The translations under genes were made by a program, and so were the position numbers. From contig NZ_JAAATX020000007.1 of the NCBI RefSeq assembly GCF_009908265.2, positions 62,001 through 126,000 of the forward strand: a stretch of 64,000 bases of DNA, in the 5' to 3' direction. How positions within the stretch are numbered: the stretch's first letter is position 1; the number at the start of each line of letters is the position of its first letter. This stretch comes from Paragemmobacter amnigenus (GTDB lineage Bacteria > Pseudomonadota > Alphaproteobacteria > Rhodobacterales > Rhodobacteraceae). Shown one piece after another: positions 1 through 64,000 of this stretch. The notes beneath the pieces were generated by a model. That model worked only from the letters and a program-made list of their open reading frames with translations. It ran no database searches and had not been told where the DNA came from.

Positions 1-887
1 GGGGTGAGCAGGACGGAGGTCATCAGGCCGAGGCTGCCGAAGCCCTGTGCCACGGTGTCGGACTGCACGTCGCCGTCATAGTTCTTGCAGGCCCAGATAT
101 AGCCCCCCGACCATTTCAGCGCCGAGGCCACCATGTCGTCGATCAGGCGGTGTTCGTAATGGATGCCGGCGGCCTTGAAGCGGTCCTCGAATTCTTCGGC
201 ATAGACCTTGGCGAAGAGGTCTTTGAAGCGGCCGTCATAGGCCTTGAGGATGGTGTTCTTGGTGGAGAGATAGACGGGCCAGCCCTTCATCAGGCCGTAG
301 TTGAAGGAGGAGCGGGCGAAGTCGATGATGGAGTCGTCGAGGTTGTACATCCCCATCACCACACCGGCGGAGGGGGCGTTGTAGACCTCGCGCTCGATCA
401 CCTCGCCATCCTCGCCCACGAATTTCAGGGTGAGCTTGCCCTTGCCCGGAAAGCGGAAGTCGGTGGCGCGGTACTGGTCGCCAAAGGCGTGACGGCCAAC
501 CACGACGGGTTTCGTCCAGCCCGGGACAAGGCGGGGGACGTTGCGGCAGATGATCGGTTCGCGGAAGATCACGCCGCCGAGGATGTTGCGGATCGTCCCG
601 TTGGGGGATTTCCACATCTGTTTCAGGCCGAACTCCTCCACCCGCTGTTCGTCGGGGGTGATGGTGGCGCATTTCACGCCGACGCCGTGCTGGCGGATCG
701 CATGGGCGGCGTCGACGGTGATCTGGTCCGAGGTGCGGTCGCGCTCTTCGATGCCGAGGTCGTAGTAGAGCAGGTCGATGTCCAGATAGGGCAGGATCAG
801 CTTCTTCTTGATGAAGTCCCAGATGATGCGGGTCATCTCGTCGCCGTCGAGTTCGACGACGGGGTTTGCCACCTTGATCTTGGTCAT
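1..887 (-). CDS. icd: NADP-dependent isocitrate dehydrogenase (partial, C-terminus outside window)
   Basis: TCA-cycle enzyme that oxidises and decarboxylates isocitrate to 2-oxoglutarate with NADP. The N-terminal 295 residues are present, starting [20 protein letters not shown], which is characteristic of the approximately 400-residue homodimeric eukaryote-like NADP-IDH family. The isocitrate-binding stretch [13 protein letters not shown] and the segment [15 protein letters not shown] are intact. The ATG at 885-887 has an AAAGG-type ribosome site just upstream on the minus strand. The reading frame runs open off the left edge, so about 110 residues are missing. The long plus-strand open frame over it is a GC-driven shadow. 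Confidence 0.95.
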
Positions 888-980
888 GGGTTGCCCTTTC
901 ACTTTGCAGGAATGGCCGCGCCGGTCGGGTGACCGGAGTGCATGCGGGTTCGGTATGCAACGGTATACAGTGAGGGGTCA

Positions 981-1520
981 ATGGGTGATTTGTCGCAGAT
1001 CGAGGCGGAGATGGCGCGGTATCGGGCGGAGTCAGCCGAGCATGTGGCCCAGTTGGCGGCGGCGCGCCGGGTGCGGGTGATGTGCGATTATTCGGCGGAT
1101 GGTGTCTGGTCGAAGGGTGGGGGAAGTTTCGACTGCACCGCGCTGCCGATCACGCCGCAACTGGTGTGGCGGATCCGGCAGTGGCAGGTGGACTATGAGC
1201 GCTCCGGTTACTGGACGGGGGAGTTCGGGCTCGAGGGCGGGTTGGAGGCGTTCGCGGAAACGGGCCTGCACATCGCGATCGAGATGAAGCGGCAGTTGCC
1301 CGACTGGACGATTGTCTATTCGGATGCACGGCGGCGCGCGCCAGAGGCGTCTGCGACGGAGTTGGCTGACATCCGTGCCACGTTGACCGAGGGAGACGAT
1401 CTCGAGCGGGCTCTTGAGGCCGCGCAGCTTTACACCGACAGGTTTCGCGCGTGGTTCGAATATGAAATAACGTCCGACGTTGTGGAAAGCGGGACGCCAC
1501 CAGACAATTACCCGAAATAG
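981..1520 (+). CDS. hypothetical protein, 179 aa
   Basis: I do not recognise this protein. The ATG at 981 is preceded by GAGGGG at 972-977, so I prefer it to an upstream in-frame ATG at 942. It has no signal peptide or membrane segment. The N-terminus is a charged helix (MGDLSQIEAEMARYRAESAE), followed by a middle with several Trp residues and an acidic, helical C-terminal part. It is divergent from icd and its last 13 bases overlap the end of the convergent HD-domain gene, so transcripts of the two share a 3' end. Codon use fits a real gene in this genome. Function unknown. Confidence 0.7.
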   Translation: MGDLSQIEAEMARYRAESAEHVAQLAAARRVRVMCDYSADGVWSKGGGSFDCTALPITPQLVWRIRQWQVDYERSGYWTGEFGLEGGLEAFAETGLHIAIEMKRQLPDWTIVYSDARRRAPEASATELADIRATLTEGDDLERALEAAQLYTDRFRAWFEYEITSDVVESGTPPDNYPK

Positions 1521-2098
1521 GGCCGCACCCTTTCGCGGACCCATGCCCAGAGGCGGGGGGCGCCGCGTTCGATCTTCGTTCCCACCCTGTTCTGCAATTG
1601 GTCGAAGGTGACGTCGTAGGTCACCCATGTGCCGCCGCCGGATTGCAGGTTGGCCATGACGGGCTGCACGCGGTCTAGCGATTTGGCGAAGCGGGCGTCG
1701 GGGGTTTCGGCGGCCTCGAATTCGTCCCAGAGGGCGCGGAAGTCGCGGGCGAGGTCGGGGGGGAGGAGGCCGAAGATGCGGTCGGCGGCGCGTTGTTCGG
1801 CGGCCTGCGTTTCCGGCGCGGCATGGGCGGTGCCGTTGGCGGAATGGATCGGCACGTCGCCCACGTCGATTTCCACGAGGTCGTGGAGGAGGAGCATGCG
1901 GATGACGCGGTTGATGTCGACGCCCGCCTCGGCCTGATCGGCAAGGGTGAGGGCGTAGAGCGCGAGGTGCCAGCTGTGTTCGCCCGAGTTCTCCGGACGC
2001 GAGCCGTCGACAAGCGTGGTGGCGCGCAGGACGGATTTGAGGCGGTCGGCCTCGTTCAGGAAGGCGAATTGGGCGGTCAGGCGGTCGTCGGGCGTCAT
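1508..2098 (-). CDS. HD-domain phosphohydrolase (YfbR/5'-nucleotidase-like)
   Basis: An HD-superfamily metal-dependent phosphohydrolase of 196 aa. The metal ligands are visible: the first His in GEHSWH (about residue 41), the HD pair in LLHDLVEIDVGD (about residues 72-73) and a later Asp in AKSLDRVQP. YfbR-type family members dephosphorylate deoxynucleoside monophosphates, but the substrate here is only inferred. I chose the ATG at 2096-2098, which shares one base with the stop codon of the upstream gene (TGATG). A TTG three bases earlier is possible. It is the last gene of a tightly coupled three-gene minus-strand operon. Confidence 0.85.
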   Translation of the reverse strand: MTPDDRLTAQFAFLNEADRLKSVLRATTLVDGSRPENSGEHSWHLALYALTLADQAEAGVDINRVIRMLLLHDLVEIDVGDVPIHSANGTAHAAPETQAAEQRAADRIFGLLPPDLARDFRALWDEFEAAETPDARFAKSLDRVQPVMANLQSGGGTWVTYDVTFDQLQNRVGTKIERGAPRLWAWVRERVRPYFG

Positions 2099-2361
2099 CA
2101 ATGGCCGCTGTCGGGGCCGCGCGGGGCCTGCGGGGCCGCCCCGCCGGAGCGTTTGGCGGCCAGCATGCGGGCGAGGAAGTCGCGCCCGCGCTTTTCGGCC
2201 AGGCGGACGCGGACCGAGGTCATGAAGGCCTCTTGCGTGGTGGGCGAAAGCTCGCCCAGCACCTTGGACATCTTTTCGTAGAACCGGTCGTCGCCCAGTT
2301 CCGCCTGCGCCTCGAGCACATCGCGGGCGAGGGCGTCGGCCAGATCCTCGATCACGCCCAT
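2098..2361 (-). CDS. small conserved-looking protein, 87 aa
   Basis: No function is recognised. It is a short, charged, mostly helical protein with no membrane segment, beginning MGVIEDLADALARDVLEAQA and ending in a Gly/Pro-rich tail. Its ATG shares one base with the stop of the alpha/beta hydrolase gene (TGATG at 2359-2363). Its own stop shares one base with the start of the HD-domain gene. This coupling at both ends argues that it is translated, and that the three products are needed together. Confidence 0.75.
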   Translation of the reverse strand: MGVIEDLADALARDVLEAQAELGDDRFYEKMSKVLGELSPTTQEAFMTSVRVRLAEKRGRDFLARMLAAKRSGGAAPQAPRGPDSGH

Positions 2362-3020
2362 CAGCGCGAGCCTTCCGTCAGGCGGCGGCGGACATAGTCG
2401 GACACCGTGTCGATCATCGGCTTCATATGCGCCTCTTCATCCTTGAAGAAGTGGTCGGCGCCGTCGATTTCGGTGTGGGTGATGGTGATGCCCTTCTGTT
2501 CATGCAGTTTGGAGACCAGTTGCTTGGTGTCCTTGGGCGGGGCGACGCGGTCGGCCGAGCCGTTGATGATGAGGCCCGAGGAGGGGCAGGGGGCGAGGAA
2601 GGAGAAGTCGTAGAGGTTCGCGGGCGGGGCGACCGAGACGAAGCCGGTGATTTCGGGGCGGCGCATCAGGAGCTGCATCCCGATCCACGCGCCGAAGGAG
2701 AAGCCCGCGACCCAGCAGTGTTTCGCGTTCTGGTTCATCGATTGCAGGTAGTCGAGCGCCGAGGCCGCGTCGGAGAGTTCCCCGATGCCCTGATCGTATT
2801 CGCCCTGCGACCGGCCCACGCCGCGGAAGTTGAAGCGCAGGACGGTGAAGCCCAGATTGTAGAAGGCGTAATGGAGGTTGTAGACCACCTTGTTGTTCAT
2901 CGTCCCGCCATATTGCGGGTGGGGATGCAGCACGATGGCGATGGGGGCGTCACGGTCCTTTTGCGGGTGGTAGCGTCCTTCGAGCCGGCCTTCGGGGCCT
3001 GCGAAAATCACTTCGGGCAT
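2361..3020 (-). CDS. alpha/beta hydrolase, dienelactone-hydrolase-like
   Basis: A cytosolic alpha/beta-fold hydrolase of 219 aa. The oxyanion-hole region reads VLHPHPQYGGTMNN. The nucleophile elbow is GFSFGA (Ser about residue 109), the acid is probably in INGSADRVAPP and the catalytic His in DGADHFF. There is no signal peptide. This short subclass is widespread in proteobacteria and its physiological substrates are unknown. First gene of a three-gene operon with one-base stop/start overlaps. Its start at 3020 lies only about 30 bp from the -35 of the divergent iscR promoter, so the two promoters may interfere. Confidence 0.88.
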   Translation of the reverse strand: MPEVIFAGPEGRLEGRYHPQKDRDAPIAIVLHPHPQYGGTMNNKVVYNLHYAFYNLGFTVLRFNFRGVGRSQGEYDQGIGELSDAASALDYLQSMNQNAKHCWVAGFSFGAWIGMQLLMRRPEITGFVSVAPPANLYDFSFLAPCPSSGLIINGSADRVAPPKDTKQLVSKLHEQKGITITHTEIDGADHFFKDEEAHMKPMIDTVSDYVRRRLTEGSR

Positions 3021-3051
3021 TCGTGTCGCCTGTCTTTCCTGGAGCGATTTG

Positions 3052-3080
3052 TTGACGAATTCGCTCGGATTATTTAGAAC
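3052..3080 (+). promoter_or_regulatory. predicted promoter of iscR-suf operon
   Basis: TTGACG at 3052-3057, a 17-bp spacer, then TAGAAC at 3075-3080: a near-consensus housekeeping promoter. The predicted transcription start is near 3087, about 87 bases before the iscR ATG. The -10 lies inside the Irr-type box at 3073-3089, so occupancy of the box would block transcription. Confidence 0.65.
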
Positions 3081-3089
3081 GGTTCCAAG
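3073..3089. promoter_or_regulatory. Irr/ICE-type iron box over the iscR-suf -10 element
   Basis: The 17-mer TTTAGAACGGTTCCAAG closely matches the imperfect palindrome TTTAGAA-N3-TTCYAAA known as the Irr binding site (iron control element) in alphaproteobacteria. It overlaps the -10 of the iscR promoter. Irr is known to repress iron-consuming functions, including suf operons, under iron limitation. Assignment to Irr is from motif and context only. Confidence 0.6.
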
Positions 3090-3173
3090 ACGCGTCCTGA
3101 GGGGCGCGGTCCGGGGTCGGTTTCAGGTAATGGGCCGATGTTCCCGCGTCAATGTTTTTGGAAGGTTTGGCCC

Positions 3174-3662
3174 ATGAAACTGTCGACGAAGGGGCGCTAT
3201 GCGATGGTGGCGCTGGCCGATCTGGCGCTGGTGGAGGCGCAGAGGGCGGGCAAGGCGGGCGGGGATGATCTGGTGTCGCTGGCCGAGGTGGCCAAGCGGC
3301 AGGATATCAGCCTGCCCTATCTGGAACAGCTGTTCGTGAAGCTGCGCCGCGCGGGGCTGGTCGAGGCGGTGCGCGGGCCGGGGGGTGGCTACAAGCTGGC
3401 GCGCAGTCCGGATGCGATCCGCGTGTCGGATGTGCTGGAGGCGGTGGAGGAGACGGTCGATGCGCTGCATACCGGCGCGGGCGTGTCGGGCGGCGTGTCG
3501 GGGACGCGGGCGCAGAGCCTGACCAACCGGCTGTGGGAGGGGTTGAGCGCGCATGTCTATGTCTTCCTGCACCAGACGCGGCTGTCGGATGTGATCCGCA
3601 ACCAGATGACGCCGTGCCCCGCGGTGCCGGCGCTGTTCCGCGTGGTGGACGAGGATGCGTGA
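3174..3662 (+). CDS. iscR: Rrf2-family Fe-S regulator IscR, single-cysteine type
   Basis: Transcriptional regulator of Fe-S biogenesis, 162 aa. The N-terminal winged helix begins MKLSTKGRYAMVALADLAL and includes the wing GPGGGYKLARS (about residues 69-78). The protein lacks the three-cysteine cluster-ligand motif of E. coli IscR; its only cysteine is C148 in MTPCPAVPA near the C-terminus. Rhodobacter sphaeroides IscR is known to lack the canonical triad and to bind its cluster differently, and this protein fits that type. The start at 3174 is chosen over an upstream in-frame codon because homologs begin MKLST. It is the first gene of the suf operon and probably autoregulates it. Confidence 0.9.
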   Translation: MKLSTKGRYAMVALADLALVEAQRAGKAGGDDLVSLAEVAKRQDISLPYLEQLFVKLRRAGLVEAVRGPGGGYKLARSPDAIRVSDVLEAVEETVDALHTGAGVSGGVSGTRAQSLTNRLWEGLSAHVYVFLHQTRLSDVIRNQMTPCPAVPALFRVVDEDA

Positions 3663-3690
3663 CGGGCGCGTCTTGGGCGGGCGTCGGCAC

Positions 3691-3758
3691 GGGGGGCTGT
3701 CTGCCCCCCGCGGCGCGTGCCGCGCCTCCCCCCGAGGATATTTGAGAACGGCTGAAGG
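3691..3758. repeat. intergenic repeat: G/C hairpin followed by CCCCCGAGGATATTTG box
   Basis: A 7-bp stem GGGGGGC / GCCCCCC (3691-3697 with 3703-3709) is followed by CCCCCCGAGGATATTTGAG and then GGCTGAAGG. The same order (G-run/C-run hairpin, C-run, GGAGTATTTG, then ATGAAG) recurs at 41668-41713. From memory this composite is a frequent intergenic element in Rhodobacteraceae. Here it separates iscR from iscS and its end supplies the iscS ribosome site. Confidence 0.55.
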
Positions 3759-3767
3759 AGCAGGGGC

Positions 3768-4799
3768 GTGAGGTCTCGAGTCTATCTGGACTGGAACGCG
3801 ACGGCGCCTTTGCGGGATGAGGCGCGGGCGGCCATGATTGCGGCCATGGATGTGGTGGGCAATCCGTCCTCCGTCCATGCCGAGGGGCGGGCGGCGCGGG
3901 CGCTGGTGGAGAAGGCGCGGGCGCAGGTGGCGGCGGCGGTGGGGTGCAAGCCCGCCGAGGTGGTCTTTACCAGCGGCGCGACGGAGGCGGCGGCGGTGCT
4001 GGGGCGGTTGCCGGTGGGGATGGTCGAGGTGGAGCCTACGGCGCATGACTGCCTGTGGTCGCAGCGGCGCGCGGGGCAGGGGAGCCGTGCCATAGGCTGG
4101 GGCTATGCCAATAACGAGACGGGATTGATCGTGGAGCCGCCCGCGCGGGCGGAGGGCGAGATCCTGATGCTGGACATCGTGCAGGCGGTGGGGAAGGTGC
4201 CTTTCTCCTTTGCCTGGAGCGGGGCCGAGATGGCGATCGTGTCGGCGCACAAGTTCGGCGGGCCGAAGGGGGTGGGCGCGCTGATCATCCGCGACGGGGT
4301 GGAGACGCAGCCCGTGCTGACGGGGGGCGGGCAGGAGATGGGCCGCCGTGCGGGGACCGAGAACATAATCGGCATCGCGGGCATGGGTGCCGCCGCCGAG
4401 GCCGCGCAGCGCGATCTGGAGGCGGGGGTCTGGGAGCGTGTGGCGGAACTTAGAAATATTCTAGAATCCACATTGTCCTTGGCTGGAAACAATACTATTT
4501 CCGTCGGGAAAGGCCGCGCGCGCCTGCCCAACACGCTGTGCCTGATCGCGCCCGGGTGGAAGGGCGAGACGCAGGTCATGGCGATGGATCTGGCCGGGTT
4601 CGCGATTTCGGCCGGATCGGCCTGTTCGTCGGGCAAGGTGCGGGAAAGCCGCGTGTTGCGGGCGATGGGATATGAGGGGGCTGAGGCGGCATCCGCGATA
4701 CGCGTGTCGCTTGGGCCGGAGACGACGGAGGAGGCTGTGCTGCGTTTTGCCGAGGTGTGGAGCGCGCAGTATGCCAAGGCCCTGAACAGGGCCGCGTGA
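3768..4799 (+). CDS. iscS: cysteine desulfurase (IscS/NifS-like, short form)
   Basis: PLP enzyme that takes sulfur from cysteine as a persulfide for Fe-S assembly. The PLP lysine is K162 in [10 protein letters not shown] and the sulfur-accepting cysteine is C286 in [10 protein letters not shown]. At 343 aa it is shorter than E. coli IscS (about 400). The GTG start at 3768 has GAAGGAG about 8 bases upstream. Second gene of the operon; a second desulfurase, SufS, is encoded at the end. Odd feature: bases 4447-4503 are AT-rich with codons rare here (AGA, CTA, ATT, ACT) and contain a palindrome resembling an Irr box (see findings). Confidence 0.92.
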
Positions 4800-4842
4800 A
4801 GCTGGAATGCGGGGTGCGAGCCCCAGCCGTGGAGATGGACCG

Positions 4843-6360
4843 ATGACCGAAGCCGCGCTGAAGGAAGCCGAGATCCGTGACGGGGTCGATCGCGAGACGA
4901 TCGAGACCGTGCAGGCGATGGCGGGCAAGTACAAATACGGCTGGGAAACCGAGATCGAGACGGAATATGCGCCCAAGGGTCTGTCCGAGGATATCGTCCG
5001 GCTGATTTCGGAAAAGAACGGCGAGCCGGAGTGGATGCTGGACTGGCGTCTGGCGGCCTATCGGCGCTGGGAGAAGATGGAAGAGCCGCGTTGGGCGATG
5101 CTCAACTATCCCGAGATCGACTATCAGGACCAGTATTACTATGCCAAGCCGAAGAGCATGGCGGTGAAGCCCAAGAGCCTTGACGAGGTGGACCCGAAGC
5201 TTCTGGCGACCTATGCCAAGCTGGGCATCCCGTTGAAGGAGCAGGCGCTGCTGGCCGGTGTCGAGGCGCCGGAGGGCGAGCGGAAGGTGGCGGTGGATGC
5301 CGTGTTTGATTCCGTGTCGGTGGGCACGACCTTCAAGGCCGAGCTGGCCAAGGCGGGGGTGATCTTCTGTTCCATCAGCGAGGCGGTGCGCGAGCATCCG
5401 GAGCTGGTGAAGAAATATCTCGGCTCGGTCGTGCCGCAGTCGGACAACTTCTTTGCGACGCTGAACAGCGCCGTGTTTTCGGACGGGTCCTTCGTCTACA
5501 TCCCCGAGGGCGTGCGCTGCCCGATGGAGTTGAGCACCTATTTCCGCATCAATGCCGAGAATACGGGGCAGTTCGAGCGGACGCTGATCATCGCGGACAA
5601 GGGGAGCTATGTGAGCTACCTTGAGGGCTGCACGGCGCCGAAGCGCGATACGCACCAGCTGCACGCGGCGGTGGTGGAGATCGTGGTGCTGGACGATGCC
5701 GAGGTGAAGTATTCCACCGTCCAGAACTGGTATCCGGGCGACGAGAACGGCAAGGGCGGCATCTACAACTTTGTCACCAAGCGGGCGGATTGCCGGGGGG
5801 ACCGGTCCAAGGTGATGTGGACGCAAGTTGAGACGGGGTCGGCGATCACGTGGAAATATCCGTCCTGCATCCTGCGGGGGAATGACAGCCAGGGCGAGTT
5901 CTATTCCATCGCCATCGCCAACAATGCCCAGCAGGCGGATACGGGGACCAAGATGGTGCATCTTGGGAAGAACACGAAGTCGCGGATCGTGTCGAAGGGC
6001 ATCAGCGCGGGGCGGGCGCAGAATACCTATCGGGGGCTGGTGTCGATGCACCCGAAGGCCACGAATTCCCGCAACTATACCCAGTGCGACAGCCTGCTGA
6101 TCGGCGACAAGTGCGGGGCGCATACGGTGCCCTATATCGAGGTCAAGAACAACTCGTCCCGCGTGGAGCATGAGGCGACCACGTCCAAGGTGGACGAGGA
6201 CCAGCTGTTCTATTGCCGGTCGCGGGGCATGGACGAGGAAGAGGCGGTGGCGCTGGTGGTCAACGGCTTCTGCAAGGAAGTGCTGCAGGCGCTGCCGATG
6301 GAGTTTGCCATGGAGGCGCAGAGCCTTGTGGCGATTTCGCTGGAAGGCTCGGTGGGGTGA
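4843..6360 (+). CDS. sufB: Fe-S cluster assembly scaffold SufB
   Basis: Subunit of the cytosolic SufBCD scaffold on which Fe-S clusters are built. 505 aa, with strong SufB sequence throughout, for example [19 protein letters not shown] near the N-terminus, the beta-helix core, and the C-terminal segment [20 protein letters not shown] followed by [21 protein letters not shown]. The ATG at 4843 has GGAG at 4831-4834. Third gene of the operon. Two tandem palindromes directly after its stop separate it from ybjQ and may affect processing of the operon mRNA. Confidence 0.97.
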
Positions 6361-6406
6361 GCAAAAATCTTTGAAGATTTTTGCAAATTTCTTCGAAGAA
6401 ATTTGC
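6361..6406. repeat. two overlapping 24-bp palindromes between sufB and ybjQ
   Basis: Palindrome 1 (6361-6384) has 11-bp arms, GCAAAAATCTT and AAGATTTTTGC, around TG. Palindrome 2 (6383-6406) is perfect, with 12-bp arms GCAAATTTCTTC and GAAGAAATTTGC. They share the GC at 6383-6384. Both start GCAAA, centre on TTYGAA and end TTTGC, so they are two versions of one short element. They begin at the base after the sufB stop and end 14 bases before ybjQ. Confidence 0.85.
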
Positions 6407-6420
6407 GGGGAGCGTGAGCG

Positions 6421-6732
6421 ATGATCGTGACGACGACGCCTTCGGTCGAGGGCTACCAGATTGCGGACTACCTTGGCATCGTGACGGGCGAGGCGATCAT
6501 GGGCGCGAATATCGTGCGCGATCTGTTCGCGGGAATCACCGACATCATCGGGGGCCGATCGGGCGCCTATGAGGCGAAGCTGGCCGATGCGCGGGAAACC
6601 GCGCTGCGCGAGATGCAGGACAAGGCGCGGGCGCTGGGGGCCAATGCGGTGGTCGGCGTCGATCTGGATTACGAGGTCATCGGCCAGATGCTGATGGTGT
6701 CGTCGAGCGGCACGGCCGTGCGGTTGGGATAA
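6421..6732 (+). CDS. YbjQ/UPF0145 family protein
   Basis: Small protein of 103 aa in the YbjQ (UPF0145) family, recognised by [20 protein letters not shown], the [21 protein letters not shown] block and [15 protein letters not shown]. The family forms oligomers in structures; its biochemical role is not established, although some databases call it heavy-metal-binding. GGGGAG at 6407-6412 is the ribosome site. Its place between sufB and sufC suggests a link to metal or Fe-S handling, which is inference only. No membrane segment. Confidence 0.88.
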
Positions 6733-6773
6733 GGCGCCCTGCGGGGCCATGGCGGATAGAGACGGGACAGAAG

Positions 6774-7528
<755 letters not shown>

Positions 7529-7529
<1 letters not shown>

Positions 7530-8815
7530 TGGCGCTGCCGCAGGCAAAGCAGGACGCGCTTGCCGCGCGGATCGCGGGGCTGTCCTTTGCACGCGAGGGC
7601 TGGCTGGGCGCGGCGCGGGCCGAGGCTCTGGCACGGCTTTCGGCGATGGGGCTGCCGGGCAAGCGGGACGAATACTGGCGCTATACCGATCCGGCGGGGC
7701 TGACCGTGGCCGAGGCGCCGCGGGCGGCGGTCTTTGACGCAAGCGACGAGCGTCCGCTGTTCGACGGGATCGACCGGCTGAAGATCGTCTTCGTGGACGG
7801 GGTCTTTGATCCGGCGGCGTCGGATGACCTTCGTCTGGCGGGGGTGGAGATCGAGCGTCTGGCCACTGCGGGTGGCGCGGATATCCATTGGGCGCGCGAT
7901 CTCTATGGCGTGTTGGAGGGGCGGGGGCAGGTGCCGGTGCAGCGGCCCTTGGCGGTGCTGAACACGGCCTTTGCGACGGATGGTCTGCTGATCCGCGTGA
8001 CGGGGAAGGCGGCAAGGCCTGTTTCTCTGATTTATGTCCATAATTCCGATACTTCGGATGCGATCCTGCATCATTGCGTGAAGGTCGAGGCGGGGGCGGA
8101 GATCACCATTCTGGAGAACGGGCCGGCGGCGGCGCGGTTTTCCAAGGTGATGGAGGTCGAGGTCGCCGAAGGCGCGCGCTTCCACCACATCCGCGCGCAG
8201 GGGCGCGATCACGAGCGGCGCGCGGTCACGCATATCTTTGCGCGGCTGGGGGCGGGGGCGCTGTTCAAGTCGTTCACGCTGACGGCCAATGGCGTGCTGA
8301 CGCGCAACGAGGCGATCATCGAGCTCAACGGCGACGAGGCGGTGGCCCATGTCGCGGGGGCGGCGGTGGGGGATGGCAATTTCCACCATGACGACACAGT
8401 CTTTGTCACCCATGCGGCGGAACGTTGCGAGAGCCGTCAGGTCTTCAAGAAGGTGCTGAAGAACGGCGCGGTGGGGGTGTTCCAGGGCAAGATCCTTGTG
8501 AAGCCCGGTGCGCAGAAGACGGATGGCTATCAGATCAGCCAATCGCTGCTGCTGGACGAGGACAGCCAGTTCCTTGCCAAGCCGGAGCTGGAAATCTATG
8601 CCGATGACGTGAAGTGTTCGCACGGGTCGACATCGGGGGCGATCGACGAGGTGGCGCTGTTCTACCTGCGGTCGCGCGGGGTGCCGGAAAAGGTGGCGCA
8701 GTCGCTGCTGGTGCTGGCCTTTCTGGCCGAGTCCATTGCCGAGATCGAGGACGAGGCGATTGCCGAGGATATCCGGTCGCGGCTGGAGGGGTGGCTGGCC
8801 CGCCACGAGCACTAG
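7529..8815 (+). CDS. sufD: Fe-S cluster assembly protein SufD
   Basis: Paralogue and partner of SufB in the SufBCD scaffold, 428 aa. A divergent N-terminal helical part (GLPGKRDEYWRYTDPAGL) is followed by the beta-helix core and the conserved C-terminal block KCSHGSTSGAIDEVALFYLR with SRGVPEKVAQSLLVLAFLAE. The start is the ATG at 7529, overlapping the sufC stop; a GTG three bases upstream is less likely. The next gene, a membrane protein, starts 3 bases after its stop. Confidence 0.95.
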
Positions 8816-8818
8816 GGG

Positions 8819-9352
8819 ATGCCCGTCGTTCCGGACATTCTGGCGTCCTGGCGCAGGCCGCGCGCGGTGATCGCGCGCAAGCTGGCCGACGGGGTGCGCG
8901 AGGATCGGGCGATTGCCACCGTGATGGGGGCGTGCGGGCTGATCTTCGTGGCGCAATGGCCCGGACTGGCGCGCGAGGCGCATCTGACGCGCATCGCGGC
9001 CGAGATGGCGGGAACGCCGCTGGATCAGGTGCCGAGCCTGCAGGCGCTGATGGGGGCGCGGCTGCTGGCGCTGGTCTTCATCGCGCCCTTGGTCTTTTAC
9101 GCGCTGGCGGCGGCGAGCCATCTGGTGGCACGGCTGTTCGGGGGCAGGGGGACCGGCTTTGGCGCGCGAATGGCGCTGTTCTGGGCGCTGTTCTGCACCA
9201 CGCCTGCGATCCTGTTGCAGGGGCTGGTCGGCGGGTTTCTGGGCGCGGGGGCGGCGGCCACGGTGGTGGGGCTGATGGTGCTGGCGCTGTTTCTGTATCT
9301 GTGGGTCAACATGCTGATCGAGGCGGAGAGACATGCAGCTGACGGTCGGTAA
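8819..9352 (+). CDS. YIP1-family integral membrane protein (first of two)
   Basis: Membrane protein of 177 aa with roughly four hydrophobic segments (about 39-50, 77-100, 117-137 and 141-164), resembling the bacterial YIP1 family. No enzymatic motif is visible. It lies between sufD and sufS in the suf operon, starting 3 bases after sufD, and its 3' end overlaps the next membrane gene by 20 bases. A role in Fe-S assembly is not known. Co-transcription suggests it may work with its neighbour, perhaps as a heteromer at the membrane. Confidence 0.8.
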   Translation: MPVVPDILASWRRPRAVIARKLADGVREDRAIATVMGACGLIFVAQWPGLAREAHLTRIAAEMAGTPLDQVPSLQALMGARLLALVFIAPLVFYALAAASHLVARLFGGRGTGFGARMALFWALFCTTPAILLQGLVGGFLGAGAAATVVGLMVLALFLYLWVNMLIEAERHAADGR

Positions 9353-9917
9353 TCTGGCGGGACTGGTGCGGCTGACGCTGGGCGATCCGCGGCTGGCGGC
9401 GCGGGCGGTGATGGCGCAACCGCTGCCGGTGCAGGCGCGCTGGGGGGCGCTGATCCTGACCGCGGTGCTGTCGGCCTTTCTGATGCAGGCGGTGACCGCG
9501 CTTTTGCCGCCGCTGCCGGGGCCAGATGGCGAGGCGGTGACGCCCATCGGCCCCGCGATCTGGGCGGGGATGGTGGCGTCGGGAATGGTGATGACGGTGC
9601 TGCTGGTCCATCACGTCGGGCGCTGGCGGGGCGGGTCGGGCCAACTGGGCGATGCGGTGCTGCTGGTCGCGTGGTTGCAGTTCATCCAGTTGCTGACGGT
9701 GCTGTTGCAGATCGTGGTCATGCTGGTGCTGCCCTTTGCGGCGCCGCTGGTCGAGATCGGGGGCGTGCTGCTGTTCCTGTGGTTGCTGGTGCATTTCGTG
9801 GCCGAGCTGCACGGGTTCCGGTCGATCGGGCTGGTGTTTCTGGGGGTGGTCGTCACCTTCGTCGCGGCGGTGTTCACGCTGTCCGCGCTGCTGCTGATGC
9901 TGGGGGTGGGGCTGTGA
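9333..9917 (+). CDS. YIP1-family integral membrane protein (second of two)
   Basis: Membrane protein of 194 aa with about five hydrophobic segments, including a very hydrophobic C-terminal half (LLVAWLQFIQLLTVLLQIVV and onward). It resembles YIP1-family proteins and is a distant relative of the gene before it, with a similar N-terminal amphipathic start (LVRLTLGDPRLAARAV). It overlaps the upstream gene by 20 bases and sufS by 4, so expression is tightly coupled within the suf operon. Function unknown. Confidence 0.8.
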   Translation: MQLTVGNLAGLVRLTLGDPRLAARAVMAQPLPVQARWGALILTAVLSAFLMQAVTALLPPLPGPDGEAVTPIGPAIWAGMVASGMVMTVLLVHHVGRWRGGSGQLGDAVLLVAWLQFIQLLTVLLQIVVMLVLPFAAPLVEIGGVLLFLWLLVHFVAELHGFRSIGLVFLGVVVTFVAAVFTLSALLLMLGVGL

Positions 9918-11137
9918 GCTTTGACGTCGAAAAGGTCCGCGCCGACTTTCCGATCCTCGCGCGGCAGGTGAACGGCAAGCCGCTGGTCTATCTGGACAAC
10001 GGGGCGAGCGCGCAGAAGCCGCGCGCGGTGATCGAGGCGGTCACGCAGGCCTATTCGATGGAATATGCCAATGTGCACAGGGGTTTGCATTACCTGTCGA
10101 ACCTTGCGACCGAGAAATACGAGGCCGTTCGGGGCATCGTCGGGCGGTTTTTGAACGCCGACCCCGAGGAGATCGTCTTCAATTCCGGCACGACCGAGGG
10201 GATCAATCTGGTCTCTTACGCCTGGGCCGCGCCGCGGTTGCAGGCCGGCGACGAGATCGTTCTGTCGATCATGGAGCATCACGCCAATATCGTGCCGTGG
10301 CATTTCCTGCGCGAGCGGCAGGGGGTGGTGCTGAAATGGGTGGAGTGTGACGCGAAGGGCGATCTGGACCCGCAGGCGGTGATCGATGCGATCGGGCCGC
10401 GCACGAAGCTGGTCGCCGTGACGCATATGTCCAACGTGCTGGGCACGGTGGTGGATGTGGCGGCGATCTGTGCGGGGGCGCGGGAGAAGGGCGTGCCGGT
10501 GCTGGTGGACGGGTCGCAGGCATCGGTGCACATGCCCGTGGATGTGCAGGCCATCGGCTGCGATTTCTATGCGATCACGGGGCACAAGCTCTATGGGCCG
10601 TCGGGATCGGGCGCGATCTTCATCAAGGCCGCGCGGATGGCGGAGATGCGCCCCTTCATCGGCGGGGGCGACATGATCCGCGAGGTGGGGCGCGATGCCG
10701 TGACCTATAACGACCCGCCGATGAAGTTCGAGGCGGGCACGCCGTCCATCGTGGCGCAGATCGGGTTGGGTGTGGCGCTGGAGTATATGATGGGTCTTGG
10801 GATGGCGAATATCGCCGCCCATGAGCGGGCCTTGCGCGACTATGCGCGGGCGCGTCTGGCGGGGCTCAACTGGTTGAGCGTGCAGGGGAATTCCGACACG
10901 AAGGGGGCGATCTTTTCCTTCACCATGGCGGGGGCGGCGCATGCCCATGACATCTCGACCATCCTTGACAAGCGGGGGGTTGCGGTGCGGGCGGGGACGC
11001 ATTGCGCCATGCCGTTGATGGAGCATATGGGCGTCGGCGCCACCTGCCGCGCGTCCTTTGGCCTGTACAATACCAAGGCCGAGGTGGATGCGCTGGTCTC
11101 GGCGCTGGAGCTGGCGAACGAACTTTTCAACGGCTGA
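9914..11137 (+). CDS. sufS: cysteine desulfurase SufS
   Basis: Type II cysteine desulfurase feeding sulfur to the SufBCD scaffold, 407 aa. The PLP lysine is K225 in [11 protein letters not shown] and the active cysteine is C364 in [11 protein letters not shown]. The N-terminal [20 protein letters not shown] is typical. The start is GTG at 9914, overlapping the preceding stop (GTGA). Type II desulfurases normally use a SufE or SufU acceptor; none is in this window, nor are SufA or a SufT-like protein, so these must lie elsewhere if present. Last gene of the operon, followed by a tRNA with its own promoter. Confidence 0.95.
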
Positions 11138-11161
11138 TCGGGGCAGGGGGCGGATAGGCGG

Positions 11162-11190
11162 TTGCATCCCCCCCGGCTTTTCGGTAATCG
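11162..11190 (+). promoter_or_regulatory. predicted tRNA-Arg promoter
   Basis: TTGCAT at 11162-11167, a 17-bp spacer and TAATCG at 11185-11190. The expected start is about 11197, five bases before the mature tRNA, as is usual for short tRNA leaders. Confidence 0.55.
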
Positions 11191-11201
11191 GACGCTACAG
11201 C

Positions 11202-11278
11202 GCACCCATAGCTCAGCTGGATAGAGTGTTGCCCTCCGAAGGCAAAGGTCGCACGTTCGAATCGTGCTGGGTGCGCCA
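11202..11278 (+). tRNA. tRNA-Arg, anticodon CCG
   Basis: A 77-nt cloverleaf can be drawn in full. The acceptor GCACCCA pairs with TGGGTGC. The D-stem is GCTC/GAGT with loop AGCTGGATA, and the anticodon stem is TTGCC/GGCAA with loop CTCCGAA. The T-arm is GCACG TTCGAAT CGTGC, the discriminator base is G, and CCA is encoded. The anticodon at 11236-11238 is CCG, reading the CGG arginine codon. Confidence 0.97.
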
Positions 11279-11287
11279 GATTTCCCC

Positions 11288-12298
11288 TTAATAGGACCGC
11301 AGTTCCGTCTGGACCACGCGGCGCAGGTCAAGCGGGTCTTCGCCTGCGAGACGGCGCAGGAGCAGGTCGGCCAGCGCATGGCCCACACTGTGGCGGGCGT
11401 AGAAGGACGTGGTCAGCGGCAGGCCCAGATAGGCGCCGAGATTGGTGGCGGCGCGCAGGGTGAAGCCGCGGGTCGCGGGGGAGAGGCCGGTATCGCGCAG
11501 GCCCGCGAGGGTGCCGAAGAGGAAAATCTCGTTCGAGCAGACGAAGCTGTCGGGGGTGGTGTCGGCCAAGGATGCGGCCACGGCGCGGCGGATGGCGGCG
11601 GCATCGGTCGGGCAGTGCAGGACGAGGGCGGGGTCGAAGGGAATGTCGGCCTCGGCCAGGGCGTTGCGGTAGCCCGTGAGGCGTTCGCTGGCAAAGTTCA
11701 GGGCGGGCGATGCCTCGACAAGCATGGGGCGGCGGTAGCCGCGTGCAAGGAGCGAGGCGGTGCCCTGATGGGCGGCGTGGATGTTGTCGATTTCGAAATA
11801 GGGATGGGTGGCGTCGGGTCCGGTCCGGCCGAAGGTGACGAAGGGCAGGTTCAGCCGTTCGAGCAGGGCGACGCGGGGGTCGTCGGGTTCGATATGGTCG
11901 ATGATGACGCCGTCGGCGGGGTTGTCGCGCAGGATGGCGGCAAGGCGGGCGGGGCTGCGGTCGTCGATATGGATGGGCAGGCTGTGCAGGATGTAATCGG
12001 TGCCCGCAAGTCGCGACTGCATGCCCGAGAGCAGGCCCGAGGTGCCGGGATCGCCGACCTCGGCATCGTCGGAGGAGCCGAGGAGCGCGAGCAGCGTCAT
12101 GGTGCGTCCTGTCCGCAGGCGCAGGCCGTCGCGGTTGCGGACATAGCCCAGTTGCTGCGCCGTGGCGCGGACACGTGCGACGGTCTGCGGGCTGATCTTG
12201 TGGCCATCGCGGAGCGAGCGTGCGACGGTCGTGACGGACAGTCCCAGCCGCGCGGCGATCTGTTTCAGGGTTGCGGGTTTGGTTGGCAGGCTGTCCAT
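11288..12298 (-). CDS. LacI-family transcriptional regulator
   Basis: DNA-binding regulator of 336 aa. The N-terminal LacI helix-turn-helix is [20 protein letters not shown] with the hinge-helix region [14 protein letters not shown]. It is followed by a periplasmic-binding-protein-like ligand domain (for example [20 protein letters not shown] and [16 protein letters not shown]). The start is the ATG at 12296-12298; the open frame extends further upstream but would run through the dif site. The ligand is probably a sugar, but no sugar transport or catabolic genes adjoin it, so target genes are not evident. It ends 9 bases after the convergent tRNA-Arg gene. Confidence 0.9.
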
Positions 12299-12405
12299 CA
12301 GGCGACCGGTAGGGGAAGGGCAATCGTACCGGGCCGGAGCCTGCGGCAGTGGGTAACGTGGGTGCGGAAATTCAATTATCAATATGGGAGAAAGGACCCA
12401 TACGT

Positions 12406-12433
12406 TATACGCATAATCAATATTATGTAATAT
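12406..12433 (+). other. dif: chromosome dimer resolution site dif (XerCD recombination site)
   Basis: 28 bp with dif architecture: XerC-type arm TATACGCATAA (12406-12416), central region TCAATA (12417-12422) and XerD-type arm TTATGTAATAT (12423-12433). By my alignment 21 of 28 positions equal E. coli dif; the inner arms CGCATAA and TTATGT are identical. It sits in an AT-rich gap between divergent genes in an otherwise GC-rich region. The orientation of KOPS-like octamers reverses around it: GGGCAGGG on the plus strand to its left, CCCTGCCC to its right. This marks the replication terminus region. Confidence 0.88.
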
Positions 12434-12524
12434 ACGACATGCAGCAGAGGCGTTCTGGCCTTGCACCAGACTTTGCGCTAGAAGCGGCGCAACGCCAACC
12501 CCTGCTGGATATCCGGAGCCTGAC

Positions 12525-13214
12525 ATGGCCTTTTCCCGCGCGATCAAGATCGCCCCTTCGATCCTTTCTGCCGACTTTGCCAATTTCGGCGCCGAGTGCC
12601 GCGCGATCGAGGATCAGGGCGCGGATTGGGTGCATGTGGATGTGATGGACGGGCATTTCGTGCCGAACCTGACCTTTGGCCCCGCGATGTGCGCGGCCAT
12701 CCGGCCGCATATCAGGGGCGTGATGGATGTCCATCTGATGATCGCGCCGGTCGATCCCTATATCGAGGCCTATGCCAAGGCCGGTGCCGATGTGATCACC
12801 GCGCATCTGGAGGCCGGACCGCACATCCACCGCACGCTGCAAGCCATCCGGAACGAAGGGAAAAAGGCGGGTCTTGCGCTGAACCCCGGCACTGGGATCG
12901 ATGCGGTGGCGCATCTTTTGGACATGGTCGACCTGATCTGCGTGATGACGGTCAATCCGGGCTTTGGCGGGCAGAAATTCATTCATTCCCAAGTGGATAA
13001 GGTGCGTTCCTTGCGCGCCATGATCGGTGACCGGCCCATCCATATCGAGATCGACGGTGGCGTGACGGTGGAAACCGCGCCGCTGGTTGCGGCGGCGGGG
13101 GCGGATGTGCTGGTGGCGGGGTCGGCCGTGTTCAAGGGCGGGTCGGTGGCCAATCCTGCGCCCTATGGCGAGAATATCCGCGCGATCCGCAAGGCGGCAG
13201 AGGCGGCGCTGTAG
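12525..13214 (+). CDS. rpe: ribulose-phosphate 3-epimerase
   Basis: Interconverts ribulose-5-phosphate and xylulose-5-phosphate in the pentose phosphate and Calvin cycles. 229 aa TIM barrel. The family start IAPSILSADFANF, the metal-binding HVDVMDGHFVPNLTFG, DVHLM, VNPGFGGQKF and EIDGGV motifs are all present, with a phosphate-binding VAGSAVF at the end. The ATG at 12525 has CCGGAG about 7 bases upstream. It is divergent from the LacI gene across the dif-containing gap and convergent with the FAD oxidase. No other pentose phosphate genes are adjacent. Confidence 0.96.
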   Translation: MAFSRAIKIAPSILSADFANFGAECRAIEDQGADWVHVDVMDGHFVPNLTFGPAMCAAIRPHIRGVMDVHLMIAPVDPYIEAYAKAGADVITAHLEAGPHIHRTLQAIRNEGKKAGLALNPGTGIDAVAHLLDMVDLICVMTVNPGFGGQKFIHSQVDKVRSLRAMIGDRPIHIEIDGGVTVETAPLVAAAGADVLVAGSAVFKGGSVANPAPYGENIRAIRKAAEAAL

Positions 13215-13236
13215 GACCGCGCCACCCTGCCCCGTT

Positions 13237-14409
13237 TCAGACCACGGCCGCCTCGGCGAAGGAACGGCCTTCGATCATGCGTTCGACCGAGAGGTCGGAC
13301 AGATCGAGCGTCTGCCAGTTTCCGGTAAGGATGTGTTCGGCCAGACCCCGCCCCACGGCGGGCGACTGTTGCAGGCCGTGGCCTGAAAAGCCGTTGACGA
13401 GGTAGAGGTTCGGCAGGGCCGGATGCGGTCCGAGGACGGCGTTCTGGTCCAGCACGTTATAGGCATAGTGGCCGACCCAGTGGCGGATCACCTTGACCGC
13501 GTCGAAGCCCGGCGCGCGGTGCCAGAGGGCGGGCCAGATCACCTCTTCCCACAGGTGCAGGTCGGGGTCGAAATCATCGGCATCGCAGGGGCCGTCATCG
13601 GCGGGCACGGTGGCGGTGATCCATTGCTGGTGTTCGGGCCTGATCCAGTAGTCGCGGTCGATCATCAGGGGCGCCGAGGGGATGCGGGCATTGGGCGCGT
13701 CGATGACGAAGACGGTGCGCTTGCGCGGTTCGATGGCGATGTCGAGGCCCGCCATGCGCAGGATCTGCGCGGCGCGGGGGCCTGCGGCGTTGACGGCGAC
13801 GGGGGTTGCGACGTGCCCCCCCTGCCCCAGCGTGACCCCCGTGATGCGGCCGGATTCGACGGTCAGGCCGGTGACGGTGCCGGTGACGAAGCGCGCGCCC
13901 TGCGCCCGGGCGGCGGCGCGGAAGCCGTTGAGAAGGCCCATATTGTCGAAGAAACCTTCGTCTCGCGGGCCGAAGCTGGCACCGGTCAGGTCTTGGGTAT
14001 TGAGCCACGGAAAGCGGGCGGCGGTCTGTTCGGGTGTCCAGATTTCGGTCGCGGCGCCGTGGTCGCGTTGCAGGGCGGCGAGGTCGGTGAGGGTTTGCAG
14101 CCCCTCGGCCGTGCGGGTGAGGAAGAGATAGCCGTTTTCGCGCAAGGACAGGTCGGGGATGCCGACGTCATGGCCGAGATGCGACTGGAAGTTCTTGATG
14201 AACTGGATGCCGAAGCGCGAGATTTCGACATTCACGGGGTTGGAGAATTGCTGCCGGATGCCTGCCGCGGCCAGCGCGGTGGAGGCACGGGCGAAGGTGG
14301 GGTCGCGTTCGACGACCAGCACGTCCAGGCCGGGCTGCAGTCTGGTCAGCCAGAAGGCGACGGAGGCCCCCATGACCGCACCGCCGATCACCACCACGTC
14401 AGCCTTCAT
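13237..14409 (-). CDS. FAD-dependent oxidoreductase (DAO/glycine oxidase family)
   Basis: Flavoprotein of 390 aa in the D-amino-acid oxidase (DAO) family. The N-terminal dinucleotide-binding segment is DVVVIGGAVMGASVAFWLTR, with an acidic end of the second strand in VLVVERD. The C-terminal FAD contact is NLYLVNGFSGHGLQQSPAVG, a hallmark of sarcosine/dimethylglycine/glycine oxidase relatives. No folate-binding extension is present. It probably oxidises a secondary amine or amino acid, but the substrate cannot be read from sequence. It is divergent from the LuxR-type gene, which might regulate it. Confidence 0.85.
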   Translation of the reverse strand: MKADVVVIGGAVMGASVAFWLTRLQPGLDVLVVERDPTFARASTALAAAGIRQQFSNPVNVEISRFGIQFIKNFQSHLGHDVGIPDLSLRENGYLFLTRTAEGLQTLTDLAALQRDHGAATEIWTPEQTAARFPWLNTQDLTGASFGPRDEGFFDNMGLLNGFRAAARAQGARFVTGTVTGLTVESGRITGVTLGQGGHVATPVAVNAAGPRAAQILRMAGLDIAIEPRKRTVFVIDAPNARIPSAPLMIDRDYWIRPEHQQWITATVPADDGPCDADDFDPDLHLWEEVIWPALWHRAPGFDAVKVIRHWVGHYAYNVLDQNAVLGPHPALPNLYLVNGFSGHGLQQSPAVGRGLAEHILTGNWQTLDLSDLSVERMIEGRSFAEAAVV

Positions 14410-14537
14410 GATCCGTTAACTCCGTTGCGACTCGGTCGCCTTTCTCTCGACAGGCGGGCCAGTGATTGGTTAGACAGGATGCGGGGCAAGGACAACCCGC
14501 GGCGGGGGACTGGCGCGGGTCACTGGGGATACAGAAC

Positions 14538-15335
14538 GTGAGCGAGGTTCTTCCTCTGCTGGCGCGGATTGCCGAGGCGACGACGGTCGGTCAGGTCTGG
14601 GATACCGCGACGGCGTTTTTCGCGGGTCTCGGGTTTGGCCGCGTCAATTATGGCTATACGCGCTTTCTGAATGACCGCTCCATCGGCAGCCCCGAGGATG
14701 TGGTGTTCCTGACCACGGCCGATGCGGAATATGCGCGGCGCTATTTCTCGGGCGGGCTTTATGCGCGCACGCCGGTCTTTCACTGGGCGCAGCGCAATAC
14801 GGGTGGCTGCACCTGGGCCTGGGTGAAGGGCGCGATGGAGCGGGGCGAGCTGAGCGAGGACGAGGTGGCGGCGGTCCGGCAGAATCTGGCCATGGGGATT
14901 TCGGCGGGGATCACGGTCAGCTTTCCCGAGACATCGACGCGGGCCAAGGGGGCGCTCGGGTTGATCGCGGATCCCGGGATGGATCACGCGGCGGTGGAGG
15001 CGATCTGGTCGGCGCGGCGGGACGAGATCATGGCGGTGGCCAATATGATGCATCTGAAGATCGTCCACCTGCCCGGCACCAGCCGCGGGCGGCAGCTGAC
15101 CCAGCGCCAGCGCGAGGCGCTGGAATGGGTGGCGGATGGCAAGACGATGCAGGATATCGCGGTGCTGATGGATGTGTCGCCCGCGATGGTGGAAAAGCAC
15201 CTGCGTCTGGCGCGCGAGGCGCTGGATGTGGAAACCACCGCGCAGGCCGTGGCGAAGGCGGCGCTGCTGAACCTGATTTTCCAGAAGGATGAGGGGGTTG
15301 GCCAAGACGCCAAGCCTGCGGCCGCCGCAAGGTAG
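14538..15335 (+). CDS. LuxR-family regulator with autoinducer-binding domain
   Basis: 265 aa. The N-terminal part (about residues 15-165) resembles the acyl-homoserine-lactone-binding domain, and the C-terminal part is a LuxR helix-turn-helix (LTQRQREALEWVADGKTMQD, then IAVLMDVSPAMVEKHLRLARE). The GTG at 14538 has GGGGA 9 bases upstream; the reading frame can be extended upstream only with weak starts. No luxI homologue is present in the window, so it is an orphan receptor here. The following 270 bases carry a structured RNA and a strong terminator. Confidence 0.8.
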   Translation: MSEVLPLLARIAEATTVGQVWDTATAFFAGLGFGRVNYGYTRFLNDRSIGSPEDVVFLTTADAEYARRYFSGGLYARTPVFHWAQRNTGGCTWAWVKGAMERGELSEDEVAAVRQNLAMGISAGITVSFPETSTRAKGALGLIADPGMDHAAVEAIWSARRDEIMAVANMMHLKIVHLPGTSRGRQLTQRQREALEWVADGKTMQDIAVLMDVSPAMVEKHLRLAREALDVETTAQAVAKAALLNLIFQKDEGVGQDAKPAAAAR

Positions 15336-15368
15336 GGAATCCCCTACTTTGCTTACCTTACGTTAACG

Positions 15369-15573
15369 GGTGATATGCCCCCACGTTCCGAGAGTGGTGG
15401 CTTCGGCCAGGAACGGCAGGCAGGGTGAACGGCGCGATTTCCACCGCATCTTGCCTGCAAGACCGTCTTTCCCCCGGAGGGGCGGTCCTCCCTGTCGTCG
15501 GACCGGCGGAAATTTCCCGCCGCCGGGTCGGCAAAGTTCGGTGTCCGCTGCCGAATCCCCACGGTATGGCACC
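15369..15573 (+). ncRNA. candidate structured non-coding RNA (or long structured 3' UTR), unknown family
   Basis: The 364-bp gap 15336-15700 carries no convincing gene. A closing stem pairs GGTGATATGCC (15369-15379) with GGTATGGCACC (15563-15573), with one mismatch and two wobbles. Inside are hairpins CCAC/GTGG (15381-15397), GGC-TTCG-GCC (15399-15408), GCAGGCA/TGCCTGC (15416-15422 with 15452-15458), GACCG/CGGTC (15461-15487) and GACC..GGCGG/CCGCC..GGTC (15501-15529). UUCG and GAAA tetraloops exist only on the plus strand, and a strong terminator follows at once. I could not match it to 6S, 4.5S, RNase P or tmRNA. Confidence 0.5.
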
Positions 15574-15581
15574 TTGTGACG

Positions 15582-15610
15582 CGGTGCAGTCGAAAGACTG
15601 CACCGTTTTT
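15582..15610 (+). terminator. rho-independent terminator
   Basis: A perfect 10-bp stem, CGGTGCAGTC and GACTGCACCG, closed by a GAAA tetraloop (15592-15595) and followed by TTTTT. It ends the plus-strand transcript of the luxR-like gene and/or the structured RNA. Confidence 0.92.
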
Positions 15611-15650
15611 CTTTGCGCCATATCCCCGCGCCTGTGGCGGCTGAAAAGGA

Positions 15651-15680
15651 AAAGGCCCGCCCCTTTCGGGACGGGCCTTT
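15651..15680 (-). terminator. terminator of rpsB-tsf operon
   Basis: 9-bp arms AAAGGCCCG (15651-15659) and CGGGCCTTT (15672-15680). Read on the minus strand, the hairpin is followed by TCCTTTTCAG. It lies 21 bases after the tsf stop. Confidence 0.8.
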
Positions 15681-15700
15681 GTCCTGGCAGGAAGCGGGGA

Positions 15701-16597
15701 TCAGCCCTGAAGCGCCTTGGCGACTTCGGCGGCGAAATCCTCTTCCTTCTTCTCGATGCCTTCGCCGACGGCCATGCGGACGAAGCCCACGACTTCGACG
15801 CCCGCATCCTTGGCGGCCTGCGCCACGGTGATGTCGGGGTTGATGACGAACTTCTGGTTCAGCAGCGTCGATTCCTCGAAGAACTTCTTCATCCGGCCCG
15901 GGATGATGTTGTTCTGGATCACGGCTTCGGGCTTCGGCTTGGCCGAGGCCGCGTTTTCTTCCAGCGCCTTGGCGGTCTGCACGGCGAGTTCGCGGGCGAC
16001 GACTTCGGGGTCCATGTCGGCTTCGGACAGCGAGACCGGCGAGGTCGCGGCGATGTGCATCGCGATCTGCTTGCCGATGCCGTTGTCGGCACCCTTCAGC
16101 GCCACGAGCACGCCGATGCGGCCGAGGCCGTCGGCAGCGGCGGTGTGGACATAGGCCGCGACCGCGTCACCGGCGACCGAGGCCATGCGGCGCAGGGTCA
16201 TGTTTTCCCCGATGGTGACGATGGCGTCGGTGAGCGAGGCTTCGACGGTCTTGCCGTTCAGCGCGGCACCCTTGAGCGCCTCGAGGTCCGACACGCCGAG
16301 GGCGGCGGTGGTGATGCCGCGGACGAGCGCCTGGAAGTCGGCGTTCTTGCCGACGAAGTCGGTTTCCGAGTTCACCTCGACAGCCACGCCCTTGCCGCCC
16401 GAGACGGCCACGCCCACCAGACCTTCGGCGGCGACGCGGTCGGCCTTTTTCGCGGCCTTGGCCAGACCCTTGGTGCGCAGCCAGTCGACGGCGGCTTCCA
16501 TGTCGCCGTTGGTCTCGGTCAGCGCCTTCTTGGCATCCATCATCCCTGCGCCGGTCGAATCGCGCAGTTCCTTCACCATGCTTGCGGTGATCGTCAT
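15701..16597 (-). CDS. tsf: translation elongation factor Ts
   Basis: Nucleotide exchange factor that recycles EF-Tu-GDP. 298 aa with the UBA-like N-terminal domain [20 protein letters not shown] and the core motif [11 protein letters not shown] that contacts EF-Tu. The ATG at 16595-16597 has AGGAG on the minus strand. It follows rpsB with a 71-bp gap carrying a strong hairpin, the classical rpsB-tsf order, and is followed by a rho-independent terminator. Confidence 0.98.
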
Positions 16598-16622
16598 GTC
16601 AGACTCCTGAAATTCGAGAATG

Positions 16623-16646
16623 GCCCGGGAGGTATACCCCCCGGGC
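16623..16646 (-). promoter_or_regulatory. intercistronic hairpin between rpsB and tsf
   Basis: 10-base arms GCCCGGGAGG and CCCCCCGGGC around TATA, with a single mismatch. No U-run follows on the minus strand, so it is more likely an attenuator or an mRNA processing/stability element setting the rpsB:tsf ratio than a full terminator. Confidence 0.55.
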
Positions 16647-16668
16647 AAATCGCCGGTAACGGCGGGGA

Positions 16669-17427
16669 TCAGGCTTCGGCGACGGCTTCTTCTTCCGGCG
16701 CGGTTTCCAGCGCGCCGAGGTCGATGCCGGCGGCGCCGAGCTGTGCGGACATGCCGTCAAGCGCCGCGCGGGCGACGAGGTCGCAGTAGAGCGCGATGGC
16801 GCGCGCCGCGTCGTCGTTGCCGGGGATCACGTAGTCCACGCCCTTGGGCGAGCAGTTGGTGTCGACCACGGCCACGACCGGGATGCCGAGCTTCTGCGCC
16901 TCGAGGATGGCGAGGTCTTCCTTGCCCACGTCGATGATGAAGATCAGGTCCGGGGTGCCGCCCATCTCACGTATGCCGCCCAGCGAGGCCTGAAGCTTGG
17001 CCTGCTCGCGTTCCATGTTCAGACGCTCTTTCTTCGTCAGGCCTTCGGCGCCATGGGCCATCAGCTCGTCGATCTGCTTCAGGCGCTGGATCGATTGCGA
17101 GACGGTTTTCCAGTTGGTCAGGGTGCCACCGAGCCAGCGGTGGTTCATGTAGAACTGGGCGCACTTTTCGGCGGCTTCGGCGATCGGCTTCTGGGCCTGA
17201 CGCTTGGTGCCGACGAAGAGGATGCGGCCGTTCTTGGCGACGGTGTCGCGCACGACCTTCAGCGCCTGTTCCAGCATCGGAACGGTCTGCGTCAGGTCGA
17301 TGATGTGGATGCCGTTGCGGTCCCCGTAGATGTATTCGCCCATCTTGGGGTTCCAGCGTGCGGTCTGGTGGCCGTAGTGGACGCCAGCTTCAAGCAGCTG
17401 ACGCATGGAGAACTCGGGAAGAGCCAT
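16669..17427 (-). CDS. rpsB: 30S ribosomal protein S2
   Basis: Ribosomal protein of the small subunit, 252 aa. The family start [20 protein letters not shown] is present, followed by [20 protein letters not shown] and the C-terminal domain [20 protein letters not shown]. The ATG at 17425-17427 is preceded by AAAGGAATAGGAC. It is first in the rpsB-tsf operon, with a candidate promoter at 17546-17574 and a leader of about 110 nt containing stable hairpins, as expected for feedback control by S2. Confidence 0.98.
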
Positions 17428-17539
17428 GTCCTATTCCTTTCCGGTTTAGCCCTTGGCGCGACTGCTTCACCCCTTGCGGGGCAACCGGCGGACCGGACGG
17501 GATTTCTCCCCGCCGAGCCCAAGCCGCGCCTGTGAAGTG
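17428..17539 (-). promoter_or_regulatory. candidate rpsB mRNA leader
   Basis: Between the predicted start near 17539 and the rpsB ATG. Read on the minus strand it contains CGGCGGGG...CCGCCG pairing and a tight hairpin CCCC-GCAA-GGGG about 30 bases upstream of the ribosome site. rpsB leaders in other bacteria mediate autoregulation by S2; whether this one does is inference. Confidence 0.4.
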
Positions 17540-17545
17540 CGCGTG

Positions 17546-17574
17546 CCTTTAGGGGGTTTTGGCGGGATGTGCAA
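17546..17574 (-). promoter_or_regulatory. predicted rpsB-tsf promoter
   Basis: On the minus strand, TTGCAC (17574-17569), a 17-bp spacer, then TAAAGG (17551-17546). The geometry is good and the -10 moderate. It is the only such pair I saw in the gap upstream of rpsB. Confidence 0.5.
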
Positions 17575-17662
17575 GTGGGGTCTGGGATTTGCGGGGATGC
17601 AGGCGGGGTGGGGGCAGAAATCCGCAATGGTTTTTGCCGGTTGCCTCGAAGAAGAGTGCCGC

Positions 17663-18214
17663 TCAGCGGGCGAGGAGGAGCCAGTGGAAAAAGGCGGGCT
17701 GCCAGTGGATGTCTCCCTGTGCGGGGCGTCGTGCCTGTTCGGTGAAGCCCGCGCTGCGGTAGAGCGACAGGGCGGGGGCGTTGTCGGAACCGGTGATGAG
17801 GGCCTGCGGCCCCTGCCCCGCCTGCGCGAGCAGGAGGCGGGCAAAGCCGCGGCGGCGGAAGGCGGGAAAGACGGCGATGGCGTTGATGTAGAGCGCGCCG
17901 CGCGGGGCGAGGTTTTCGAGATCGACCAGCGGGCGGGCCGTGGCGGGCAGGTCGGCGGCGGGAAGCGGGTCGGGCGGCAGGGGCCAGCACATCACCATTC
18001 CGGCGGGATCGCCCGCTTCGGTCAGGATGCGGGTATTGCGGTAGCTGAACCCGCCCGCCTCGCGCTGTGCGCGGGCGATGGCGAAGGCGTGGAGGTCCTG
18101 CCCCGCGGGCACCAGCGCGGCCCAGAGCGCGCGGGCCATGCCGTGGCTGGCCATGTCCATCAGCGCCACGATGGTGGCGGCGTCATCCTTGGTGGCGGGG
18201 CGCAGGTCAGGCAT
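17663..18214 (-). CDS. GNAT-family N-acetyltransferase
   Basis: 183 aa acetyl-CoA-dependent acetyltransferase. It begins MPDLRPATKDDAATIVALMD, and the acetyl-CoA pyrophosphate loop is visible as FPAFRRRGFARLLLAQAG. The C-terminal ALSLYRSAGFTEQARR matches the GNAT motif B end. The substrate is unknown. The ATG at 18212-18214 is chosen because the upstream extension of the frame has no GNAT character. It is divergent from the pseudouridine genes. Confidence 0.88.
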   Translation of the reverse strand: MPDLRPATKDDAATIVALMDMASHGMARALWAALVPAGQDLHAFAIARAQREAGGFSYRNTRILTEAGDPAGMVMCWPLPPDPLPAADLPATARPLVDLENLAPRGALYINAIAVFPAFRRRGFARLLLAQAGQGPQALITGSDNAPALSLYRSAGFTEQARRPAQGDIHWQPAFFHWLLLAR

Positions 18215-18244
18215 GGGCCTTGGTGTGGCACGATGCGGGACGGG

Positions 18245-18274
18245 TTGAAAGCCCCTGCCCTTCGCCTCTAGATG
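18245..18274 (+). promoter_or_regulatory. predicted psuK promoter giving a leaderless mRNA
   Basis: TTGAAA at 18245-18250, an 18-bp spacer and TAGATG at 18269-18274. The start site expected about 7 bases downstream is 18281, exactly the A of an in-frame ATG. There is no ribosome site between, so a leaderless transcript is plausible. Confidence 0.5.
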
Positions 18275-18280
18275 GGCGGC

Positions 18281-19177
18281 ATGAGCGCGACACCCGACAT
18301 CCTCTGCATCGGTTCGGTCCTGTGGGACATCATCGGGCGTTCCGCCATCGTCATGCGGCAGGGGTCGGACGTGCCGGGGCGGATCACGCGGCTGCCGGGC
18401 GGGGTGGCGATGAACATCGCCATGACGCTGGCGCGGCTGGGGCTGCGGCCTGCGGTGCTGACGGCCGTCGGGCGGGATGCGGCGGGGGACGAGCTGGTGG
18501 CGGCCTGCGACCGGCTGGGCGTCGAGACGGGCTTTGCCTATCGGTCCGACGATCTGCCGACGGACCAGTATATGGCGGTGGAGGGGGCGAACGGGTTGAT
18601 CGCCGCCGTGGCGGATGCCCATTCGCTGGAGGCGGCGGGGGACAAGATCCTGCGGCCGCTGGCGGACGGCACGCTGGGGTCGGCGGGCGACCCGTGGCGG
18701 GGGCTGATCGCGCTGGACGGAAACCTGACGGTGCAGTTGCTTGCCGAAGTCGCGGCCTCGCCGCTGTTTGCCGGGGCGGATCTGCGGGTTGCGCCCGCCT
18801 CGCCGGGCAAGGCAGAGCGGCTGGTGCCGCTGATGGGGCATCCGGGGGCGACGCTTTACGTCAATCTGGAGGAGGCGGGGCTGATCGCGCGCGAGGTCTT
18901 TGCCGATGCGGGGGCGGCGGCAGAGGGGCTTCTGGCGCGGGGGGCGGCCCGGGTGCTGGTCACCGATGGCGGGCGGGCCTGTGCCGAGGGGACGCGCGGC
19001 GCGGGCGTGATCGTGGATGCACCGCCCAAGGTGATGGTGACGCGGGTGACAGGGGCGGGCGATACCTTCATGGCCGCCCATATCGTGGCCGAGCGGCGCG
19101 GGGCGGACCGGCGGGCGGCGCTGGCCGCGGCGATCCGTGCGGCGGCGACCTATGTCAGCGGGGAGATGCCGTCATGA
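18281..19177 (+). CDS. psuK: PfkB-family sugar kinase, probable pseudouridine kinase
   Basis: 298 aa ribokinase/PfkB-fold kinase. The N-terminal glycine-rich substrate motif is LPGGVAMNIAMTLARLG, and the C-terminal signature VTGAGDTFMAAHIV carries the anion hole and catalytic Asp. With psuG two genes downstream, the likely role is phosphorylation of pseudouridine to pseudouridine 5'-phosphate. I chose the ATG at 18281 because the -10 element overlaps the alternative ATG at 18272. Its stop overlaps the next start by 4 bases (ATGA). Confidence 0.82.
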   Translation: MSATPDILCIGSVLWDIIGRSAIVMRQGSDVPGRITRLPGGVAMNIAMTLARLGLRPAVLTAVGRDAAGDELVAACDRLGVETGFAYRSDDLPTDQYMAVEGANGLIAAVADAHSLEAAGDKILRPLADGTLGSAGDPWRGLIALDGNLTVQLLAEVAASPLFAGADLRVAPASPGKAERLVPLMGHPGATLYVNLEEAGLIAREVFADAGAAAEGLLARGAARVLVTDGGRACAEGTRGAGVIVDAPPKVMVTRVTGAGDTFMAAHIVAERRGADRRAALAAAIRAAATYVSGEMPS

Positions 19178-19758
19178 GCAGCCGGTTCGCGCGGATGACA
19201 TGGCTGAACCCGCCGGAAGAGGCGATGGAGATGGCCGGGGGGATCGAGGTCGTCACCGGCGAGAGGACGGATTTCTGGCGCGAGACCTTTTACGGCTTCG
19301 TCCGGGACAACGGGCATTTCCTGTGGGAGGCCGTGCATGGCGACTTTACCGCCGAAGTCACCATCGCGGGGAAGTACCGCGCGCTTTACGATCAGGCGGG
19401 GCTGATGATGCTGCTGTCGGACCAGCACTGGATCAAGTGCGGGGTCGAGGTGAATGACGGGGTGCCGGTGTTTTCCACCGTGGTGACGAACCTGCGGTCG
19501 GATTGGGCGACGATGCCTCTGCCCTTTGATCCCGCGCGGGTGCGGCTGCGGCTGTCGCGACATGGCGATGCGGTGCGGGTGGATGTGGCGCGGCCCGAGG
19601 GCGGCTGGCTGCTGGCGCGGCTGGGCTATCTGCCGGCGGGGTTGCCGGCCAAGGTGGGGATCATGGCCTGTTCGCCCGAGCGGGCGCGGTTCCGCGTGCA
19701 ATTTTCGGATTATCGCTGCGGTCCCGCCATTGCGCGCGACCTGCATAATGGAGAATGA
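19174..19758 (+). CDS. DUF1349-like protein
   Basis: 194 aa. Pattern and length resemble the DUF1349/YesU-type concanavalin-like family: GHFLWEAVHGDFTAEVTIAG, then YDQAGLMMLLSDQHWIKCGV and VNDGVPVFSTVVTNLRSDWA. Such folds bind carbohydrate. There is no signal peptide, so it is cytosolic. It sits between psuK and psuG with a 4-base overlap upstream, and psuG starts 2 bases after its stop. This placement suggests a part in C-nucleoside or modified-sugar breakdown, but that is inference. Confidence 0.78.
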   Translation: MSSRFARMTWLNPPEEAMEMAGGIEVVTGERTDFWRETFYGFVRDNGHFLWEAVHGDFTAEVTIAGKYRALYDQAGLMMLLSDQHWIKCGVEVNDGVPVFSTVVTNLRSDWATMPLPFDPARVRLRLSRHGDAVRVDVARPEGGWLLARLGYLPAGLPAKVGIMACSPERARFRVQFSDYRCGPAIARDLHNGE

Positions 19759-19759
19759 G

Positions 19760-20671
19760 ATGGATGTTCTGACCTTTGCGCCCGACGTGGCGCGCGCGCT
19801 GAAGGATGGCGCGCCGGTGGTGGCGCTGGAATCGACGATCATCACGCACGGGATGCCGTTCCCTCAGAATGTCGAAACCGCGCGGGCGGTGGAGGCCGAG
19901 GTGCGCGCGCAGGGTGCGGTGCCTGCGACCATGGCGGTGATGGGCGGGCGCATCCATGTGGGCCTGACCGAGGGCGAGCTGGATGCGCTGGGTCAGGCGA
20001 AGGATGTCGCCAAGATTTCGCGCGCGGATATCGCGGCCTGCATCGCCTCGGGGCGGACGGGGGCGACGACGGTGGCAGCGACGATGATCTGCGCGCGGCT
20101 GGCGGGGATACCGGTCTTTGCCACGGGCGGGATCGGCGGCGTGCATCGCGGGGCGGAGACGAGTTTCGACATCAGCGCCGACCTGCCCGAGCTGGCGCAG
20201 ACGGCGGTGACGGTGGTTGCGGCGGGGGCGAAGGCCATTCTGGACCTGCCCAAGACGCTGGAATGGCTGGAGACGGCGGGGGTGCCGGTGATCGCCTATG
20301 GTCAGGACCAGTTCCCCGCCTTCTGGTCGCGGGAGTCGGGGCTGAAAGCGCCCTTGCGGATGGACAGCGCCGATCAGATCGCGGCGGCGGCGCGGATGCG
20401 GGCTGCGCTGGGGCTGCCGGGCGGGCAGCTTGTGGCCAATCCGATCCCCGTGGAGGCCGAGATTTCGCGGGCCGAGATCATGCCGGTGGTCGAGGCCGCG
20501 CTGGCCGAGGCGGCGGCGCAGGGGATCGCGGCCAAGGCGGTGACGCCCTTCCTGTTGCAGCGCATCTTCGAACTGACCGAGGGGCGGTCGCTAGAGGCCA
20601 ATATCGCCCTTGTGATGAACAATGCCCGTCTGGGCGCGGCGATTGCGGGGGCGATGGCGCGGGGGGCGTGA
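19760..20671 (+). CDS. psuG: pseudouridine-5'-phosphate glycosidase
   Basis: Splits pseudouridine 5'-phosphate into uracil and ribose 5-phosphate. 303 aa with the clear family motifs ALESTIITHGMPFPQNVETA, KISRADIAACIASGRTGATT and VFATGGIGGVHRGAETSFDI; the latter two blocks hold the catalytic Lys and metal-binding residues. GGAG at 19750-19753 favours the ATG at 19760 over an in-frame ATG at 19748. It forms an operon with psuK and the DUF1349 gene. Confidence 0.94.
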   Translation: MDVLTFAPDVARALKDGAPVVALESTIITHGMPFPQNVETARAVEAEVRAQGAVPATMAVMGGRIHVGLTEGELDALGQAKDVAKISRADIAACIASGRTGATTVAATMICARLAGIPVFATGGIGGVHRGAETSFDISADLPELAQTAVTVVAAGAKAILDLPKTLEWLETAGVPVIAYGQDQFPAFWSRESGLKAPLRMDSADQIAAAARMRAALGLPGGQLVANPIPVEAEISRAEIMPVVEAALAEAAAQGIAAKAVTPFLLQRIFELTEGRSLEANIALVMNNARLGAAIAGAMARGA

Positions 20672-20680
20672 ATCCTTGGG

Positions 20681-20709
20681 TTGTGCGGTGGGCTTTCGGT
20701 TCCTAGATT
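20681..20709 (+). promoter_or_regulatory. predicted promoter of the DUF502 gene
   Basis: TTGTGC at 20681-20686, a 17-bp spacer, TAGATT at 20704-20709. The expected start is near 20716, 18 bases before the ATG and just before the GGGG ribosome site. Confidence 0.5.
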
Positions 20710-20733
20710 GGCCCCAACAGGGGAACCGGAACA

Positions 20734-21414
20734 ATGAGTGACATCACGCCGCCGAAGCGGAGCCTTCTGGGCGCGCTGCGGGCGAGTTTTCTGACGGGGC
20801 TGGTCGTCGTGCTGCCGACCGGATTGACGCTGTGGCTGATCTGGTCGGTCGTGGGCTGGCTGGACGGGTGGATATTGCCGCTGATCCCCGCCGCCTATCA
20901 GCCCGAGGCGATCGTCCACCGCCTGTTCGGACCCGAGGCGAATTTCCCCCTGCGCGGTGTGGGTGTGGCGGTGTTTCTGGTCTTTACCGTGCTGGTGGGC
21001 TGGATGGCGCGGGGATTCATCGGGCGGTCGCTGATGCGGCAGGCCGAGGTTCTGGTGGACCGCGTGCCGGTGGTGCGGTCGGTCTATGGCGGGTTGAAGC
21101 AGATCACCGAGACGGTTTTCGCGCAGAAGGAAAAGACCTTCGACCGGACCTGTCTGGTGGAATTCCCGCGCAAGGGCGCATGGGCGGTGGGTCTGGTCGC
21201 GTCATCGCCCAAGGGCGAGATCGCGGCGAAGCTGCCCGGGGACGAGATGATCGCGGTCTTCGTCGCGCTGACGCCGCTGACATCCGGTGTGCTGATCTAT
21301 GTGCCGCGGGCGGATGTGGTGTTTCTGGACATGAAGCCGGACGAGGCGGCCAAGCTCGTGGTATCGGGCGGGCTGGTCTATCCGGCGGTGAAGGAGGCGG
21401 TCGCGGTCAAGTGA
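20734..21414 (+). CDS. DUF502 family membrane protein
   Basis: 226 aa inner-membrane protein. It has two N-terminal transmembrane segments (about 17-43 and 76-96) separated by a short loop, then a soluble C-terminal beta-rich domain. The family core is RVPVVRSVYGGLKQITETVF, followed by FVALTPLTSGVLIYVPRADV. DUF502 proteins are widespread in proteobacteria and of unknown function. It stands alone, with its own promoter, followed by convergent small genes. Confidence 0.9.
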   Translation: MSDITPPKRSLLGALRASFLTGLVVVLPTGLTLWLIWSVVGWLDGWILPLIPAAYQPEAIVHRLFGPEANFPLRGVGVAVFLVFTVLVGWMARGFIGRSLMRQAEVLVDRVPVVRSVYGGLKQITETVFAQKEKTFDRTCLVEFPRKGAWAVGLVASSPKGEIAAKLPGDEMIAVFVALTPLTSGVLIYVPRADVVFLDMKPDEAAKLVVSGGLVYPAVKEAVAVK

Positions 21415-21426
21415 CCGGGGGCCGGG

Positions 21427-21621
21427 TCAGGGCTTGGCGATCTTGACGATATTGGCGAGCCCCTCGTAAGGCGCGTCGCGGACGATCTCTTCGACCGTGC
21501 GGGCGGGTGCCTTGGGGCGGGTGTCGCGGTAGGCAAGAACCGAAAAAGCCGCTGCGCCGATGCTTCCACCCGCCACGATGGTGGCGATGAGTGTTTCGAT
21601 TGCGATCGGGGTTTCGAACAT
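21427..21621 (-). CDS. small membrane protein, 64 aa
   Basis: Unknown. It begins MFETPIAIETLIATIVAGGS, has one hydrophobic helix (about residues 9-30, ending in a short LAYRDTRP basic stretch) and a soluble tail with acidic and Lys residues. The ATG at 21619-21621 is good but the ribosome site is weak. It ends 12 bases after the convergent DUF502 stop. Confidence 0.55.
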   Translation of the reverse strand: MFETPIAIETLIATIVAGGSIGAAAFSVLAYRDTRPKAPARTVEEIVRDAPYEGLANIVKIAKP

Positions 21622-21680
21622 CAGGCCACTCCCTACCGGTCTACGGGATCAAGGTAGTAAGTTTGGCAGACATTTCCACC

Positions 21681-22241
21681 TCAATTACGGTTCGATTTGG
21701 GAGGATCGGCAGAGTCTGGCCGGATATCCGCGAGGGTTTTCAGAAGATCGCCTGCAAGATCACCGTTCCGTTTTGCCGCCGAACGGCGCGAGGCGTTGCG
21801 AAGTCTGAGCCATGTGATCAGACCAAGCGTGGCTGTCCCGATCAGCACGGCCGGAACCGCAACGACTGGCGACAGGGTTCCGGTCAAGGTGCTGCCAAGG
21901 GCCAGCACGACGAGGCTTCCGGTAAAGCCCTGCATCCAAGGGCCAACTGCGCTGTCCCGTCCCGCCAGCCCTTCGCTGTTCGACAGGTTCTGGGTTGCAA
22001 AGGTGCGGAGGCGGTCGGACAGCACCACGCGCAGGTCGGGGTCGTTGGCCTGTCGCAGCGCCATGAGGAGGGTGCTCCGCTCTTGCGGGGTCTGGCAGAC
22101 CGCTTCGATGAGCTGGGTCAATTCGGCTTCGTCGACCTCTTCGCGCAGGGAAATCTTCTGCACGAGGGCGACAAGCGCCGTGGCTGCGCTGCGCGGAAGG
22201 TCCTTGGCCAAGGCGGCACCTGTGTCACTCGTTACTTGCAC
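21681..22241 (-). CDS. hypothetical protein with C-terminal membrane helices, 186 aa
   Basis: No family recognised. The N-terminal about 100 residues are a soluble helical region (ALVALVQKISLREEVDEAEL and onward), followed by two hydrophobic segments around 107-145 and a basic tail (RLRNASRRSAAKRN). The region is less GC-rich than its neighbours, which may point to acquisition. The only available start at full length is GTG at 22241, which forms the last three bases of a 10-bp hairpin stem. A TTG at codon 11 is an alternative start. Confidence 0.55.
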   Translation of the reverse strand: MQVTSDTGAALAKDLPRSAATALVALVQKISLREEVDEAELTQLIEAVCQTPQERSTLLMALRQANDPDLRVVLSDRLRTFATQNLSNSEGLAGRDSAVGPWMQGFTGSLVVLALGSTLTGTLSPVVAVPAVLIGTATLGLITWLRLRNASRRSAAKRNGDLAGDLLKTLADIRPDSADPPKSNRN

Positions 22242-22266
22242 CTGCGCCGGTGGTCTGGCGCAGGTG
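22239..22266. repeat. perfect hairpin between bdhA and the downstream gene
   Basis: 10-bp perfect arms CACCTGCGCC and GGCGCAGGTG with an 8-base loop. There is no U-run on either strand. On the minus strand the start codon GTG of the 21681-22241 gene is the end of the 3' arm, so the hairpin could hide that start or act as an mRNA end for bdhA. Confidence 0.7.
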
Positions 22267-22308
22267 TATCGTGGCCTGCGGGCGCCGTGGCGTCCAGCCG
22301 GTATGGGA

Positions 22309-23082
22309 TCAGAGCGCGGTCCAGCCGCCGTCGACGCTGATCGTGGTGCCGGTGACCTGATCGGCGGCGGGGGAGCAGAGATAGACGGTGGTGCCGCCGA
22401 TCTGTTCCACGGTGGCGAACTGGCGCGAGGGCTGGCGGGTGAGCATCACTTCGCGGATCACGGTGTCGCGGTCCATGTTGTGGACCTTCATCTGGTCGGG
22501 GATCTGCGCCTCGACCAGCGGGGTCAGGACATAGCCGGGGCAGATGGCGTTGCAGGTGATCCCCTGCCCCGCCGTTTCCAGCGCGGTGGTCTTGGACAGG
22601 CCCACCACGCCGTGCTTGGCGGCGATATAGGCGGATTTGTAGGGGCTGGCCGTCAGGCCATGGGCCGAGGCGATGTTGACGATGCGGCCCCAGCCGCGGG
22701 CACGCATGCCGGGAAGCGCCGCGGCGGTGGTGTGGAAGGCAGACGACAGGTTGATCGCGATGATGCGGTCCCATTGCGCCACGGGGAATTCGTCGATGGG
22801 GGCCACATGCTGGATGCCTGCGTTGTTCACGAGGATGTCGCAGCCCCCTGCCCGTTCCACCAGCGCGCGGCAGGCGGCACCGTCGGCCATGTCGGCGGCG
22901 ATGTAGCGGGCGGTGATGCCATGTTCTGCCCCGATGCGGGCGGCCAGCGCGTGGTCCTCGGGGCGGTCGGTGAAGCTGTTGAGCACGATGTCCGCACCGG
23001 CCCGCGCCAGTTCAATTGCCACACCCAGACCGATGCCCGAATTCGAGCCGGTGATGACGGCGGTCTTGCCCTTCAGGATCAT
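22309..23082 (-). CDS. bdhA: 3-hydroxybutyrate dehydrogenase
   Basis: Short-chain dehydrogenase that oxidises D-3-hydroxybutyrate to acetoacetate with NAD, used in PHB and ketone-body turnover. 257 aa. The cofactor motif is TGSNSGIGLG, followed by NNAG and the catalytic Ser-Tyr-Lys in NIASAHGLTASPYKSAYIAAK. The C-terminal segments TCNAICPGYVLTPLVEAQIP and SRQFATVEQIGGTTVYLCS are typical of bacterial BDH rather than generic SDRs. The ATG is at 23080-23082. A candidate sRNA gene lies just upstream on the same strand. Confidence 0.92.
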   Translation of the reverse strand: MILKGKTAVITGSNSGIGLGVAIELARAGADIVLNSFTDRPEDHALAARIGAEHGITARYIAADMADGAACRALVERAGGCDILVNNAGIQHVAPIDEFPVAQWDRIIAINLSSAFHTTAAALPGMRARGWGRIVNIASAHGLTASPYKSAYIAAKHGVVGLSKTTALETAGQGITCNAICPGYVLTPLVEAQIPDQMKVHNMDRDTVIREVMLTRQPSRQFATVEQIGGTTVYLCSPAADQVTGTTISVDGGWTAL

Positions 23083-23160
23083 GGTTGCCCCCTTTGCTGC
23101 ACCTGCAAAGGTTTGTCATGCGGCGGCTGCGAAATCCACCGTCAGGGGAGCGTGGCGCAT

Positions 23161-23235
23161 AAAAAAACGCCGGCGCGAGGCCGGCGTTCAGTTATTGAGG
23201 CAGGTTTCATACAGGCAAGAAACCTATCGAGCAGT
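23161..23235 (-). ncRNA. candidate trans-acting small RNA, about 75 nt
   Basis: Read on the minus strand: a promoter (23270-23242), a predicted start near 23235, a 7-bp hairpin AGGTTTC/GAAACCT (23225-23219 with 23208-23202) with the 10-base loop TTGCCTGTAT, a single-stranded GCCTCAATAACTGA, then a terminator hairpin AACGCCGGC/GCCGGCGTT ending in seven Ts. No open frame with a ribosome site is present. The architecture (5' hairpin, free segment, terminator with a long U tail) is that of Hfq-dependent sRNAs. Family and targets unknown. Confidence 0.72.
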
Positions 23236-23241
23236 GCCCCT

Positions 23242-23270
23242 TATATACGCGCCCTGTTGCCGGTATCCAA
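23242..23270 (-). promoter_or_regulatory. predicted sRNA promoter
   Basis: Minus strand TTGGAT (23270-23265), a 17-bp spacer, TATATA (23247-23242). This is among the best promoter matches in the window and points at the sRNA. Confidence 0.7.
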
Positions 23271-23346
23271 GCTAAAAGTTTGAAATGGCAGGCAAGCGCG
23301 CTTAGGGTCGCGCACAAGGAAAACAGGGCTCGAGGGGTCTGAGGTG

Positions 23347-25158
23347 ATGCGACAGGGGTTCAGGACGGGTCTGCGGGGTTTGCTCGCGGTGGTTGCAAGC
23401 GTGGCGATTCCCGCTATGGCTGCGGGGGATACGCATGGCATAGCTATGTATGGCAAGCCTGCCCTCCCCCCTGATTTTGTGTCGTTGCCCTATGCCAACC
23501 CCGACGCGCCGAAGGGCGGAAAAATCGCCTTCGGGGAAAGCGGGGGGTTCGATTCGCTCAACCCGTTCATCGTGAACGGCATCGCTCCGGCGGGGATCAC
23601 CAACCATACGATCGAGACGCTTCTGGGCCGGTCCTTCGACGAGCCCTTCTCGCTTTACGGGCTTCTGGCCGAATCGGTTGTGACCGACGAGGACCGGACC
23701 TTCGTGGAATTCACCCTGCGGCCCGAGGCGCGATTCTCGGACGGGAGTCCCGTGACGGTGGAGGATGTGATCTGGTCCTTCGAGACGCTGGGGACCAAGG
23801 GGCAGCCGCGCTATGCGGCGGCCTATGGCAAGGTCGCGAAGGTGGAGAAGGTGGGAGAGCGCGGGGTCCGCTTTACCTTCAATACGGTGGACAGGGAGCT
23901 GCCGCTGATCCTGGGGCTGCGGCCGATCCTGAAACAGGCGCAGTGGGAGGGGAAGGATTTTACCGCCTCGACACTCGAGGCGCCCGTCGGGTCGGGGCCC
24001 TATGTGGTGGCGGAGTTCGAGCCGGGCAAGTTCATCACCTATCGCAAGAATCCCGACTGGTGGGGGGCGGAGCTGCCCTTCAACCGCGGGCAGCATAATC
24101 TGGACGAGATCCGCTATGACTATTTCGGGGATGCGGGCGTGGTGTTCGAGGCCTTCAAGGCGGGCGAGATCACGAGCTGGCGCGAGACGAACCCCGTGAA
24201 ATGGGAGCAGCAATACGACTTTCCCGCCTTGGCGGCGGGGGATGTCGTGAAGTCGGTCATCCCGCACAGCCGCCCTTCGGGGATCGAGGGTTTCGTGATG
24301 AACACGCGAAAGCCCATCTTCGCCGACTGGCGGGTGCGCGAGGCGCTGATCACGGCCTTCAACTTCGAACTGGTGAACAAGACGCTGAACGGGGGCATCC
24401 CGCCGCGCATCCAGAGCTATTTCTCGAACTCGCCGCTGGGCATGACGCCCGGCGCGCCGGCCGAGGGGAAGGTTGCAGACCTGCTGGCGCCTTTCGCGGA
24501 CAGCCTGCTGCCCGGCGCGCTGGAGGGGTATGCCCTGCCCGCGGGCGACGGGACCGAGGCCAACCGCAAGGCGATCCGCACCGCGACGGACCTGCTGGAG
24601 CAGGCGGGGTGGACGGTGCAGGACGGGGTTCTGAAGAACGACAAGGGAGAGCCCTTTGCCTTTGACATCCTGATCACCAACGGGGCGGATGACATCATCG
24701 GGGCGGCCACGATCTATGTCGAGGGGTTGAAGCGGCTGGGGATCGAGGCGCGGGTGGTGACGGTGGATTCCGCGCAGTACAAGGAACGGACGACGAATTA
24801 CGACTTTGACATGACCCATTATGTGCGGTCGCTGTCGCTGTCGCCGGGCAATGAACAGACGCTGTACTGGGGGTCGGCGGGCGTGACGGAGCCGGGGACG
24901 CGCAACTGGATGGGGATGAATTCCCCCGCGGCCGAGGCGATGATTGCGACCATGGTGGCGTCGAAGAACCCCGACGATTTCGTCGCGGCGGTGCAGGCGC
25001 TGGACCGCGTGCTGACGAGCGGGCGCTATGTTATCCCGATCTGGTATTCGGATGTGTCGCGCCTCGCCCATCGCAAGGAGCTGAAATATCCGGAGCGGCT
25101 GCCGCTCTACGGGGATTGGCCGGGCTTCCAGCCCGAGGTCTGGTGGTATCAGGAATGA
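23347..25158 (+). CDS. extracellular solute-binding protein, family 5 (YejA/peptide type)
   Basis: Periplasmic binding protein of an oligopeptide-class ABC importer, 603 aa. The N-terminus is a Sec signal peptide (MRQGFRTGLRGLLAVVASVA, cleavage likely after IPAMA). The mature part begins with a YejA-like region (ALPPDFVSLPYANPDAPKGG) and includes the family 5 blocks ARFSDGSPVTVEDVIWSFET and SFDEPFSLYGLLAES. The ATG at 23347 follows GAGGGG with spacing 9. No permease or ATPase genes follow, so either they lie elsewhere or this is an orphan binding protein. Confidence 0.88.
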   Translation: MRQGFRTGLRGLLAVVASVAIPAMAAGDTHGIAMYGKPALPPDFVSLPYANPDAPKGGKIAFGESGGFDSLNPFIVNGIAPAGITNHTIETLLGRSFDEPFSLYGLLAESVVTDEDRTFVEFTLRPEARFSDGSPVTVEDVIWSFETLGTKGQPRYAAAYGKVAKVEKVGERGVRFTFNTVDRELPLILGLRPILKQAQWEGKDFTASTLEAPVGSGPYVVAEFEPGKFITYRKNPDWWGAELPFNRGQHNLDEIRYDYFGDAGVVFEAFKAGEITSWRETNPVKWEQQYDFPALAAGDVVKSVIPHSRPSGIEGFVMNTRKPIFADWRVREALITAFNFELVNKTLNGGIPPRIQSYFSNSPLGMTPGAPAEGKVADLLAPFADSLLPGALEGYALPAGDGTEANRKAIRTATDLLEQAGWTVQDGVLKNDKGEPFAFDILITNGADDIIGAATIYVEGLKRLGIEARVVTVDSAQYKERTTNYDFDMTHYVRSLSLSPGNEQTLYWGSAGVTEPGTRNWMGMNSPAAEAMIATMVASKNPDDFVAAVQALDRVLTSGRYVIPIWYSDVSRLAHRKELKYPERLPLYGDWPGFQPEVWWYQE

Positions 25159-25166
25159 GGACAGGC

Positions 25167-25286
25167 ATGAGGAAGATGGGTCTTCTGGGCGCGCTGCTGG
25201 CGGCGCTGGCAGGGTGCGCGACGGTCGAGGGCGCGGGGCAGGATATCAGCGCGGGCGCGCGGGCGGTGGGCAACCTGTTCGACTAG
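25167..25286 (+). CDS. entericidin-type small lipoprotein, 39 aa
   Basis: A short gene in the gap after the binding protein. It begins MRKMGLLGALLAALAGCATV: a lipoprotein signal with lipobox LAGC (Cys 17), followed by EGAGQDISAGARAVGNLF, the GxGxDIS-GxxAI pattern of entericidin A/B. The ATG at 25167 has GAGG 6 bases upstream; an in-frame ATG at 25155 overlaps the previous stop. Entericidins are small membrane lipoproteins induced under stress in E. coli; many alphaproteobacteria have one. It is easily missed by length cut-offs. Confidence 0.8.
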   Translation: MRKMGLLGALLAALAGCATVEGAGQDISAGARAVGNLFD

Positions 25287-25341
25287 CGGAACCTGTCGGC
25301 GGCGCGGGGGGTTCCGACCGGAGAACCGGAAGGAGGCCCAG

Positions 25342-25806
25342 ATGCGCGCCGAAGAGATCATCGCGACCCATCCCGATGTGCAGGGCAAGGTTGCCCAGAA
25401 CCTGATCGCGGCCATTGCCGAATGCCTGAGCTGTGCACAGGTCTGCACATCCTGTGCGGATGCCTGTCTGGCCGAGGACCATATGGAGCGGATGCGCCAG
25501 TGCATCCGGCTTTGTCTGGATTGCGCCGATGTCTGCGTGGCGACCGGACTGACGGCGACGCGGCGGACCGGATCGAACGAGGCGCTGATCGCCGAGATGC
25601 TGGCGGTCTGTGCCACGGCCTGCCGGTTGTGCGGGGATGAATGCGCGCGGCACGCCACGATGCACGAGCATTGCCGCATCTGCGCCGAGGCCTGTCTGGC
25701 CTGCGCGCAGGCCTGCCAGCGGGCGATCGGGGATGTGGGCGGCGGGCCGTCGGATGCGGTGGGGGACGAGGGGCCGCTGGGCGACAATGCGGATGCGCCG
25801 GTGTAG
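25342..25806 (+). CDS. four-helix-bundle copper-binding protein (Csp/DUF326-like)
   Basis: 154 aa, with 18 cysteines spaced along four predicted helices: CLSCAQVCTSCADAC, CIRLCLDCADVC, CATACRLCGDEC and CRICAEACLACAQAC. This is the pattern of the copper-storage (Csp) proteins, which line a four-helix bundle with Cys thiolates that bind many Cu(I) ions. There is no signal peptide, so it is a cytosolic Csp3-like type. A strong AAGGAGG at 25330-25336 precedes the ATG. The acidic Gly-rich tail after the last helix is unusual. No copper exporter or regulator is next to it. Confidence 0.88.
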   Translation: MRAEEIIATHPDVQGKVAQNLIAAIAECLSCAQVCTSCADACLAEDHMERMRQCIRLCLDCADVCVATGLTATRRTGSNEALIAEMLAVCATACRLCGDECARHATMHEHCRICAEACLACAQACQRAIGDVGGGPSDAVGDEGPLGDNADAPV

Positions 25807-25906
25807 CGATTCCTGACGCAGAAATCGCGGCGGAATTTGACGCAAATTCCGCAGGGAACCCGAATTCTGCGCCAGAATTCGGCGCGAAATCTGCGCCAGA
25901 TTTCGC
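25806..25906. repeat. array of four 23-bp palindromes with common architecture
   Basis: Units at 25806-25828, 25830-25852, 25860-25882 and 25884-25906. Each is two 10-base arms, the left ending in TG and the right beginning CA, around a 3-base centre (ACG, ACG, CGC, CGC). Arms are GCGATTCCTG (one mismatch), GCGGAATTTG, CCGAATTCTG and GCGAAATCTG. The units differ in sequence yet three are perfectly self-complementary. Gaps are 1, 7 and 1 bases. The array fills the whole gap between two convergent genes and probably acts as a two-way terminator or mRNA end. Confidence 0.85.
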
Positions 25907-25908
25907 GT

Positions 25909-26532
25909 TCAGGTGAGCGAGGTCACCCAGAGGATCGTCGCATCCTCTTCCGACAGGCTGATGACGTTGTGGCCCATGCTGGCGTCGTAATAGGCGCTGT
26001 CGCCGCGGCGCAGGTCCACGGGTTCGTAGAATTCGGTATAGAGCCGGATCGCGCCGGTCAGGACGTACAGGAATTCCTCTCCGTCGTGGCGGACCCAGCC
26101 TTCGAATTCCTCGAAATCGCGGGCGCGGATGCGGGCGCGGTAGGGCAGCATCTGTTTGCGCGTCAGCGCCCCGCCGAGCAGTTCGTGTTCATAAGTTGCG
26201 GTCGCGTGGGCCTGCCCTTCGCCCTGTTTCGTCACTGCCATGCGACCCGATACCTGTGCCTTGGACGGCGGCGTGAAAAGCTGCGGGACGCTGATCGCCA
26301 GACCTTCGGCCAGTTTCTTGAGCGCCTCGTAGGTGGGCGACATCTGGCCGTTCTCGATCTTCGACAGAGTCGAGCGGGCAAGACCCGCCTGTGTGGCGGC
26401 CTGTTCCAGCGTCCAGCCGCGCGCCTTGCGAAGGTCGCGGACCCGTTCGCCGAGGTTCAGGGGGGCGACATGGGGTTCGGACCCGTTCTCGCGGGCGATG
26501 CGGATGAGGGATTTCGGGTCTGATCCGGCCAT
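25909..26532 (-). CDS. XRE-family regulator with C-terminal cupin domain
   Basis: 207 aa. The helix-turn-helix is at about residues 26-80 (LNLGERVRDLRKARGWTLEQ, then AGLARSTLSKIENGQMSPT), followed by a cupin ligand-sensing domain (about 120-200) with HDGEEFLYVLTGAIRLYTE and LRRGDSAYYDASMGHNV. Such regulators often control amino-acid, polyamine or acyl metabolism genes next door. Here the acyl-CoA ligase operon is divergent, 63 bp away, and is the obvious candidate target. The ATG is at 26530-26532. Confidence 0.9.
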   Translation of the reverse strand: MAGSDPKSLIRIARENGSEPHVAPLNLGERVRDLRKARGWTLEQAATQAGLARSTLSKIENGQMSPTYEALKKLAEGLAISVPQLFTPPSKAQVSGRMAVTKQGEGQAHATATYEHELLGGALTRKQMLPYRARIRARDFEEFEGWVRHDGEEFLYVLTGAIRLYTEFYEPVDLRRGDSAYYDASMGHNVISLSEEDATILWVTSLT

Positions 26533-26561
26533 GTCTGCCCCTTACTGTGTCGCGCCCATGC

Positions 26562-26589
26562 TTGCAACCGCGCGCTGCGGGTCTAGAAA
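26562..26589 (+). promoter_or_regulatory. predicted promoter of the acyl-CoA ligase operon
   Basis: TTGCAA at 26562-26567, a 16-bp spacer, TAGAAA at 26584-26589. The predicted start falls at about the ATG at 26596, so the mRNA may be leaderless or nearly so. It lies in the gap shared with the divergent XRE-cupin regulator. Confidence 0.5.
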
Positions 26590-26595
26590 GGCGGG

Positions 26596-28116
26596 ATGCT
26601 GTCCGAGATCGACGATGGCCCCTGGCCGCCCTGCCCCGCGCCCTTCAACCTTGCCCGCCATGTGCTGGAGCGGTCGGCGGCGCGTTTTCCCGACCGGATG
26701 GCGCTGCAGATCGTCAGCCCCAAGGGGGCCGAGCGGTGGAGCTATGCGCGGCTGATGGCGGCGGTGCGGGGCTGCGGGACGGGGTTTCTGGCGCGGGGCT
26801 TGCGGCCCGGGGATCGCGTGTTGTTGCGGCTGGGGAACGAGGTGGCCTTTCCGGTGGCCTTTCTTGGCGCGGTGGCGGCGGGGCTGGTGCCGGTGCCGAC
26901 CTCGGCCGCGCTGACGGTGGCGGAGGTCACGCGGATGGCCGCCGTGGTCGCGCCCGCGCTGGTCGTCGCGGGGGACGGCGTGGCGCTGCCCGATCCCCTG
27001 CCCTGCCCCGTGGTGACGGCGGCGGAGGCGCTGGGCTGGGAAGGGCTGGCGCCCTGCGACTGGGACATGGGCGATCCGGAGCGGCTGGCCTATGCGGTGT
27101 TCACGTCCGGCACGTCGGGGCGGGCGCAGGCGGTGGGGCATGCGCATCGGGCGATCTGGGCGCGGGGGATGATGCATCGCGGCTGGGAAGGGTTCGGCGA
27201 GGGGGACCGCGTGCTGCATGCGGGGGCGTTCAACTGGACCTATACGCTGGGGACGGGATTGATGGACCCGTGGACGGTGGGGGCGGTGGCGATGGTGCCT
27301 GCTGCGGGGGTGGAGGCGTCGGCGCTGCCATTGCTGTTGAAGCGCTTCGACGTGACGGTCTTTGCCGCCGCACCGGGGGTTTACCGGCAGATGTTGCGGG
27401 GGGCGATGCCTGCCCTGCCGAAGCTGCGGCACGGGCTGAGCGCGGGCGAGGCGATGGGGGCGGAGGTACGGGCCGCGTGGGAGGCCGCGACGGGGCGCGC
27501 GGTGCATGAGGCGTTGGGGATGACGGAGGTGTCGACCTATATCTCGGGCGCGCCCGACCGGCCGCAGGTGGCGGGGACGGCGGGATGGGTGCAGGCGGGG
27601 CGGCGCGTGGCCGTGCTGGGCGAGGATGGGTTACCCGTGCCGCGGGGCGCGGTGGGGGTGCTGGCGGTGCACCGGTCGGACCCGGGGCTGATGCTGGGCT
27701 ATCTGGGGGATGAGGCGGGGACGGCGGCGCGGTATCGGGGGGAGTGGTTCGTTACCGGCGATCTGGCCGAGATGACGGCGGAGGGCGCCGTGATCTATCG
27801 GGGCCGCGCGGATGATCTGATGAATGCGGGAGGATTCCGCGTGTCGCCGCTGGAGGTGGAGGGGGTGATGGCCGCCTGTGCGGGCATCGTCGATTGCGCG
27901 GTGGCGGAGGTGGAGGTGAAGGCGGGTGTGCGGGTCATAGGCTGTTTCTATGTCAGCGATAACCCGATCCCCGAGGCCGATCTGCAAGCCCATGCCGGAG
28001 GCATCCTTGCGCGCTGGAAGCAGCCGAGGCTGTGGTGCCGGGTTGACGCCCTGCCCCGTTCGGCGAACAACAAGCTGAACCGTCGCGCCCTGCAGGGCCT
28101 GTTGCCGAAAGGGTGA
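26596..28116 (+). CDS. AMP-dependent acyl/aryl-CoA synthetase (benzoate-CoA-ligase-like)
   Basis: 506 aa adenylate-forming enzyme that activates a carboxylic acid to its CoA thioester using ATP. The P-loop is AVFTSGTSGRAQAVGHAHRA. The substrate-pocket and hinge motifs are ALGMTEVSTYISG and YRGEWFVTGDLAE, then YRGRADDLMNAGGFRVSPLE. The catalytic Lys is in NNKLNRRAL near the C-terminus. It resembles the benzoate/acyl-CoA synthetase branch; the substrate is not determinable. A DsbA-like gene starts 3 bases after it, and the XRE-cupin regulator is divergent. Confidence 0.88.
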   Translation: MLSEIDDGPWPPCPAPFNLARHVLERSAARFPDRMALQIVSPKGAERWSYARLMAAVRGCGTGFLARGLRPGDRVLLRLGNEVAFPVAFLGAVAAGLVPVPTSAALTVAEVTRMAAVVAPALVVAGDGVALPDPLPCPVVTAAEALGWEGLAPCDWDMGDPERLAYAVFTSGTSGRAQAVGHAHRAIWARGMMHRGWEGFGEGDRVLHAGAFNWTYTLGTGLMDPWTVGAVAMVPAAGVEASALPLLLKRFDVTVFAAAPGVYRQMLRGAMPALPKLRHGLSAGEAMGAEVRAAWEAATGRAVHEALGMTEVSTYISGAPDRPQVAGTAGWVQAGRRVAVLGEDGLPVPRGAVGVLAVHRSDPGLMLGYLGDEAGTAARYRGEWFVTGDLAEMTAEGAVIYRGRADDLMNAGGFRVSPLEVEGVMAACAGIVDCAVAEVEVKAGVRVIGCFYVSDNPIPEADLQAHAGGILARWKQPRLWCRVDALPRSANNKLNRRALQGLLPKG

Positions 28117-28119
28117 GCC

Positions 28120-28788
28120 ATGATCCGTCTTGATATCTTTTCCGACCCCGTCTGCCCCTGGTGCCTGATCGGCAAGACCAACCTTGACCGCGCGCTGGAA
28201 AGCCGCCCCGGGCATCCGTTCCGGATCGAGTGGCATCCCTTCCAGCTGAATCCCGACATGCCGAAGGAGGGCGTGGATCAGGTGGAGTATCTGGCGGGCA
28301 AGTTCGGTGGCAAGCAGCGGGCCATCCAGGCGATGTTGCAGGTGGCCGAGCATGCGAAGAAGGCCGGGGCCGAGATCGACATGGAGAAGGTGAAGCGCCT
28401 GCCCAACACGCTGGACGCGCATCGGCTGATCCATTGGGCGGGGATCGAGGGCAGGCAGACGCCGATGGTGGCGCGGCTGTTCCGCGCGCATTGGCGCGAT
28501 GGCGAGGATATCGGGGACCATGCGACGCTGGCGCGGCTGGCGGGCGAGGTGGGGCTGGATGCGGCGGCGGTGGCGCGGCTGCTGGCGTCGGATGCCGATG
28601 CCGAGGATATCGCGGCGCGGGATTATGACGCGCGGAAGAAGGGGGTCAGCGCGGTGCCGACCTTCCTGATCGCGCAGCAATATGTCGTGCAGGGCGCGCA
28701 GCCGGTGGAGGTCTGGCAGCAGGTGATCGACGAGCTGGTGGAAAAGCTGGCGACCGAGGCTCGGACTGACGACGCGCCCCGGGCTTGA
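28120..28788 (+). CDS. DsbA-family oxidoreductase (FrnE-like)
   Basis: 222 aa thioredoxin-fold protein of the FrnE/2-hydroxychromene-2-carboxylate isomerase class. It starts MIRLDIFSDPVCPWCLIGKT with a CPWC active site (residues 12-15); the cis-Pro loop is SAVPTFLI. There is no signal peptide, so it acts in the cytosol. FrnE homologues act in disulfide chemistry or as GSH-dependent isomerases. It is co-transcribed with the acyl-CoA ligase (3-bp gap), and the stop codon lies inside the terminator loop. Confidence 0.88.
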   Translation: MIRLDIFSDPVCPWCLIGKTNLDRALESRPGHPFRIEWHPFQLNPDMPKEGVDQVEYLAGKFGGKQRAIQAMLQVAEHAKKAGAEIDMEKVKRLPNTLDAHRLIHWAGIEGRQTPMVARLFRAHWRDGEDIGDHATLARLAGEVGLDAAAVARLLASDADAEDIAARDYDARKKGVSAVPTFLIAQQYVVQGAQPVEVWQQVIDELVEKLATEARTDDAPRA

Positions 28789-28804
28789 CCCGGGGCCTCT
28801 TTTT
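28777..28804 (+). terminator. rho-independent terminator (CCCCGGG palindrome, copy 1)
   Basis: CCCCGGG (28777-28783), loop CTTGA, CCCGGGG (28789-28795), then CCTCTTTTT. The stem overlaps the last codons and stop of the DsbA-like gene. Confidence 0.85.
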
Positions 28805-28832
28805 CGACCGGCGCGTCCGCATCGACCGGAGG

Positions 28833-28851
28833 CCCCGGGTCAGGCCCGGGG
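28833..28851. repeat. CCCCGGG palindrome, copy 2
   Basis: CCCCGGG (28833-28839) and CCCGGGG (28845-28851) around TCAGG: the same arms as copy 1 and, like it, flanked by GGCC/GGGC. It appears to be a second copy of a short palindromic element. The rest of the gap 28852-28957 shows nothing clear. Confidence 0.6.
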
Positions 28852-28957
28852 CGGGGTCGGGCGGGGGCAACCGGTGCGCCCGCCTGTGCGCAAGATGTCG
28901 CGGCCTTGTGCGCGGGGGGTGGTGGTCCGCCCTGTCCTGCCATGCTAAGCGGCGCAG

Positions 28958-30172
28958 ATGGCACAGATATCCACCCCCACCGTCGCGCCCCGCATGGGGC
29001 AGGTCGAATTCATCGGGCTGATCGCGGTCCTCTTCGCCACCATCGCCTTTTCCATCGACGCGATGCTGCCCGCCCTGCCCGAGATCGCGGCAGAGCTTTC
29101 GCCCGAAGCGCCCAATGCGGCGCAGCTGATCCTGACCTCCTTCGTGCTGGGCATGGGGATCGGGACGCTGTTTGCGGGGCCGCTGTCGGATGCCTTTGGC
29201 CGACGGCCGGTGATCCTTGCGGGGGCGGCGCTTTACTGTGTGTCGGCGCTGGTCGCCTATGTCTCGCCCACGCTGGAGGGGGTGCTGGTCGCGCGGCTGT
29301 TGCAGGGTTTGGGGTCGGCGGGGCCGCGGGTGGTGTCGCTGGCGCTGGTGCGCGACCTGTACAAGGGGCGCGAGATGGCGCGGGTCGTCAGTTTCGCGAT
29401 GATGATCTTCACGCTGGTGCCGGCGGTTGCGCCCTTCATCGGGCAGGGGATCATCTGGGTGGCGGGATGGCGGGGGATCTTCCTTGCCTTTGTCGTCTTT
29501 TCGGCGCTGTCGATGCTGTGGTTCTGGCTGCGCCAGCCCGAAACGGTGCCCGCCACGGCGCGGCGGCCCTTGCGGTGGCAGGTGCTGCGGGCGGCCTTTG
29601 TCGAGGTGCTGTCGCATCGTGTGGTGGTGCTGTCCATCGCGGTGCAGACGCTGGTTTTTGCCTGTCTCTTCGCCACGCTTTCGGCCACGCAGCCGATCCT
29701 TGACCAGGTCCATGGCGAGGGCGAGCGGTTCCCGCTGTGGTTTGCGCTGATCGCGGTGGTGTCGGGGACGGCGAGCCTTATCAACGCGCGGCTGGTCGTG
29801 CGGTTGGGGATGCGGCGGATGGTGACGGTGACGCTGGGGGCGCAGGTGGTGTTTTCGGCCGTGATGCTGGCGGCCAAGGCGGGGGGCGTCTGGCCGCCAG
29901 CACTTGCCTTTCCGGCGCATCTTTTGTGGACGACGGGGGTGTTCTTCATGGTGGGGCTGACCATCGGCAACCTGAATGCGCTGGGGCTGGAGCCGGTGGG
30001 GCATATCGCGGGGATGGCGGCGAGCGTGATGGGGGCGATTGCCACGGTTGCCTCGGTCGTGCTGGCGGCGCCTGTGGGGTTGATGTTCGACGGGACGGCC
30101 TATCCGCTGATGGGCGGGGTGGCCGTGTTTGCCCTTGCGGGATGGGGGTTGATGCGGGTGATGCCGCGGTAG
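28958..30172 (+). CDS. MFS drug-resistance transporter, Bcr/CflA type
   Basis: 404 aa, 12 predicted transmembrane helices. The N-terminal VLFATIAFSIDAMLPALPEI and the loop 2-3 motif GPLSDAFGRRPVILAGAALY, with motif C-like GAVAPFIG-type residues in VPAVAPFIGQGIIWVAGWRG, identify the Bcr/CflA subfamily of drug:H+ antiporters. Substrates cannot be predicted (bicyclomycin, sulfonamides and cysteine are known for the family). The ATG at 28958 has a weak ribosome site. The gene ends at a palindromic repeat shared with convergent mfd. Confidence 0.9.
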   Translation: MAQISTPTVAPRMGQVEFIGLIAVLFATIAFSIDAMLPALPEIAAELSPEAPNAAQLILTSFVLGMGIGTLFAGPLSDAFGRRPVILAGAALYCVSALVAYVSPTLEGVLVARLLQGLGSAGPRVVSLALVRDLYKGREMARVVSFAMMIFTLVPAVAPFIGQGIIWVAGWRGIFLAFVVFSALSMLWFWLRQPETVPATARRPLRWQVLRAAFVEVLSHRVVVLSIAVQTLVFACLFATLSATQPILDQVHGEGERFPLWFALIAVVSGTASLINARLVVRLGMRRMVTVTLGAQVVFSAVMLAAKAGGVWPPALAFPAHLLWTTGVFFMVGLTIGNLNALGLEPVGHIAGMAASVMGAIATVASVVLAAPVGLMFDGTAYPLMGGVAVFALAGWGLMRVMPR

Positions 30173-30173
30173 A

Positions 30174-30191
30174 ATGGGCAATATTGCCCAT
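30174..30191. repeat. ATGGGCAATATTGCCCAT palindrome (copy 1)
   Basis: Perfect 18-bp palindrome followed by CCTACG, in the 20-bp gap between the convergent MFS and mfd stops. A second, slightly diverged copy is at 36065-36086, also between convergent genes and also followed by CCTAC. It is a likely dispersed two-way terminator element. Confidence 0.8.
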
Positions 30192-30192
30192 C

Positions 30193-33100
30193 CTACGCCT
30201 TCGGCTTGACCACCTTTTCCGCAAGATCCTTGGCGATGGCGAAGGCGCCCTTGATGCGGTCGCCTTCGGTCTTCCAGTCGCGGGACAGGACGATCTTGTT
30301 GCCCTGCACGCGCGCCATGGGATCGGCCTTGATGAAATCCACCAGCCCCGCCGGATTGGCGAATTTGTCGTTGTGGAATTGCACGGTGGCCCCCTTCGGC
30401 CCGGCATCCAGACGGCTGATTCCAGCGCGTTTGCACATCGACTTGATCCGCATGATGAGCAGCAGCGTGTTCACCTCGCGCGGGAGGGGACCGAAACGGT
30501 CGATCAGTTCGGCGGCGAAGCCTTCGAGTTCCACCTTGGTCGTGAGGGTCGTCAGGCGGCGATAGAGGCCGAGGCGGATGTCGAGGTCGGCGATGTAATC
30601 CTCGGGGATCAGCACCGGCACGCCGAGGTTGATCTGCGGCGCCCATTGGTCGTCGAGCGCGGCGGGACCGGCGAGTTCGCCGGATTTCAGCTTGGCGATC
30701 GTGTCTTCCAGCATCTGCTGGTAAAGTTCATAGCCGACTTCCTTGATATGGCCGGACTGTTCCTCTCCCAAGAGGTTCCCCGCCCCGCGCAGGTCGAGGT
30801 CGTGGGAGGCGAGGTTGAAGCCCGCGCCGAGGCTGTCGAGGCTGCCCAGCAGGCGGAGGCGTTTCATCGCCTGCGGGGTCAGGGGCGCGCGGGGGCGCGT
30901 GGTCAGGAAGCAATAGGCGCGGGTCTTGGCGCGGCCCACGCGGCCGCGGATCTGGTAGAGTTGGCTGAGGCCGAACATGTCGGCGCGGTGGATGATCATC
31001 GTGTTGGCGGTGGGGATGTCGAGGCCGGATTCAACGATGGTGGTGGAGAGCAGCACGTCATATTTGCCGTCGTAAAATTCGTTCATCTTCTCGTCGAGGT
31101 CGCCCGCGGCGAGTTGGCCGTGGGCGATGACATAGGTGACTTCCGGCACGTGGGTGCGCAGGAAATCCTCGATCTCGGGCAGGTCGGCGATGCGGGGGAC
31201 GACGATGAAGGATTGGCCACCGCGATAGCGTTCGCGCAAGAGCGCCTCGCGCAGGGTGACGGGGTCGAATTCGCTGACATAGGTGCGGATCGCAAGGCGG
31301 TCGACGGGGGGGGTTGCGATGATGGAGAGGTCGCGCACGCCGGTGAGCGAGAGTTGCAGGGTGCGCGGGATGGGGGTGGCGGTCAGGGTCAGGACGTGGA
31401 TTTCCGACCGCATCTCTTTCAGCCGTTCCTTGTGGGCGACGCCGAAATGCTGTTCCTCGTCGATGATGAGGAGGCCCAGCGATTTGAAGCGGATGTCCTT
31501 GGCGAGCAGCGCATGGGTGCCGACGCAGATGTCGACCGTGCCTGCGGCCAGACCTTCGCGCGTGGCCTTCGCCTCTTTGGCCGAGACAAAGCGCGAGAGG
31601 GGTTTGACGGTGATGGGAAAGCCGCGGAAGCGTTCGGCGAAGCTGCGGTAGTGCTGGCGGGCCAGCAGCGTGGTGGGGCAGACGACGGCGACCTGCATGC
31701 CGGCCAGGGCGGCGACGAAGGCCGCGCGCATGGCAACCTCGGTCTTGCCGAAGCCCACGTCGCCCACGATGAGGCGGTCCATGGGGCGGCCGGATTCCAG
31801 ATCGGCCACGACATCGGCGATGGCGGAAAGCTGGTCGTCGGTTTCCTGCCACGGAAAGCGGGCGGCGAAGGCTTCCCACAGGGAATGGGGCGCCTCCAGT
31901 ATCGGCGCATGGCGCAACGCGCGTTCGGCGGCGATGCGCATGAGGCGGTCGGCGATTTCGCGGATGCGTTCCTTGAGTTTCGCCTTCTTGGCCTGCCATG
32001 CCCCGCCGCCGAGGCGGTCGAGAAGCCCCTCTTCATGGCCGTAGCGGGAGAGGAGTTCGATATTCTCGACCGGCAGGTAGAGTTTCGCGCCTTCGGCATA
32101 TTCCAGCGCCACGCAGGCATGGGGGGCCCCGAGCGCGGTGATGGTTTCGATGCCGAGATAGCGGCCAACCCCGTGTTCGACATGCACCACAAGGTCGCCG
32201 GGGGTGAGGCTGTCGACCTCGCGCAGGAAATTCTCGGCCTTGCGCTTGCGTTTGGGTTTGCTGACCAGCCGGTCGCCCAGCACGTCCTGTTCGGAGATGA
32301 CGGCAAGGCCCGGGGCGGTGAAACCAGATTCCAGTGCCCAGACGAGCAGGAACAATCCGCCTTTGCCGTCAGGCACTTCGCGCATGTCCTTGATGCGTTT
32401 TGCGCCGGTGACGCCCTGATCGAAAAGCAGCCCTTCGAGCCTTTCGCGCGCACCGTCGGACCATGAGGCGATGATGACGTGGCGGTCTTGAAGCAACTCC
32501 TTCACATGGGCGGACAAGGCCCCAAAAAGGCTTATGTTTTCCTGTTGGCGTTCGGGGGCGAAGTTGCGGCCCAGACGGCCGCCTGCATCCAGAACGCCCG
32601 GCCCCGGCGATTGCGGGTTGGGGGAAAGCTGGATCAGGCGGTGGGGGGCGGTCGCAGCCTCCCACGCTGGATCGTCGAGATAGAGAAGGCCGGGCGCGCA
32701 GGGTTTGTAGACGGAGTCGAGCCGCCCCTTGGCCGTCATCGCCTCGCGTCGGGCGTCATATTGATCCTCGATCCCTTCCCAGCGCGACAGGCGCGCGGGC
32801 GTGATCTGGTCATCCAGCATGACGGTGGCGTCGGGGAGATAGTCGAAGAGCGTTTCCAGACGGTCGTGGAAGAAGGGTAGCCAGTGTTCCATCCCCTGAT
32901 GCTTGCGGCCTGCGCTGACGGCCTCATACAGCGGGTCGTCCGATCCCCCTGCCCCGAATTCCAGACGGTAGGACTGGCGGAAGCGGGTGATGGCGGCCTC
33001 GTCCAGGATGATTTCGGACATGGGCGCGAAATCGACGGCGGTCAGCTTGTCGGTGGTGCGCTGCGTGTCGGGGTCGAAGCGGCGCGCGCCGTCCAGCACA

Positions 33101-33636
33101 TCGCCGAAGAAATCCAGCCGGATGGGCGTGCGGTTGCCTGGCGGCCAGATGTCCACGATGCCGCCGCGCACGGCGAAGTCACCGGGTTCGGCCACGGTGG
33201 AGACGGGGGTGAAGCCCATGCGCGCGAGGAAGGATTTGAGGCGGCCCTCATCCACCCTGTCCCCCACGCGGGCGGAAAATGAGGCGCCGCGGATCACCTC
33301 GCGCGCGGGAAGGCGCTGGGTGGCGGCGTTGAGCGTGGTCAGAAGGACGAAGGGGCCCTTGATGCCGTCGGCCAGCGCGGCCAGCGTCGCCATGCGGCGG
33401 GCAAGGATGGCGGGATTGGGCGAGACGCGGTCATAGGGCAGGCAGTCCCATGCGGGCAGGTCGAGCACCAGCGCCTTGGGCGCCATGACGGCAAGGGCCG
33501 CCGCCATCGCCTCGGCCCGCTTGTCATCGCGGGCGATGTGGATGACGGGCGTGCCCTTGTCCAGTTCGCGGGACAGGAGGCGGGCGTCGAAGCCTTCGGG
33601 CGCGCCACCGAGGAGGATGCGGGAAGCTGTCTGCAT
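30193..33636 (-). CDS. mfd: transcription-repair coupling factor Mfd
   Basis: ATP-dependent DNA translocase that pushes stalled RNA polymerase off and recruits UvrA. 1147 aa, full length. In order: UvrB-like N-terminal domains (about 1-350), the RNA-polymerase-interacting CarD-like region with PGDLVVHVEHGVGRYLGIE, the helicase core with Walker A GDVGFGKTEVAMRAAF and box II DEEQHFG, motif III LTLTATPIPRTLQLS, motif VI QIRGRVGR, and the C-terminal TRCF domain. The start is the ATG at 33634-33636; the open frame upstream is not Mfd-like. It is convergent with the MFS gene across a palindrome. Confidence 0.97.
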   Translation of the reverse strand: MQTASRILLGGAPEGFDARLLSRELDKGTPVIHIARDDKRAEAMAAALAVMAPKALVLDLPAWDCLPYDRVSPNPAILARRMATLAALADGIKGPFVLLTTLNAATQRLPAREVIRGASFSARVGDRVDEGRLKSFLARMGFTPVSTVAEPGDFAVRGGIVDIWPPGNRTPIRLDFFGDVLDGARRFDPDTQRTTDKLTAVDFAPMSEIILDEAAITRFRQSYRLEFGAGGSDDPLYEAVSAGRKHQGMEHWLPFFHDRLETLFDYLPDATVMLDDQITPARLSRWEGIEDQYDARREAMTAKGRLDSVYKPCAPGLLYLDDPAWEAATAPHRLIQLSPNPQSPGPGVLDAGGRLGRNFAPERQQENISLFGALSAHVKELLQDRHVIIASWSDGARERLEGLLFDQGVTGAKRIKDMREVPDGKGGLFLLVWALESGFTAPGLAVISEQDVLGDRLVSKPKRKRKAENFLREVDSLTPGDLVVHVEHGVGRYLGIETITALGAPHACVALEYAEGAKLYLPVENIELLSRYGHEEGLLDRLGGGAWQAKKAKLKERIREIADRLMRIAAERALRHAPILEAPHSLWEAFAARFPWQETDDQLSAIADVVADLESGRPMDRLIVGDVGFGKTEVAMRAAFVAALAGMQVAVVCPTTLLARQHYRSFAERFRGFPITVKPLSRFVSAKEAKATREGLAAGTVDICVGTHALLAKDIRFKSLGLLIIDEEQHFGVAHKERLKEMRSEIHVLTLTATPIPRTLQLSLTGVRDLSIIATPPVDRLAIRTYVSEFDPVTLREALLRERYRGGQSFIVVPRIADLPEIEDFLRTHVPEVTYVIAHGQLAAGDLDEKMNEFYDGKYDVLLSTTIVESGLDIPTANTMIIHRADMFGLSQLYQIRGRVGRAKTRAYCFLTTRPRAPLTPQAMKRLRLLGSLDSLGAGFNLASHDLDLRGAGNLLGEEQSGHIKEVGYELYQQMLEDTIAKLKSGELAGPAALDDQWAPQINLGVPVLIPEDYIADLDIRLGLYRRLTTLTTKVELEGFAAELIDRFGPLPREVNTLLLIMRIKSMCKRAGISRLDAGPKGATVQFHNDKFANPAGLVDFIKADPMARVQGNKIVLSRDWKTEGDRIKGAFAIAKDLAEKVVKPKA

Positions 33637-33697
33637 GGCGCGTGACTTAACCGCCGGGGCGGCGGCGTCAACGGATTTCGGCGCGGTGCGGGGTCGG

Positions 33698-35361
<1,664 letters not shown>

Positions 35362-35500
35362 GGGGGACGGGCTGTCCGACAGCTCGGCAAGGGTCCGCCT
35401 CGGCCCGTTCGGGGGCATGACAGACGGCGGGAATGGCGTTATCGTGTCAGGCGAGCGGGGTCATCAGAACCCCGCCAACGGGCAAGAGAGGGCGGTTTTC

Positions 35501-36055
35501 ATGGAACGGATTTCGAGACGGGCGCTGCTGGCCGGGGCCGGTGCGGGCGCTATTCTGACGGCCTGCGGCAATGGCGTGGGCGGCAGCGGGGCGCAGCAGA
35601 TCGATGCGCGGGTCGAGGCGACGCGGAGCTTCCTGTTCCAGCGCTATCCCGGCACGCAGGATCTGGCGAACCGCGCCTTCGGCGTGCTGTATATGCCGCT
35701 GATCACCGAGGCGGGGTTCTTCGTGGGCGGGGCCTATGGGCGGGGTGCCTTGCAGATCCGTGGCGTGACGGTGGATTACTATTCCTCGACCAAGGCGAGC
35801 TACGGGTTGCAGATCGGGGCGCAGCAATATGCCCATGCGCTGTTCTTCATGACCGAGGCGGCGCTGGCAGATTTCCGCGCCGGAAGCGGTTGGGCGGCGA
35901 GCGCGGATCTGAAATACGCCACCCCCGATCAGGGCGGCAGCATCGGCAAGGAAACGACCGAGATCGATCCGGTGATCGCGCTTGTCTTCGGTCAGCAGGG
36001 GCTGATCGCGGGGGCCACGCTGGCCGGCGTGAAATACACGCGGATCATTCCGTGA
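35501..36055 (+). CDS. SYLF-domain (YSC84-like) lipoprotein
   Basis: 184 aa. The N-terminus MERISRRALLAGAGAGAILT followed by ACG shows a twin-arginine-like signal with lipobox (LTAC). The body matches the SYLF/YSC84 lipid-binding domain: NRAFGVLYMPLITEAGFFVG, then GGAYGRGALQIRG and the C-terminal QQGLIAGATLAGVKYTRI. Family members bind phosphoinositides in eukaryotes; bacterial ones are periplasmic or outer-membrane proteins of unknown function. The ATG at 35501 follows GAGAGGG with spacing 9. It ends just before a palindromic repeat. Confidence 0.85.
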   Translation: MERISRRALLAGAGAGAILTACGNGVGGSGAQQIDARVEATRSFLFQRYPGTQDLANRAFGVLYMPLITEAGFFVGGAYGRGALQIRGVTVDYYSSTKASYGLQIGAQQYAHALFFMTEAALADFRAGSGWAASADLKYATPDQGGSIGKETTEIDPVIALVFGQQGLIAGATLAGVKYTRIIP

Positions 36056-36064
36056 CGGCGGGCG

Positions 36065-36086
36065 GGATGGGCAGAATTGCCCATCC
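36065..36086. repeat. GGATGGGCA..TGCCCATCC palindrome (copy 2)
   Basis: Arms GGATGGGCA and TGCCCATCC around GAAT, followed by TACC. Compare the perfect copy at 30174-30191. It occupies the gap between the convergent SYLF and dehydrogenase genes, and the last base is part of the latter's stop codon. Confidence 0.8.
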
Positions 36087-36949
36087 TACCGAAGGCGGCG
36101 GATCAGGCTGGAGGTGTCATTCCGGCCGCCGCCCATGAGCTGGACATCCTTGTAGAACTGGTCGACCAGCGCGGTCACGGGCAGGCTTGCGCCGATCTCC
36201 TCCGCCGTCTTGAGGCAGATGGCGAGATCCTTTCGCATCCAGTCCACCGCGAAGCCGAAGTCGAATTCGTCCTTCAGCATGGTCTTGTGGCGGTTGACCA
36301 TCTGCCATGATCCGGCCGCGCCCTGACTGATGACCTCGACCACGGCTTCGCCGTCGAGACCGGCCTTCTGGCCGAAGGCGAGCGCCTCGGACAGGCCCTG
36401 CATCAGGCCCGCGATGCAGATCTGGTTCATCATCTTGGCAAGCTGCCCTGCCCCGCTGTCGCCGATGCGGCGGCAGATGCGGGCATAGGCGGCCATGACG
36501 GGTTCGGCGCGGGCATAGTCAGTCTCGGACCCGCCGCACATGATCGAGAGCGCGCCGTTCTCTGCGCCGGCCTGACCGCCCGAGACGGGGGCATCGACAT
36601 AACCTATGCCCTTGGCCGAAGCGATTGCCGCGACTTGATGCGTGACCTGCGCGGAAACCGTGGTGTGGTCGATGAAGAGCGTGCCTGCCGACATGGCGGA
36701 AAAGGCGCCGTCGGGGCCGGTGCAGACCTGTCGGAGATCGTCGTCATTGCCGACGCAGGCAAGCACGACCTCGGCCCCGCGGGCGGCCTCGGCCGGGGTG
36801 GCGGCGCTGCGCTGGCCATGGGCCGCGACCCATGCGGCGGCGCGGGCGGGGGTGCGGTTGTAGACCGTCACATCATGTCCCTTGGCCGCAAGGTGGCGCG
36901 CCATCGGACCGCCCATCACGCCCAGACCCAGAAACGCCAGTTTCGCCAT
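36086..36949 (-). CDS. beta-hydroxyacid dehydrogenase (3-hydroxyisobutyrate dehydrogenase family)
   Basis: 287 aa NAD(P)-dependent enzyme. The nucleotide motif GLGVMGGPMARHL is at residues 8-20, the substrate motif is DAPVSGGQAGAENGALSIMC and the catalytic Lys is in GAGQLAKMMNQ. The family includes 3-hydroxyisobutyrate dehydrogenase and tartronate semialdehyde reductase; sequence alone does not decide between them, and no valine or glyoxylate genes are adjacent. The ATG is at 36947-36949. It is divergent from the acylase gene. Confidence 0.88.
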   Translation of the reverse strand: MAKLAFLGLGVMGGPMARHLAAKGHDVTVYNRTPARAAAWVAAHGQRSAATPAEAARGAEVVLACVGNDDDLRQVCTGPDGAFSAMSAGTLFIDHTTVSAQVTHQVAAIASAKGIGYVDAPVSGGQAGAENGALSIMCGGSETDYARAEPVMAAYARICRRIGDSGAGQLAKMMNQICIAGLMQGLSEALAFGQKAGLDGEAVVEVISQGAAGSWQMVNRHKTMLKDEFDFGFAVDWMRKDLAICLKTAEEIGASLPVTALVDQFYKDVQLMGGGRNDTSSLIRRLR

Positions 36950-36967
36950 CGTTCACCCCCGGTTGCA

Positions 36968-36996
36968 TTGCCCTTTGGCCTGCGATGGACTAGGAA
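36968..36996 (+). promoter_or_regulatory. predicted promoter of the acylase gene
   Basis: TTGCCC at 36968-36973, a 17-bp spacer, TAGGAA at 36991-36996, giving a start near 37003 and a 29-base leader. Confidence 0.4.
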
Positions 36997-37031
36997 GCCA
37001 TCCGGTTCCCGTCGTCAAGAACAGGCCCTAG

Positions 37032-39500
37032 ATGTTCCTTGTCTTCCGCTGGATGTTGCGCCTGTTCACGGGTTTGGTGGCGCTGTCGCTGCTGGCGGGG
37101 GTGATCCTTTACTATTTCCTGTCCCGCTCGCTGCCCGACTATAACGAGGATTTCACCATCGCGGGCATCGAAGCCCCGGTCGAGATCGTGCGGAACAACG
37201 ACAATGTCCCGCATATCTTTGGCCAGAGCGATCCGGATGTCTTTTTCGCGCTTGGCTTTGCCCATGCCCAGGACCGGCTCTGGCAGATGATGATGCTGCG
37301 CCGGACGGTGCAGGGGCGGCTGTCCGAGGCCTTTGGTCCGCGGACGGTGAAGGTCGACGAGCTGATGCGGCGCTATGACCTTTATACGCTGGCGCAGGAG
37401 TCGGTGGCGGTGCAGGACGCGGCCACGATGGCGGCGCTGGAGGCCTATGCGCGGGGGGTGAATGCCTGGATCGGGCAGGTGAACAAGGATGCGCGCGGGC
37501 GCGGGGCGCCGGAATTCTTCCTGTTCTCGAACGAGATCGCGGCATGGCAGCCCGCAGATTCGATCGCGATCCTGAAGCTGATGGCGTTGCAGTTGTCGGG
37601 GCAGTTGCAGGAGGAGGTGCTGCGCGCGCGCGTCTCGCTCTTGCTGCCGGCGGCGCGCGTAGGCGACATCCTGCCCGACGATCCGACGCAAGGCGTCATG
37701 GCCCTGCCGGAATATTCGCAGCTGGTGCCGGGAGTGGTGCCGAGTTCGGCGCCCTTGCGCGTGGCGGTGAACGATGTGCTGTCGCCTTTCCCCGAGCGGG
37801 GATTTGCGGGGGCATCCAATGCCTGGGCGGCAGCGCCTTCGCGGTCTGCGGCGGGGGGGACGCTTCTGGCCAATGATCCGCATCTGGGATTTTCCGCCCC
37901 GACCGTCTGGTATCTGGCGCGGCTGGAGTTGCAATCGGGCGCGGTGATCGGCGGGACGATCCCAGGGATTCCGGCGGTGCTGGTGGGCCGGTCGGCGGCG
38001 CTGGGATGGGGGCTGACGTCAAGCTATGCCGACGATCAGGACCTGTTCATCGAGGAGGTGAACCCCGCCAATCCCGAGCAGTACCGCACGCCGGACGGCT
38101 GGAAGGAGTTTGTCACGCGCCGGTCCATCATCACGGTCAAGGATGCCGCGCCCGTGACGATCACCCTGCGCTGGACCGACAACGGCCCCGTCCTGCCCGG
38201 CAGCCATTACGATATCGGGTCCGTCACGCCTGCGGGACATGTCGCGGCCCTGTCATGGACCGCGCTGACGGGGGCGGATACGTCGATGACGGCAGTGATC
38301 CGCATGATGGGCGCGGGATCGGTGGCCGAGGCGGTGGAGGCGGGGCGTCTGGTGGTGGCACCGGCGCAGAACGTGATGCTGGCCGACCAGTCCGGCGTGG
38401 CGCTGCAGTTGATGGGGGCCCTGCCCAAGCGCGACCCCGCGCACCAGAGCAAGGGGCGGATGCCCAGCCCCGGCTGGGTCGCGGCGAACCGCTGGCAGGG
38501 GGTATTGCCCTATGAGGACAACCCGCGCGAGGTGAGCCCGACATCGGGTCTTATCGGGAATACGAACAACAAGACGGTGGACCGGCCCTTCCCGCTGCAT
38601 GTGTCCTATGACTGGGGCGATACGCAGCGCATCCAGCGCTGGCTGACATTGATGAAGGCGCGTGAGGTGCATACGCGCGAAAGCTTTATCGAGGCGCAGC
38701 TGGATACGGTCAGTTTCACGGCGCGCTCGCTCTTGCCGCTGATCGGGGCGGATCTGTGGTTCACGGGCGAAGCGGCACCCGACGGCACGCCCGAGCGGCT
38801 GCGGCAGCGGGCGCTGGAGATCCTTGCGGCATGGAATGGCGAGATGAGCGAGCATCTGCCCGAGCCGCTGATCTATCAGGCCTGGGTGCGCGCGCTGCAG
38901 GACCGGCTGATCCGCGACGAGCTGGGGCCGCTGGCCGATACCTTCACCCATGTGGAGCCGCTGCTGATCGAGCGGGTCTATCGCAATGTGGACGGGGCAA
39001 GCGTCTGGTGCGACGTGGTGCAGTCGGCGGTGGTGGAGAGCTGTTCCGATCTGGCGCGGATGGCGCTTGACGATGCGCTGCTGTCGCTTTCGGAAAGCTA
39101 TGGGCCGAACCCCGAAAGCTGGCGCTGGGGCGATGCACATCAGGCGACGCATGACCATCCGGTGCTGGGAAGCCTGCCGGTGCTGCGCTATCTGGTCAAC
39201 ATGCGCCAGTCGACCAGCGGGGATGACCATACCCTGCTGCGCGGCAAGACAAAGGGCGAGGGGGCCAATCCTTTCCTGAACGTTCATGGCGCGGGGTATC
39301 GCGGAGTCTATGACTTTGCCGATCCCGATTCCTCGGTCTTCATCACCTCGACAGGCCAGTCCGGCCATCCGCTCAGCCGGTTCTATGACGATCTGGGAGA
39401 GCTGTGGCGGCGGGGCGAGTATGTGCCCATGTCGCTTGACCCCGATCTGGCGCGGGCGGCGGCGGTGGGGGTGACCGAGTTGATCCCCGCAGCGGAGTGA
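37032..39500 (+). CDS. penicillin-acylase-family N-terminal nucleophile hydrolase
   Basis: 822 aa precursor of an Ntn amidase that cuts itself into alpha and beta chains. The N-terminal hydrophobic helix (about 8-31) is a signal anchor directing it to the periplasm. The alpha-chain motif is FALGFAHAQDRLWQMMMLRR. The predicted self-cleavage site is before S262 in GFAGASNAWAAAPS, the beta-chain nucleophile. Downstream are the LLANDPHLGFSAPTVWYLA block and the oxyanion Asn region GNTNNKTVDRPFPLH. Family members hydrolyse beta-lactam side chains or acyl-homoserine lactones; the substrate here is open. Confidence 0.9.
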   Translation: MFLVFRWMLRLFTGLVALSLLAGVILYYFLSRSLPDYNEDFTIAGIEAPVEIVRNNDNVPHIFGQSDPDVFFALGFAHAQDRLWQMMMLRRTVQGRLSEAFGPRTVKVDELMRRYDLYTLAQESVAVQDAATMAALEAYARGVNAWIGQVNKDARGRGAPEFFLFSNEIAAWQPADSIAILKLMALQLSGQLQEEVLRARVSLLLPAARVGDILPDDPTQGVMALPEYSQLVPGVVPSSAPLRVAVNDVLSPFPERGFAGASNAWAAAPSRSAAGGTLLANDPHLGFSAPTVWYLARLELQSGAVIGGTIPGIPAVLVGRSAALGWGLTSSYADDQDLFIEEVNPANPEQYRTPDGWKEFVTRRSIITVKDAAPVTITLRWTDNGPVLPGSHYDIGSVTPAGHVAALSWTALTGADTSMTAVIRMMGAGSVAEAVEAGRLVVAPAQNVMLADQSGVALQLMGALPKRDPAHQSKGRMPSPGWVAANRWQGVLPYEDNPREVSPTSGLIGNTNNKTVDRPFPLHVSYDWGDTQRIQRWLTLMKAREVHTRESFIEAQLDTVSFTARSLLPLIGADLWFTGEAAPDGTPERLRQRALEILAAWNGEMSEHLPEPLIYQAWVRALQDRLIRDELGPLADTFTHVEPLLIERVYRNVDGASVWCDVVQSAVVESCSDLARMALDDALLSLSESYGPNPESWRWGDAHQATHDHPVLGSLPVLRYLVNMRQSTSGDDHTLLRGKTKGEGANPFLNVHGAGYRGVYDFADPDSSVFITSTGQSGHPLSRFYDDLGELWRRGEYVPMSLDPDLARAAAVGVTELIPAAE

Positions 39501-39589
39501 CGCGCGCCCTGCCCTGCCCTTGACCTTTGCCCCGACCGGAACATTTCAGCGCAATAATATTGCGCGGAATGCGGAAACAGGGACAAAAG

Positions 39590-40411
39590 ATGACCGGAGA
39601 GTTCGACCCCTGGGTGGGTCGGGTGGAAGAGGCAGCTGACCGCATCAGCCCGCGTCAGGCGCGGCAGATGGCGGCGACGCTGGATGTGGCGGGCGATTAT
39701 GCGGACGGCGCGCCGCTGCCTGCGCTCTGGCACTGGATGGGCTGGACGCCGCTGGCGGCGATGGGCGAGCTGGGGCCGGACGGGCACCCCGCGCGGGGCG
39801 GGTTCCTGCCGCCCGTGCCGCTGCCGCGCCGGATGTGGGCGGGCGGGCGTCTGCGGTTCCATGCGCCGCTGCGGATTGGCGAGGAGATGGCCCGCCGGTC
39901 GGAAATCGTGAAGGTATCGGAAAAGACCGGAACGACGGGGCGGATGGTCTTTGTCACCGTGGCCCATCGCGTGCATGGCGCGGCGGGGCTGGCGATCGAG
40001 GAAGAGCAGGACATCGTCTTTATCGAGATGCCCGAACGCTTTACCCCGCCGCCGCCCGTGGCGGCCCCTGCGGCGGAGTGGTCGGCGCGGGTGGTGGTGG
40101 ACGAGGTGCGGCTGTTCCGGTTTTCGGCGCTGACCTTCAACGCGCATCGCATCCATTTCGACCTGCCCTATGCGACGGGGGTGGAGAAATACCCCGGTCT
40201 GGTCGTGCACGGGCCGTTGCAGGCGATGCTGCTGATGGAGGCGGCGCGGGCGCGACGCGGGAGCGCGATGCCTGCGGGATACCGGTTCCGCGGGGTGCGG
40301 CCGGCCTTTCATTTCGACGCGCTGTCGTTGCAGGGCGCGGGCGAGGGGCTCGCGACGGTAAACGGGGACGGGCTGGTCTGCATGCAGGCCGATGTGGCTT
40401 GGGAGGGATAG
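39590..40411 (+). CDS. hot-dog-fold hydratase (HTD2/mesaconyl-C4-CoA hydratase-like)
   Basis: 273 aa with two hot-dog-fold halves. The N-terminal half resembles FAS1-like dehydratase domains (GFLPPVPLPRRMWAGGRLRF). The C-terminal half is MaoC/HTD2-like, with the active site FSALTFNAHRIHFDLPYATG and VVHGPLQAMLLMEAA. This class includes Chloroflexus Meh, which hydrates mesaconyl-C4-CoA to citramalyl-CoA. The next gene (3 bp away) resembles the CoA-transferase that makes Meh's substrate, strengthening the idea. An ATG at 39569 is an alternative start. Confidence 0.8.
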   Translation: MTGEFDPWVGRVEEAADRISPRQARQMAATLDVAGDYADGAPLPALWHWMGWTPLAAMGELGPDGHPARGGFLPPVPLPRRMWAGGRLRFHAPLRIGEEMARRSEIVKVSEKTGTTGRMVFVTVAHRVHGAAGLAIEEEQDIVFIEMPERFTPPPPVAAPAAEWSARVVVDEVRLFRFSALTFNAHRIHFDLPYATGVEKYPGLVVHGPLQAMLLMEAARARRGSAMPAGYRFRGVRPAFHFDALSLQGAGEGLATVNGDGLVCMQADVAWEG

Positions 40412-40414
40412 GCG

Positions 40415-41650
40415 ATGGCGGGCGTACTGGCAGGGATGCGGGTGGTGGAGGGGTCGGCCTTTGTGGCGGTGCCGCTGGCGGGAATGACCTTGGCGCAGAT
40501 GGGGGCGGATGTGATCCGGTTCGACCGGCCGCAGGGGGGGCTGGACGCGCATCGCTGGCCGGTGACGAAAGACGGCACCAGCCTGTTCTGGGCGGGGCTG
40601 AACAAGGGCAAGCGGTCGCTGGCCGTGGATATGGCCCGCCCCGAGGGGCAGGAGATCATCAGCGAGTTGATCTGCGCGCCGGGGCCGGATGCGGGGATGT
40701 TCCTGACCAACCTGCGGGTGCGGGGCTGGATGGATTATCCGGCGCTGAAGGCGCGGCGGGAGGATCTGATCATGGTCAGCCTTCTGGGCACGCGGCGGGG
40801 CGAGCCTGCGGTGGATTACACGGTGAACCCGTCTTTGGGCTTTCCCATGGCGACGGGGGCCGAAGGGTCGGCCGAGCCTGTGGCGCATGTGCTGCCCGCG
40901 TGGGATTGCATCGCGGGGGGCATGGTGGTGCAGGCGCTGCTGGCGGCCGAGCGGCACAGGCTGCGGACGGGCAAGGGTCAGGTGGCGGAACTGGCGTTGA
41001 AGGATGTGGCGGCAGCGATGCTCGCCAATCTGGGGATCGTGGGCGAGGTGGTGGCCAATGGCGTCGACCGGCCCAAGGCGGGGAATTCGCTTTACGGTGC
41101 CTATGGGCAGGATTTCACGCTGGCCTGCGGGCGGCGGGTGATGGTGATCGGGCTGACCGACCGGCAGTGGCGCGGGCTGGTCAAGGTGCTGGGGCTGGCG
41201 CAGGAGGTGGCCAATCTGGGGCAGCGCATGGCGCTGGACCTGTCGAAGGAGGGCGACCGCTGGGAGGCGCGCAAGGAGATCACGGCGCTGTTCGCCCCGT
41301 GGTTCGCGGCACGGCGGCTGGAGGTGGTGGCGCCGCTGTTCGACGGGGCGGGGCTGACATGGTCGGTGTTCCGCAGCTTTGCACAGGCGGTGGCGGAGGA
41401 TCCCGACCTGTCGGAGGAGAACCCGATGATGCGGGTGATCCACCAGCCGGGCGTGGGCGCGCTGCCGGTGCCGGGATCGCCGGTGACATTCTCGGACCTC
41501 GAACGGATGGGGCCCGTACCTGCGCCGGTGCTGGGCGAGCATACCGAGGCGATTCTGGCCGATGTGCTGGGGCTTGGATCGGGGCAGATCGGGCGGTTGA
41601 TGGATGAGGGTGTGGTGTCGCAGGGGGTCGCGCCGAAACGGGCGGCGTGA
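40415..41650 (+). CDS. family III CoA-transferase (CaiB/BaiF; possible 2-methylfumaryl-CoA isomerase)
   Basis: 411 aa. The N-terminal Rossmann-like part has MTLAQMGADVIRFDRPQGGL, typical of family III. The catalytic Asp is D164 in VLPAWDCIAGGMVVQALLAA, and the second domain has LYGAYGQDFTLACGRRV. Because it follows a Meh-like hydratase by 3 bp, I suggest the intramolecular mesaconyl-CoA C1-C4 transferase role (Mct); frc- or racemase-type activity is the alternative. The gene ends at a GC hairpin repeat. Confidence 0.82.
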   Translation: MAGVLAGMRVVEGSAFVAVPLAGMTLAQMGADVIRFDRPQGGLDAHRWPVTKDGTSLFWAGLNKGKRSLAVDMARPEGQEIISELICAPGPDAGMFLTNLRVRGWMDYPALKARREDLIMVSLLGTRRGEPAVDYTVNPSLGFPMATGAEGSAEPVAHVLPAWDCIAGGMVVQALLAAERHRLRTGKGQVAELALKDVAAAMLANLGIVGEVVANGVDRPKAGNSLYGAYGQDFTLACGRRVMVIGLTDRQWRGLVKVLGLAQEVANLGQRMALDLSKEGDRWEARKEITALFAPWFAARRLEVVAPLFDGAGLTWSVFRSFAQAVAEDPDLSEENPMMRVIHQPGVGALPVPGSPVTFSDLERMGPVPAPVLGEHTEAILADVLGLGSGQIGRLMDEGVVSQGVAPKRAA

Positions 41651-41667
41651 CGGCGGCCAACGGTGGA

Positions 41668-41713
41668 CCGGGGGCCAGCCCCCGGACCCCCGGAGTATTT
41701 GCACCGAGATGAA
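41668..41713. repeat. intergenic repeat: G/C hairpin followed by CCCCCGGAGTATTTG box
   Basis: CCGGGGGC (41668-41675) and GCCCCCGG (41678-41685) around CA form a perfect hairpin, then ACCCCCGGAGTATTTG and GAGATGAAG. It has the same order of parts as 3691-3758. It lies between convergent genes and can end transcription from the CoA-transferase. Confidence 0.65.
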
Positions 41714-41715
41714 GA

Positions 41716-43059
41716 TCAGCCCAGATCGCGGTAGCGCTTTTCCTGCCGCGCGGTCCAGCGGACGGTGACGGCGAAGCCTGTATCGGTGGGATGTTCGGAC
41801 AGGACCACGCCTTCGGCATGGAGCCATGCGCGGCGGCGGCCGTCGGTGAAGGGGACGGCAAGGGTGCGTTCGGTCTTTTCCTCGTCGAAAGCCGCCGAGA
41901 TGGCGTCGAGCAGGCGCGGCACGCCCTCGCCCGTCAGGGCCGAGACGGGGAAGACGCGGTCGCGGGTTTCGGCCTGTTGCGTCAGCGCCTCGCGTTCCGA
42001 AGGGGCGACGAGGTCGAGCTTGTTCCAGATTTCGAACATGGCCGTGGCGGGGCCGACGCCCAAGGATTGCAGGATGTCGGCCACGTCGGCGGCCTGTTCG
42101 CCCGTTTCGGGATGGGCGATGTCGCGGACATGGAGGATGAGGTCGGCCTCGAGCACCTCTTCGAGCGTGGCGCGGAAGGCGGCGACGAGCTGGGTGGGCA
42201 GGTCCGAGATGAAGCCCACGGTGTCGGACAGGATGATCTTGCGCCCCGATGGCAGGGTGATGCCGCGCATGGTGGGGTCGAGCGTGGCGAAGAGCATGTC
42301 CTTGGCCAGAACCTCGGCCCCCGTGGCGCGGTTGAAGAGGGTGCTTTTCCCTGCGTTGGTGTAGCCCACGAGGGCCACGATGGGGAACGGCACCTTGCGG
42401 CGGGCGGCGCGGTGGAGTTCGCGGGTGCGGACCACCTTGTCGAGTTGCCGCTTCAGCCGGATCACCTGTTCGTCGATGGCGCGGCGGTCGGCCTCGATCT
42501 GGGTTTCGCCCGGACCGCCGACGAAGCCGAAGCCGCCGCGCTGGCGTTCGAGGTGGGTCCATGCGCGCACGAGGCGGGTGCGTTGATAGCTGAGGGCCGC
42601 GAGTTCCACCTGAAGCACGCCTTCGCGGGTGCGGGCGCGGTCGGCGAAGATTTCGAGGATCAGGCCGGTACGGTCGAGAAGCTTGACCCCCCATTCCTTT
42701 TCCAGATTGCGCTGCTGCACCGGCGAGACGGGGCCATCGACCAGAACGAGCGCGACGTCGTCTGCCTTGAAACGTGCCTTGAGGTCGTCGACCTTGCCCG
42801 AACCGAAGAGCATTCCGGGATGCACGCGCGGAAGACGGACGACTTCGCCGCCGACCACCTCGAGCTCTGGCAGGGCGTGGGCGAGGCTTACAGCCTCGGC
42901 CAGACCGTGTTCGGGCAGGCGACGGGATTTGTCGTTGCGGATGTCGGGATGCAGGACAAAGGCCCGCGTGGCGCGGGTCGCTGTCGAACGGTCGCGCTCC
43001 TCCCGTTTGAACAGGTGCGGGAGATCGTCATCCTCGTCTTCGGGCAGGTCGGGAATCAG
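41716..43059 (-). CDS. hflX: ribosome-associated GTPase HflX (non-canonical start proposed)
   Basis: GTPase that rescues or splits stalled ribosomes. G1 is [13 protein letters not shown]3 DTVGF, G4 NKLD; the upstream HflX domain has [13 protein letters not shown] and [14 protein letters not shown]. The first ATG/GTG/TTG in frame is GTG at 42858, but HflX-like sequence continues upstream of it ([20 protein letters not shown], then [10 protein letters not shown]). The frame reaches a TGA at 43069-43071. I propose a start at CTG 43057-43059, overlapping the hfq stop, or ATT 43054-43056, giving about 447 aa; GAAGG of the hfq end is 6-7 bases upstream. Confidence 0.85.
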
Positions 43060-43289
43060 TCTTCGCCTTCATAGAGGTTGATCGGAGCGCCCGGCATGAT
43101 GGTCGAGATCGCGTGCTTGTAGACAAGCTGCGACTGGCCGTCACGGCGCAGGAGCACGCAGAAATTGTCGAACCAGGTGATCACACCCTGCAATTTCACG
43201 CCGTTGATCAGAAAAATCGTTACCGGAACCTTGGCTTTCCGGACGTGATTGAGAAAAGCGTCCTGCAAATTCTGTTTGTCGCCGGCCAT
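43056..43289 (-). CDS. hfq: RNA chaperone Hfq
   Basis: Hexameric Sm-like chaperone that joins sRNAs to mRNAs. 77 aa, a typical alphaproteobacterial length. It begins [20 protein letters not shown]; Sm1 covers [20 protein letters not shown] and Sm2 the [12 protein letters not shown] segment with the YKHA motif. The ATG is at 43287-43289. It is immediately upstream of hflX, the standard order. Its presence makes the candidate sRNA at 23161-23235 a reasonable Hfq client. Confidence 0.98.
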
Positions 43290-43450
43290 TTTTTGTCTTT
43301 GCCTTTTTTCTTGGTCTTGTCGCGCGAGATGCCGGACCCCTGTTCCCTCAGCCCAGGTTGACGGCCCAACGCATCAAGTATGTAACGGGTTGCATACAGT
43401 TTCCAGCCCAAAAACAGAAGTTTAAGGCATCGCTTCCGACAGGCGGGGGT

Positions 43451-44965
43451 CTATTGCCGCCAACTGTCGGGGGCAAGCAGGACGAGGATTGCCAGAAGCT
43501 CCAGCCGTCCGATGACCATGGCCGTGGCGATGATGGTCTTGGCTGCGACCGAGAACTGGGCGAGCGGGATGGGATCGGCGCTGGCCACATCGGCAAGCGG
43601 GCCGCAGGTGCTGAGCGCGGAAAGGGTGAGGATGAGTGCGGTTTCGAAGGGGATGTCCACCAGCGCGAGGGCCGCGACGAAGGCCGCGATGGACAGGGCG
43701 AAGAGCATGAAGAAGATCCAGGCGACATAGGCCCCTTCGCGGCGCAGGCGGCGGGCGGATTGCCCTGCCCCGCCCACGCTGTTGGGATGGATCAGGCGTT
43801 CCAGTTCGCGTTCGCCGTGACGGAAGAGTGCGTAGACGCGCAAGAGTTTCACGCCGCCTGCCGTGGTGGCGATGCCGCCGCCGAATATGGCCAGTCCCGC
43901 AAGAACCAGTCCGGGGGTTTCCAGCCCCGACCAGTTGCGCGCGGTGACCCAGTCGGCCGAGGTGAAGCCGGTGGTCGTCAGGAAGGAGAGCGTGGTGAAA
44001 AGCGTGCCCCAGAGCGCGCCGAAGGCTGCGGGAAGGTTCGCGGCCTCGCTCTCGGGCGCGGCGATCCAGTGGCGCAGGAAGAGGATGGCGGGGATGGTGA
44101 GCAGGATCGCCAGCGCCATCCGCAGTTCCGGATCGTCGCGCAGTCCGGTCCCCGGATCGTAGTTGAAGGAGCCGGGCCAGAGACGGCGTGTGAGGGCCGC
44201 GAAGAGGACAAGGAAGATCGCGAGTTCTGCCGGGAAGGTGTGCCCTTCGGTGGGCAGGCCGCCTGTCGCGCTGATCCCCGAGGTGGAGATGGTGGAAAGC
44301 GCGTGGATGAAGGCCGGAAGGTTCGGCGTGCCCGCCATGAGCAACACGACCCAGAGGGCCACGGTGATGCCCGCATAGACGGGAAAGATCGCGGCGGCCT
44401 GACGGGCCACGCGTCGGGCCGGATCGGCGGTGGCGGTGATCTGGCTGAGCCCTTCCGAGCCGCGCCCGGGAACGCGGCCGGACATCACCTCCATCCCGCC
44501 CAGCGTCATGGGGGCGAGGATGGCGACGGCGGCGACGAGGATGAAGAAGCCGCCCATCCAGCCCACCTGCGCGCGCCAGAGGTGGATGCTGTCGGGCAGG
44601 CGGGGCGGGTCATAGGCCGTCAGGCCCGTGGTCGAGAAGGCGGAGACCATCTCGAGCCAGGCGTTGACCCAGGAGGTGTCGGGCATGGCCTGAACCAGTG
44701 GCAGCGCCATAAGGACGGGCAGCACCACATAGGCCGCCACGAGCGCGGCGAGGTTGGCGCGGGCGGGATTGCGCGCGCGCTGGTGCACGGTGGCGATGCC
44801 GATCATGGCGGTCAGGATCAGCAGGATGACGCCGGAATAGAAGAAGGCCCGTCCCGTTTCATGGTCGCGCAGGATCGCGGCATGGGCGGCGGGCAGCCAC
44901 ATCGACAGTGCGGTGATCCCCATGAGGAGGACCAGAAGCGGCAGTTCCGACAGGCGGCGCAGCAT
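43451..44965 (-). CDS. trkH: potassium uptake protein TrkH
   Basis: Membrane K+ translocating subunit, 504 aa, about ten membrane spans. The selectivity-filter loops of the four pore repeats are visible: SAFSTTGLTAYDPP, STISTSGISATGGL, SFLTTTGFTSADWV and SALSTCGPLADVAS. Its ATG shares one base with the trkA stop (TGATG), so it is translated with its regulator. The 161-bp gap to hfq shows no feature I can name. Confidence 0.95.
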   Translation of the reverse strand: MLRRLSELPLLVLLMGITALSMWLPAAHAAILRDHETGRAFFYSGVILLILTAMIGIATVHQRARNPARANLAALVAAYVVLPVLMALPLVQAMPDTSWVNAWLEMVSAFSTTGLTAYDPPRLPDSIHLWRAQVGWMGGFFILVAAVAILAPMTLGGMEVMSGRVPGRGSEGLSQITATADPARRVARQAAAIFPVYAGITVALWVVLLMAGTPNLPAFIHALSTISTSGISATGGLPTEGHTFPAELAIFLVLFAALTRRLWPGSFNYDPGTGLRDDPELRMALAILLTIPAILFLRHWIAAPESEAANLPAAFGALWGTLFTTLSFLTTTGFTSADWVTARNWSGLETPGLVLAGLAIFGGGIATTAGGVKLLRVYALFRHGERELERLIHPNSVGGAGQSARRLRREGAYVAWIFFMLFALSIAAFVAALALVDIPFETALILTLSALSTCGPLADVASADPIPLAQFSVAAKTIIATAMVIGRLELLAILVLLAPDSWRQ

Positions 44966-46341
44966 CAGAAGAAGTCGATCGAGACCTGCAGGAGGCGTTC
45001 GACCTCGCGCACGTCCTTGGCCATGGTGAAGAGCGCGATGACATCGCCCGCCTCGATCCGCGTGTCGCCGGTGGGTTTGACGACCTTTTCCCCCTTCATC
45101 AGCGCGCCGACGAGGACGCCTTCGGGAAATTCGATCTCGCGGATCAGGCGTCCGGCGAGGGGCGAGGTGGAGAGGACTTGCGCCTCGATCATCTCGGCCT
45201 CGGCATCGCCCAGCGAGTAGATGGCGCGCACCTTGCCGTGGCGGATGTGGCGCAGGATGGAGGACACGGTGGTGGCGCGCGGGTTGATGTAGGCGTCGAT
45301 GTCGAGCGGGCCCATGAGCGGGGCAAGCGTGGGATCGTTGACCAGCGCGATGGACATGGGGCAGCCCGCCTGCTTGGCGCGGACGGCGACGAGGAGGTTG
45401 GTCTTGTCGTCGTCGGTGACGGCAAGGACGGCATCGGCGCGGTCGATGGAGGCTTCGAGCAGGATGTCCATGTCCATCCCGTCGCCGTTCAGGACGATCG
45501 TGCGTTCAAGGCTGTCGGCGGCGCGTTCGGCGCGGGCGCGGTTCTTTTCGATGATCTTGCAGCGCACGCGGTCGGTGCGGGATTCCAGCGCGCGGGCCAC
45601 GCCAAGGCCGACATTGCCGCCGCCGATGATGACCACGCGTTCCTGTTTCTTGGTCTGCTTGCCGAAGATTTCCAGCGTGCGGTTCACATCCTCGGAATGG
45701 GTGAAGACGTAGATCTGGTCCTCGGCAAAGAGCTGGTCGCCGGGTTCGGGGGCGAAGAGCCGCCCCTCGCGCCGGACGCCCACGACGATGGCGCGCAGGG
45801 TGGAGAAGAGGTCGGACAGCTGGCGCAGGGGGGTGTTGAGGACGGGGCAATCCTCGTCGAGCTGGATGCCCAGAAGCTGGGCGCGGCCCAGCATGAAGCT
45901 TTCGGTGTCGAAGGTGGCGGGCGCGGCAAGGCGTTGCAGCGCGGCTTCGGCCACCTCGCGTTCGGGGCTGATAACCACGTCGATGGGCAGGTGGTCACGG
46001 CGGTAGAGGTCGGAATAGATGGCGTCGAGATAGGATTGCGCGCGCAGGCGGGCGATCTTGCGCGGGATCGAGAAGATGGCATGGGCAACCTCGCAGGTGA
46101 CCATGTTCACCTCGTCGGAATGGGTGGCGGCGATGATCATGTCGGCATCGCGCGCGCCGGCCTTTTCCAGCACGTCGGGATAGGAGGCGAAGCCCACGAC
46201 GCCCTGCACATCCAGCGTATCTGTCGCGCGGCGGACGAGATCGGCGTTGTAATCGACAAGGGTGACGTCGTTCTTTTCGCCCGAGAGTTGGCGGGCGATC
46301 TGCCAGCCGACCTGCCCCGCCCCGCAGATGATCACCTTCAT
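44965..46341 (-). CDS. trkA: Trk system potassium uptake regulator TrkA
   Basis: Cytosolic NAD(H)/ATP-gated ring protein controlling TrkH. 458 aa with two RCK modules: Rossmann motif 1 MKVIICGAGQVGWQIARQLS, motif 2 VVIIGGGNVGLGVARALES; each is followed by a TrkA-C domain. The ATG is at 46339-46341. First gene of trkA-trkH; the overlap with trkH suggests fixed stoichiometry. It is divergent from a small NTF2-like gene. Confidence 0.96.
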   Translation of the reverse strand: MKVIICGAGQVGWQIARQLSGEKNDVTLVDYNADLVRRATDTLDVQGVVGFASYPDVLEKAGARDADMIIAATHSDEVNMVTCEVAHAIFSIPRKIARLRAQSYLDAIYSDLYRRDHLPIDVVISPEREVAEAALQRLAAPATFDTESFMLGRAQLLGIQLDEDCPVLNTPLRQLSDLFSTLRAIVVGVRREGRLFAPEPGDQLFAEDQIYVFTHSEDVNRTLEIFGKQTKKQERVVIIGGGNVGLGVARALESRTDRVRCKIIEKNRARAERAADSLERTIVLNGDGMDMDILLEASIDRADAVLAVTDDDKTNLLVAVRAKQAGCPMSIALVNDPTLAPLMGPLDIDAYINPRATTVSSILRHIRHGKVRAIYSLGDAEAEMIEAQVLSTSPLAGRLIREIEFPEGVLVGALMKGEKVVKPTGDTRIEAGDVIALFTMAKDVREVERLLQVSIDFF

Positions 46342-46447
46342 GAATGCCTCCGGTTCATCGCGCCCTCTGATTGGCAGATGGGGGACGACGGGTCAATGGC
46401 GCGGGGAATCGTGCTATGCTTCGCTGCGGTCCGTACGGGAGGATAGT

Positions 46448-46849
46448 ATGGCATTCGGAAGCGAGCATGACGCGGTGCGCGCCGTGGTGGTGGATTATCT
46501 GGAAGGGATGGTCTGGGGAGACGAGGAGAAGCTGCGGCGCGCCTTTCACCCCGGCGCGTTGCAGGTCGGCCATTTCGCCGAAACCTACGAGTTCTTTCCG
46601 CTGGAGGAGTTCATCCAGTGGATCAGGGACGAGGAAACGCAGCCCGCGGGCAGCACCTATGTGGCCGAGCTTCTTGCGATCGAGGTGACGGGGACGGTGG
46701 CGGTGGCCAAGGTGACCGACAGCTGTTTCGGGACGGATTTCACCGACTATCTGGTTCTGGTGAAGGACCGGCCCACACCGGACGGGCGGTGGCAGATCGT
46801 GACCAAGGCCTATCACGTCCATGCCGGGCGCGGATTGCCGCGCCGGTGA
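46448..46849 (+). CDS. NTF2-like protein (lumazine-binding-like family)
   Basis: 133 aa, cystatin-like alpha+beta fold. The order is an N-terminal helix (DAVRAVVVDYLEGMVWGDEE), then AFHPGALQVGHF and strands such as AVAKVTDSCFGTDFTDYLVL, ending GRWQIVTKAYHVH. It resembles the putative lumazine-binding branch of the NTF2/SnoaL superfamily; function unknown. GGGAGGA at 46438-46444 precedes the ATG at 46448. It is convergent with another NTF2-like gene only 7 bp away. Confidence 0.82.
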   Translation: MAFGSEHDAVRAVVVDYLEGMVWGDEEKLRRAFHPGALQVGHFAETYEFFPLEEFIQWIRDEETQPAGSTYVAELLAIEVTGTVAVAKVTDSCFGTDFTDYLVLVKDRPTPDGRWQIVTKAYHVHAGRGLPRR

Positions 46850-46856
46850 GGAGCGG

Positions 46857-47288
46857 TCAATGGCGGGTTGCGGGGACGCTGTCGCCCTGCCCTGCCGCAT
46901 CCTCGAATTCCGTGCTGCCGGAGGCATAGATGGTGCGATTGTTGATCTGCCAGCGTCCGTTCAGGCGCGAGAGGGTCATGTAACTTATCAGCTCGCCCGC
47001 CGGATAGCGTTCGACCGTCTTGATGAAGGCGACGGGGCCGTTCTGGTCGAGTTGCACGATCTCGTACCGGCGGTTGACCTTGCGGCGCGGAATGGACATG
47101 CGGCGGCAGAAGTCGAGATATTCGGGCACGCCGCAGCGCACGAGGATTCCGTCCTGCTGGCCAGTGATCGTCGCGTCTGTGTGAAAGACGCTTCGGGCGA
47201 GTTCGAGGTCGCCGCGGATGATCGCCTCGACCATGTTATGCGCGACAAGTCGGAGTTCGATGTCGCTTTGCGTTCCGGAGTGACCCAC
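46857..47288 (-). CDS. NTF2/SnoaL-like protein
   Basis: 143 aa with the same general fold as its convergent neighbour: HNMVEAIIRGDLELARSVFH, then TDATITGQQDGI, VAFIKTVERYPAGELISYMT and NGRWQINNRTIYASGS. Sequence similarity to the neighbour is low. The start is GTG at 47288, with no strong ribosome site. The upstream gap 47289-47527 contains only weak promoter candidates (for example TTGACT near 47355) and one GC-rich hairpin around 47442-47485. Confidence 0.75.
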   Translation of the reverse strand: MGHSGTQSDIELRLVAHNMVEAIIRGDLELARSVFHTDATITGQQDGILVRCGVPEYLDFCRRMSIPRRKVNRRYEIVQLDQNGPVAFIKTVERYPAGELISYMTLSRLNGRWQINNRTIYASGSTEFEDAAGQGDSVPATRH

Positions 47289-47527
47289 GATGGCACCGGC
47301 CTATCAAACTGGTTTAACCTTGATGCGTCAAATCACCACAGGCCTATGCGAAAGTCAATGGAACGACCTTTGGCCTGCGGCCTCCGCGAAAGGTACAACC
47401 ATAAACCTATACTAACGAGATATGCGATCGCCGGGTAATCCTGCAGGGAGCGGGACGCGGGCGAGTGTTGCCCCGCCCTGCAAAGGAAACGGCGAATATT
47501 TCTCGCAATGATAATCTCTGGCGGCGG

Positions 47528-48952
47528 TCAGACCTCTTCGCCCTCGTCCTCGTCCATATCTTCGTCCAGATGGGCGGTGCGGCCGCCCCCTTTGGCCGAA
47601 GTGACGACGCCGAGCGATTTGAGTTTGCGGTGGAGCGCCGAGCGTTCCATGCCGACGAAGCTGGCGGTGCGGCTGATATTGCCGCCGAAGCGGTTGATCT
47701 GGGTCAGCAGGTATTCGCGTTCGAAGACCTCGCGCGCCTCGCGCAGGGGAAGGGTTGCCATGGCACCGCCAAGGACGAGGCGGCCCGTGTCGCCTTCGGG
47801 TGTTTCCTGACCGGGGAGTTCGCGCGCCTCGATCGGGCCGGAGCCGTCGCCAAGGATCAGGACGCGTTCGATCACGTTGCGAAGCTGGCGGACATTGCCG
47901 GGCCAGGACATGGTCTGCAGCATCGCCTCGGCCTCGGTCGAGAGGGAGCGGAGAGGAAGGCCCTGCGTGCGGTGGAAGAGGTCGATGAAATGGCGCGTGA
48001 GGTCGGGGATATCCTCGCGCCGGTCCTCGAGGCTGGGCACGGAGATCGGGACGACGTTCAGGCGGTCATAGAGTTCCTGCCGGAAACGGCCCGAGGCGAT
48101 TTCGGTCCGCAGGTCGCGGGTGGTGGAGGAGATGACGCGCAGGTCGACGCGGACCTTGTCGGTGCCCCCTGCCCGCGTGAATTGCTGTTCGGTGAGGACG
48201 CGCAGGATCTTCGACTGGGTGCCGACGGGCATGTCGGCCACCTCGTCGAAATAGACCACGCCGCCGTGGGCCTGTTCCAGCAGGCCCTTTTCCACCCCGC
48301 GCTCGGAGGTTTCGCGACCGAAGAGCACCTCTTCCATCCGTTCCGGTTCGATCGTGGCGGAGGAAACCGAGATGAAGGGGGCCGAGGCGCGGTTGGAATG
48401 GGCGTGGATGAAGCGGGCGGCCATTTCCTTGCCCGATCCGGCGGGGCCGGTGAGCATGACGCGGCCGTTGGATTTGGTGACCTTTTCCAGTTGCGCCTTG
48501 AGCGCCTTGAAGGCGGGGCTGGCGCCCAGCATTTCGGCCGAGGTCACGTCCTTGCGGCGGAGTTCGCTGTTTTCGCGGCGCAGGCGCGAGGTTTCCATCG
48601 CGCGGCTGACGACGACCATGAGCTGGTCGATGTTGAAGGGCTTTTCGATGAAGTCATAGGCGCCCTGCTTGATGGCGGCGACCGCGATCTCGATATTGCC
48701 ATGGCCCGAGATGATGACGACCGGCACGTCGGGATTGTCGCGCTTGACCGTTTTGAGGATGTCGATGCCGTCCATGCGGCTGTCCTTGAGCCAGATGTCG
48801 AGGATCATCAGCGCGGGCGGTTCGGCGTTGATCTCGGCCATGCAGTCGTCGGAATTGCCGGCCAGACGGACCTGATAGCCCTCGTCCTTCAAAATGTCCG
48901 CGATCAGGTCGCGGATGTCTTTCTCGTCATCAACAATAAGGATGCTGCTCAT
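47528..48952 (-). CDS. ntrX: response regulator NtrX, lacking GAFTGA
   Basis: 474 aa: receiver (D52 in LMILDIWLKDS, K104), AAA+ domain (Walker A GPAGSGKE at 169-176, FDEVADM) and a Fis-type C-terminal helix-turn-helix (NISRTASFVGMERSALHRKL). The sigma-54 contact GAFTGA is absent; the site reads LFGRETSERGVEKGLLEQAH. It is therefore unlikely to activate sigma-54 promoters in the usual way. It works with NtrY in nitrogen/redox control and envelope functions in alphaproteobacteria. The start overlaps the ntrY stop by one base. Confidence 0.94.
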   Translation of the reverse strand: MSSILIVDDEKDIRDLIADILKDEGYQVRLAGNSDDCMAEINAEPPALMILDIWLKDSRMDGIDILKTVKRDNPDVPVVIISGHGNIEIAVAAIKQGAYDFIEKPFNIDQLMVVVSRAMETSRLRRENSELRRKDVTSAEMLGASPAFKALKAQLEKVTKSNGRVMLTGPAGSGKEMAARFIHAHSNRASAPFISVSSATIEPERMEEVLFGRETSERGVEKGLLEQAHGGVVYFDEVADMPVGTQSKILRVLTEQQFTRAGGTDKVRVDLRVISSTTRDLRTEIASGRFRQELYDRLNVVPISVPSLEDRREDIPDLTRHFIDLFHRTQGLPLRSLSTEAEAMLQTMSWPGNVRQLRNVIERVLILGDGSGPIEARELPGQETPEGDTGRLVLGGAMATLPLREAREVFEREYLLTQINRFGGNISRTASFVGMERSALHRKLKSLGVVTSAKGGGRTAHLDEDMDEDEGEEV

Positions 48953-51210
48953 TATCCCCCCTGTGCGGCCAATGCCGCGGGTTTGCGGGTGCGGACCTTG
49001 GGCGTGCGCGGCAGCCGGATTTCGGCCATCGCGCCCGCATGGTCATTGCCTTCGAAAACGGGTGCGTCGAGGAGGGCGAGGGTGCCGCCATGTTCCTCGA
49101 TGATCTTCTTGACGATGGGCAGGCCAAGGCCGGTGCCCTTTTCACGGGTGGTCACGTAAGGTTCGAACAGGCGTGCGCGGTCGGGCGGCAGGCCGGTGCC
49201 GTTGTCCATGATGCGGATGACGGCGGCGTCGGGTTCGAGGTCGAAGGTGACGCGGATTTCGGGGCGGTGGCCGGAGGGCGCGCCCTTTTCGTGCAAAGTT
49301 TCAATCGCTTCGCCCGCGTTCTTGATAAGGTTTGTGAGCGCCTGACTGATCATCGTTGCGTCAAGCTCCATCACCACCGGCTCGGCGGGTAGCTGTTTGA
49401 CGAAGGTCACGCCGGGCTGGCCGCTTTCCTGCAAAAGGACGGCGTCGCGGACCAGAAGGGCAAGGTCGTTCTCGCGCCGGTCGGGTTCGGGCATGCGGGC
49501 GAATTTGGAGAATTCGTCCACGATGCGGCGCAGGTCGTTGGTCTGGCGCACGATCACGTCGGTGTACTGGTCCAGATCGTCCGGTTCGGCCACTTGCGGG
49601 CGGAACTTGCGCTTGATCCGTTCGGCCGAGAGCGCGATGGGCGTCAGGGGGTTCTTGATCTCGTGCGCGATGCGGCGGGCGACATCGCCCCATGCGGCCA
49701 TCCGCTGGGCGCTGACAAGGTCGGTCACATCGTCGAAGGCCACGACATAGCCTTCGAGGCCGCCTTCCTCGTTCCGGCGTTCGGAAAGGCGGACGAGCAG
49801 GCTTTCCAGCTTGCCCTTGCGGGTGAGGCGGACCTCTTCCTGCGCGGCGGGGCTGCCGCTGTCGAGGAGACGGTCGAAGAGCGGGCCGAATTCGGGCACG
49901 GCGACGGCAAGCGGCGTGTCGGCCCCTGCCCCCATGTCGAGCAGCCGTTCCGCTGCGCGGTTGGCAAAGTCGATGCGCCCGTCCGAATTCAGGCCGATCA
50001 CGCCCGCGGTGACGTTGGAGAGCACCGAGTCGAACAGGCGGCGGCGGGCCTCGGTCTGGCTGTGGGATTGCACCAGAGCTTCGCGCTGGCCCTTTAACTG
50101 GCGGGTCATGTTGTTGAAGGAGCGGCCGAGCGAGGCGATCTCGTCCTCGCCGTCCTCTTCGCGGACTTGGATGTCGAGATTGCCTTCGCCGACGCGTTCT
50201 GCCGCCTCGGCCAGACGGCCCACGGGGCGGGCGAGACGTTCGGCGAACCACAGGCCCAGCCAGACCGCGGCAAGGATGAGGATCAGCGCGAAGCCGAGAT
50301 AGAGCAGGCCGAATTCGAAGAGGAGCCGCCCGCGTTCGGATTCGAGCTGGTGGTAGAGCGCCACGGTTTCCCGCGTGCCGTCGAGCAGCGACAGGATCGA
50401 GCCGTCGACCGTGCGCGAGACATAGAGGTAGCGGTCGGCGAAGGCGTCGAGATGGACCAGCGCGCGGAATTCGTTGTTGGCCCAGTCCTGTATCAGAACC
50501 GTCTCGCCCGCGCGGGCGCGCTGGAGTTCCTCGGCCGCGGGCTGTTCGAAGTCGAAGAGGTAGCTGCGTTCACCGCGGGTCTTGAGCGTGCCCGCGCCGT
50601 CGATGAGGTATGCCTCTTTCAGGCCGCGCTGGATGGTGGCCTGTGCCTGCGTCAGAACGGGGCGCATCTGGCTGTCGTCGAGGAAGAACATCGACTGCTT
50701 GAAGAGGTTGACGTCCCGCGCAAGCGCCTCGGCATCCTCGATCAGGTCCTGACGGTGTTCCTGTTCATAGGCCTCGGCCGCCGAGAGGGAGGAGCCGACG
50801 ACCGAGCGCACGCGGTCGGAGAACCAGCCTTCGAGGCCGAAATTCACCGTGATGACGGCAAAGACGGCGACGAGGACGGTAGGGATCAGGGCCACGACGG
50901 CAAAGACGAAGGTAAGCCGCATGTGGAGCCGCGATCCGGCCGAGCGGCTGCGCCGGTCCGCGACCATGCGGACGACGCGGGCCATGACGAGGGTGGCCAC
51001 GACGAGGATATAGACGAGGTCGGCCAGAAGGATCAGGCGGAGCGAGGGGGAGTTCACACCCTGATTCAGCGGGCCGAGCGCGAGGAAGGTCGCCACCGCC
51101 AGAAGCGGGCCAAGGAACACCAGCCCGAAGGTCATGGTATTCTGGACCTGACGCTGGCGGCGCAGGCGGTTCAGCCGCGCCCAGGTGTTGCTGCCGATGC
51201 TGCGCTGCAC
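48952..51210 (-). CDS. ntrY: sensor histidine kinase NtrY
   Basis: 752 aa membrane kinase. Three N-terminal membrane helices (about 26-120), a periplasmic region, a further helix (about 308-332), HAMP (ERLARPVGRLAEAAERVGEG), PAS (LSNVTAGVIGLNSDGRIDFA), phosphoacceptor [15 protein letters not shown] box NLIKNAGEAI, G boxes DNGTGLP and GTGLGLPIVKKI. The GTG start at 51210 is preceded by AAGGGG. Cognate partner is NtrX, with a TAATG one-base overlap. A 103-bp gap separates it from ntrC. Confidence 0.94.
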   Translation of the reverse strand: MQRSIGSNTWARLNRLRRQRQVQNTMTFGLVFLGPLLAVATFLALGPLNQGVNSPSLRLILLADLVYILVVATLVMARVVRMVADRRSRSAGSRLHMRLTFVFAVVALIPTVLVAVFAVITVNFGLEGWFSDRVRSVVGSSLSAAEAYEQEHRQDLIEDAEALARDVNLFKQSMFFLDDSQMRPVLTQAQATIQRGLKEAYLIDGAGTLKTRGERSYLFDFEQPAAEELQRARAGETVLIQDWANNEFRALVHLDAFADRYLYVSRTVDGSILSLLDGTRETVALYHQLESERGRLLFEFGLLYLGFALILILAAVWLGLWFAERLARPVGRLAEAAERVGEGNLDIQVREEDGEDEIASLGRSFNNMTRQLKGQREALVQSHSQTEARRRLFDSVLSNVTAGVIGLNSDGRIDFANRAAERLLDMGAGADTPLAVAVPEFGPLFDRLLDSGSPAAQEEVRLTRKGKLESLLVRLSERRNEEGGLEGYVVAFDDVTDLVSAQRMAAWGDVARRIAHEIKNPLTPIALSAERIKRKFRPQVAEPDDLDQYTDVIVRQTNDLRRIVDEFSKFARMPEPDRRENDLALLVRDAVLLQESGQPGVTFVKQLPAEPVVMELDATMISQALTNLIKNAGEAIETLHEKGAPSGHRPEIRVTFDLEPDAAVIRIMDNGTGLPPDRARLFEPYVTTREKGTGLGLPIVKKIIEEHGGTLALLDAPVFEGNDHAGAMAEIRLPRTPKVRTRKPAALAAQGG

Positions 51211-51313
51211 GCGCGACCCACCCCTTCATCCGGCAGGACGATCCGTGCCCGCCGCCCACATCTTGTGGCCCGCCCCGCGGTGCGGCGGGGGGGACACGCT
51301 TGATGTTGCGGTT

Positions 51314-52678
51314 TTACATCAGCTTGCGGCGGCGTGTCACGCGGATATCGAGGTCGGTGATCTTCTTGCGCAAAGTATTGCGATTGATGCCCAGAAGGTC
51401 GGCGCATTTCGCCTGATTTCCCGCCGTGGCATCCAGCGCGATCTCGATCAGCGGCGTCTCCACCTCGCGCAGGATGCGCTGGTAGACGCCAGCGGGGGGC
51501 AGTTGGCCACCGTGCAGGTCGAAGTAGCGTTTCAGGTGGCGCGCGACAGAGGCGGAGAGTTTCTCGCCCTCGCCCCCGCCTTTGAGCGGTTCCATCGCGG
51601 GCTGGTTGCCGAGCACGGATTCCACCTCGGCCCGCGTGATTTCGGCCTCGGAGGAGGTGACCATCAGGCGGCGCAGGGTGTTTTCCAGTTGCCGCACATT
51701 GCCCGGCCAGGAATAGGCGCGGATCAGGTCGCGGGCATCGTTTGACAGGCGGCGCAGCGCGCCGAGATCGCGTTCGCCCTTTGCAAGGAAATGTTCGGCA
51801 AGAAGGGGGATGTCGTCCACCCTTTCGCGCAGAGAGGGGACGTGCAGGGTGACGCCGGAAAGGCGATAGAACAGGTCCTGCCGGAACTGCCCCCCCTCCA
51901 TCCGCGCGGCAAGGTCGGTCTGCGATGTGGCCATGATGCGGGGCGCGTTGTCGCCGGCAAGGTCGAGCATCCGCACGATGCGGGCCTGCATGTCGTCGTC
52001 GTAATCGGCGACCTCGTCAAAGACCAGACTGCCGCCCCGCGCGCGCGACATCAGCGCCGAGGGGCCGTCCATACCGGCAAGGTCGGAGCCCTGCGCCACC
52101 ACGAAGGGCTGGCTGCGGCGGTCGGAGAAATCGTGGATGGCCTTGGCGATCAGGCTTTTGCCTGTGCCGGATTCGCCGGTGACGAGGACGGCGAGGTCGG
52201 TGTTCATCACACGGGCGACAAGACGGTAGAGCGCCTGCATCGCGGGGGTGCGACCCACCAGCGGCAGGTCATCGCCCGCCTCGCGCGGTTGGGCGGGTTT
52301 CGCGGGGGCGCGGCGCTTCTGCTCCAGCGCGCGGGCGGAGCGTTTCATCAGGTCGGGCAGGTCGAAGGGTTTGGGCAGGTAGTCGAAGGCCTCGGCCTCG
52401 GCCGCCTGGATGGCGGTCATGATGGTGTTCTGCGCCGAGATGACGATCACCGGCAGGCCGGGGCGCATCTTGGAAATGCGGGGCAGCGCGTCCAGCCCGT
52501 TGCCGTCGGGCATGATGACGTCCGAGATCACGAGATCGCCCTTGCCTTCCTCGACCCAGCGCATGAGCGTCATGAGGCTGGAGGTCGCGTGGACCTTGCA
52601 GCCCGCCCGCGTCAGGGCCTGCGTCAGGACGGTGCGGATCGTGCGGTCGTCATCCGCGACAAGGACGGTTCCATCCAT
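51314..52678 (-). CDS. ntrC: nitrogen regulator NtrC, lacking GAFTGA
   Basis: 454 aa response regulator of nitrogen limitation. Receiver with D53 ([13 protein letters not shown]), AAA+ with TGESGTGKS (167-175) and VFDEVADY, and a Fis-type DNA-binding end ([20 protein letters not shown]). The stretch that normally carries GAFTGA is shortened to [17 protein letters not shown]. Rhodobacter capsulatus NtrC is known to lack GAFTGA and to act with the housekeeping polymerase; this protein is of that type. Its start overlaps the ntrB stop by one base. Confidence 0.95.
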
Positions 52679-53781
52679 CAGGTCTTCTCCTTCTTGTCCT
52701 TCGGCACCATGGGCAGAGAGACGCGGAACACGGTGCGTCCGGGCACAGAATCCACGGAAATCCAGCCTTCATGGTCGGAAATGATCTTTGAAACGAGGGC
52801 GAGCCCGAGGCCCGTGCCGTTCTCGCGGCCCGAGACGAAGGGTTCGAAGATGTCGGCGGCGATGTCGGGCGGGATGCCGGGGCCGTCGTCGATGATCTCG
52901 ATCTGCAAGGGCAGTGCGGCGGGGCGGCCATCCTTGCCGCGCAGGCGGAGCGAGAGGTCGTAGAATGTGTGCAGACGGATCGTCGTCCCCTCGCCCGCGC
53001 GCTGGCAGGCCTCGGCCGAGTTCTTGATGAGGTTGAGGAAGACCTGCATCAACTGGTCGGGATCGGCGAAGGTGGGGGGGAGCGAGGGGTCGTAATCCTC
53101 GGTGATCTGCATATGGGCGGCGAAGCCCACGAGGGCGGATTTGCGCGCGCGGTCGAGCGCGTCGTGGATGTTGACGGGGCGGCGTTCCGGCGGGCGCAGG
53201 TTGCCGAACTGTTCGACCTGTTCCAAGAGCTTTACGATGCGGCGGGTCTCTTCCACGATCAGGTCGGCCAGCTCGCGGTCTTCGGGGGCGAGGTTCATGC
53301 CCAGAAGCTGCGCCGCGCCCGAGATGCCCGCGAGGGGATTCTTGATCTCGTGCGCCAGCATCTCGGCCATGCCGATGGCGGATTTGGCGGCGGACTTCAC
53401 ACTCATGGAGCGACCCAGACGGTCGGCGATGTCGCGGGGCGAGATGATGAGGAGGATCACCTCGGCATTGTCGTGCATGGGGGCAACCTGGATGTTGCAC
53501 TGCACGGGGGCGCGTTCGCCGGTCGTCACGTCCACGTCGTTGATGAACAGGGGCGACTGGTTGGCGCGGGCGCGGGCCAGCGCCTCGTCCATCGGGGCGT
53601 CGATGGCGAGACGGTCGAAGGCGGGCTGGCCCATCAGCGAGCGTGACGAGGCGTTGAGGAAAATTTCGCCCGCCGGATTTACTTCGGCGATCCGGTTGTC
53701 GGGGCCGATCAGCAGCGCGGGAAGCGGCAGCGAGGCCCAGACGACGCCCGGAACCGGGTATGGCGTGCGGTAGGGGGTCAT
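52678..53781 (-). CDS. ntrB: nitrogen sensor kinase NtrB
   Basis: Soluble histidine kinase/phosphatase for NtrC, 367 aa. N-terminal PAS ([20 protein letters not shown]), phosphoacceptor H144 in [13 protein letters not shown] box [11 protein letters not shown] boxes DDGPGIP and [12 protein letters not shown]. No membrane segment. PII protein is the usual regulator. Its ATG overlaps the dusB stop by 4 bases and its stop overlaps the ntrC start by one, so dusB-ntrB-ntrC are coupled. Confidence 0.95.
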
Positions 53782-54764
53782 GCGGCCACCCGTTTTCGGC
53801 CCGTATCGGCAAAACCCGCGCGGATCAGGCGCAGGACGGTCGCGGGATCGTCCGAGGTAAGCATGGCATGGCGCGGCGCATCCCCTTCGACGCTGTCGAG
53901 ATACCAGCCCAGATGCTTGCGCGCGCAGCGCAGGCCGAGCGCGGGGCCGTAGAAGGACAGCATCGCCTCGTAATGTTCGGCCACCAGATCGGCGAGGGCC
54001 GCGCCTTCGGGGATGACCGGTGCGGGCGTGCCGTAGAGGGCATGGGCGATTTCGGCCAGCCGCCAGGGCGCGCCCTGCGCGCCGCGGCCCACCATGACCC
54101 CATCGGCACCCGAGAGCGCGAGGGCCTGGCGCGCCGTGGCGGCATCGACGATGTCGCCATTGGCGATGACGGGGATCGACACCGCCTCTTTCACCCGCGC
54201 GATGGCGGCCCAGTCGGCAGAGCCCTTGTAGAACTGGCAGCGGGTGCGGCCGTGGATGACGATCATCCGCACCCCTGCCCCTTCGGCCCGCCGCGCGAGG
54301 TCGGGCGCGTTGAGGAGCCTGTCATCCCAGCCGAGGCGGGTTTTCAGCGTGACGGGCAGGTTGACCGCCTTGACCACCGACTCGATCAATTCCAGCGCAA
54401 GGTCCAGATCGCGCAGGAGGGCCGAGCCGCAGAGGCCCGTGGTGACCCGTTTCGAGGGGCAGCCCATGTTGATGTCGATGATGCGCGCGCCATTCGCCTC
54501 CATCAGCCGTGCGGCTTCGGCCATCCAGTAGGGATCGCGTCCGGCAAGCTGGACCGAGGTGGCCTGTTCGCCAAAGCCCAGTTCGGCGCGGGCGCGGGCT
54601 TCGGGCTGGGCCTGCACGACCTCCTGGCTGGCCACCATCTCGGACACGACGAGGCCCGCCCCGAACCGCGCCACAAGGCGGCGGTAGGGAAGATCGGTGA
54701 TCCCCGCCAAAGGCGCGAGGAGGACCGGCGGGGAAATCGTCTGGGGGCCGAGGCAGAGGGACAA
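53778..54764 (-). CDS. dusB: tRNA-dihydrouridine synthase (NifR3/DusB)
   Basis: FMN enzyme reducing specific tRNA uridines to dihydrouridine, 328 aa. The Dus signature is [13 protein letters not shown], with [16 protein letters not shown] at the N-terminus, [17 protein letters not shown] and PVIANGDI. I chose TTG at 54762-54764 (family start LSLCLGPQ) because GGAAAAGG precedes it and the longer frame starts upstream of the likely promoter. First gene of the cluster known in Rhodobacter as nifR3-ntrB-ntrC. Confidence 0.92.
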
Positions 54765-54834
54765 TTGCCTTTTCCTTGTGCGAATGGGTTGGTGTTGGGC
54801 CTGTCCGGTCGCAAAGCCAAGCACGGACGGTGGC

Positions 54835-54863
54835 AATATGGCTGAAAAACTGGCGTTGCACAA
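54835..54863 (-). promoter_or_regulatory. candidate promoter of dusB-ntrBC
   Basis: Minus strand TTGTGC (54863-54858), a 17-bp spacer, CATATT (54840-54835). The start would be near 54828, 64 bases before the TTG start of dusB. The match is moderate. A hairpin GGGCA-TCTT-TGCCC lies just upstream at 54869-54882. Confidence 0.35.
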
Positions 54864-54954
54864 ATTTTGGGCATCTTTGCCCGTATGCGCGCCAGATTGT
54901 CAGGCGGGGCGGTGTGGCGTAGGGAAGGGAAAAGCGCAAGGGAGAGTTGGGGCC

Positions 54955-56085
54955 ATGACGACCGCAGCCGTGATCGTCGCCGCCGGGCGGGGCAGCCGCG
55001 CGGGGGGGGATGTTCCCAAACAGTGGCAAATGCTGGCGGGCCGTCCCGTGCTGGCGCATACGGTCGATGCCTTTCGCGGCGCGGTGGACCGGATCGTGGT
55101 GGTGATCCATCCCGACGACCGCGCGCGGGCCGGTGACGTTGCGGGGGGCTGTCTGCTGGTCGAGGGGGGCGCGACGCGCGATGCCTCGGTCCGCAACGCG
55201 CTGGAGGCGCTGGCGGAGTCGGGCGTGACGCGGGTTCTGATCCATGACGGGGCGCGGCCTCTGGTCCCGCAGGCGGTGATCGGGCGGGTGCTGGCGGCGC
55301 TGGAGGGCCATGCGGGCGCGGCCCCTGCCCTGTCGGTGACGGATGCGCTGTGGCGGGGCGATGCGGGGCTGGTGGCGGGCACGCAGGACCGCGCGGGGCT
55401 GTGGCGGGCGCAGACGCCGCAGGGCTTCCGGTTCGATGCGATCCTTGCCGCGCATCGGGCGCATGGCGGGGGCGCTGCGGATGATGTCGAGGTGGCGCGG
55501 GCGGCAGGGCTTGACGTGGCCATCGTCGAAGGGGATGAGGCCAATCTGAAGGTGACCTTCGCGGGCGATTTCGCGCGGGCCGAGGCAGTTTTGAAGGGGC
55601 GCGGCATGGATGTGCGGCTGGGGAATGGCTATGACGTGCACGCCTTCACGGCGGGGGACCATGTGTGGCTCTGCGGGGTGAAGGTGGCGCATGACAAGGC
55701 GCTGCTGGGTCATTCGGATGCCGATGTCGGGATGCATGCCCTGACCGACGCGATCTATGGCGCGCTGGCCGAGGGGGATATCGGGCGGCATTTCCCGCCG
55801 AGCGATCCGCAATGGAAGGGCGCGGCAAGCCATATCTTCCTGCGCCATGCGGCGGAACTGATGCGCGGGCGGGGCTATGAACTGGGCAATTGCGACGTGA
55901 CGCTTGTCTGCGAGCGGCCGAAGATCGGGCCGCATGCGGCGGCGATGCAGGCGGCGCTGGCGGGCATCATGGGGGTCGATGCGGGGCGGGTGAGCGTGAA
56001 GGCCACCACGTCGGAACGGCTGGGCTTTACCGGGCGCGAGGAAGGCATTGCCGCGCTGGCGACGGCCTGTCTGGTGCGGGCATGA
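54955..56085 (+). CDS. ispDF: bifunctional IspD/IspF (MEP isoprenoid pathway)
   Basis: Fused enzyme of 376 aa. The N-terminal IspD part (about 1-215) makes CDP-methylerythritol: [30 protein letters not shown] and [10 protein letters not shown]. The C-terminal IspF part (about 219-376) forms the cyclic diphosphate: [10 protein letters not shown] with metal Asp/His, [30 protein letters not shown] and [19 protein letters not shown]. Fusion is common in alphaproteobacteria. The ATG at 54955 has GGAG upstream. The stop overlaps the pgpA start. Confidence 0.97.
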
Positions 56086-56567
56086 TGCGGGCGGTCGCCA
56101 CCTTCTTCGGGGTCGGGCTGCTGCGTCCCGCGCCGGGGACGTGGGGGTCAGCAGCGGCGGTTGCGCTGGGGCTGGGGATCGACCGGTTCGCGGGATTTCC
56201 GGGATTGGCGGTGGCAACCTGCGTGGCGCTGGGTGCGGGATTTGCGGCCTGCAAGGCGGTCTGCGGCCCCGGCGAGGACCCGTCCGAGGTGGTGATCGAC
56301 GAGGTGGCGGGGCAATGGATCGCGCTGCTGTTCCCGTCCTTTGCCCTCTGGTGGCGGGATTTCGACGGCTGGATGCCCTATCCCGGCTGGGTCGCGGCCT
56401 TCGTCTTTTTCCGGCTGTTCGATATCTGGAAACCGGGCCCCGTGGGGTGGGCCGACCGGCGCGGTGACTGGGCCGGGGTGATGTGGGATGACGTCATCGC
56501 GGGGGTGATGGCGGGTGTCTGCGTGATGATTGCGGCGGGTGTGGCGCACGGGCTTCTGATGGGGTGA
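56085..56567 (+). CDS. pgpA: phosphatidylglycerophosphatase A
   Basis: Removes the phosphate from phosphatidylglycerophosphate to give phosphatidylglycerol. 160 aa membrane protein. It begins [20 protein letters not shown], with the conserved acidic motif DPSEVVIDEVAGQWIALL and FFRLFDIWKPGPVGWADRRG. About four hydrophobic segments. An ATG at 56082 is also possible; either way it overlaps the ispDF stop, so it is translationally coupled. Confidence 0.93.
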   Translation: MRAVATFFGVGLLRPAPGTWGSAAAVALGLGIDRFAGFPGLAVATCVALGAGFAACKAVCGPGEDPSEVVIDEVAGQWIALLFPSFALWWRDFDGWMPYPGWVAAFVFFRLFDIWKPGPVGWADRRGDWAGVMWDDVIAGVMAGVCVMIAAGVAHGLLMG

Positions 56568-56574
56568 GGCGGCT

Positions 56575-57045
56575 ATGGCAACGGCGGCAGAGGTCTTGCA
56601 GGCGGCGCGCTATTGGGGTGTGCGGATCGCGACGGCGGAAAGCTGCACCGGAGGGCTGATTTCCGGCGCGCTGACCGACGTGGCCGGATCGTCCGACGTG
56701 TTCGACCGCGGCTTCGTCACCTATTCCAACGCGGCCAAGCGCGAGATGCTGGGGGTCAGGACCGCAACGCTCGAGGCGCATGGCGCGGTGTCTGAGGATG
56801 TGGCGCGCGAGATGGCCGAGGGGGCGCTGGAGCGTTCGGCGGCGCAGCTGGCCGTGGCGGTGACGGGAATCGCCGGACCGGGCGGGTCGGAGTTCAAGCC
56901 CGAGGGACGGGTCTGTTTCGGGTTGGCACAGGCGGGAAAGCCGACGCTGGTCGAGACTGTGGAATTCGGGCCCATCGGGCGGGGCAAGGTGCGCGCGGCG
57001 ACCGTGGAGCATGCGCTGGCCCTGTTGGCGCGGGCGCTGGCCTGA
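56575..57045 (+). CDS. CinA C-terminal-domain protein (NMN amidohydrolase-like)
   Basis: 156 aa, equivalent to the CinA C-terminal domain (PncC), which deamidates nicotinamide mononucleotide in the NAD salvage cycle. The family motifs IATAESCTGGLISGALTDVA, VTYSNAAKREMLGV and AVTGIAGPGGSEFKPEGRVC are intact. No MoCF-like N-terminal domain is present. It starts 8 bases after the pgpA stop, completing an ispDF-pgpA-cinA operon. Confidence 0.92.
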   Translation: MATAAEVLQAARYWGVRIATAESCTGGLISGALTDVAGSSDVFDRGFVTYSNAAKREMLGVRTATLEAHGAVSEDVAREMAEGALERSAAQLAVAVTGIAGPGGSEFKPEGRVCFGLAQAGKPTLVETVEFGPIGRGKVRAATVEHALALLARALA

Positions 57046-57072
57046 GGTGCGGGCCGGAGCACCCTGTACGGA

Positions 57073-57528
57073 TCAGACCCTCGGCCCGTGAAGTTCCGCC
57101 GCGCGGCGTTCGAAGGCGCGCACGACGCGCTGCATGGCATCATTGAAGACCACGCCGATGATCCCTTGCAGGATCGCGTTGCGGAATTCGAAATCGACGA
57201 AGAATTCCACCTCGCAGCCGCCCTCGACATCGCGGAAGGCCCATGTGGATTTCATGTGCTTGAAGGGGCCGTCCAGATATTCGGTGTCGATCTTTCTCAG
57301 GTCAGGCCAGAGTGTGACGCGGCTGCCGAAGCGTTCGCGGAACACCTTGAAGGAGATCACCAGATCGGCCTCCATCACCTCGGACCCGTCGGGCATGGCC
57401 TTGCGCGAGCGGATGCGCGCGGCGGAGTTCCACGGCAGGAATTTGGGATAGGACGCGACGTCCGCCACAAGGTCGTACATCTGTTGCGCCGTATAGGGCA
57501 GGCGTTTGATTTCGTGATGGGTGGGCAT
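57073..57528 (-). CDS. COQ10/RatA-like SRPBCC protein
   Basis: 151 aa START/SRPBCC-fold lipid-binding protein. It begins [20 protein letters not shown], with [19 protein letters not shown] and the C-terminal [20 protein letters not shown]. Homologues are mitochondrial COQ10, which binds coenzyme Q, and E. coli RatA; a coenzyme Q role is more likely in this lineage. The ATG is at 57526-57528. It is divergent from hpt and convergent with the cinA-like gene. Confidence 0.9.
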
Positions 57529-57601
57529 GGGCAGGCGCCTGACCTTCGTGACAGTCTGCCCCGTATTGGTTAGAGCTTGGGAGGAAATCAAGGGGGGCAG
57601 G

Positions 57602-58141
57602 ATGTCAGAGCGGCCATATGTCATAGACCAGATGATCAGCGCCAAGGCCATCGCGGCGCGGGTCGAGGCGCTGGCCGCCGAGATCACGGCGCATTATGCG
57701 GGTACCGACAAGCTGGTGGTGGTGGGGCTGCTGCGCGGGTCCTTCGTCTTTATCGCGGATCTGGTGCGCGAGATCGACCTGCCGGTGGAGGTCGATTTCC
57801 TCGAGGCGTCGAGCTATGGCGATGCGATGCATTCCAGCCGCGAGGTGCGCATCCTGAAGGACCTGCGGGGCGAGATAGCGGGGCGGGATGTGCTGGTGGT
57901 CGAGGATATCGTGGATACCGGTTTCACCCTGCATCACGTGAAGAACCTGCTCTTGAGCCGCGAGCCAAAGCGGCTGGAGGTTTGCGCGCTGCTGGACAAG
58001 CCGTCGCGGCGCGAGGTGGACATCAAGGCGACCTGGACGGGGTTCGAGATTCCCGACGAATTCGTGGTGGGCTACGGCATCGATTTCGCTCAGCGCAACC
58101 GCAACCTGCCCTATATCGGCAAGGTCCGCTTCACGGAGTAG
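57602..58141 (+). CDS. hpt: hypoxanthine phosphoribosyltransferase
   Basis: Purine salvage enzyme, 179 aa. The PRPP-binding signature is [14 protein letters not shown], with the PPi loop [18 protein letters not shown], the flexible-loop region [11 protein letters not shown], and the C-terminal [20 protein letters not shown]. The ATG at 57602 has a GGGGGG ribosome site. A 55-residue membrane-protein gene starts 3 bases after its stop. Confidence 0.95.
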
Positions 58142-58144
58142 CGC

Positions 58145-58312
58145 GTGACACCGATCTGGCTGATCCGCATGGCGCGCTGGGCGCGCAATCCGCCCTCGCC
58201 CGCGCGGGTGAAGCTGGTGGTGGGGGTGATTGCGCTTTGTCTGGTGGTCTTCGGCATCGAATGGCTGTTCGGCTGGCCCGAGGCATTGACCCCGCAAAAG
58301 GTGAAACCCTGA
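58145..58312 (+). CDS. small single-span membrane protein, 55 aa
   Basis: A short frame starting GTG at 58145: MTPIWLIRMARWARNPPSPA, then RVKLVVGVIALCLVVFGIEW and LFGWPEALTPQKVKP. One membrane helix (about 21-41) follows an amphipathic, basic N-terminus. It starts 3 bases after hpt, so it is probably in the same operon. I recall similar short proteins next to hpt in related genomes, with no known function. It is below usual length limits and easy to miss. Confidence 0.7.
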   Translation: MTPIWLIRMARWARNPPSPARVKLVVGVIALCLVVFGIEWLFGWPEALTPQKVKP

Positions 58313-58389
58313 GGTCATCGCGACTTCGTCACTGGCCCCGCCGCGCAGGGCTGCGCTAGGCTGGCGGCGTTCTGGAGCGAGGTTTTGCA

Positions 58390-59274
58390 ATGCGCGTTCT
58401 TCCGGCCCTTTCGGTTATGGTTCTGGCGGCGGCTGCGGGGGGATGGTGGATCACCGCGCCCGATCCCCTGCCGGCATCCACCTTTGACGGGTTGGCAGGT
58501 GATCCGGCGCGGGGCGAGACGGTCTTTGCCGCTGCCGGTTGCGCCTCGTGCCATGTGGCACCGGGCGCTGCGGAGGGGGCGGAGCTTGTGCTCGCGGGCG
58601 GGCAGCGGTTTCCGTCGGATTTCGGCACATTCGTCGCGCCCAACATATCGCCCTCGGCGTCCGGAATCGGGGGCTGGAGCGTGGCCGATCTGGGGAACGC
58701 TCTGATGCGGGGCGTGTCGCCGGAGGGGGCGCATTACTACCCTGCCCTGCCCTATGGGTCATACGCGCGGATGCAGCCGCAGGATGTGGCGGATCTCCAC
58801 GCCTATATGCAGGGACTGCCGCCCTCGGATGCCGCGAGCCAGCCGCACGAGATCGGCTTTCCCTTCAGCATCCGACGCACGCTGGGCGTCTGGAAGGCGC
58901 TGTTCCTGACCGATGGATGGGTGATGCAGGGCGATCTGTCGCCCGAAGAGACGCGAGGGCGCGAGATCGTCGAGGCGCTGGCCCATTGCGGCGAATGCCA
59001 CACACCGCGCAATGTGCTGGGCGGGGTGGATATGTCGCGCTGGCTGGCGGGCGCGCCGAACCCGTCGGGCGAAGGCAATATTCCCAATATCACGCCTGCC
59101 AAGCTGCGCTGGTCGCAGGGCGAGATCGTGACCTACCTGACGTCGGGCTTCACGCCCGAATATGATTCCGTCGGCGGGCACATGGCACATGTGGTGGAAA
59201 ACATGGCCAGCCTGCCCGAAAGCGACCGGCGGGCGGTGGCGGCCTATCTGGCACGGGTTCCCGCCGCCGAATGA
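58390..59274 (+). CDS. diheme cytochrome c
   Basis: 294 aa periplasmic electron carrier. The N-terminal hydrophobic segment (about 5-22) is a signal peptide or anchor. The first heme site is CASCH (C51, C54, H55) and the second CGECH (C200, C203, H204). It resembles two-heme cytochrome subunits of alcohol/aldehyde dehydrogenases (GTFVAPNISPSASGIGGWSV and GNIPNITPAKLRWSQGEIVT are typical), but no dehydrogenase gene is nearby. The ATG is at 58390. Confidence 0.9.
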   Translation: MRVLPALSVMVLAAAAGGWWITAPDPLPASTFDGLAGDPARGETVFAAAGCASCHVAPGAAEGAELVLAGGQRFPSDFGTFVAPNISPSASGIGGWSVADLGNALMRGVSPEGAHYYPALPYGSYARMQPQDVADLHAYMQGLPPSDAASQPHEIGFPFSIRRTLGVWKALFLTDGWVMQGDLSPEETRGREIVEALAHCGECHTPRNVLGGVDMSRWLAGAPNPSGEGNIPNITPAKLRWSQGEIVTYLTSGFTPEYDSVGGHMAHVVENMASLPESDRRAVAAYLARVPAAE

Positions 59275-59365
59275 TGGCGGGGGGCATCTGCTCTTCTGCT
59301 TGTGATTGCGGGGAATCCCCATACGTGGTAGCCCTGTAAAAAAACAGAGCAGCATGGTGTATCCA

Positions 59366-60247
59366 ATGAACAGGCATTTCGGCGGCGCGCTGGCGCTGCT
59401 TTTTCTTGCATCACCCGTTCCGGCGCTTTCCCAAGGTCTGGAAGGCATGAGCTTCAACGGCGGGTTGGAATTCGAACATACGCGGCGCAACGGGGCGTCG
59501 GGGACCAATCTGTCGGGCGAGTTGTTCCTGCGCTATGAGGGCGGGTTGGGGTTCGAGCTGGGCGGGGACATCGACCACGATCTGGAGACGGGGACCGACC
59601 GGTCGGTGCCCTATGTGGCGCTGAGCTTCGGGATCGGGCCGGGCGAGCTGGCGGTCGGTGCGCCGCAGCCGGTGGCGGACATGATGGTGAAGATCCCCGA
59701 TTTTGCCGGCATCCGCGAGTTGCAATGGGGCTATGACCAACGCACCACTTCGGTCGTCAGCGGTCTGGCCAAGGCCAATGGCGAGCAGGTCTATGGCGCG
59801 CGGCTGACGGCGGAGTCGGGCGCGCTGAGCTATGGCGCGTCGGTCCATCGCCTGACGGATACGAGCGGGCTGTTCTGGCAGATGGCCGGACAGTACGAGA
59901 TGGGCAGCGGGACCGAGATCGAGGGCACGGTCGAGGGCGAGGATGGCAATCTGGCCGTGACGGTCGGGGCCAACCATCAGGCGGGCCAGTTCGACATGGG
60001 GCTTTACCTGACCAGCCAGCGGATCATCGGCACGACCGAGGCGGCGAGCGCCTTTGTCGGCTATTCGGTCAGCGATGCCCTGACGGTGCGCGGGCATGTG
60101 CGGGCCGAAGGGGGCGCGGTCGATGGCAATATGATCGGGGTCGAGGCGGAATATGGCTTTGGCAACGGTGCCTATGCCCAGTTCGGCGCGGCGGACGGGA
60201 ACAACACCAGCATGACGCTGGATGCCTCGATCGGGTTCGAGTTCTAA
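59366..60247 (+). CDS. outer-membrane porin
   Basis: 293 aa. The signal peptide is MNRHFGGALALLFLASPVPA followed by LSQG; the mature protein is a chain of amphipathic beta strands with many Gly/Tyr/Asp turns and ends in the terminal phenylalanine (SIGFEF) required for barrel assembly. It resembles Rhodobacter-type general porins. An ATG at 59354 would add four residues. A strong terminator follows at once. Confidence 0.88.
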   Translation: MNRHFGGALALLFLASPVPALSQGLEGMSFNGGLEFEHTRRNGASGTNLSGELFLRYEGGLGFELGGDIDHDLETGTDRSVPYVALSFGIGPGELAVGAPQPVADMMVKIPDFAGIRELQWGYDQRTTSVVSGLAKANGEQVYGARLTAESGALSYGASVHRLTDTSGLFWQMAGQYEMGSGTEIEGTVEGEDGNLAVTVGANHQAGQFDMGLYLTSQRIIGTTEAASAFVGYSVSDALTVRGHVRAEGGAVDGNMIGVEAEYGFGNGAYAQFGAADGNNTSMTLDASIGFEF

Positions 60248-60272
60248 GGGAAGAACGGCCTGCAAAGCATTG

Positions 60273-60302
60273 AAAAGGGTCGCGAAAATCGCGGCCCTTT
60301 TT
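60273..60302. terminator. rho-independent terminator after the porin gene
   Basis: AAAAGGG-T-CGCGA, loop AAA, TCGCG-G-CCCTTTTT. A-run on one side and T-run on the other let it serve both the porin (plus) and lipA (minus) transcripts. Confidence 0.88.
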
Positions 60303-60318
60303 GTTGGTTTCGACGCGG

Positions 60319-61269
60319 TCAGCCGCGGCCGAGTTTCGCGTTGCGCGCGTCCCTCAGGCGGGCAAAGTCATCGCCTGCATGATAGGACGACCGCGTCAGC
60401 GGCGTGGCAGAGACCATGAGGAAGCCCTTGCCATAGGCGGCCGTCTCATACCCTTTGAATTCGTCGGGGGTGACGAAACGGGCGACGCGGTGATGTTTCG
60501 GCGTGGGTTGCAGATATTGCCCGATGGTCAGGAAATCGACATCCGCCGCCCGCATGTCGTCCATCACCTGAAGCACGGCCTGCCGGTCCTCGCCCAGACC
60601 GACCATGATGCCGGATTTGGTGAACATGCCGGGGTCGAGTTCCTTGACCTTCTGCAAGAGCCGAAGCGAGTGGAAGTAGCGCGCGCCGGGGCGCACTTCG
60701 GGGTAGAGGCCGGGGACGGTTTCAAGGTTGTGGTTGAAGACGTCGGGCCGTGCCTCCACCACCGTTTCCAGTGCCGAGGGCGGGCATTTCAGGAAGTCGG
60801 GCGTCAGGATCTCGATCGTGGTGTCGGGCGAGCGGTGGCGGATGGCGCGGATGGTCTGGGCGAAGTGGTCCGCCCCGCCATCTTCCAGATCGTCGCGGTC
60901 GACACTTGTGACGACCACATGCTTCAGGCCGAGCTGTTCCACAGCATGGGCCACACGGCCGGGTTCGAAGGCGTCGAGCGTTTGCGGCTTGCCGGTGGCC
61001 ACGTTGCAGAAGGTGCATCCGCGGGTGCAGATTTCGCCCATGATCATCATGGTGGCATGGCCCTGCGACCAGCATTCGCCCACATTGGGACAGCCCGCCT
61101 CTTCGCAGACGGTGACAAGCTTCTTTTCCCGCAGGATGTCGCGCGTGGCCTTGTAACCCGCCGAGGTGGGCGCCTTGACGCGGATCCAGGCCGGTTTCTT
61201 CGGCTGTTCATTGTCGGGGCGGTGCGCCTTTTCGGGGTGGCGCTGGTCGGGCAGCTTGAGGTCGCGCAA
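60319..61269 (-). CDS. lipA: lipoyl synthase
   Basis: Radical-SAM enzyme inserting two sulfurs into protein-bound octanoyl groups. 316 aa. The auxiliary-cluster cysteines are in [12 protein letters not shown]; the radical-SAM motif is CTRGCTFC (CxxxCxxC). The start is TTG at 61267-61269, preceded by GGGAGG with spacing 8; the protein then begins [20 protein letters not shown], the start known in this group. It consumes Fe-S clusters that the suf operon would supply. Confidence 0.96.
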
Positions 61270-61446
61270 CGGGTCATCCTCCCTTTCGGCGTGAGACAGA
61301 CATAAGCGCGTTGCGCGGCAGGTGCAACGCGACTTGGTGCCGTGGCGGCATGGCGAACGGATGCAGGGGATGGAATTGATTCATGTCATGCAGCGCGATT
61401 GGCTGCTCTGACAGGGTGGCGAAAGGAATACGGGAGATTCGCCGAA

Positions 61447-62016
61447 ATGACGCTGGCCGGACTGACCATCGCGCTGATGCTTCTGCTGCTGACGCCGGGA
61501 CCGACCAATACGTTGATGCTGCTGGCGGGGGCCGAGCGGGGGCTGCTGCGGTCGCTGCGGCTGATTCCGGTGGAACTGGCGGCCTATCTGGCGGTGATTG
61601 CGCCGCTGGCAATGCTGGCCGAGGCGCTGGCTGGACAGATCGGGGTGTTGCGACCTGTGGTTGCCACGCTGGCGGGGCTGTGGGTGCTGTTTCTGGCGTG
61701 GAAGATGTGGCACCGCGAGGAGGCTTCTGCACGGGACGGCACCGTCACGGCCGCGCGTCTGGCCGTGACCACGCTGTTGAACCCGAAGGGGCTGGTGATG
61801 GGGCTGGTGCTGCTCCCCGCCGCGGGGGCGACGGGGGCTGCCTTCGCGGTGCTTGCGCTGTGCGTCGTGGCTGTTGCCGGTTTCTGGGCCTTTCTCGGCT
61901 GTTGCCTGCCGGGGGCCGAGGATGGCGAGGGGTTTCCCCCTCTGGTCGCGCGGGTGGCCGCGGTCTGGCTGGCGGCGCTGTCGGTGATCATCGTGGCGGG
62001 CGGCTTTACCGCCTGA
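61447..62016 (+). CDS. LysE-family exporter
   Basis: 189 aa membrane protein with about five or six helices. The LysE/RhtB motif TPGPTNTLMLLAGAERGLLR is near the N-terminus and TTLLNPKGLVMGLVLLPAAG marks the second half. The family exports amino acids or homoserine lactones. The ATG at 61447 has GGGAG about 10 bases upstream. The open frame upstream is not LysE-like. It ends 3 bases before the convergent DUF6456-type gene. Confidence 0.88.
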   Translation: MTLAGLTIALMLLLLTPGPTNTLMLLAGAERGLLRSLRLIPVELAAYLAVIAPLAMLAEALAGQIGVLRPVVATLAGLWVLFLAWKMWHREEASARDGTVTAARLAVTTLLNPKGLVMGLVLLPAAGATGAAFAVLALCVVAVAGFWAFLGCCLPGAEDGEGFPPLVARVAAVWLAALSVIIVAGGFTA

Positions 62017-62019
62017 TCC

Positions 62020-63144
62020 CTAGCCGATCACCGAGCGCCCTACCCTTTCGTCATAATGCCGCTTGAGCCGCTGGAGCGCGATCCGCAGGACGATCTTGCC
62101 CGAACGCGCGGCCCAGCCCATGCGGCGTTCGGTGGTTTCGATGCCTTCCAGAAAACAGCAGACGCGCAAGGCCACATCGGCCAGACCGGGGCCAAGGTCA
62201 CGCAGCGCCTCGGCCACGCGGTCACGCGCGGCGCGGGGGCCGTCGGCGATGCCGCTGTCGGGGCCGAAGCTGCCGCGATCCCCTGCCGCGAGGAAGCGGT
62301 CCCAGTTCTGGGCTACGCGCGGGCCCATCTGGGCCAGTTCGAAATCCTCGCGCAGGCGTTCGGCGATGCGGACGAGGTCATGCGACAGATAGGGCTTTCC
62401 GTCGCGGTCGAGCTTGCGGCCAAGCGCGGTGACAGGGCTTTCGGCTGCGTTATAGCGCAGGCGACGCGGGCCGTCCCCCGCGGGCGCGTCGCGTTCGGCC
62501 ATGTCGCGATGCTGGGAGGCGTAGATGAACTGTGCCTCGCGTACGCCACCCGCGCGCATCTCGTCCTCGGCCAGCAGGCGGCGGAGGGCTCCGCGACCGG
62601 CAGAGGTGATGCGGTAGGCGGCAACCTTGCCCGGGCGATCGCAGGCGATCCAGTCCTTCAGGGCGAAGGCTTGCGCGATGTTGCGTTCGACCACGCAGAG
62701 GCGCGACTGGCGGCCGTCGGGCTGTTCGCGCAGGACCACGGCGCGATCGAGTTCGCTGGAAATGGCTAGCACCGAGCCGGGTTCGGCAAGTCGGCGCAGG
62801 ACGCGGCGCGCCTCGGCGGCGAGGGTGGCGGCATCCTGCGGCAGGGCATCGGGGCGGGGATGGGCGGTCATGGCGGTGTTGTCCTTTGGGGACGCGCCCC
62901 CCTGCCCCCGACCCGCGCCCGCGGCACCGCGCAGCGCGTCGAGCGCCGCGTCAACCAGAGGGTCGTCACGGCGCGTCTCGCATTGGCGGACCTGACGCAG
63001 CACGGTCGAGGCCGCCACGCCATCACGGCGGGCAAGTTCGCGCAGCGAGGTGCCACCGGCGGTATGGTCAAGATAGTGGCGCACCGAAACGGGCAGCCAT
63101 TGCGGCAGGGTATCGGAAACAGGGGGCAGCGTCGGGTGATGCAT
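62020..63144 (-). CDS. DUF6456-type helix-turn-helix protein
   Basis: 374 aa. The N-terminal region has a helix-turn-helix (GTSLRELARRDGVAASTVLR), then a Gly-rich linker. The C-terminal about 150 residues (SPVTALGRKLDRDGKPYLSH, then LVRIAERLREDFELAQMGPR and WAARSGKIVLRIALQRLKRH) match from memory the alphaproteobacterial DUF6456 domain. It is probably DNA-binding. The ATG at 63142-63144 has AAGGA. It is divergent from the DUF6477-like gene across a repeat-rich gap. Confidence 0.8.
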   Translation of the reverse strand: MHHPTLPPVSDTLPQWLPVSVRHYLDHTAGGTSLRELARRDGVAASTVLRQVRQCETRRDDPLVDAALDALRGAAGAGRGQGGASPKDNTAMTAHPRPDALPQDAATLAAEARRVLRRLAEPGSVLAISSELDRAVVLREQPDGRQSRLCVVERNIAQAFALKDWIACDRPGKVAAYRITSAGRGALRRLLAEDEMRAGGVREAQFIYASQHRDMAERDAPAGDGPRRLRYNAAESPVTALGRKLDRDGKPYLSHDLVRIAERLREDFELAQMGPRVAQNWDRFLAAGDRGSFGPDSGIADGPRAARDRVAEALRDLGPGLADVALRVCCFLEGIETTERRMGWAARSGKIVLRIALQRLKRHYDERVGRSVIG

Positions 63145-63241
63145 GTCTTGTCCTTCTCGCGCCCCGTTCAACAGGCCGGACAAGGCCGAAGCCGCGTCCG
63201 GTTGCCGGAAAATTAATGAATAACGGGCCGCAAACCGAGAA

Positions 63242-63315
63242 TTGTTGCCCGAGTGTCAACAAAAACTTACACCTGCGCGCGCAACTCTGCAACTGCGCGC
63301 AACGCAGGGTTGCGC
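63242..63315. promoter_or_regulatory. repeat-rich control region between divergent genes
   Basis: The inverted repeat TTGTTG (63242-63247) and CAACAA (63257-63262), spaced by 9, is followed by GCGCAAC at 63279-63285 and 63297-63303 and its inverse GTTGCGC at 63309-63315. The arrangement suggests operators for the flanking DUF6477-like and DUF6456 genes; the regulator is unknown. Confidence 0.4.
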
Positions 63316-63352
63316 ACCCCTAGGCTGGAAACGTCCAGTTCAGGAGGTTGCC

Positions 63353-63655
63353 ATGTCCCGTCGTTCCGCCCTTGCCCAGACCCCGAACGTGCCCGAGAAC
63401 ATGCCGACAGACCGGCGTCCGCGGCTTTTGATGGCAGCGGCGCGGCACGGGTTGATGGAGTATCGCAGGGACCGTGACCTGCCGCGCCTGCTGCGCGGCG
63501 AGACACCGAAGGGAGGGGCCGTTCTGGAGCGGCTGGTGGCGCTGGAGGCCGAGACCGAGGCCGCGCGGCGCGAGGGGAGTCCGCAATGGAACAGCGTGCG
63601 CCATGTCGAATTGCTGATCGCGCTTCTGGCCGAACAAAGGTTGCGCGGGCTTTAG
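63353..63655 (+). CDS. DUF6477-like small protein, 100 aa
   Basis: Small soluble helical protein (MSRRSALAQTPNVPENMPTD, then RPRLLMAAARHGLMEYRRDR and LLIALLAEQRLRGL at the end). From memory it resembles the Rhodobacterales family DUF6477; function unknown. AGGAGG at 63342-63347 gives an excellent ribosome site for the ATG at 63353. It is divergent from the DUF6456-type regulator. Confidence 0.75.
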   Translation: MSRRSALAQTPNVPENMPTDRRPRLLMAAARHGLMEYRRDRDLPRLLRGETPKGGAVLERLVALEAETEAARREGSPQWNSVRHVELLIALLAEQRLRGL

Positions 63656-63695
63656 CCATGTATGCGCCCCCCGACCGGCGGGGGGCGCGGAGGGA

Positions 63696-64000
63696 TCAGA
63701 TGAAGGCGTCCGGCATGGAGGCCTTTTTCTTGGCCACATATTCGTCCAGCGATTCCCGGATGCCTTCGTCCAAGGCGGGTTGCTGGTAATCGGCCAGCTG
63801 CTTTTTCACCCGTTCGTTGGCCAGTTGCATCGTATCGCGGCTGCCTTCTTCGGCCCATGTCTCGAAGGGTTTGTAGTCGAAGAGGTCCGACCGCCAGAAG
63901 GCCGATTTGAAATTGGCCTGCGTGTGCTCGCAGCCCAGATAGTGGCCGCCCGGACCGACTTCGCGGATGGCGTCCATGCCCTGCCCGTTCTGGTCCATGA
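63696..64000 (-). CDS. trimethylamine methyltransferase (MttB) family protein, C-terminal part only
   Basis: The last about 101 residues of an MttB-family corrinoid methyltransferase, running off the right edge. The C-terminal block AIREVGPGGHYLGCEHTQAN, followed by FKSAFWRSDLFDYKPFETW, is highly typical of the family. Rhodobacterales carry many non-pyrrolysine members acting on betaine-like quaternary amines; the region that would show pyrrolysine or not is outside the window, so the substrate is open. It is convergent with the DUF6477-like gene. Confidence 0.9.
   Translation of the reverse strand, partial: MDQNGQGMDAIREVGPGGHYLGCEHTQANFKSAFWRSDLFDYKPFETWAEEGSRDTMQLANERVKKQLADYQQPALDEGIRESLDEYVAKKKASMPDAFI

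Follow-up and report, generated by a model that had tools for sequence, protein, structure and literature searches.

The 28-mer at positions 12406-12433 of the window (the whole 64,000-nucleotide stretch of Paragemmobacter amnigenus DNA analysed here) is, judging from its letters and setting, almost certainly the main chromosome's dif site. An earlier note on this DNA had proposed as much, and the proposal is supported by octamers that converge on the site, by an orthologous site in the genus mate G104, by dif-like sites upstream of rpe in relatives, and by the presence of Xer and FtsK-gamma genes. The basis for this genome thus consists of the sequence itself, octamer convergence, conservation and three genes that are present. 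The site is an ordinary, conserved chromosomal dif, and the whole picture has published parallels.

By analogy with the known system, XerC and XerD would bind the two 11-bp arms. Septal FtsK, loading at division on the octamer GGGNAGGG, would drive each arm of a dimeric chromosome to the place where octamers of opposite orientation meet, and its gamma domain would contact XerD and lead to strand exchange across TCAATA, so that chromosome dimers would become monomers by XerCD exchange at dif. I infer XerCD binding, FtsK activation and recombination at this particular dif from that system.

Place and letters of the site

The 28-mer stands on the + strand as first quoted and follows an 11-6-11 plan, with an arm assigned to XerC by analogy (TATACGCATAA, 12406..12416), a central hexamer TCAATA that recurs in the genus mate G104 (12417..12422), and a predicted XerD-binding arm (TTATGTAATAT, 12423..12433). 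On its contig, C7 (266,545 bp), it occupies positions 74406-74433. Its G+C content is 18%, versus about 62-71% for the window. It agrees with E. coli dif at 21 of 28 positions (8/11 in the XerC arm, 4/6 in the centre and 9/11 in the XerD arm), and the inner arms CGCATAA and TTATGT are the same as in E. coli. The second-best place in the window scores 16 by the same measure, and the top scores of 20 first-order Markov windows were 16 or 17 each. When the window was scanned with a dif-consensus pattern at up to three mismatches, the sole match was 12406-12433, with 0.00 expected from 100 shuffles.

The site lies in a 226-bp intergenic gap between two divergent genes: a LacI-family regulator of 336 aa on the - strand (11288..12298; Pfam PF00356/PF00532; the start codon is my choice) and rpe, encoding ribulose-phosphate 3-epimerase, on the + strand (12525..13214; Pfam PF00834). 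The regulator gene itself sits between dif and a tRNA-Arg (ccg) found by ARAGORN at 11202..11278 (+). Genes for EF-Ts, ribosomal protein S2 and a SufS-like protein are also within the window, as expected of a chromosome. All that the earlier note had read from the letters (an AT-rich 28-mer of 11-6-11 plan, 21/28 to E. coli dif with identical inner arms, between a LacI gene and rpe) is confirmed.

Throughout the assembly (4.14 Mb, 37 contigs) the 28-mer is single copy at up to three mismatches, in keeping with one dif per chromosome. The exact core CGCATAAn6TTATG (18 positions) occurs in four places including the chromosomal dif, and the other three are on plasmid-type contigs; a better dif elsewhere on the same chromosome, which had been named as the finding that would overturn the reading, did not turn up.

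Compared with the E. coli dif/XerCD-FtsK system, the site shares the 11-6-11 plan, the inner arms CGCATAA and TTATGT, the converging KOPS octamer GGGNAGGG, an FtsK gamma domain and two Xer-type recombinases, but differs in its centre (TGTATA in E. coli), in its outer arms and in having no adjacent skew switch. By the letters given in PMC2731167, it shares 20/28 and 19/28 with the dif of chromosomes 1 and 2 of R. sphaeroides (Cereibacter), 9/11 in the XerD arm with each, and 22/28 with that of Bradyrhizobium japonicum. The R. sphaeroides centres are TCTGTA and GCAAGA versus TCAATA here; as in the present genome, the chromosome and a second replicon carry dif with different centres, and PMC2731167 states for multi-chromosome proteobacteria that every replicon carries a separate dif, with the centre as the main difference between them. 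Dinoroseobacter shibae, of the same family as named in PMC7901474, has dif at its chromosome terminus, and that paper describes outer membrane vesicle DNA peaking on dif.

As for the proteins, there is one FtsK-gamma match, on C6. A XerD-like protein of 314 aa on C12 scores 314.8 bits, under the curated cut-off of 329.6, and a XerC-like protein of 317 aa on C10 scores 225.5 bits; these names are mine, from score ranking, and sixteen more, weaker recombinase match rows occur in the genome.

Octamer polarity and GC skew around dif

The KOPS octamer that orients FtsK is GGGNAGGG. The same motif serves as KOPS in PMC11724359. On C7, 135 of its 154 copies are oriented towards dif (33 towards and 3 away on the left, 102 towards and 16 away on the right), as are 37 of 42 in the window alone. 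The best switch point on C7 is the 0.9-kb gap 74313-75225, which contains dif (74406-74433); in window coordinates it falls between the nearest octamer to the left (12313..12320, +) and the nearest to the right (13225..13232, -), both of which face dif. When all octamers with at least 20 occurrences on C7 were ranked, the strongest switch was that of GGGCAGGG. Control octamers had no switch at dif, with C7 counts on the + and - strands of 20/2 left and 53/33 right for GGGANGGG, 29/6 and 46/23 for GGGNTGGG, and 62/9 and 80/55 for GGGNCGGG. Because these controls keep their + strand excess on both sides, tracking GC skew, the switch of GGGNAGGG is not a composition effect. Genome-wide the octamer is hardly enriched (1,599 versus 1,449 for the reversed control); the signal is one of orientation, not of number.

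There is no GC-skew switch beside dif. On C7 the skew is positive on both sides (+0.18 to the left and +0.14 to the right within 20 kb), and it stays positive for about 175 kb rightward of dif, weaker from about C7:130 kb and below zero only past about C7:250 kb, close to the end of the contig. The skew extreme near 12.4 kb that the earlier note had named as both a check and a possible refutation is therefore missing, and GC skew, having no sign switch at the site, was rejected as a locator of dif. The accompanying claim of a replication terminus within the window is borne out where the FtsK/Xer terminus is meant, and also for a position opposite parS as seen in G104, but fails for the GC-skew terminus. 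Octamer polarity fixes the FtsK/Xer terminus within one kilobase, and GC skew on C7 is off by some 175 kb.

Splitting the skew by strand and codon position, with a rough gene caller, left fourfold sites averaged over both strands strongly positive at C7:20-130 kb (about +0.12 to +0.25), so that gene orientation alone seems not to explain the skew. Elsewhere in the genome, over 20 sampled 20-kb stretches from seven other contigs, skew sign and octamer polarity matched 14 times and conflicted 5 times, with one tie, as counted by eye. Among relatives, the skew is positive 80-100 kb left of dif and negative 80-100 kb right of it in 10/10, weakly so, two of the right-side values being merely -0.001 and -0.002; over the inner 20 kb it passes from positive to negative in just 5/10. 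In G104 the switch of sign comes some 30 kb to the right of dif, and the left arm has negative skew from about -100 to -70 kb and near-zero or negative bins from -160 to -130 kb.

C7 is collinear with G104 around dif from -74 kb (the start of C7) to about +53 kb, and between +30 and +53 kb, with largely the same genes and the same octamer polarity, the skew is positive here and negative in G104. Farther right, between +131 and +192 kb from dif (C7 about 205-267 kb), C7 matches the opposite arm of G104 in inverted orientation, an arm exchange around the terminus. This inversion was rejected as the cause of the skew, in that it does not itself explain the positive values at 0 to +53 kb. Left-arm forks may often run past dif in this genome, or may have done so until recently, but the skew is noisy here, and 5 of the 20 samples elsewhere conflict with octamer polarity.

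Published distances vary. Those from dif to the skew maximum reach 199,612 bp in PMC2731167, where they are mostly put down to noise; the same paper places the R. sphaeroides dif sites 1.8 and 28 kb from the maximum, versus the roughly 175 kb of positive skew here. PMC13342612 describes replicons of Paracoccus and Sinorhizobium whose dif does not coincide with the replication minimum, and PMC3025954 gives no dif outlier above 3% of the genome, a limit that about 175 kb in a 4.1-Mb genome exceeds. The distance from dif to the skew switch is unusual but has precedent.

Conservation in relatives and alternative readings

In G104, the sole genus mate in the family scan, TATAATCAATATTATGTCATAT stands just upstream of rpe; it has the same centre as the present dif and keeps the inner ATAA of the XerC arm, and the outer XerC arm is changed. 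The octamers face it in 156 of 174 cases over 400 kb, with the switch between -1441 and +922, and a tRNA-Arg copy, 90% identical, lies just to its left. The 3.90-Mb contig that holds this orthologous region also carries dnaA and two parS-type sites at 2.70 Mb; with dif at 0.81 Mb, dif and parS are separated by arms of 1.89 and 2.01 Mb, on the assumption of a circular contig. More widely, 239 of 247 octamers face their dif on ten relative chromosomes picked for long contigs (four 20-kb samples each).

The family scan of 198 genomes found the exact core CGCATAAn6TTATGTAA in 25, with TCAGTA the commonest centre among these exact matches, and with up to one mismatch the core in 105, versus 10 matches in total for a reversed control pattern. 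I also compared rpe loci, the best 38 of 80 examined, from named records and some of them short. A dif-like core lies at most 1.4 kb upstream of rpe in 7/38 (up to three mismatches in 15 letters), or in 8/38 if L105 with four mismatches is counted, and is absent in 30/38, some of these being short loci. Thus, dif is tied to the rpe neighbourhood in part of the relatives. The upstream site is reversed in orientation in L113 and L122; a match in L136, 3.5 kb downstream of rpe and in G+C-rich sequence, was left out of the count. A tblastn search (E <= 1e-15) of the 38 rpe loci and the G104 locus found no counterpart of the LacI-family gene, which is apparently lineage-specific.

That gene abuts dif on the left as though something had arrived there, which is what might be expected were the 28-mer an IMEX or pdif-type site, a dif-like decoy or attachment scar, and not a working chromosomal dif. 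I consider this very improbable: the 28-mer has no second copy at up to three mismatches, the orthologous site in G104 stands without the extra gene, and the octamers converge on this very copy. No better are the prospects of a true dif that belongs to a secondary replicon, or chromid, instead of the main chromosome. Plasmid-type contigs of the same genome do also bear dif cores, and a skew switch is missing here, but the window contains rpe, the SufS-like gene, EF-Ts and ribosomal protein S2, and its orthologous region in G104 is on the 3.90-Mb contig with dnaA and parS-type sites. Finally, that the arms are self-complementary at just 5/11 positions would suit a chance AT-rich palindrome, a reading that is far less credible than even these two in view of the expectation of 0.00, a random best of 17 versus 21, the octamer switch and the synteny.

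Plasmid-type dif sites and identity steps

The remaining exact cores are on C9 and C14, both with the centre TTTTGA, and on C19 (TCAAGG). C9 has two RepC matches and C14 one, the C19 dif has a VirB4-type (type IV secretion) gene on one side and one for a transglycosylase on the other, as is seen in conjugative plasmids, and the DnaA-like replicase PF10134 has no match in the genome. Within 10 kb, 11/13, 11/13 and 13/14 octamers face the C9, C14 and C19 sites, respectively. On C9 this convergence is local (38/71 within 100 kb), and 51/840 positions of the contig score as high. Across 20 plasmid-type stretches, hand-selected from the family-scan matches, 72/78 octamers face dif. Large extrachromosomal replicons described in PMC11724359 and PMC13342612 likewise have dif with converging KOPS on plasmids, the former reporting FtsK-controlled sites with KOPS bias on large plasmids; the contigs here measure 28.7, 129 and 220 kb, versus those large replicons.

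Several features accompany these sites. C9 has, besides its two RepC matches, two equally scoring integrase-type gene sets about 120 kb apart, and may be misassembled or a fusion of plasmids. Left of the TTTTGA-type dif, three loci (among them C14 and L198:8677-9936) have a bactofilin gene together with a ParDE-like pair; the ParE match is under the Pfam cut-off and ParD has no match. On C9 bactofilin adjoins dif and the ParDE-like pair is absent. A second dif bracketing the ParDE-like pair at the TTTTGA site was not found, the best score otherwise being at most 11/15 within 1.1 kb on either side, and a pdif-type module there was rejected for that reason. Left of the TGAAGT-type dif there is mostly, at a near-fixed distance, a gene (L188:9234-10025 and relatives) for a protein of 231-248 aa that looks secreted by eye and has no Pfam match. 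Used together with dif as a query, this gene had matches in 290 plasmid records; in 78 the match covers 80% or more of the query, dif not necessarily included.

In pairwise comparisons of 22 plasmid-type dif loci, several same-centre pairs changed identity exactly at dif, L185-L192 being among the loci with such steps. G165 and G161 are 98.7-100% identical over 6.7 kb left of dif, and to the right homology does not continue; C14 matches a plasmid of N. shimadae (NZ_CP069372.1, L286) at 100% over 2,977 bp on the left with nothing continuing on the right. The reverse arrangement is found in G165/G035, G153/G170, G165/G170, G035/G170, G035/G153 and G165/G153, which are 68-95% identical on the left (bins of at least 55 letters) and 98.4-100% on the right over 1.7-8 kb. 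The D. shibae plasmid pDSHI01 (L287) shares 99.6-100.0% with the group G165/G035/G153/G170 on the right (1,664-6,001 letters) and 77.6-85.6% on the left. Other pairs have no step: G111 and C19, which share the centre TCAAGG, are 82-90% alike to the left and to the right of dif; G161 and G149 have diverged on either side; and most TGAAGT pairs simply have the neighbouring gene and dif in common.

Some plasmid dif sites are in this way exact identity step points between plasmids of different genera, as XerCD crossovers would leave; an alternative is other recombination whose trace ends at a conserved site. I lean, with some reserve, towards a broader picture in which plasmids of the family carry their own dif with converging octamers and a centre mostly unlike that of the chromosome, in which these dif would act as cross-genus exchange junctions (XerCD arm swaps, for example of metal-handling cargo versus transfer backbone), and in which forks in the present genome may terminate as far as about 175 kb from dif, with FtsK and replication termini uncoupled. 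If this is true, Xer/dif would be more than a dimer resolver in this bacterial family, and plasmid dif as points of arm exchange between genera would offer a testable route of gene flow. A search of the literature by titles, abstract openings and top matches gave no report of exchange centred on dif in plasmids of Rhodobacterales; similar dif modules have reportedly been described for Acinetobacter plasmids.

The centre of dif was considered as a strict barrier between sites and rejected. Of the 198 genomes, 20 have at least two sites when one mismatch is allowed (counted by eye), and in three of these (the present genome with C9 and C14, G067 and G072) centres within one genome are identical; in G072 the three same-centre sites are all close to contig ends and are perhaps copies. 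Furthermore, pDSHI01, with the centre TTGAGT, is 99.9-100.0% identical over 6,001 letters right of dif to two TGAAGT plasmids. Given these same-centre genomes and the sharing by pDSHI01, the centre can be no more than a partial barrier. With the TCAGTA centre as query, the plasmid records retrieved were mainly enterobacterial (410 of 476 from five genera); with TTTTGA they were mainly partial matches in Borreliella, Borrelia and Leuconostoc (67 of 103).
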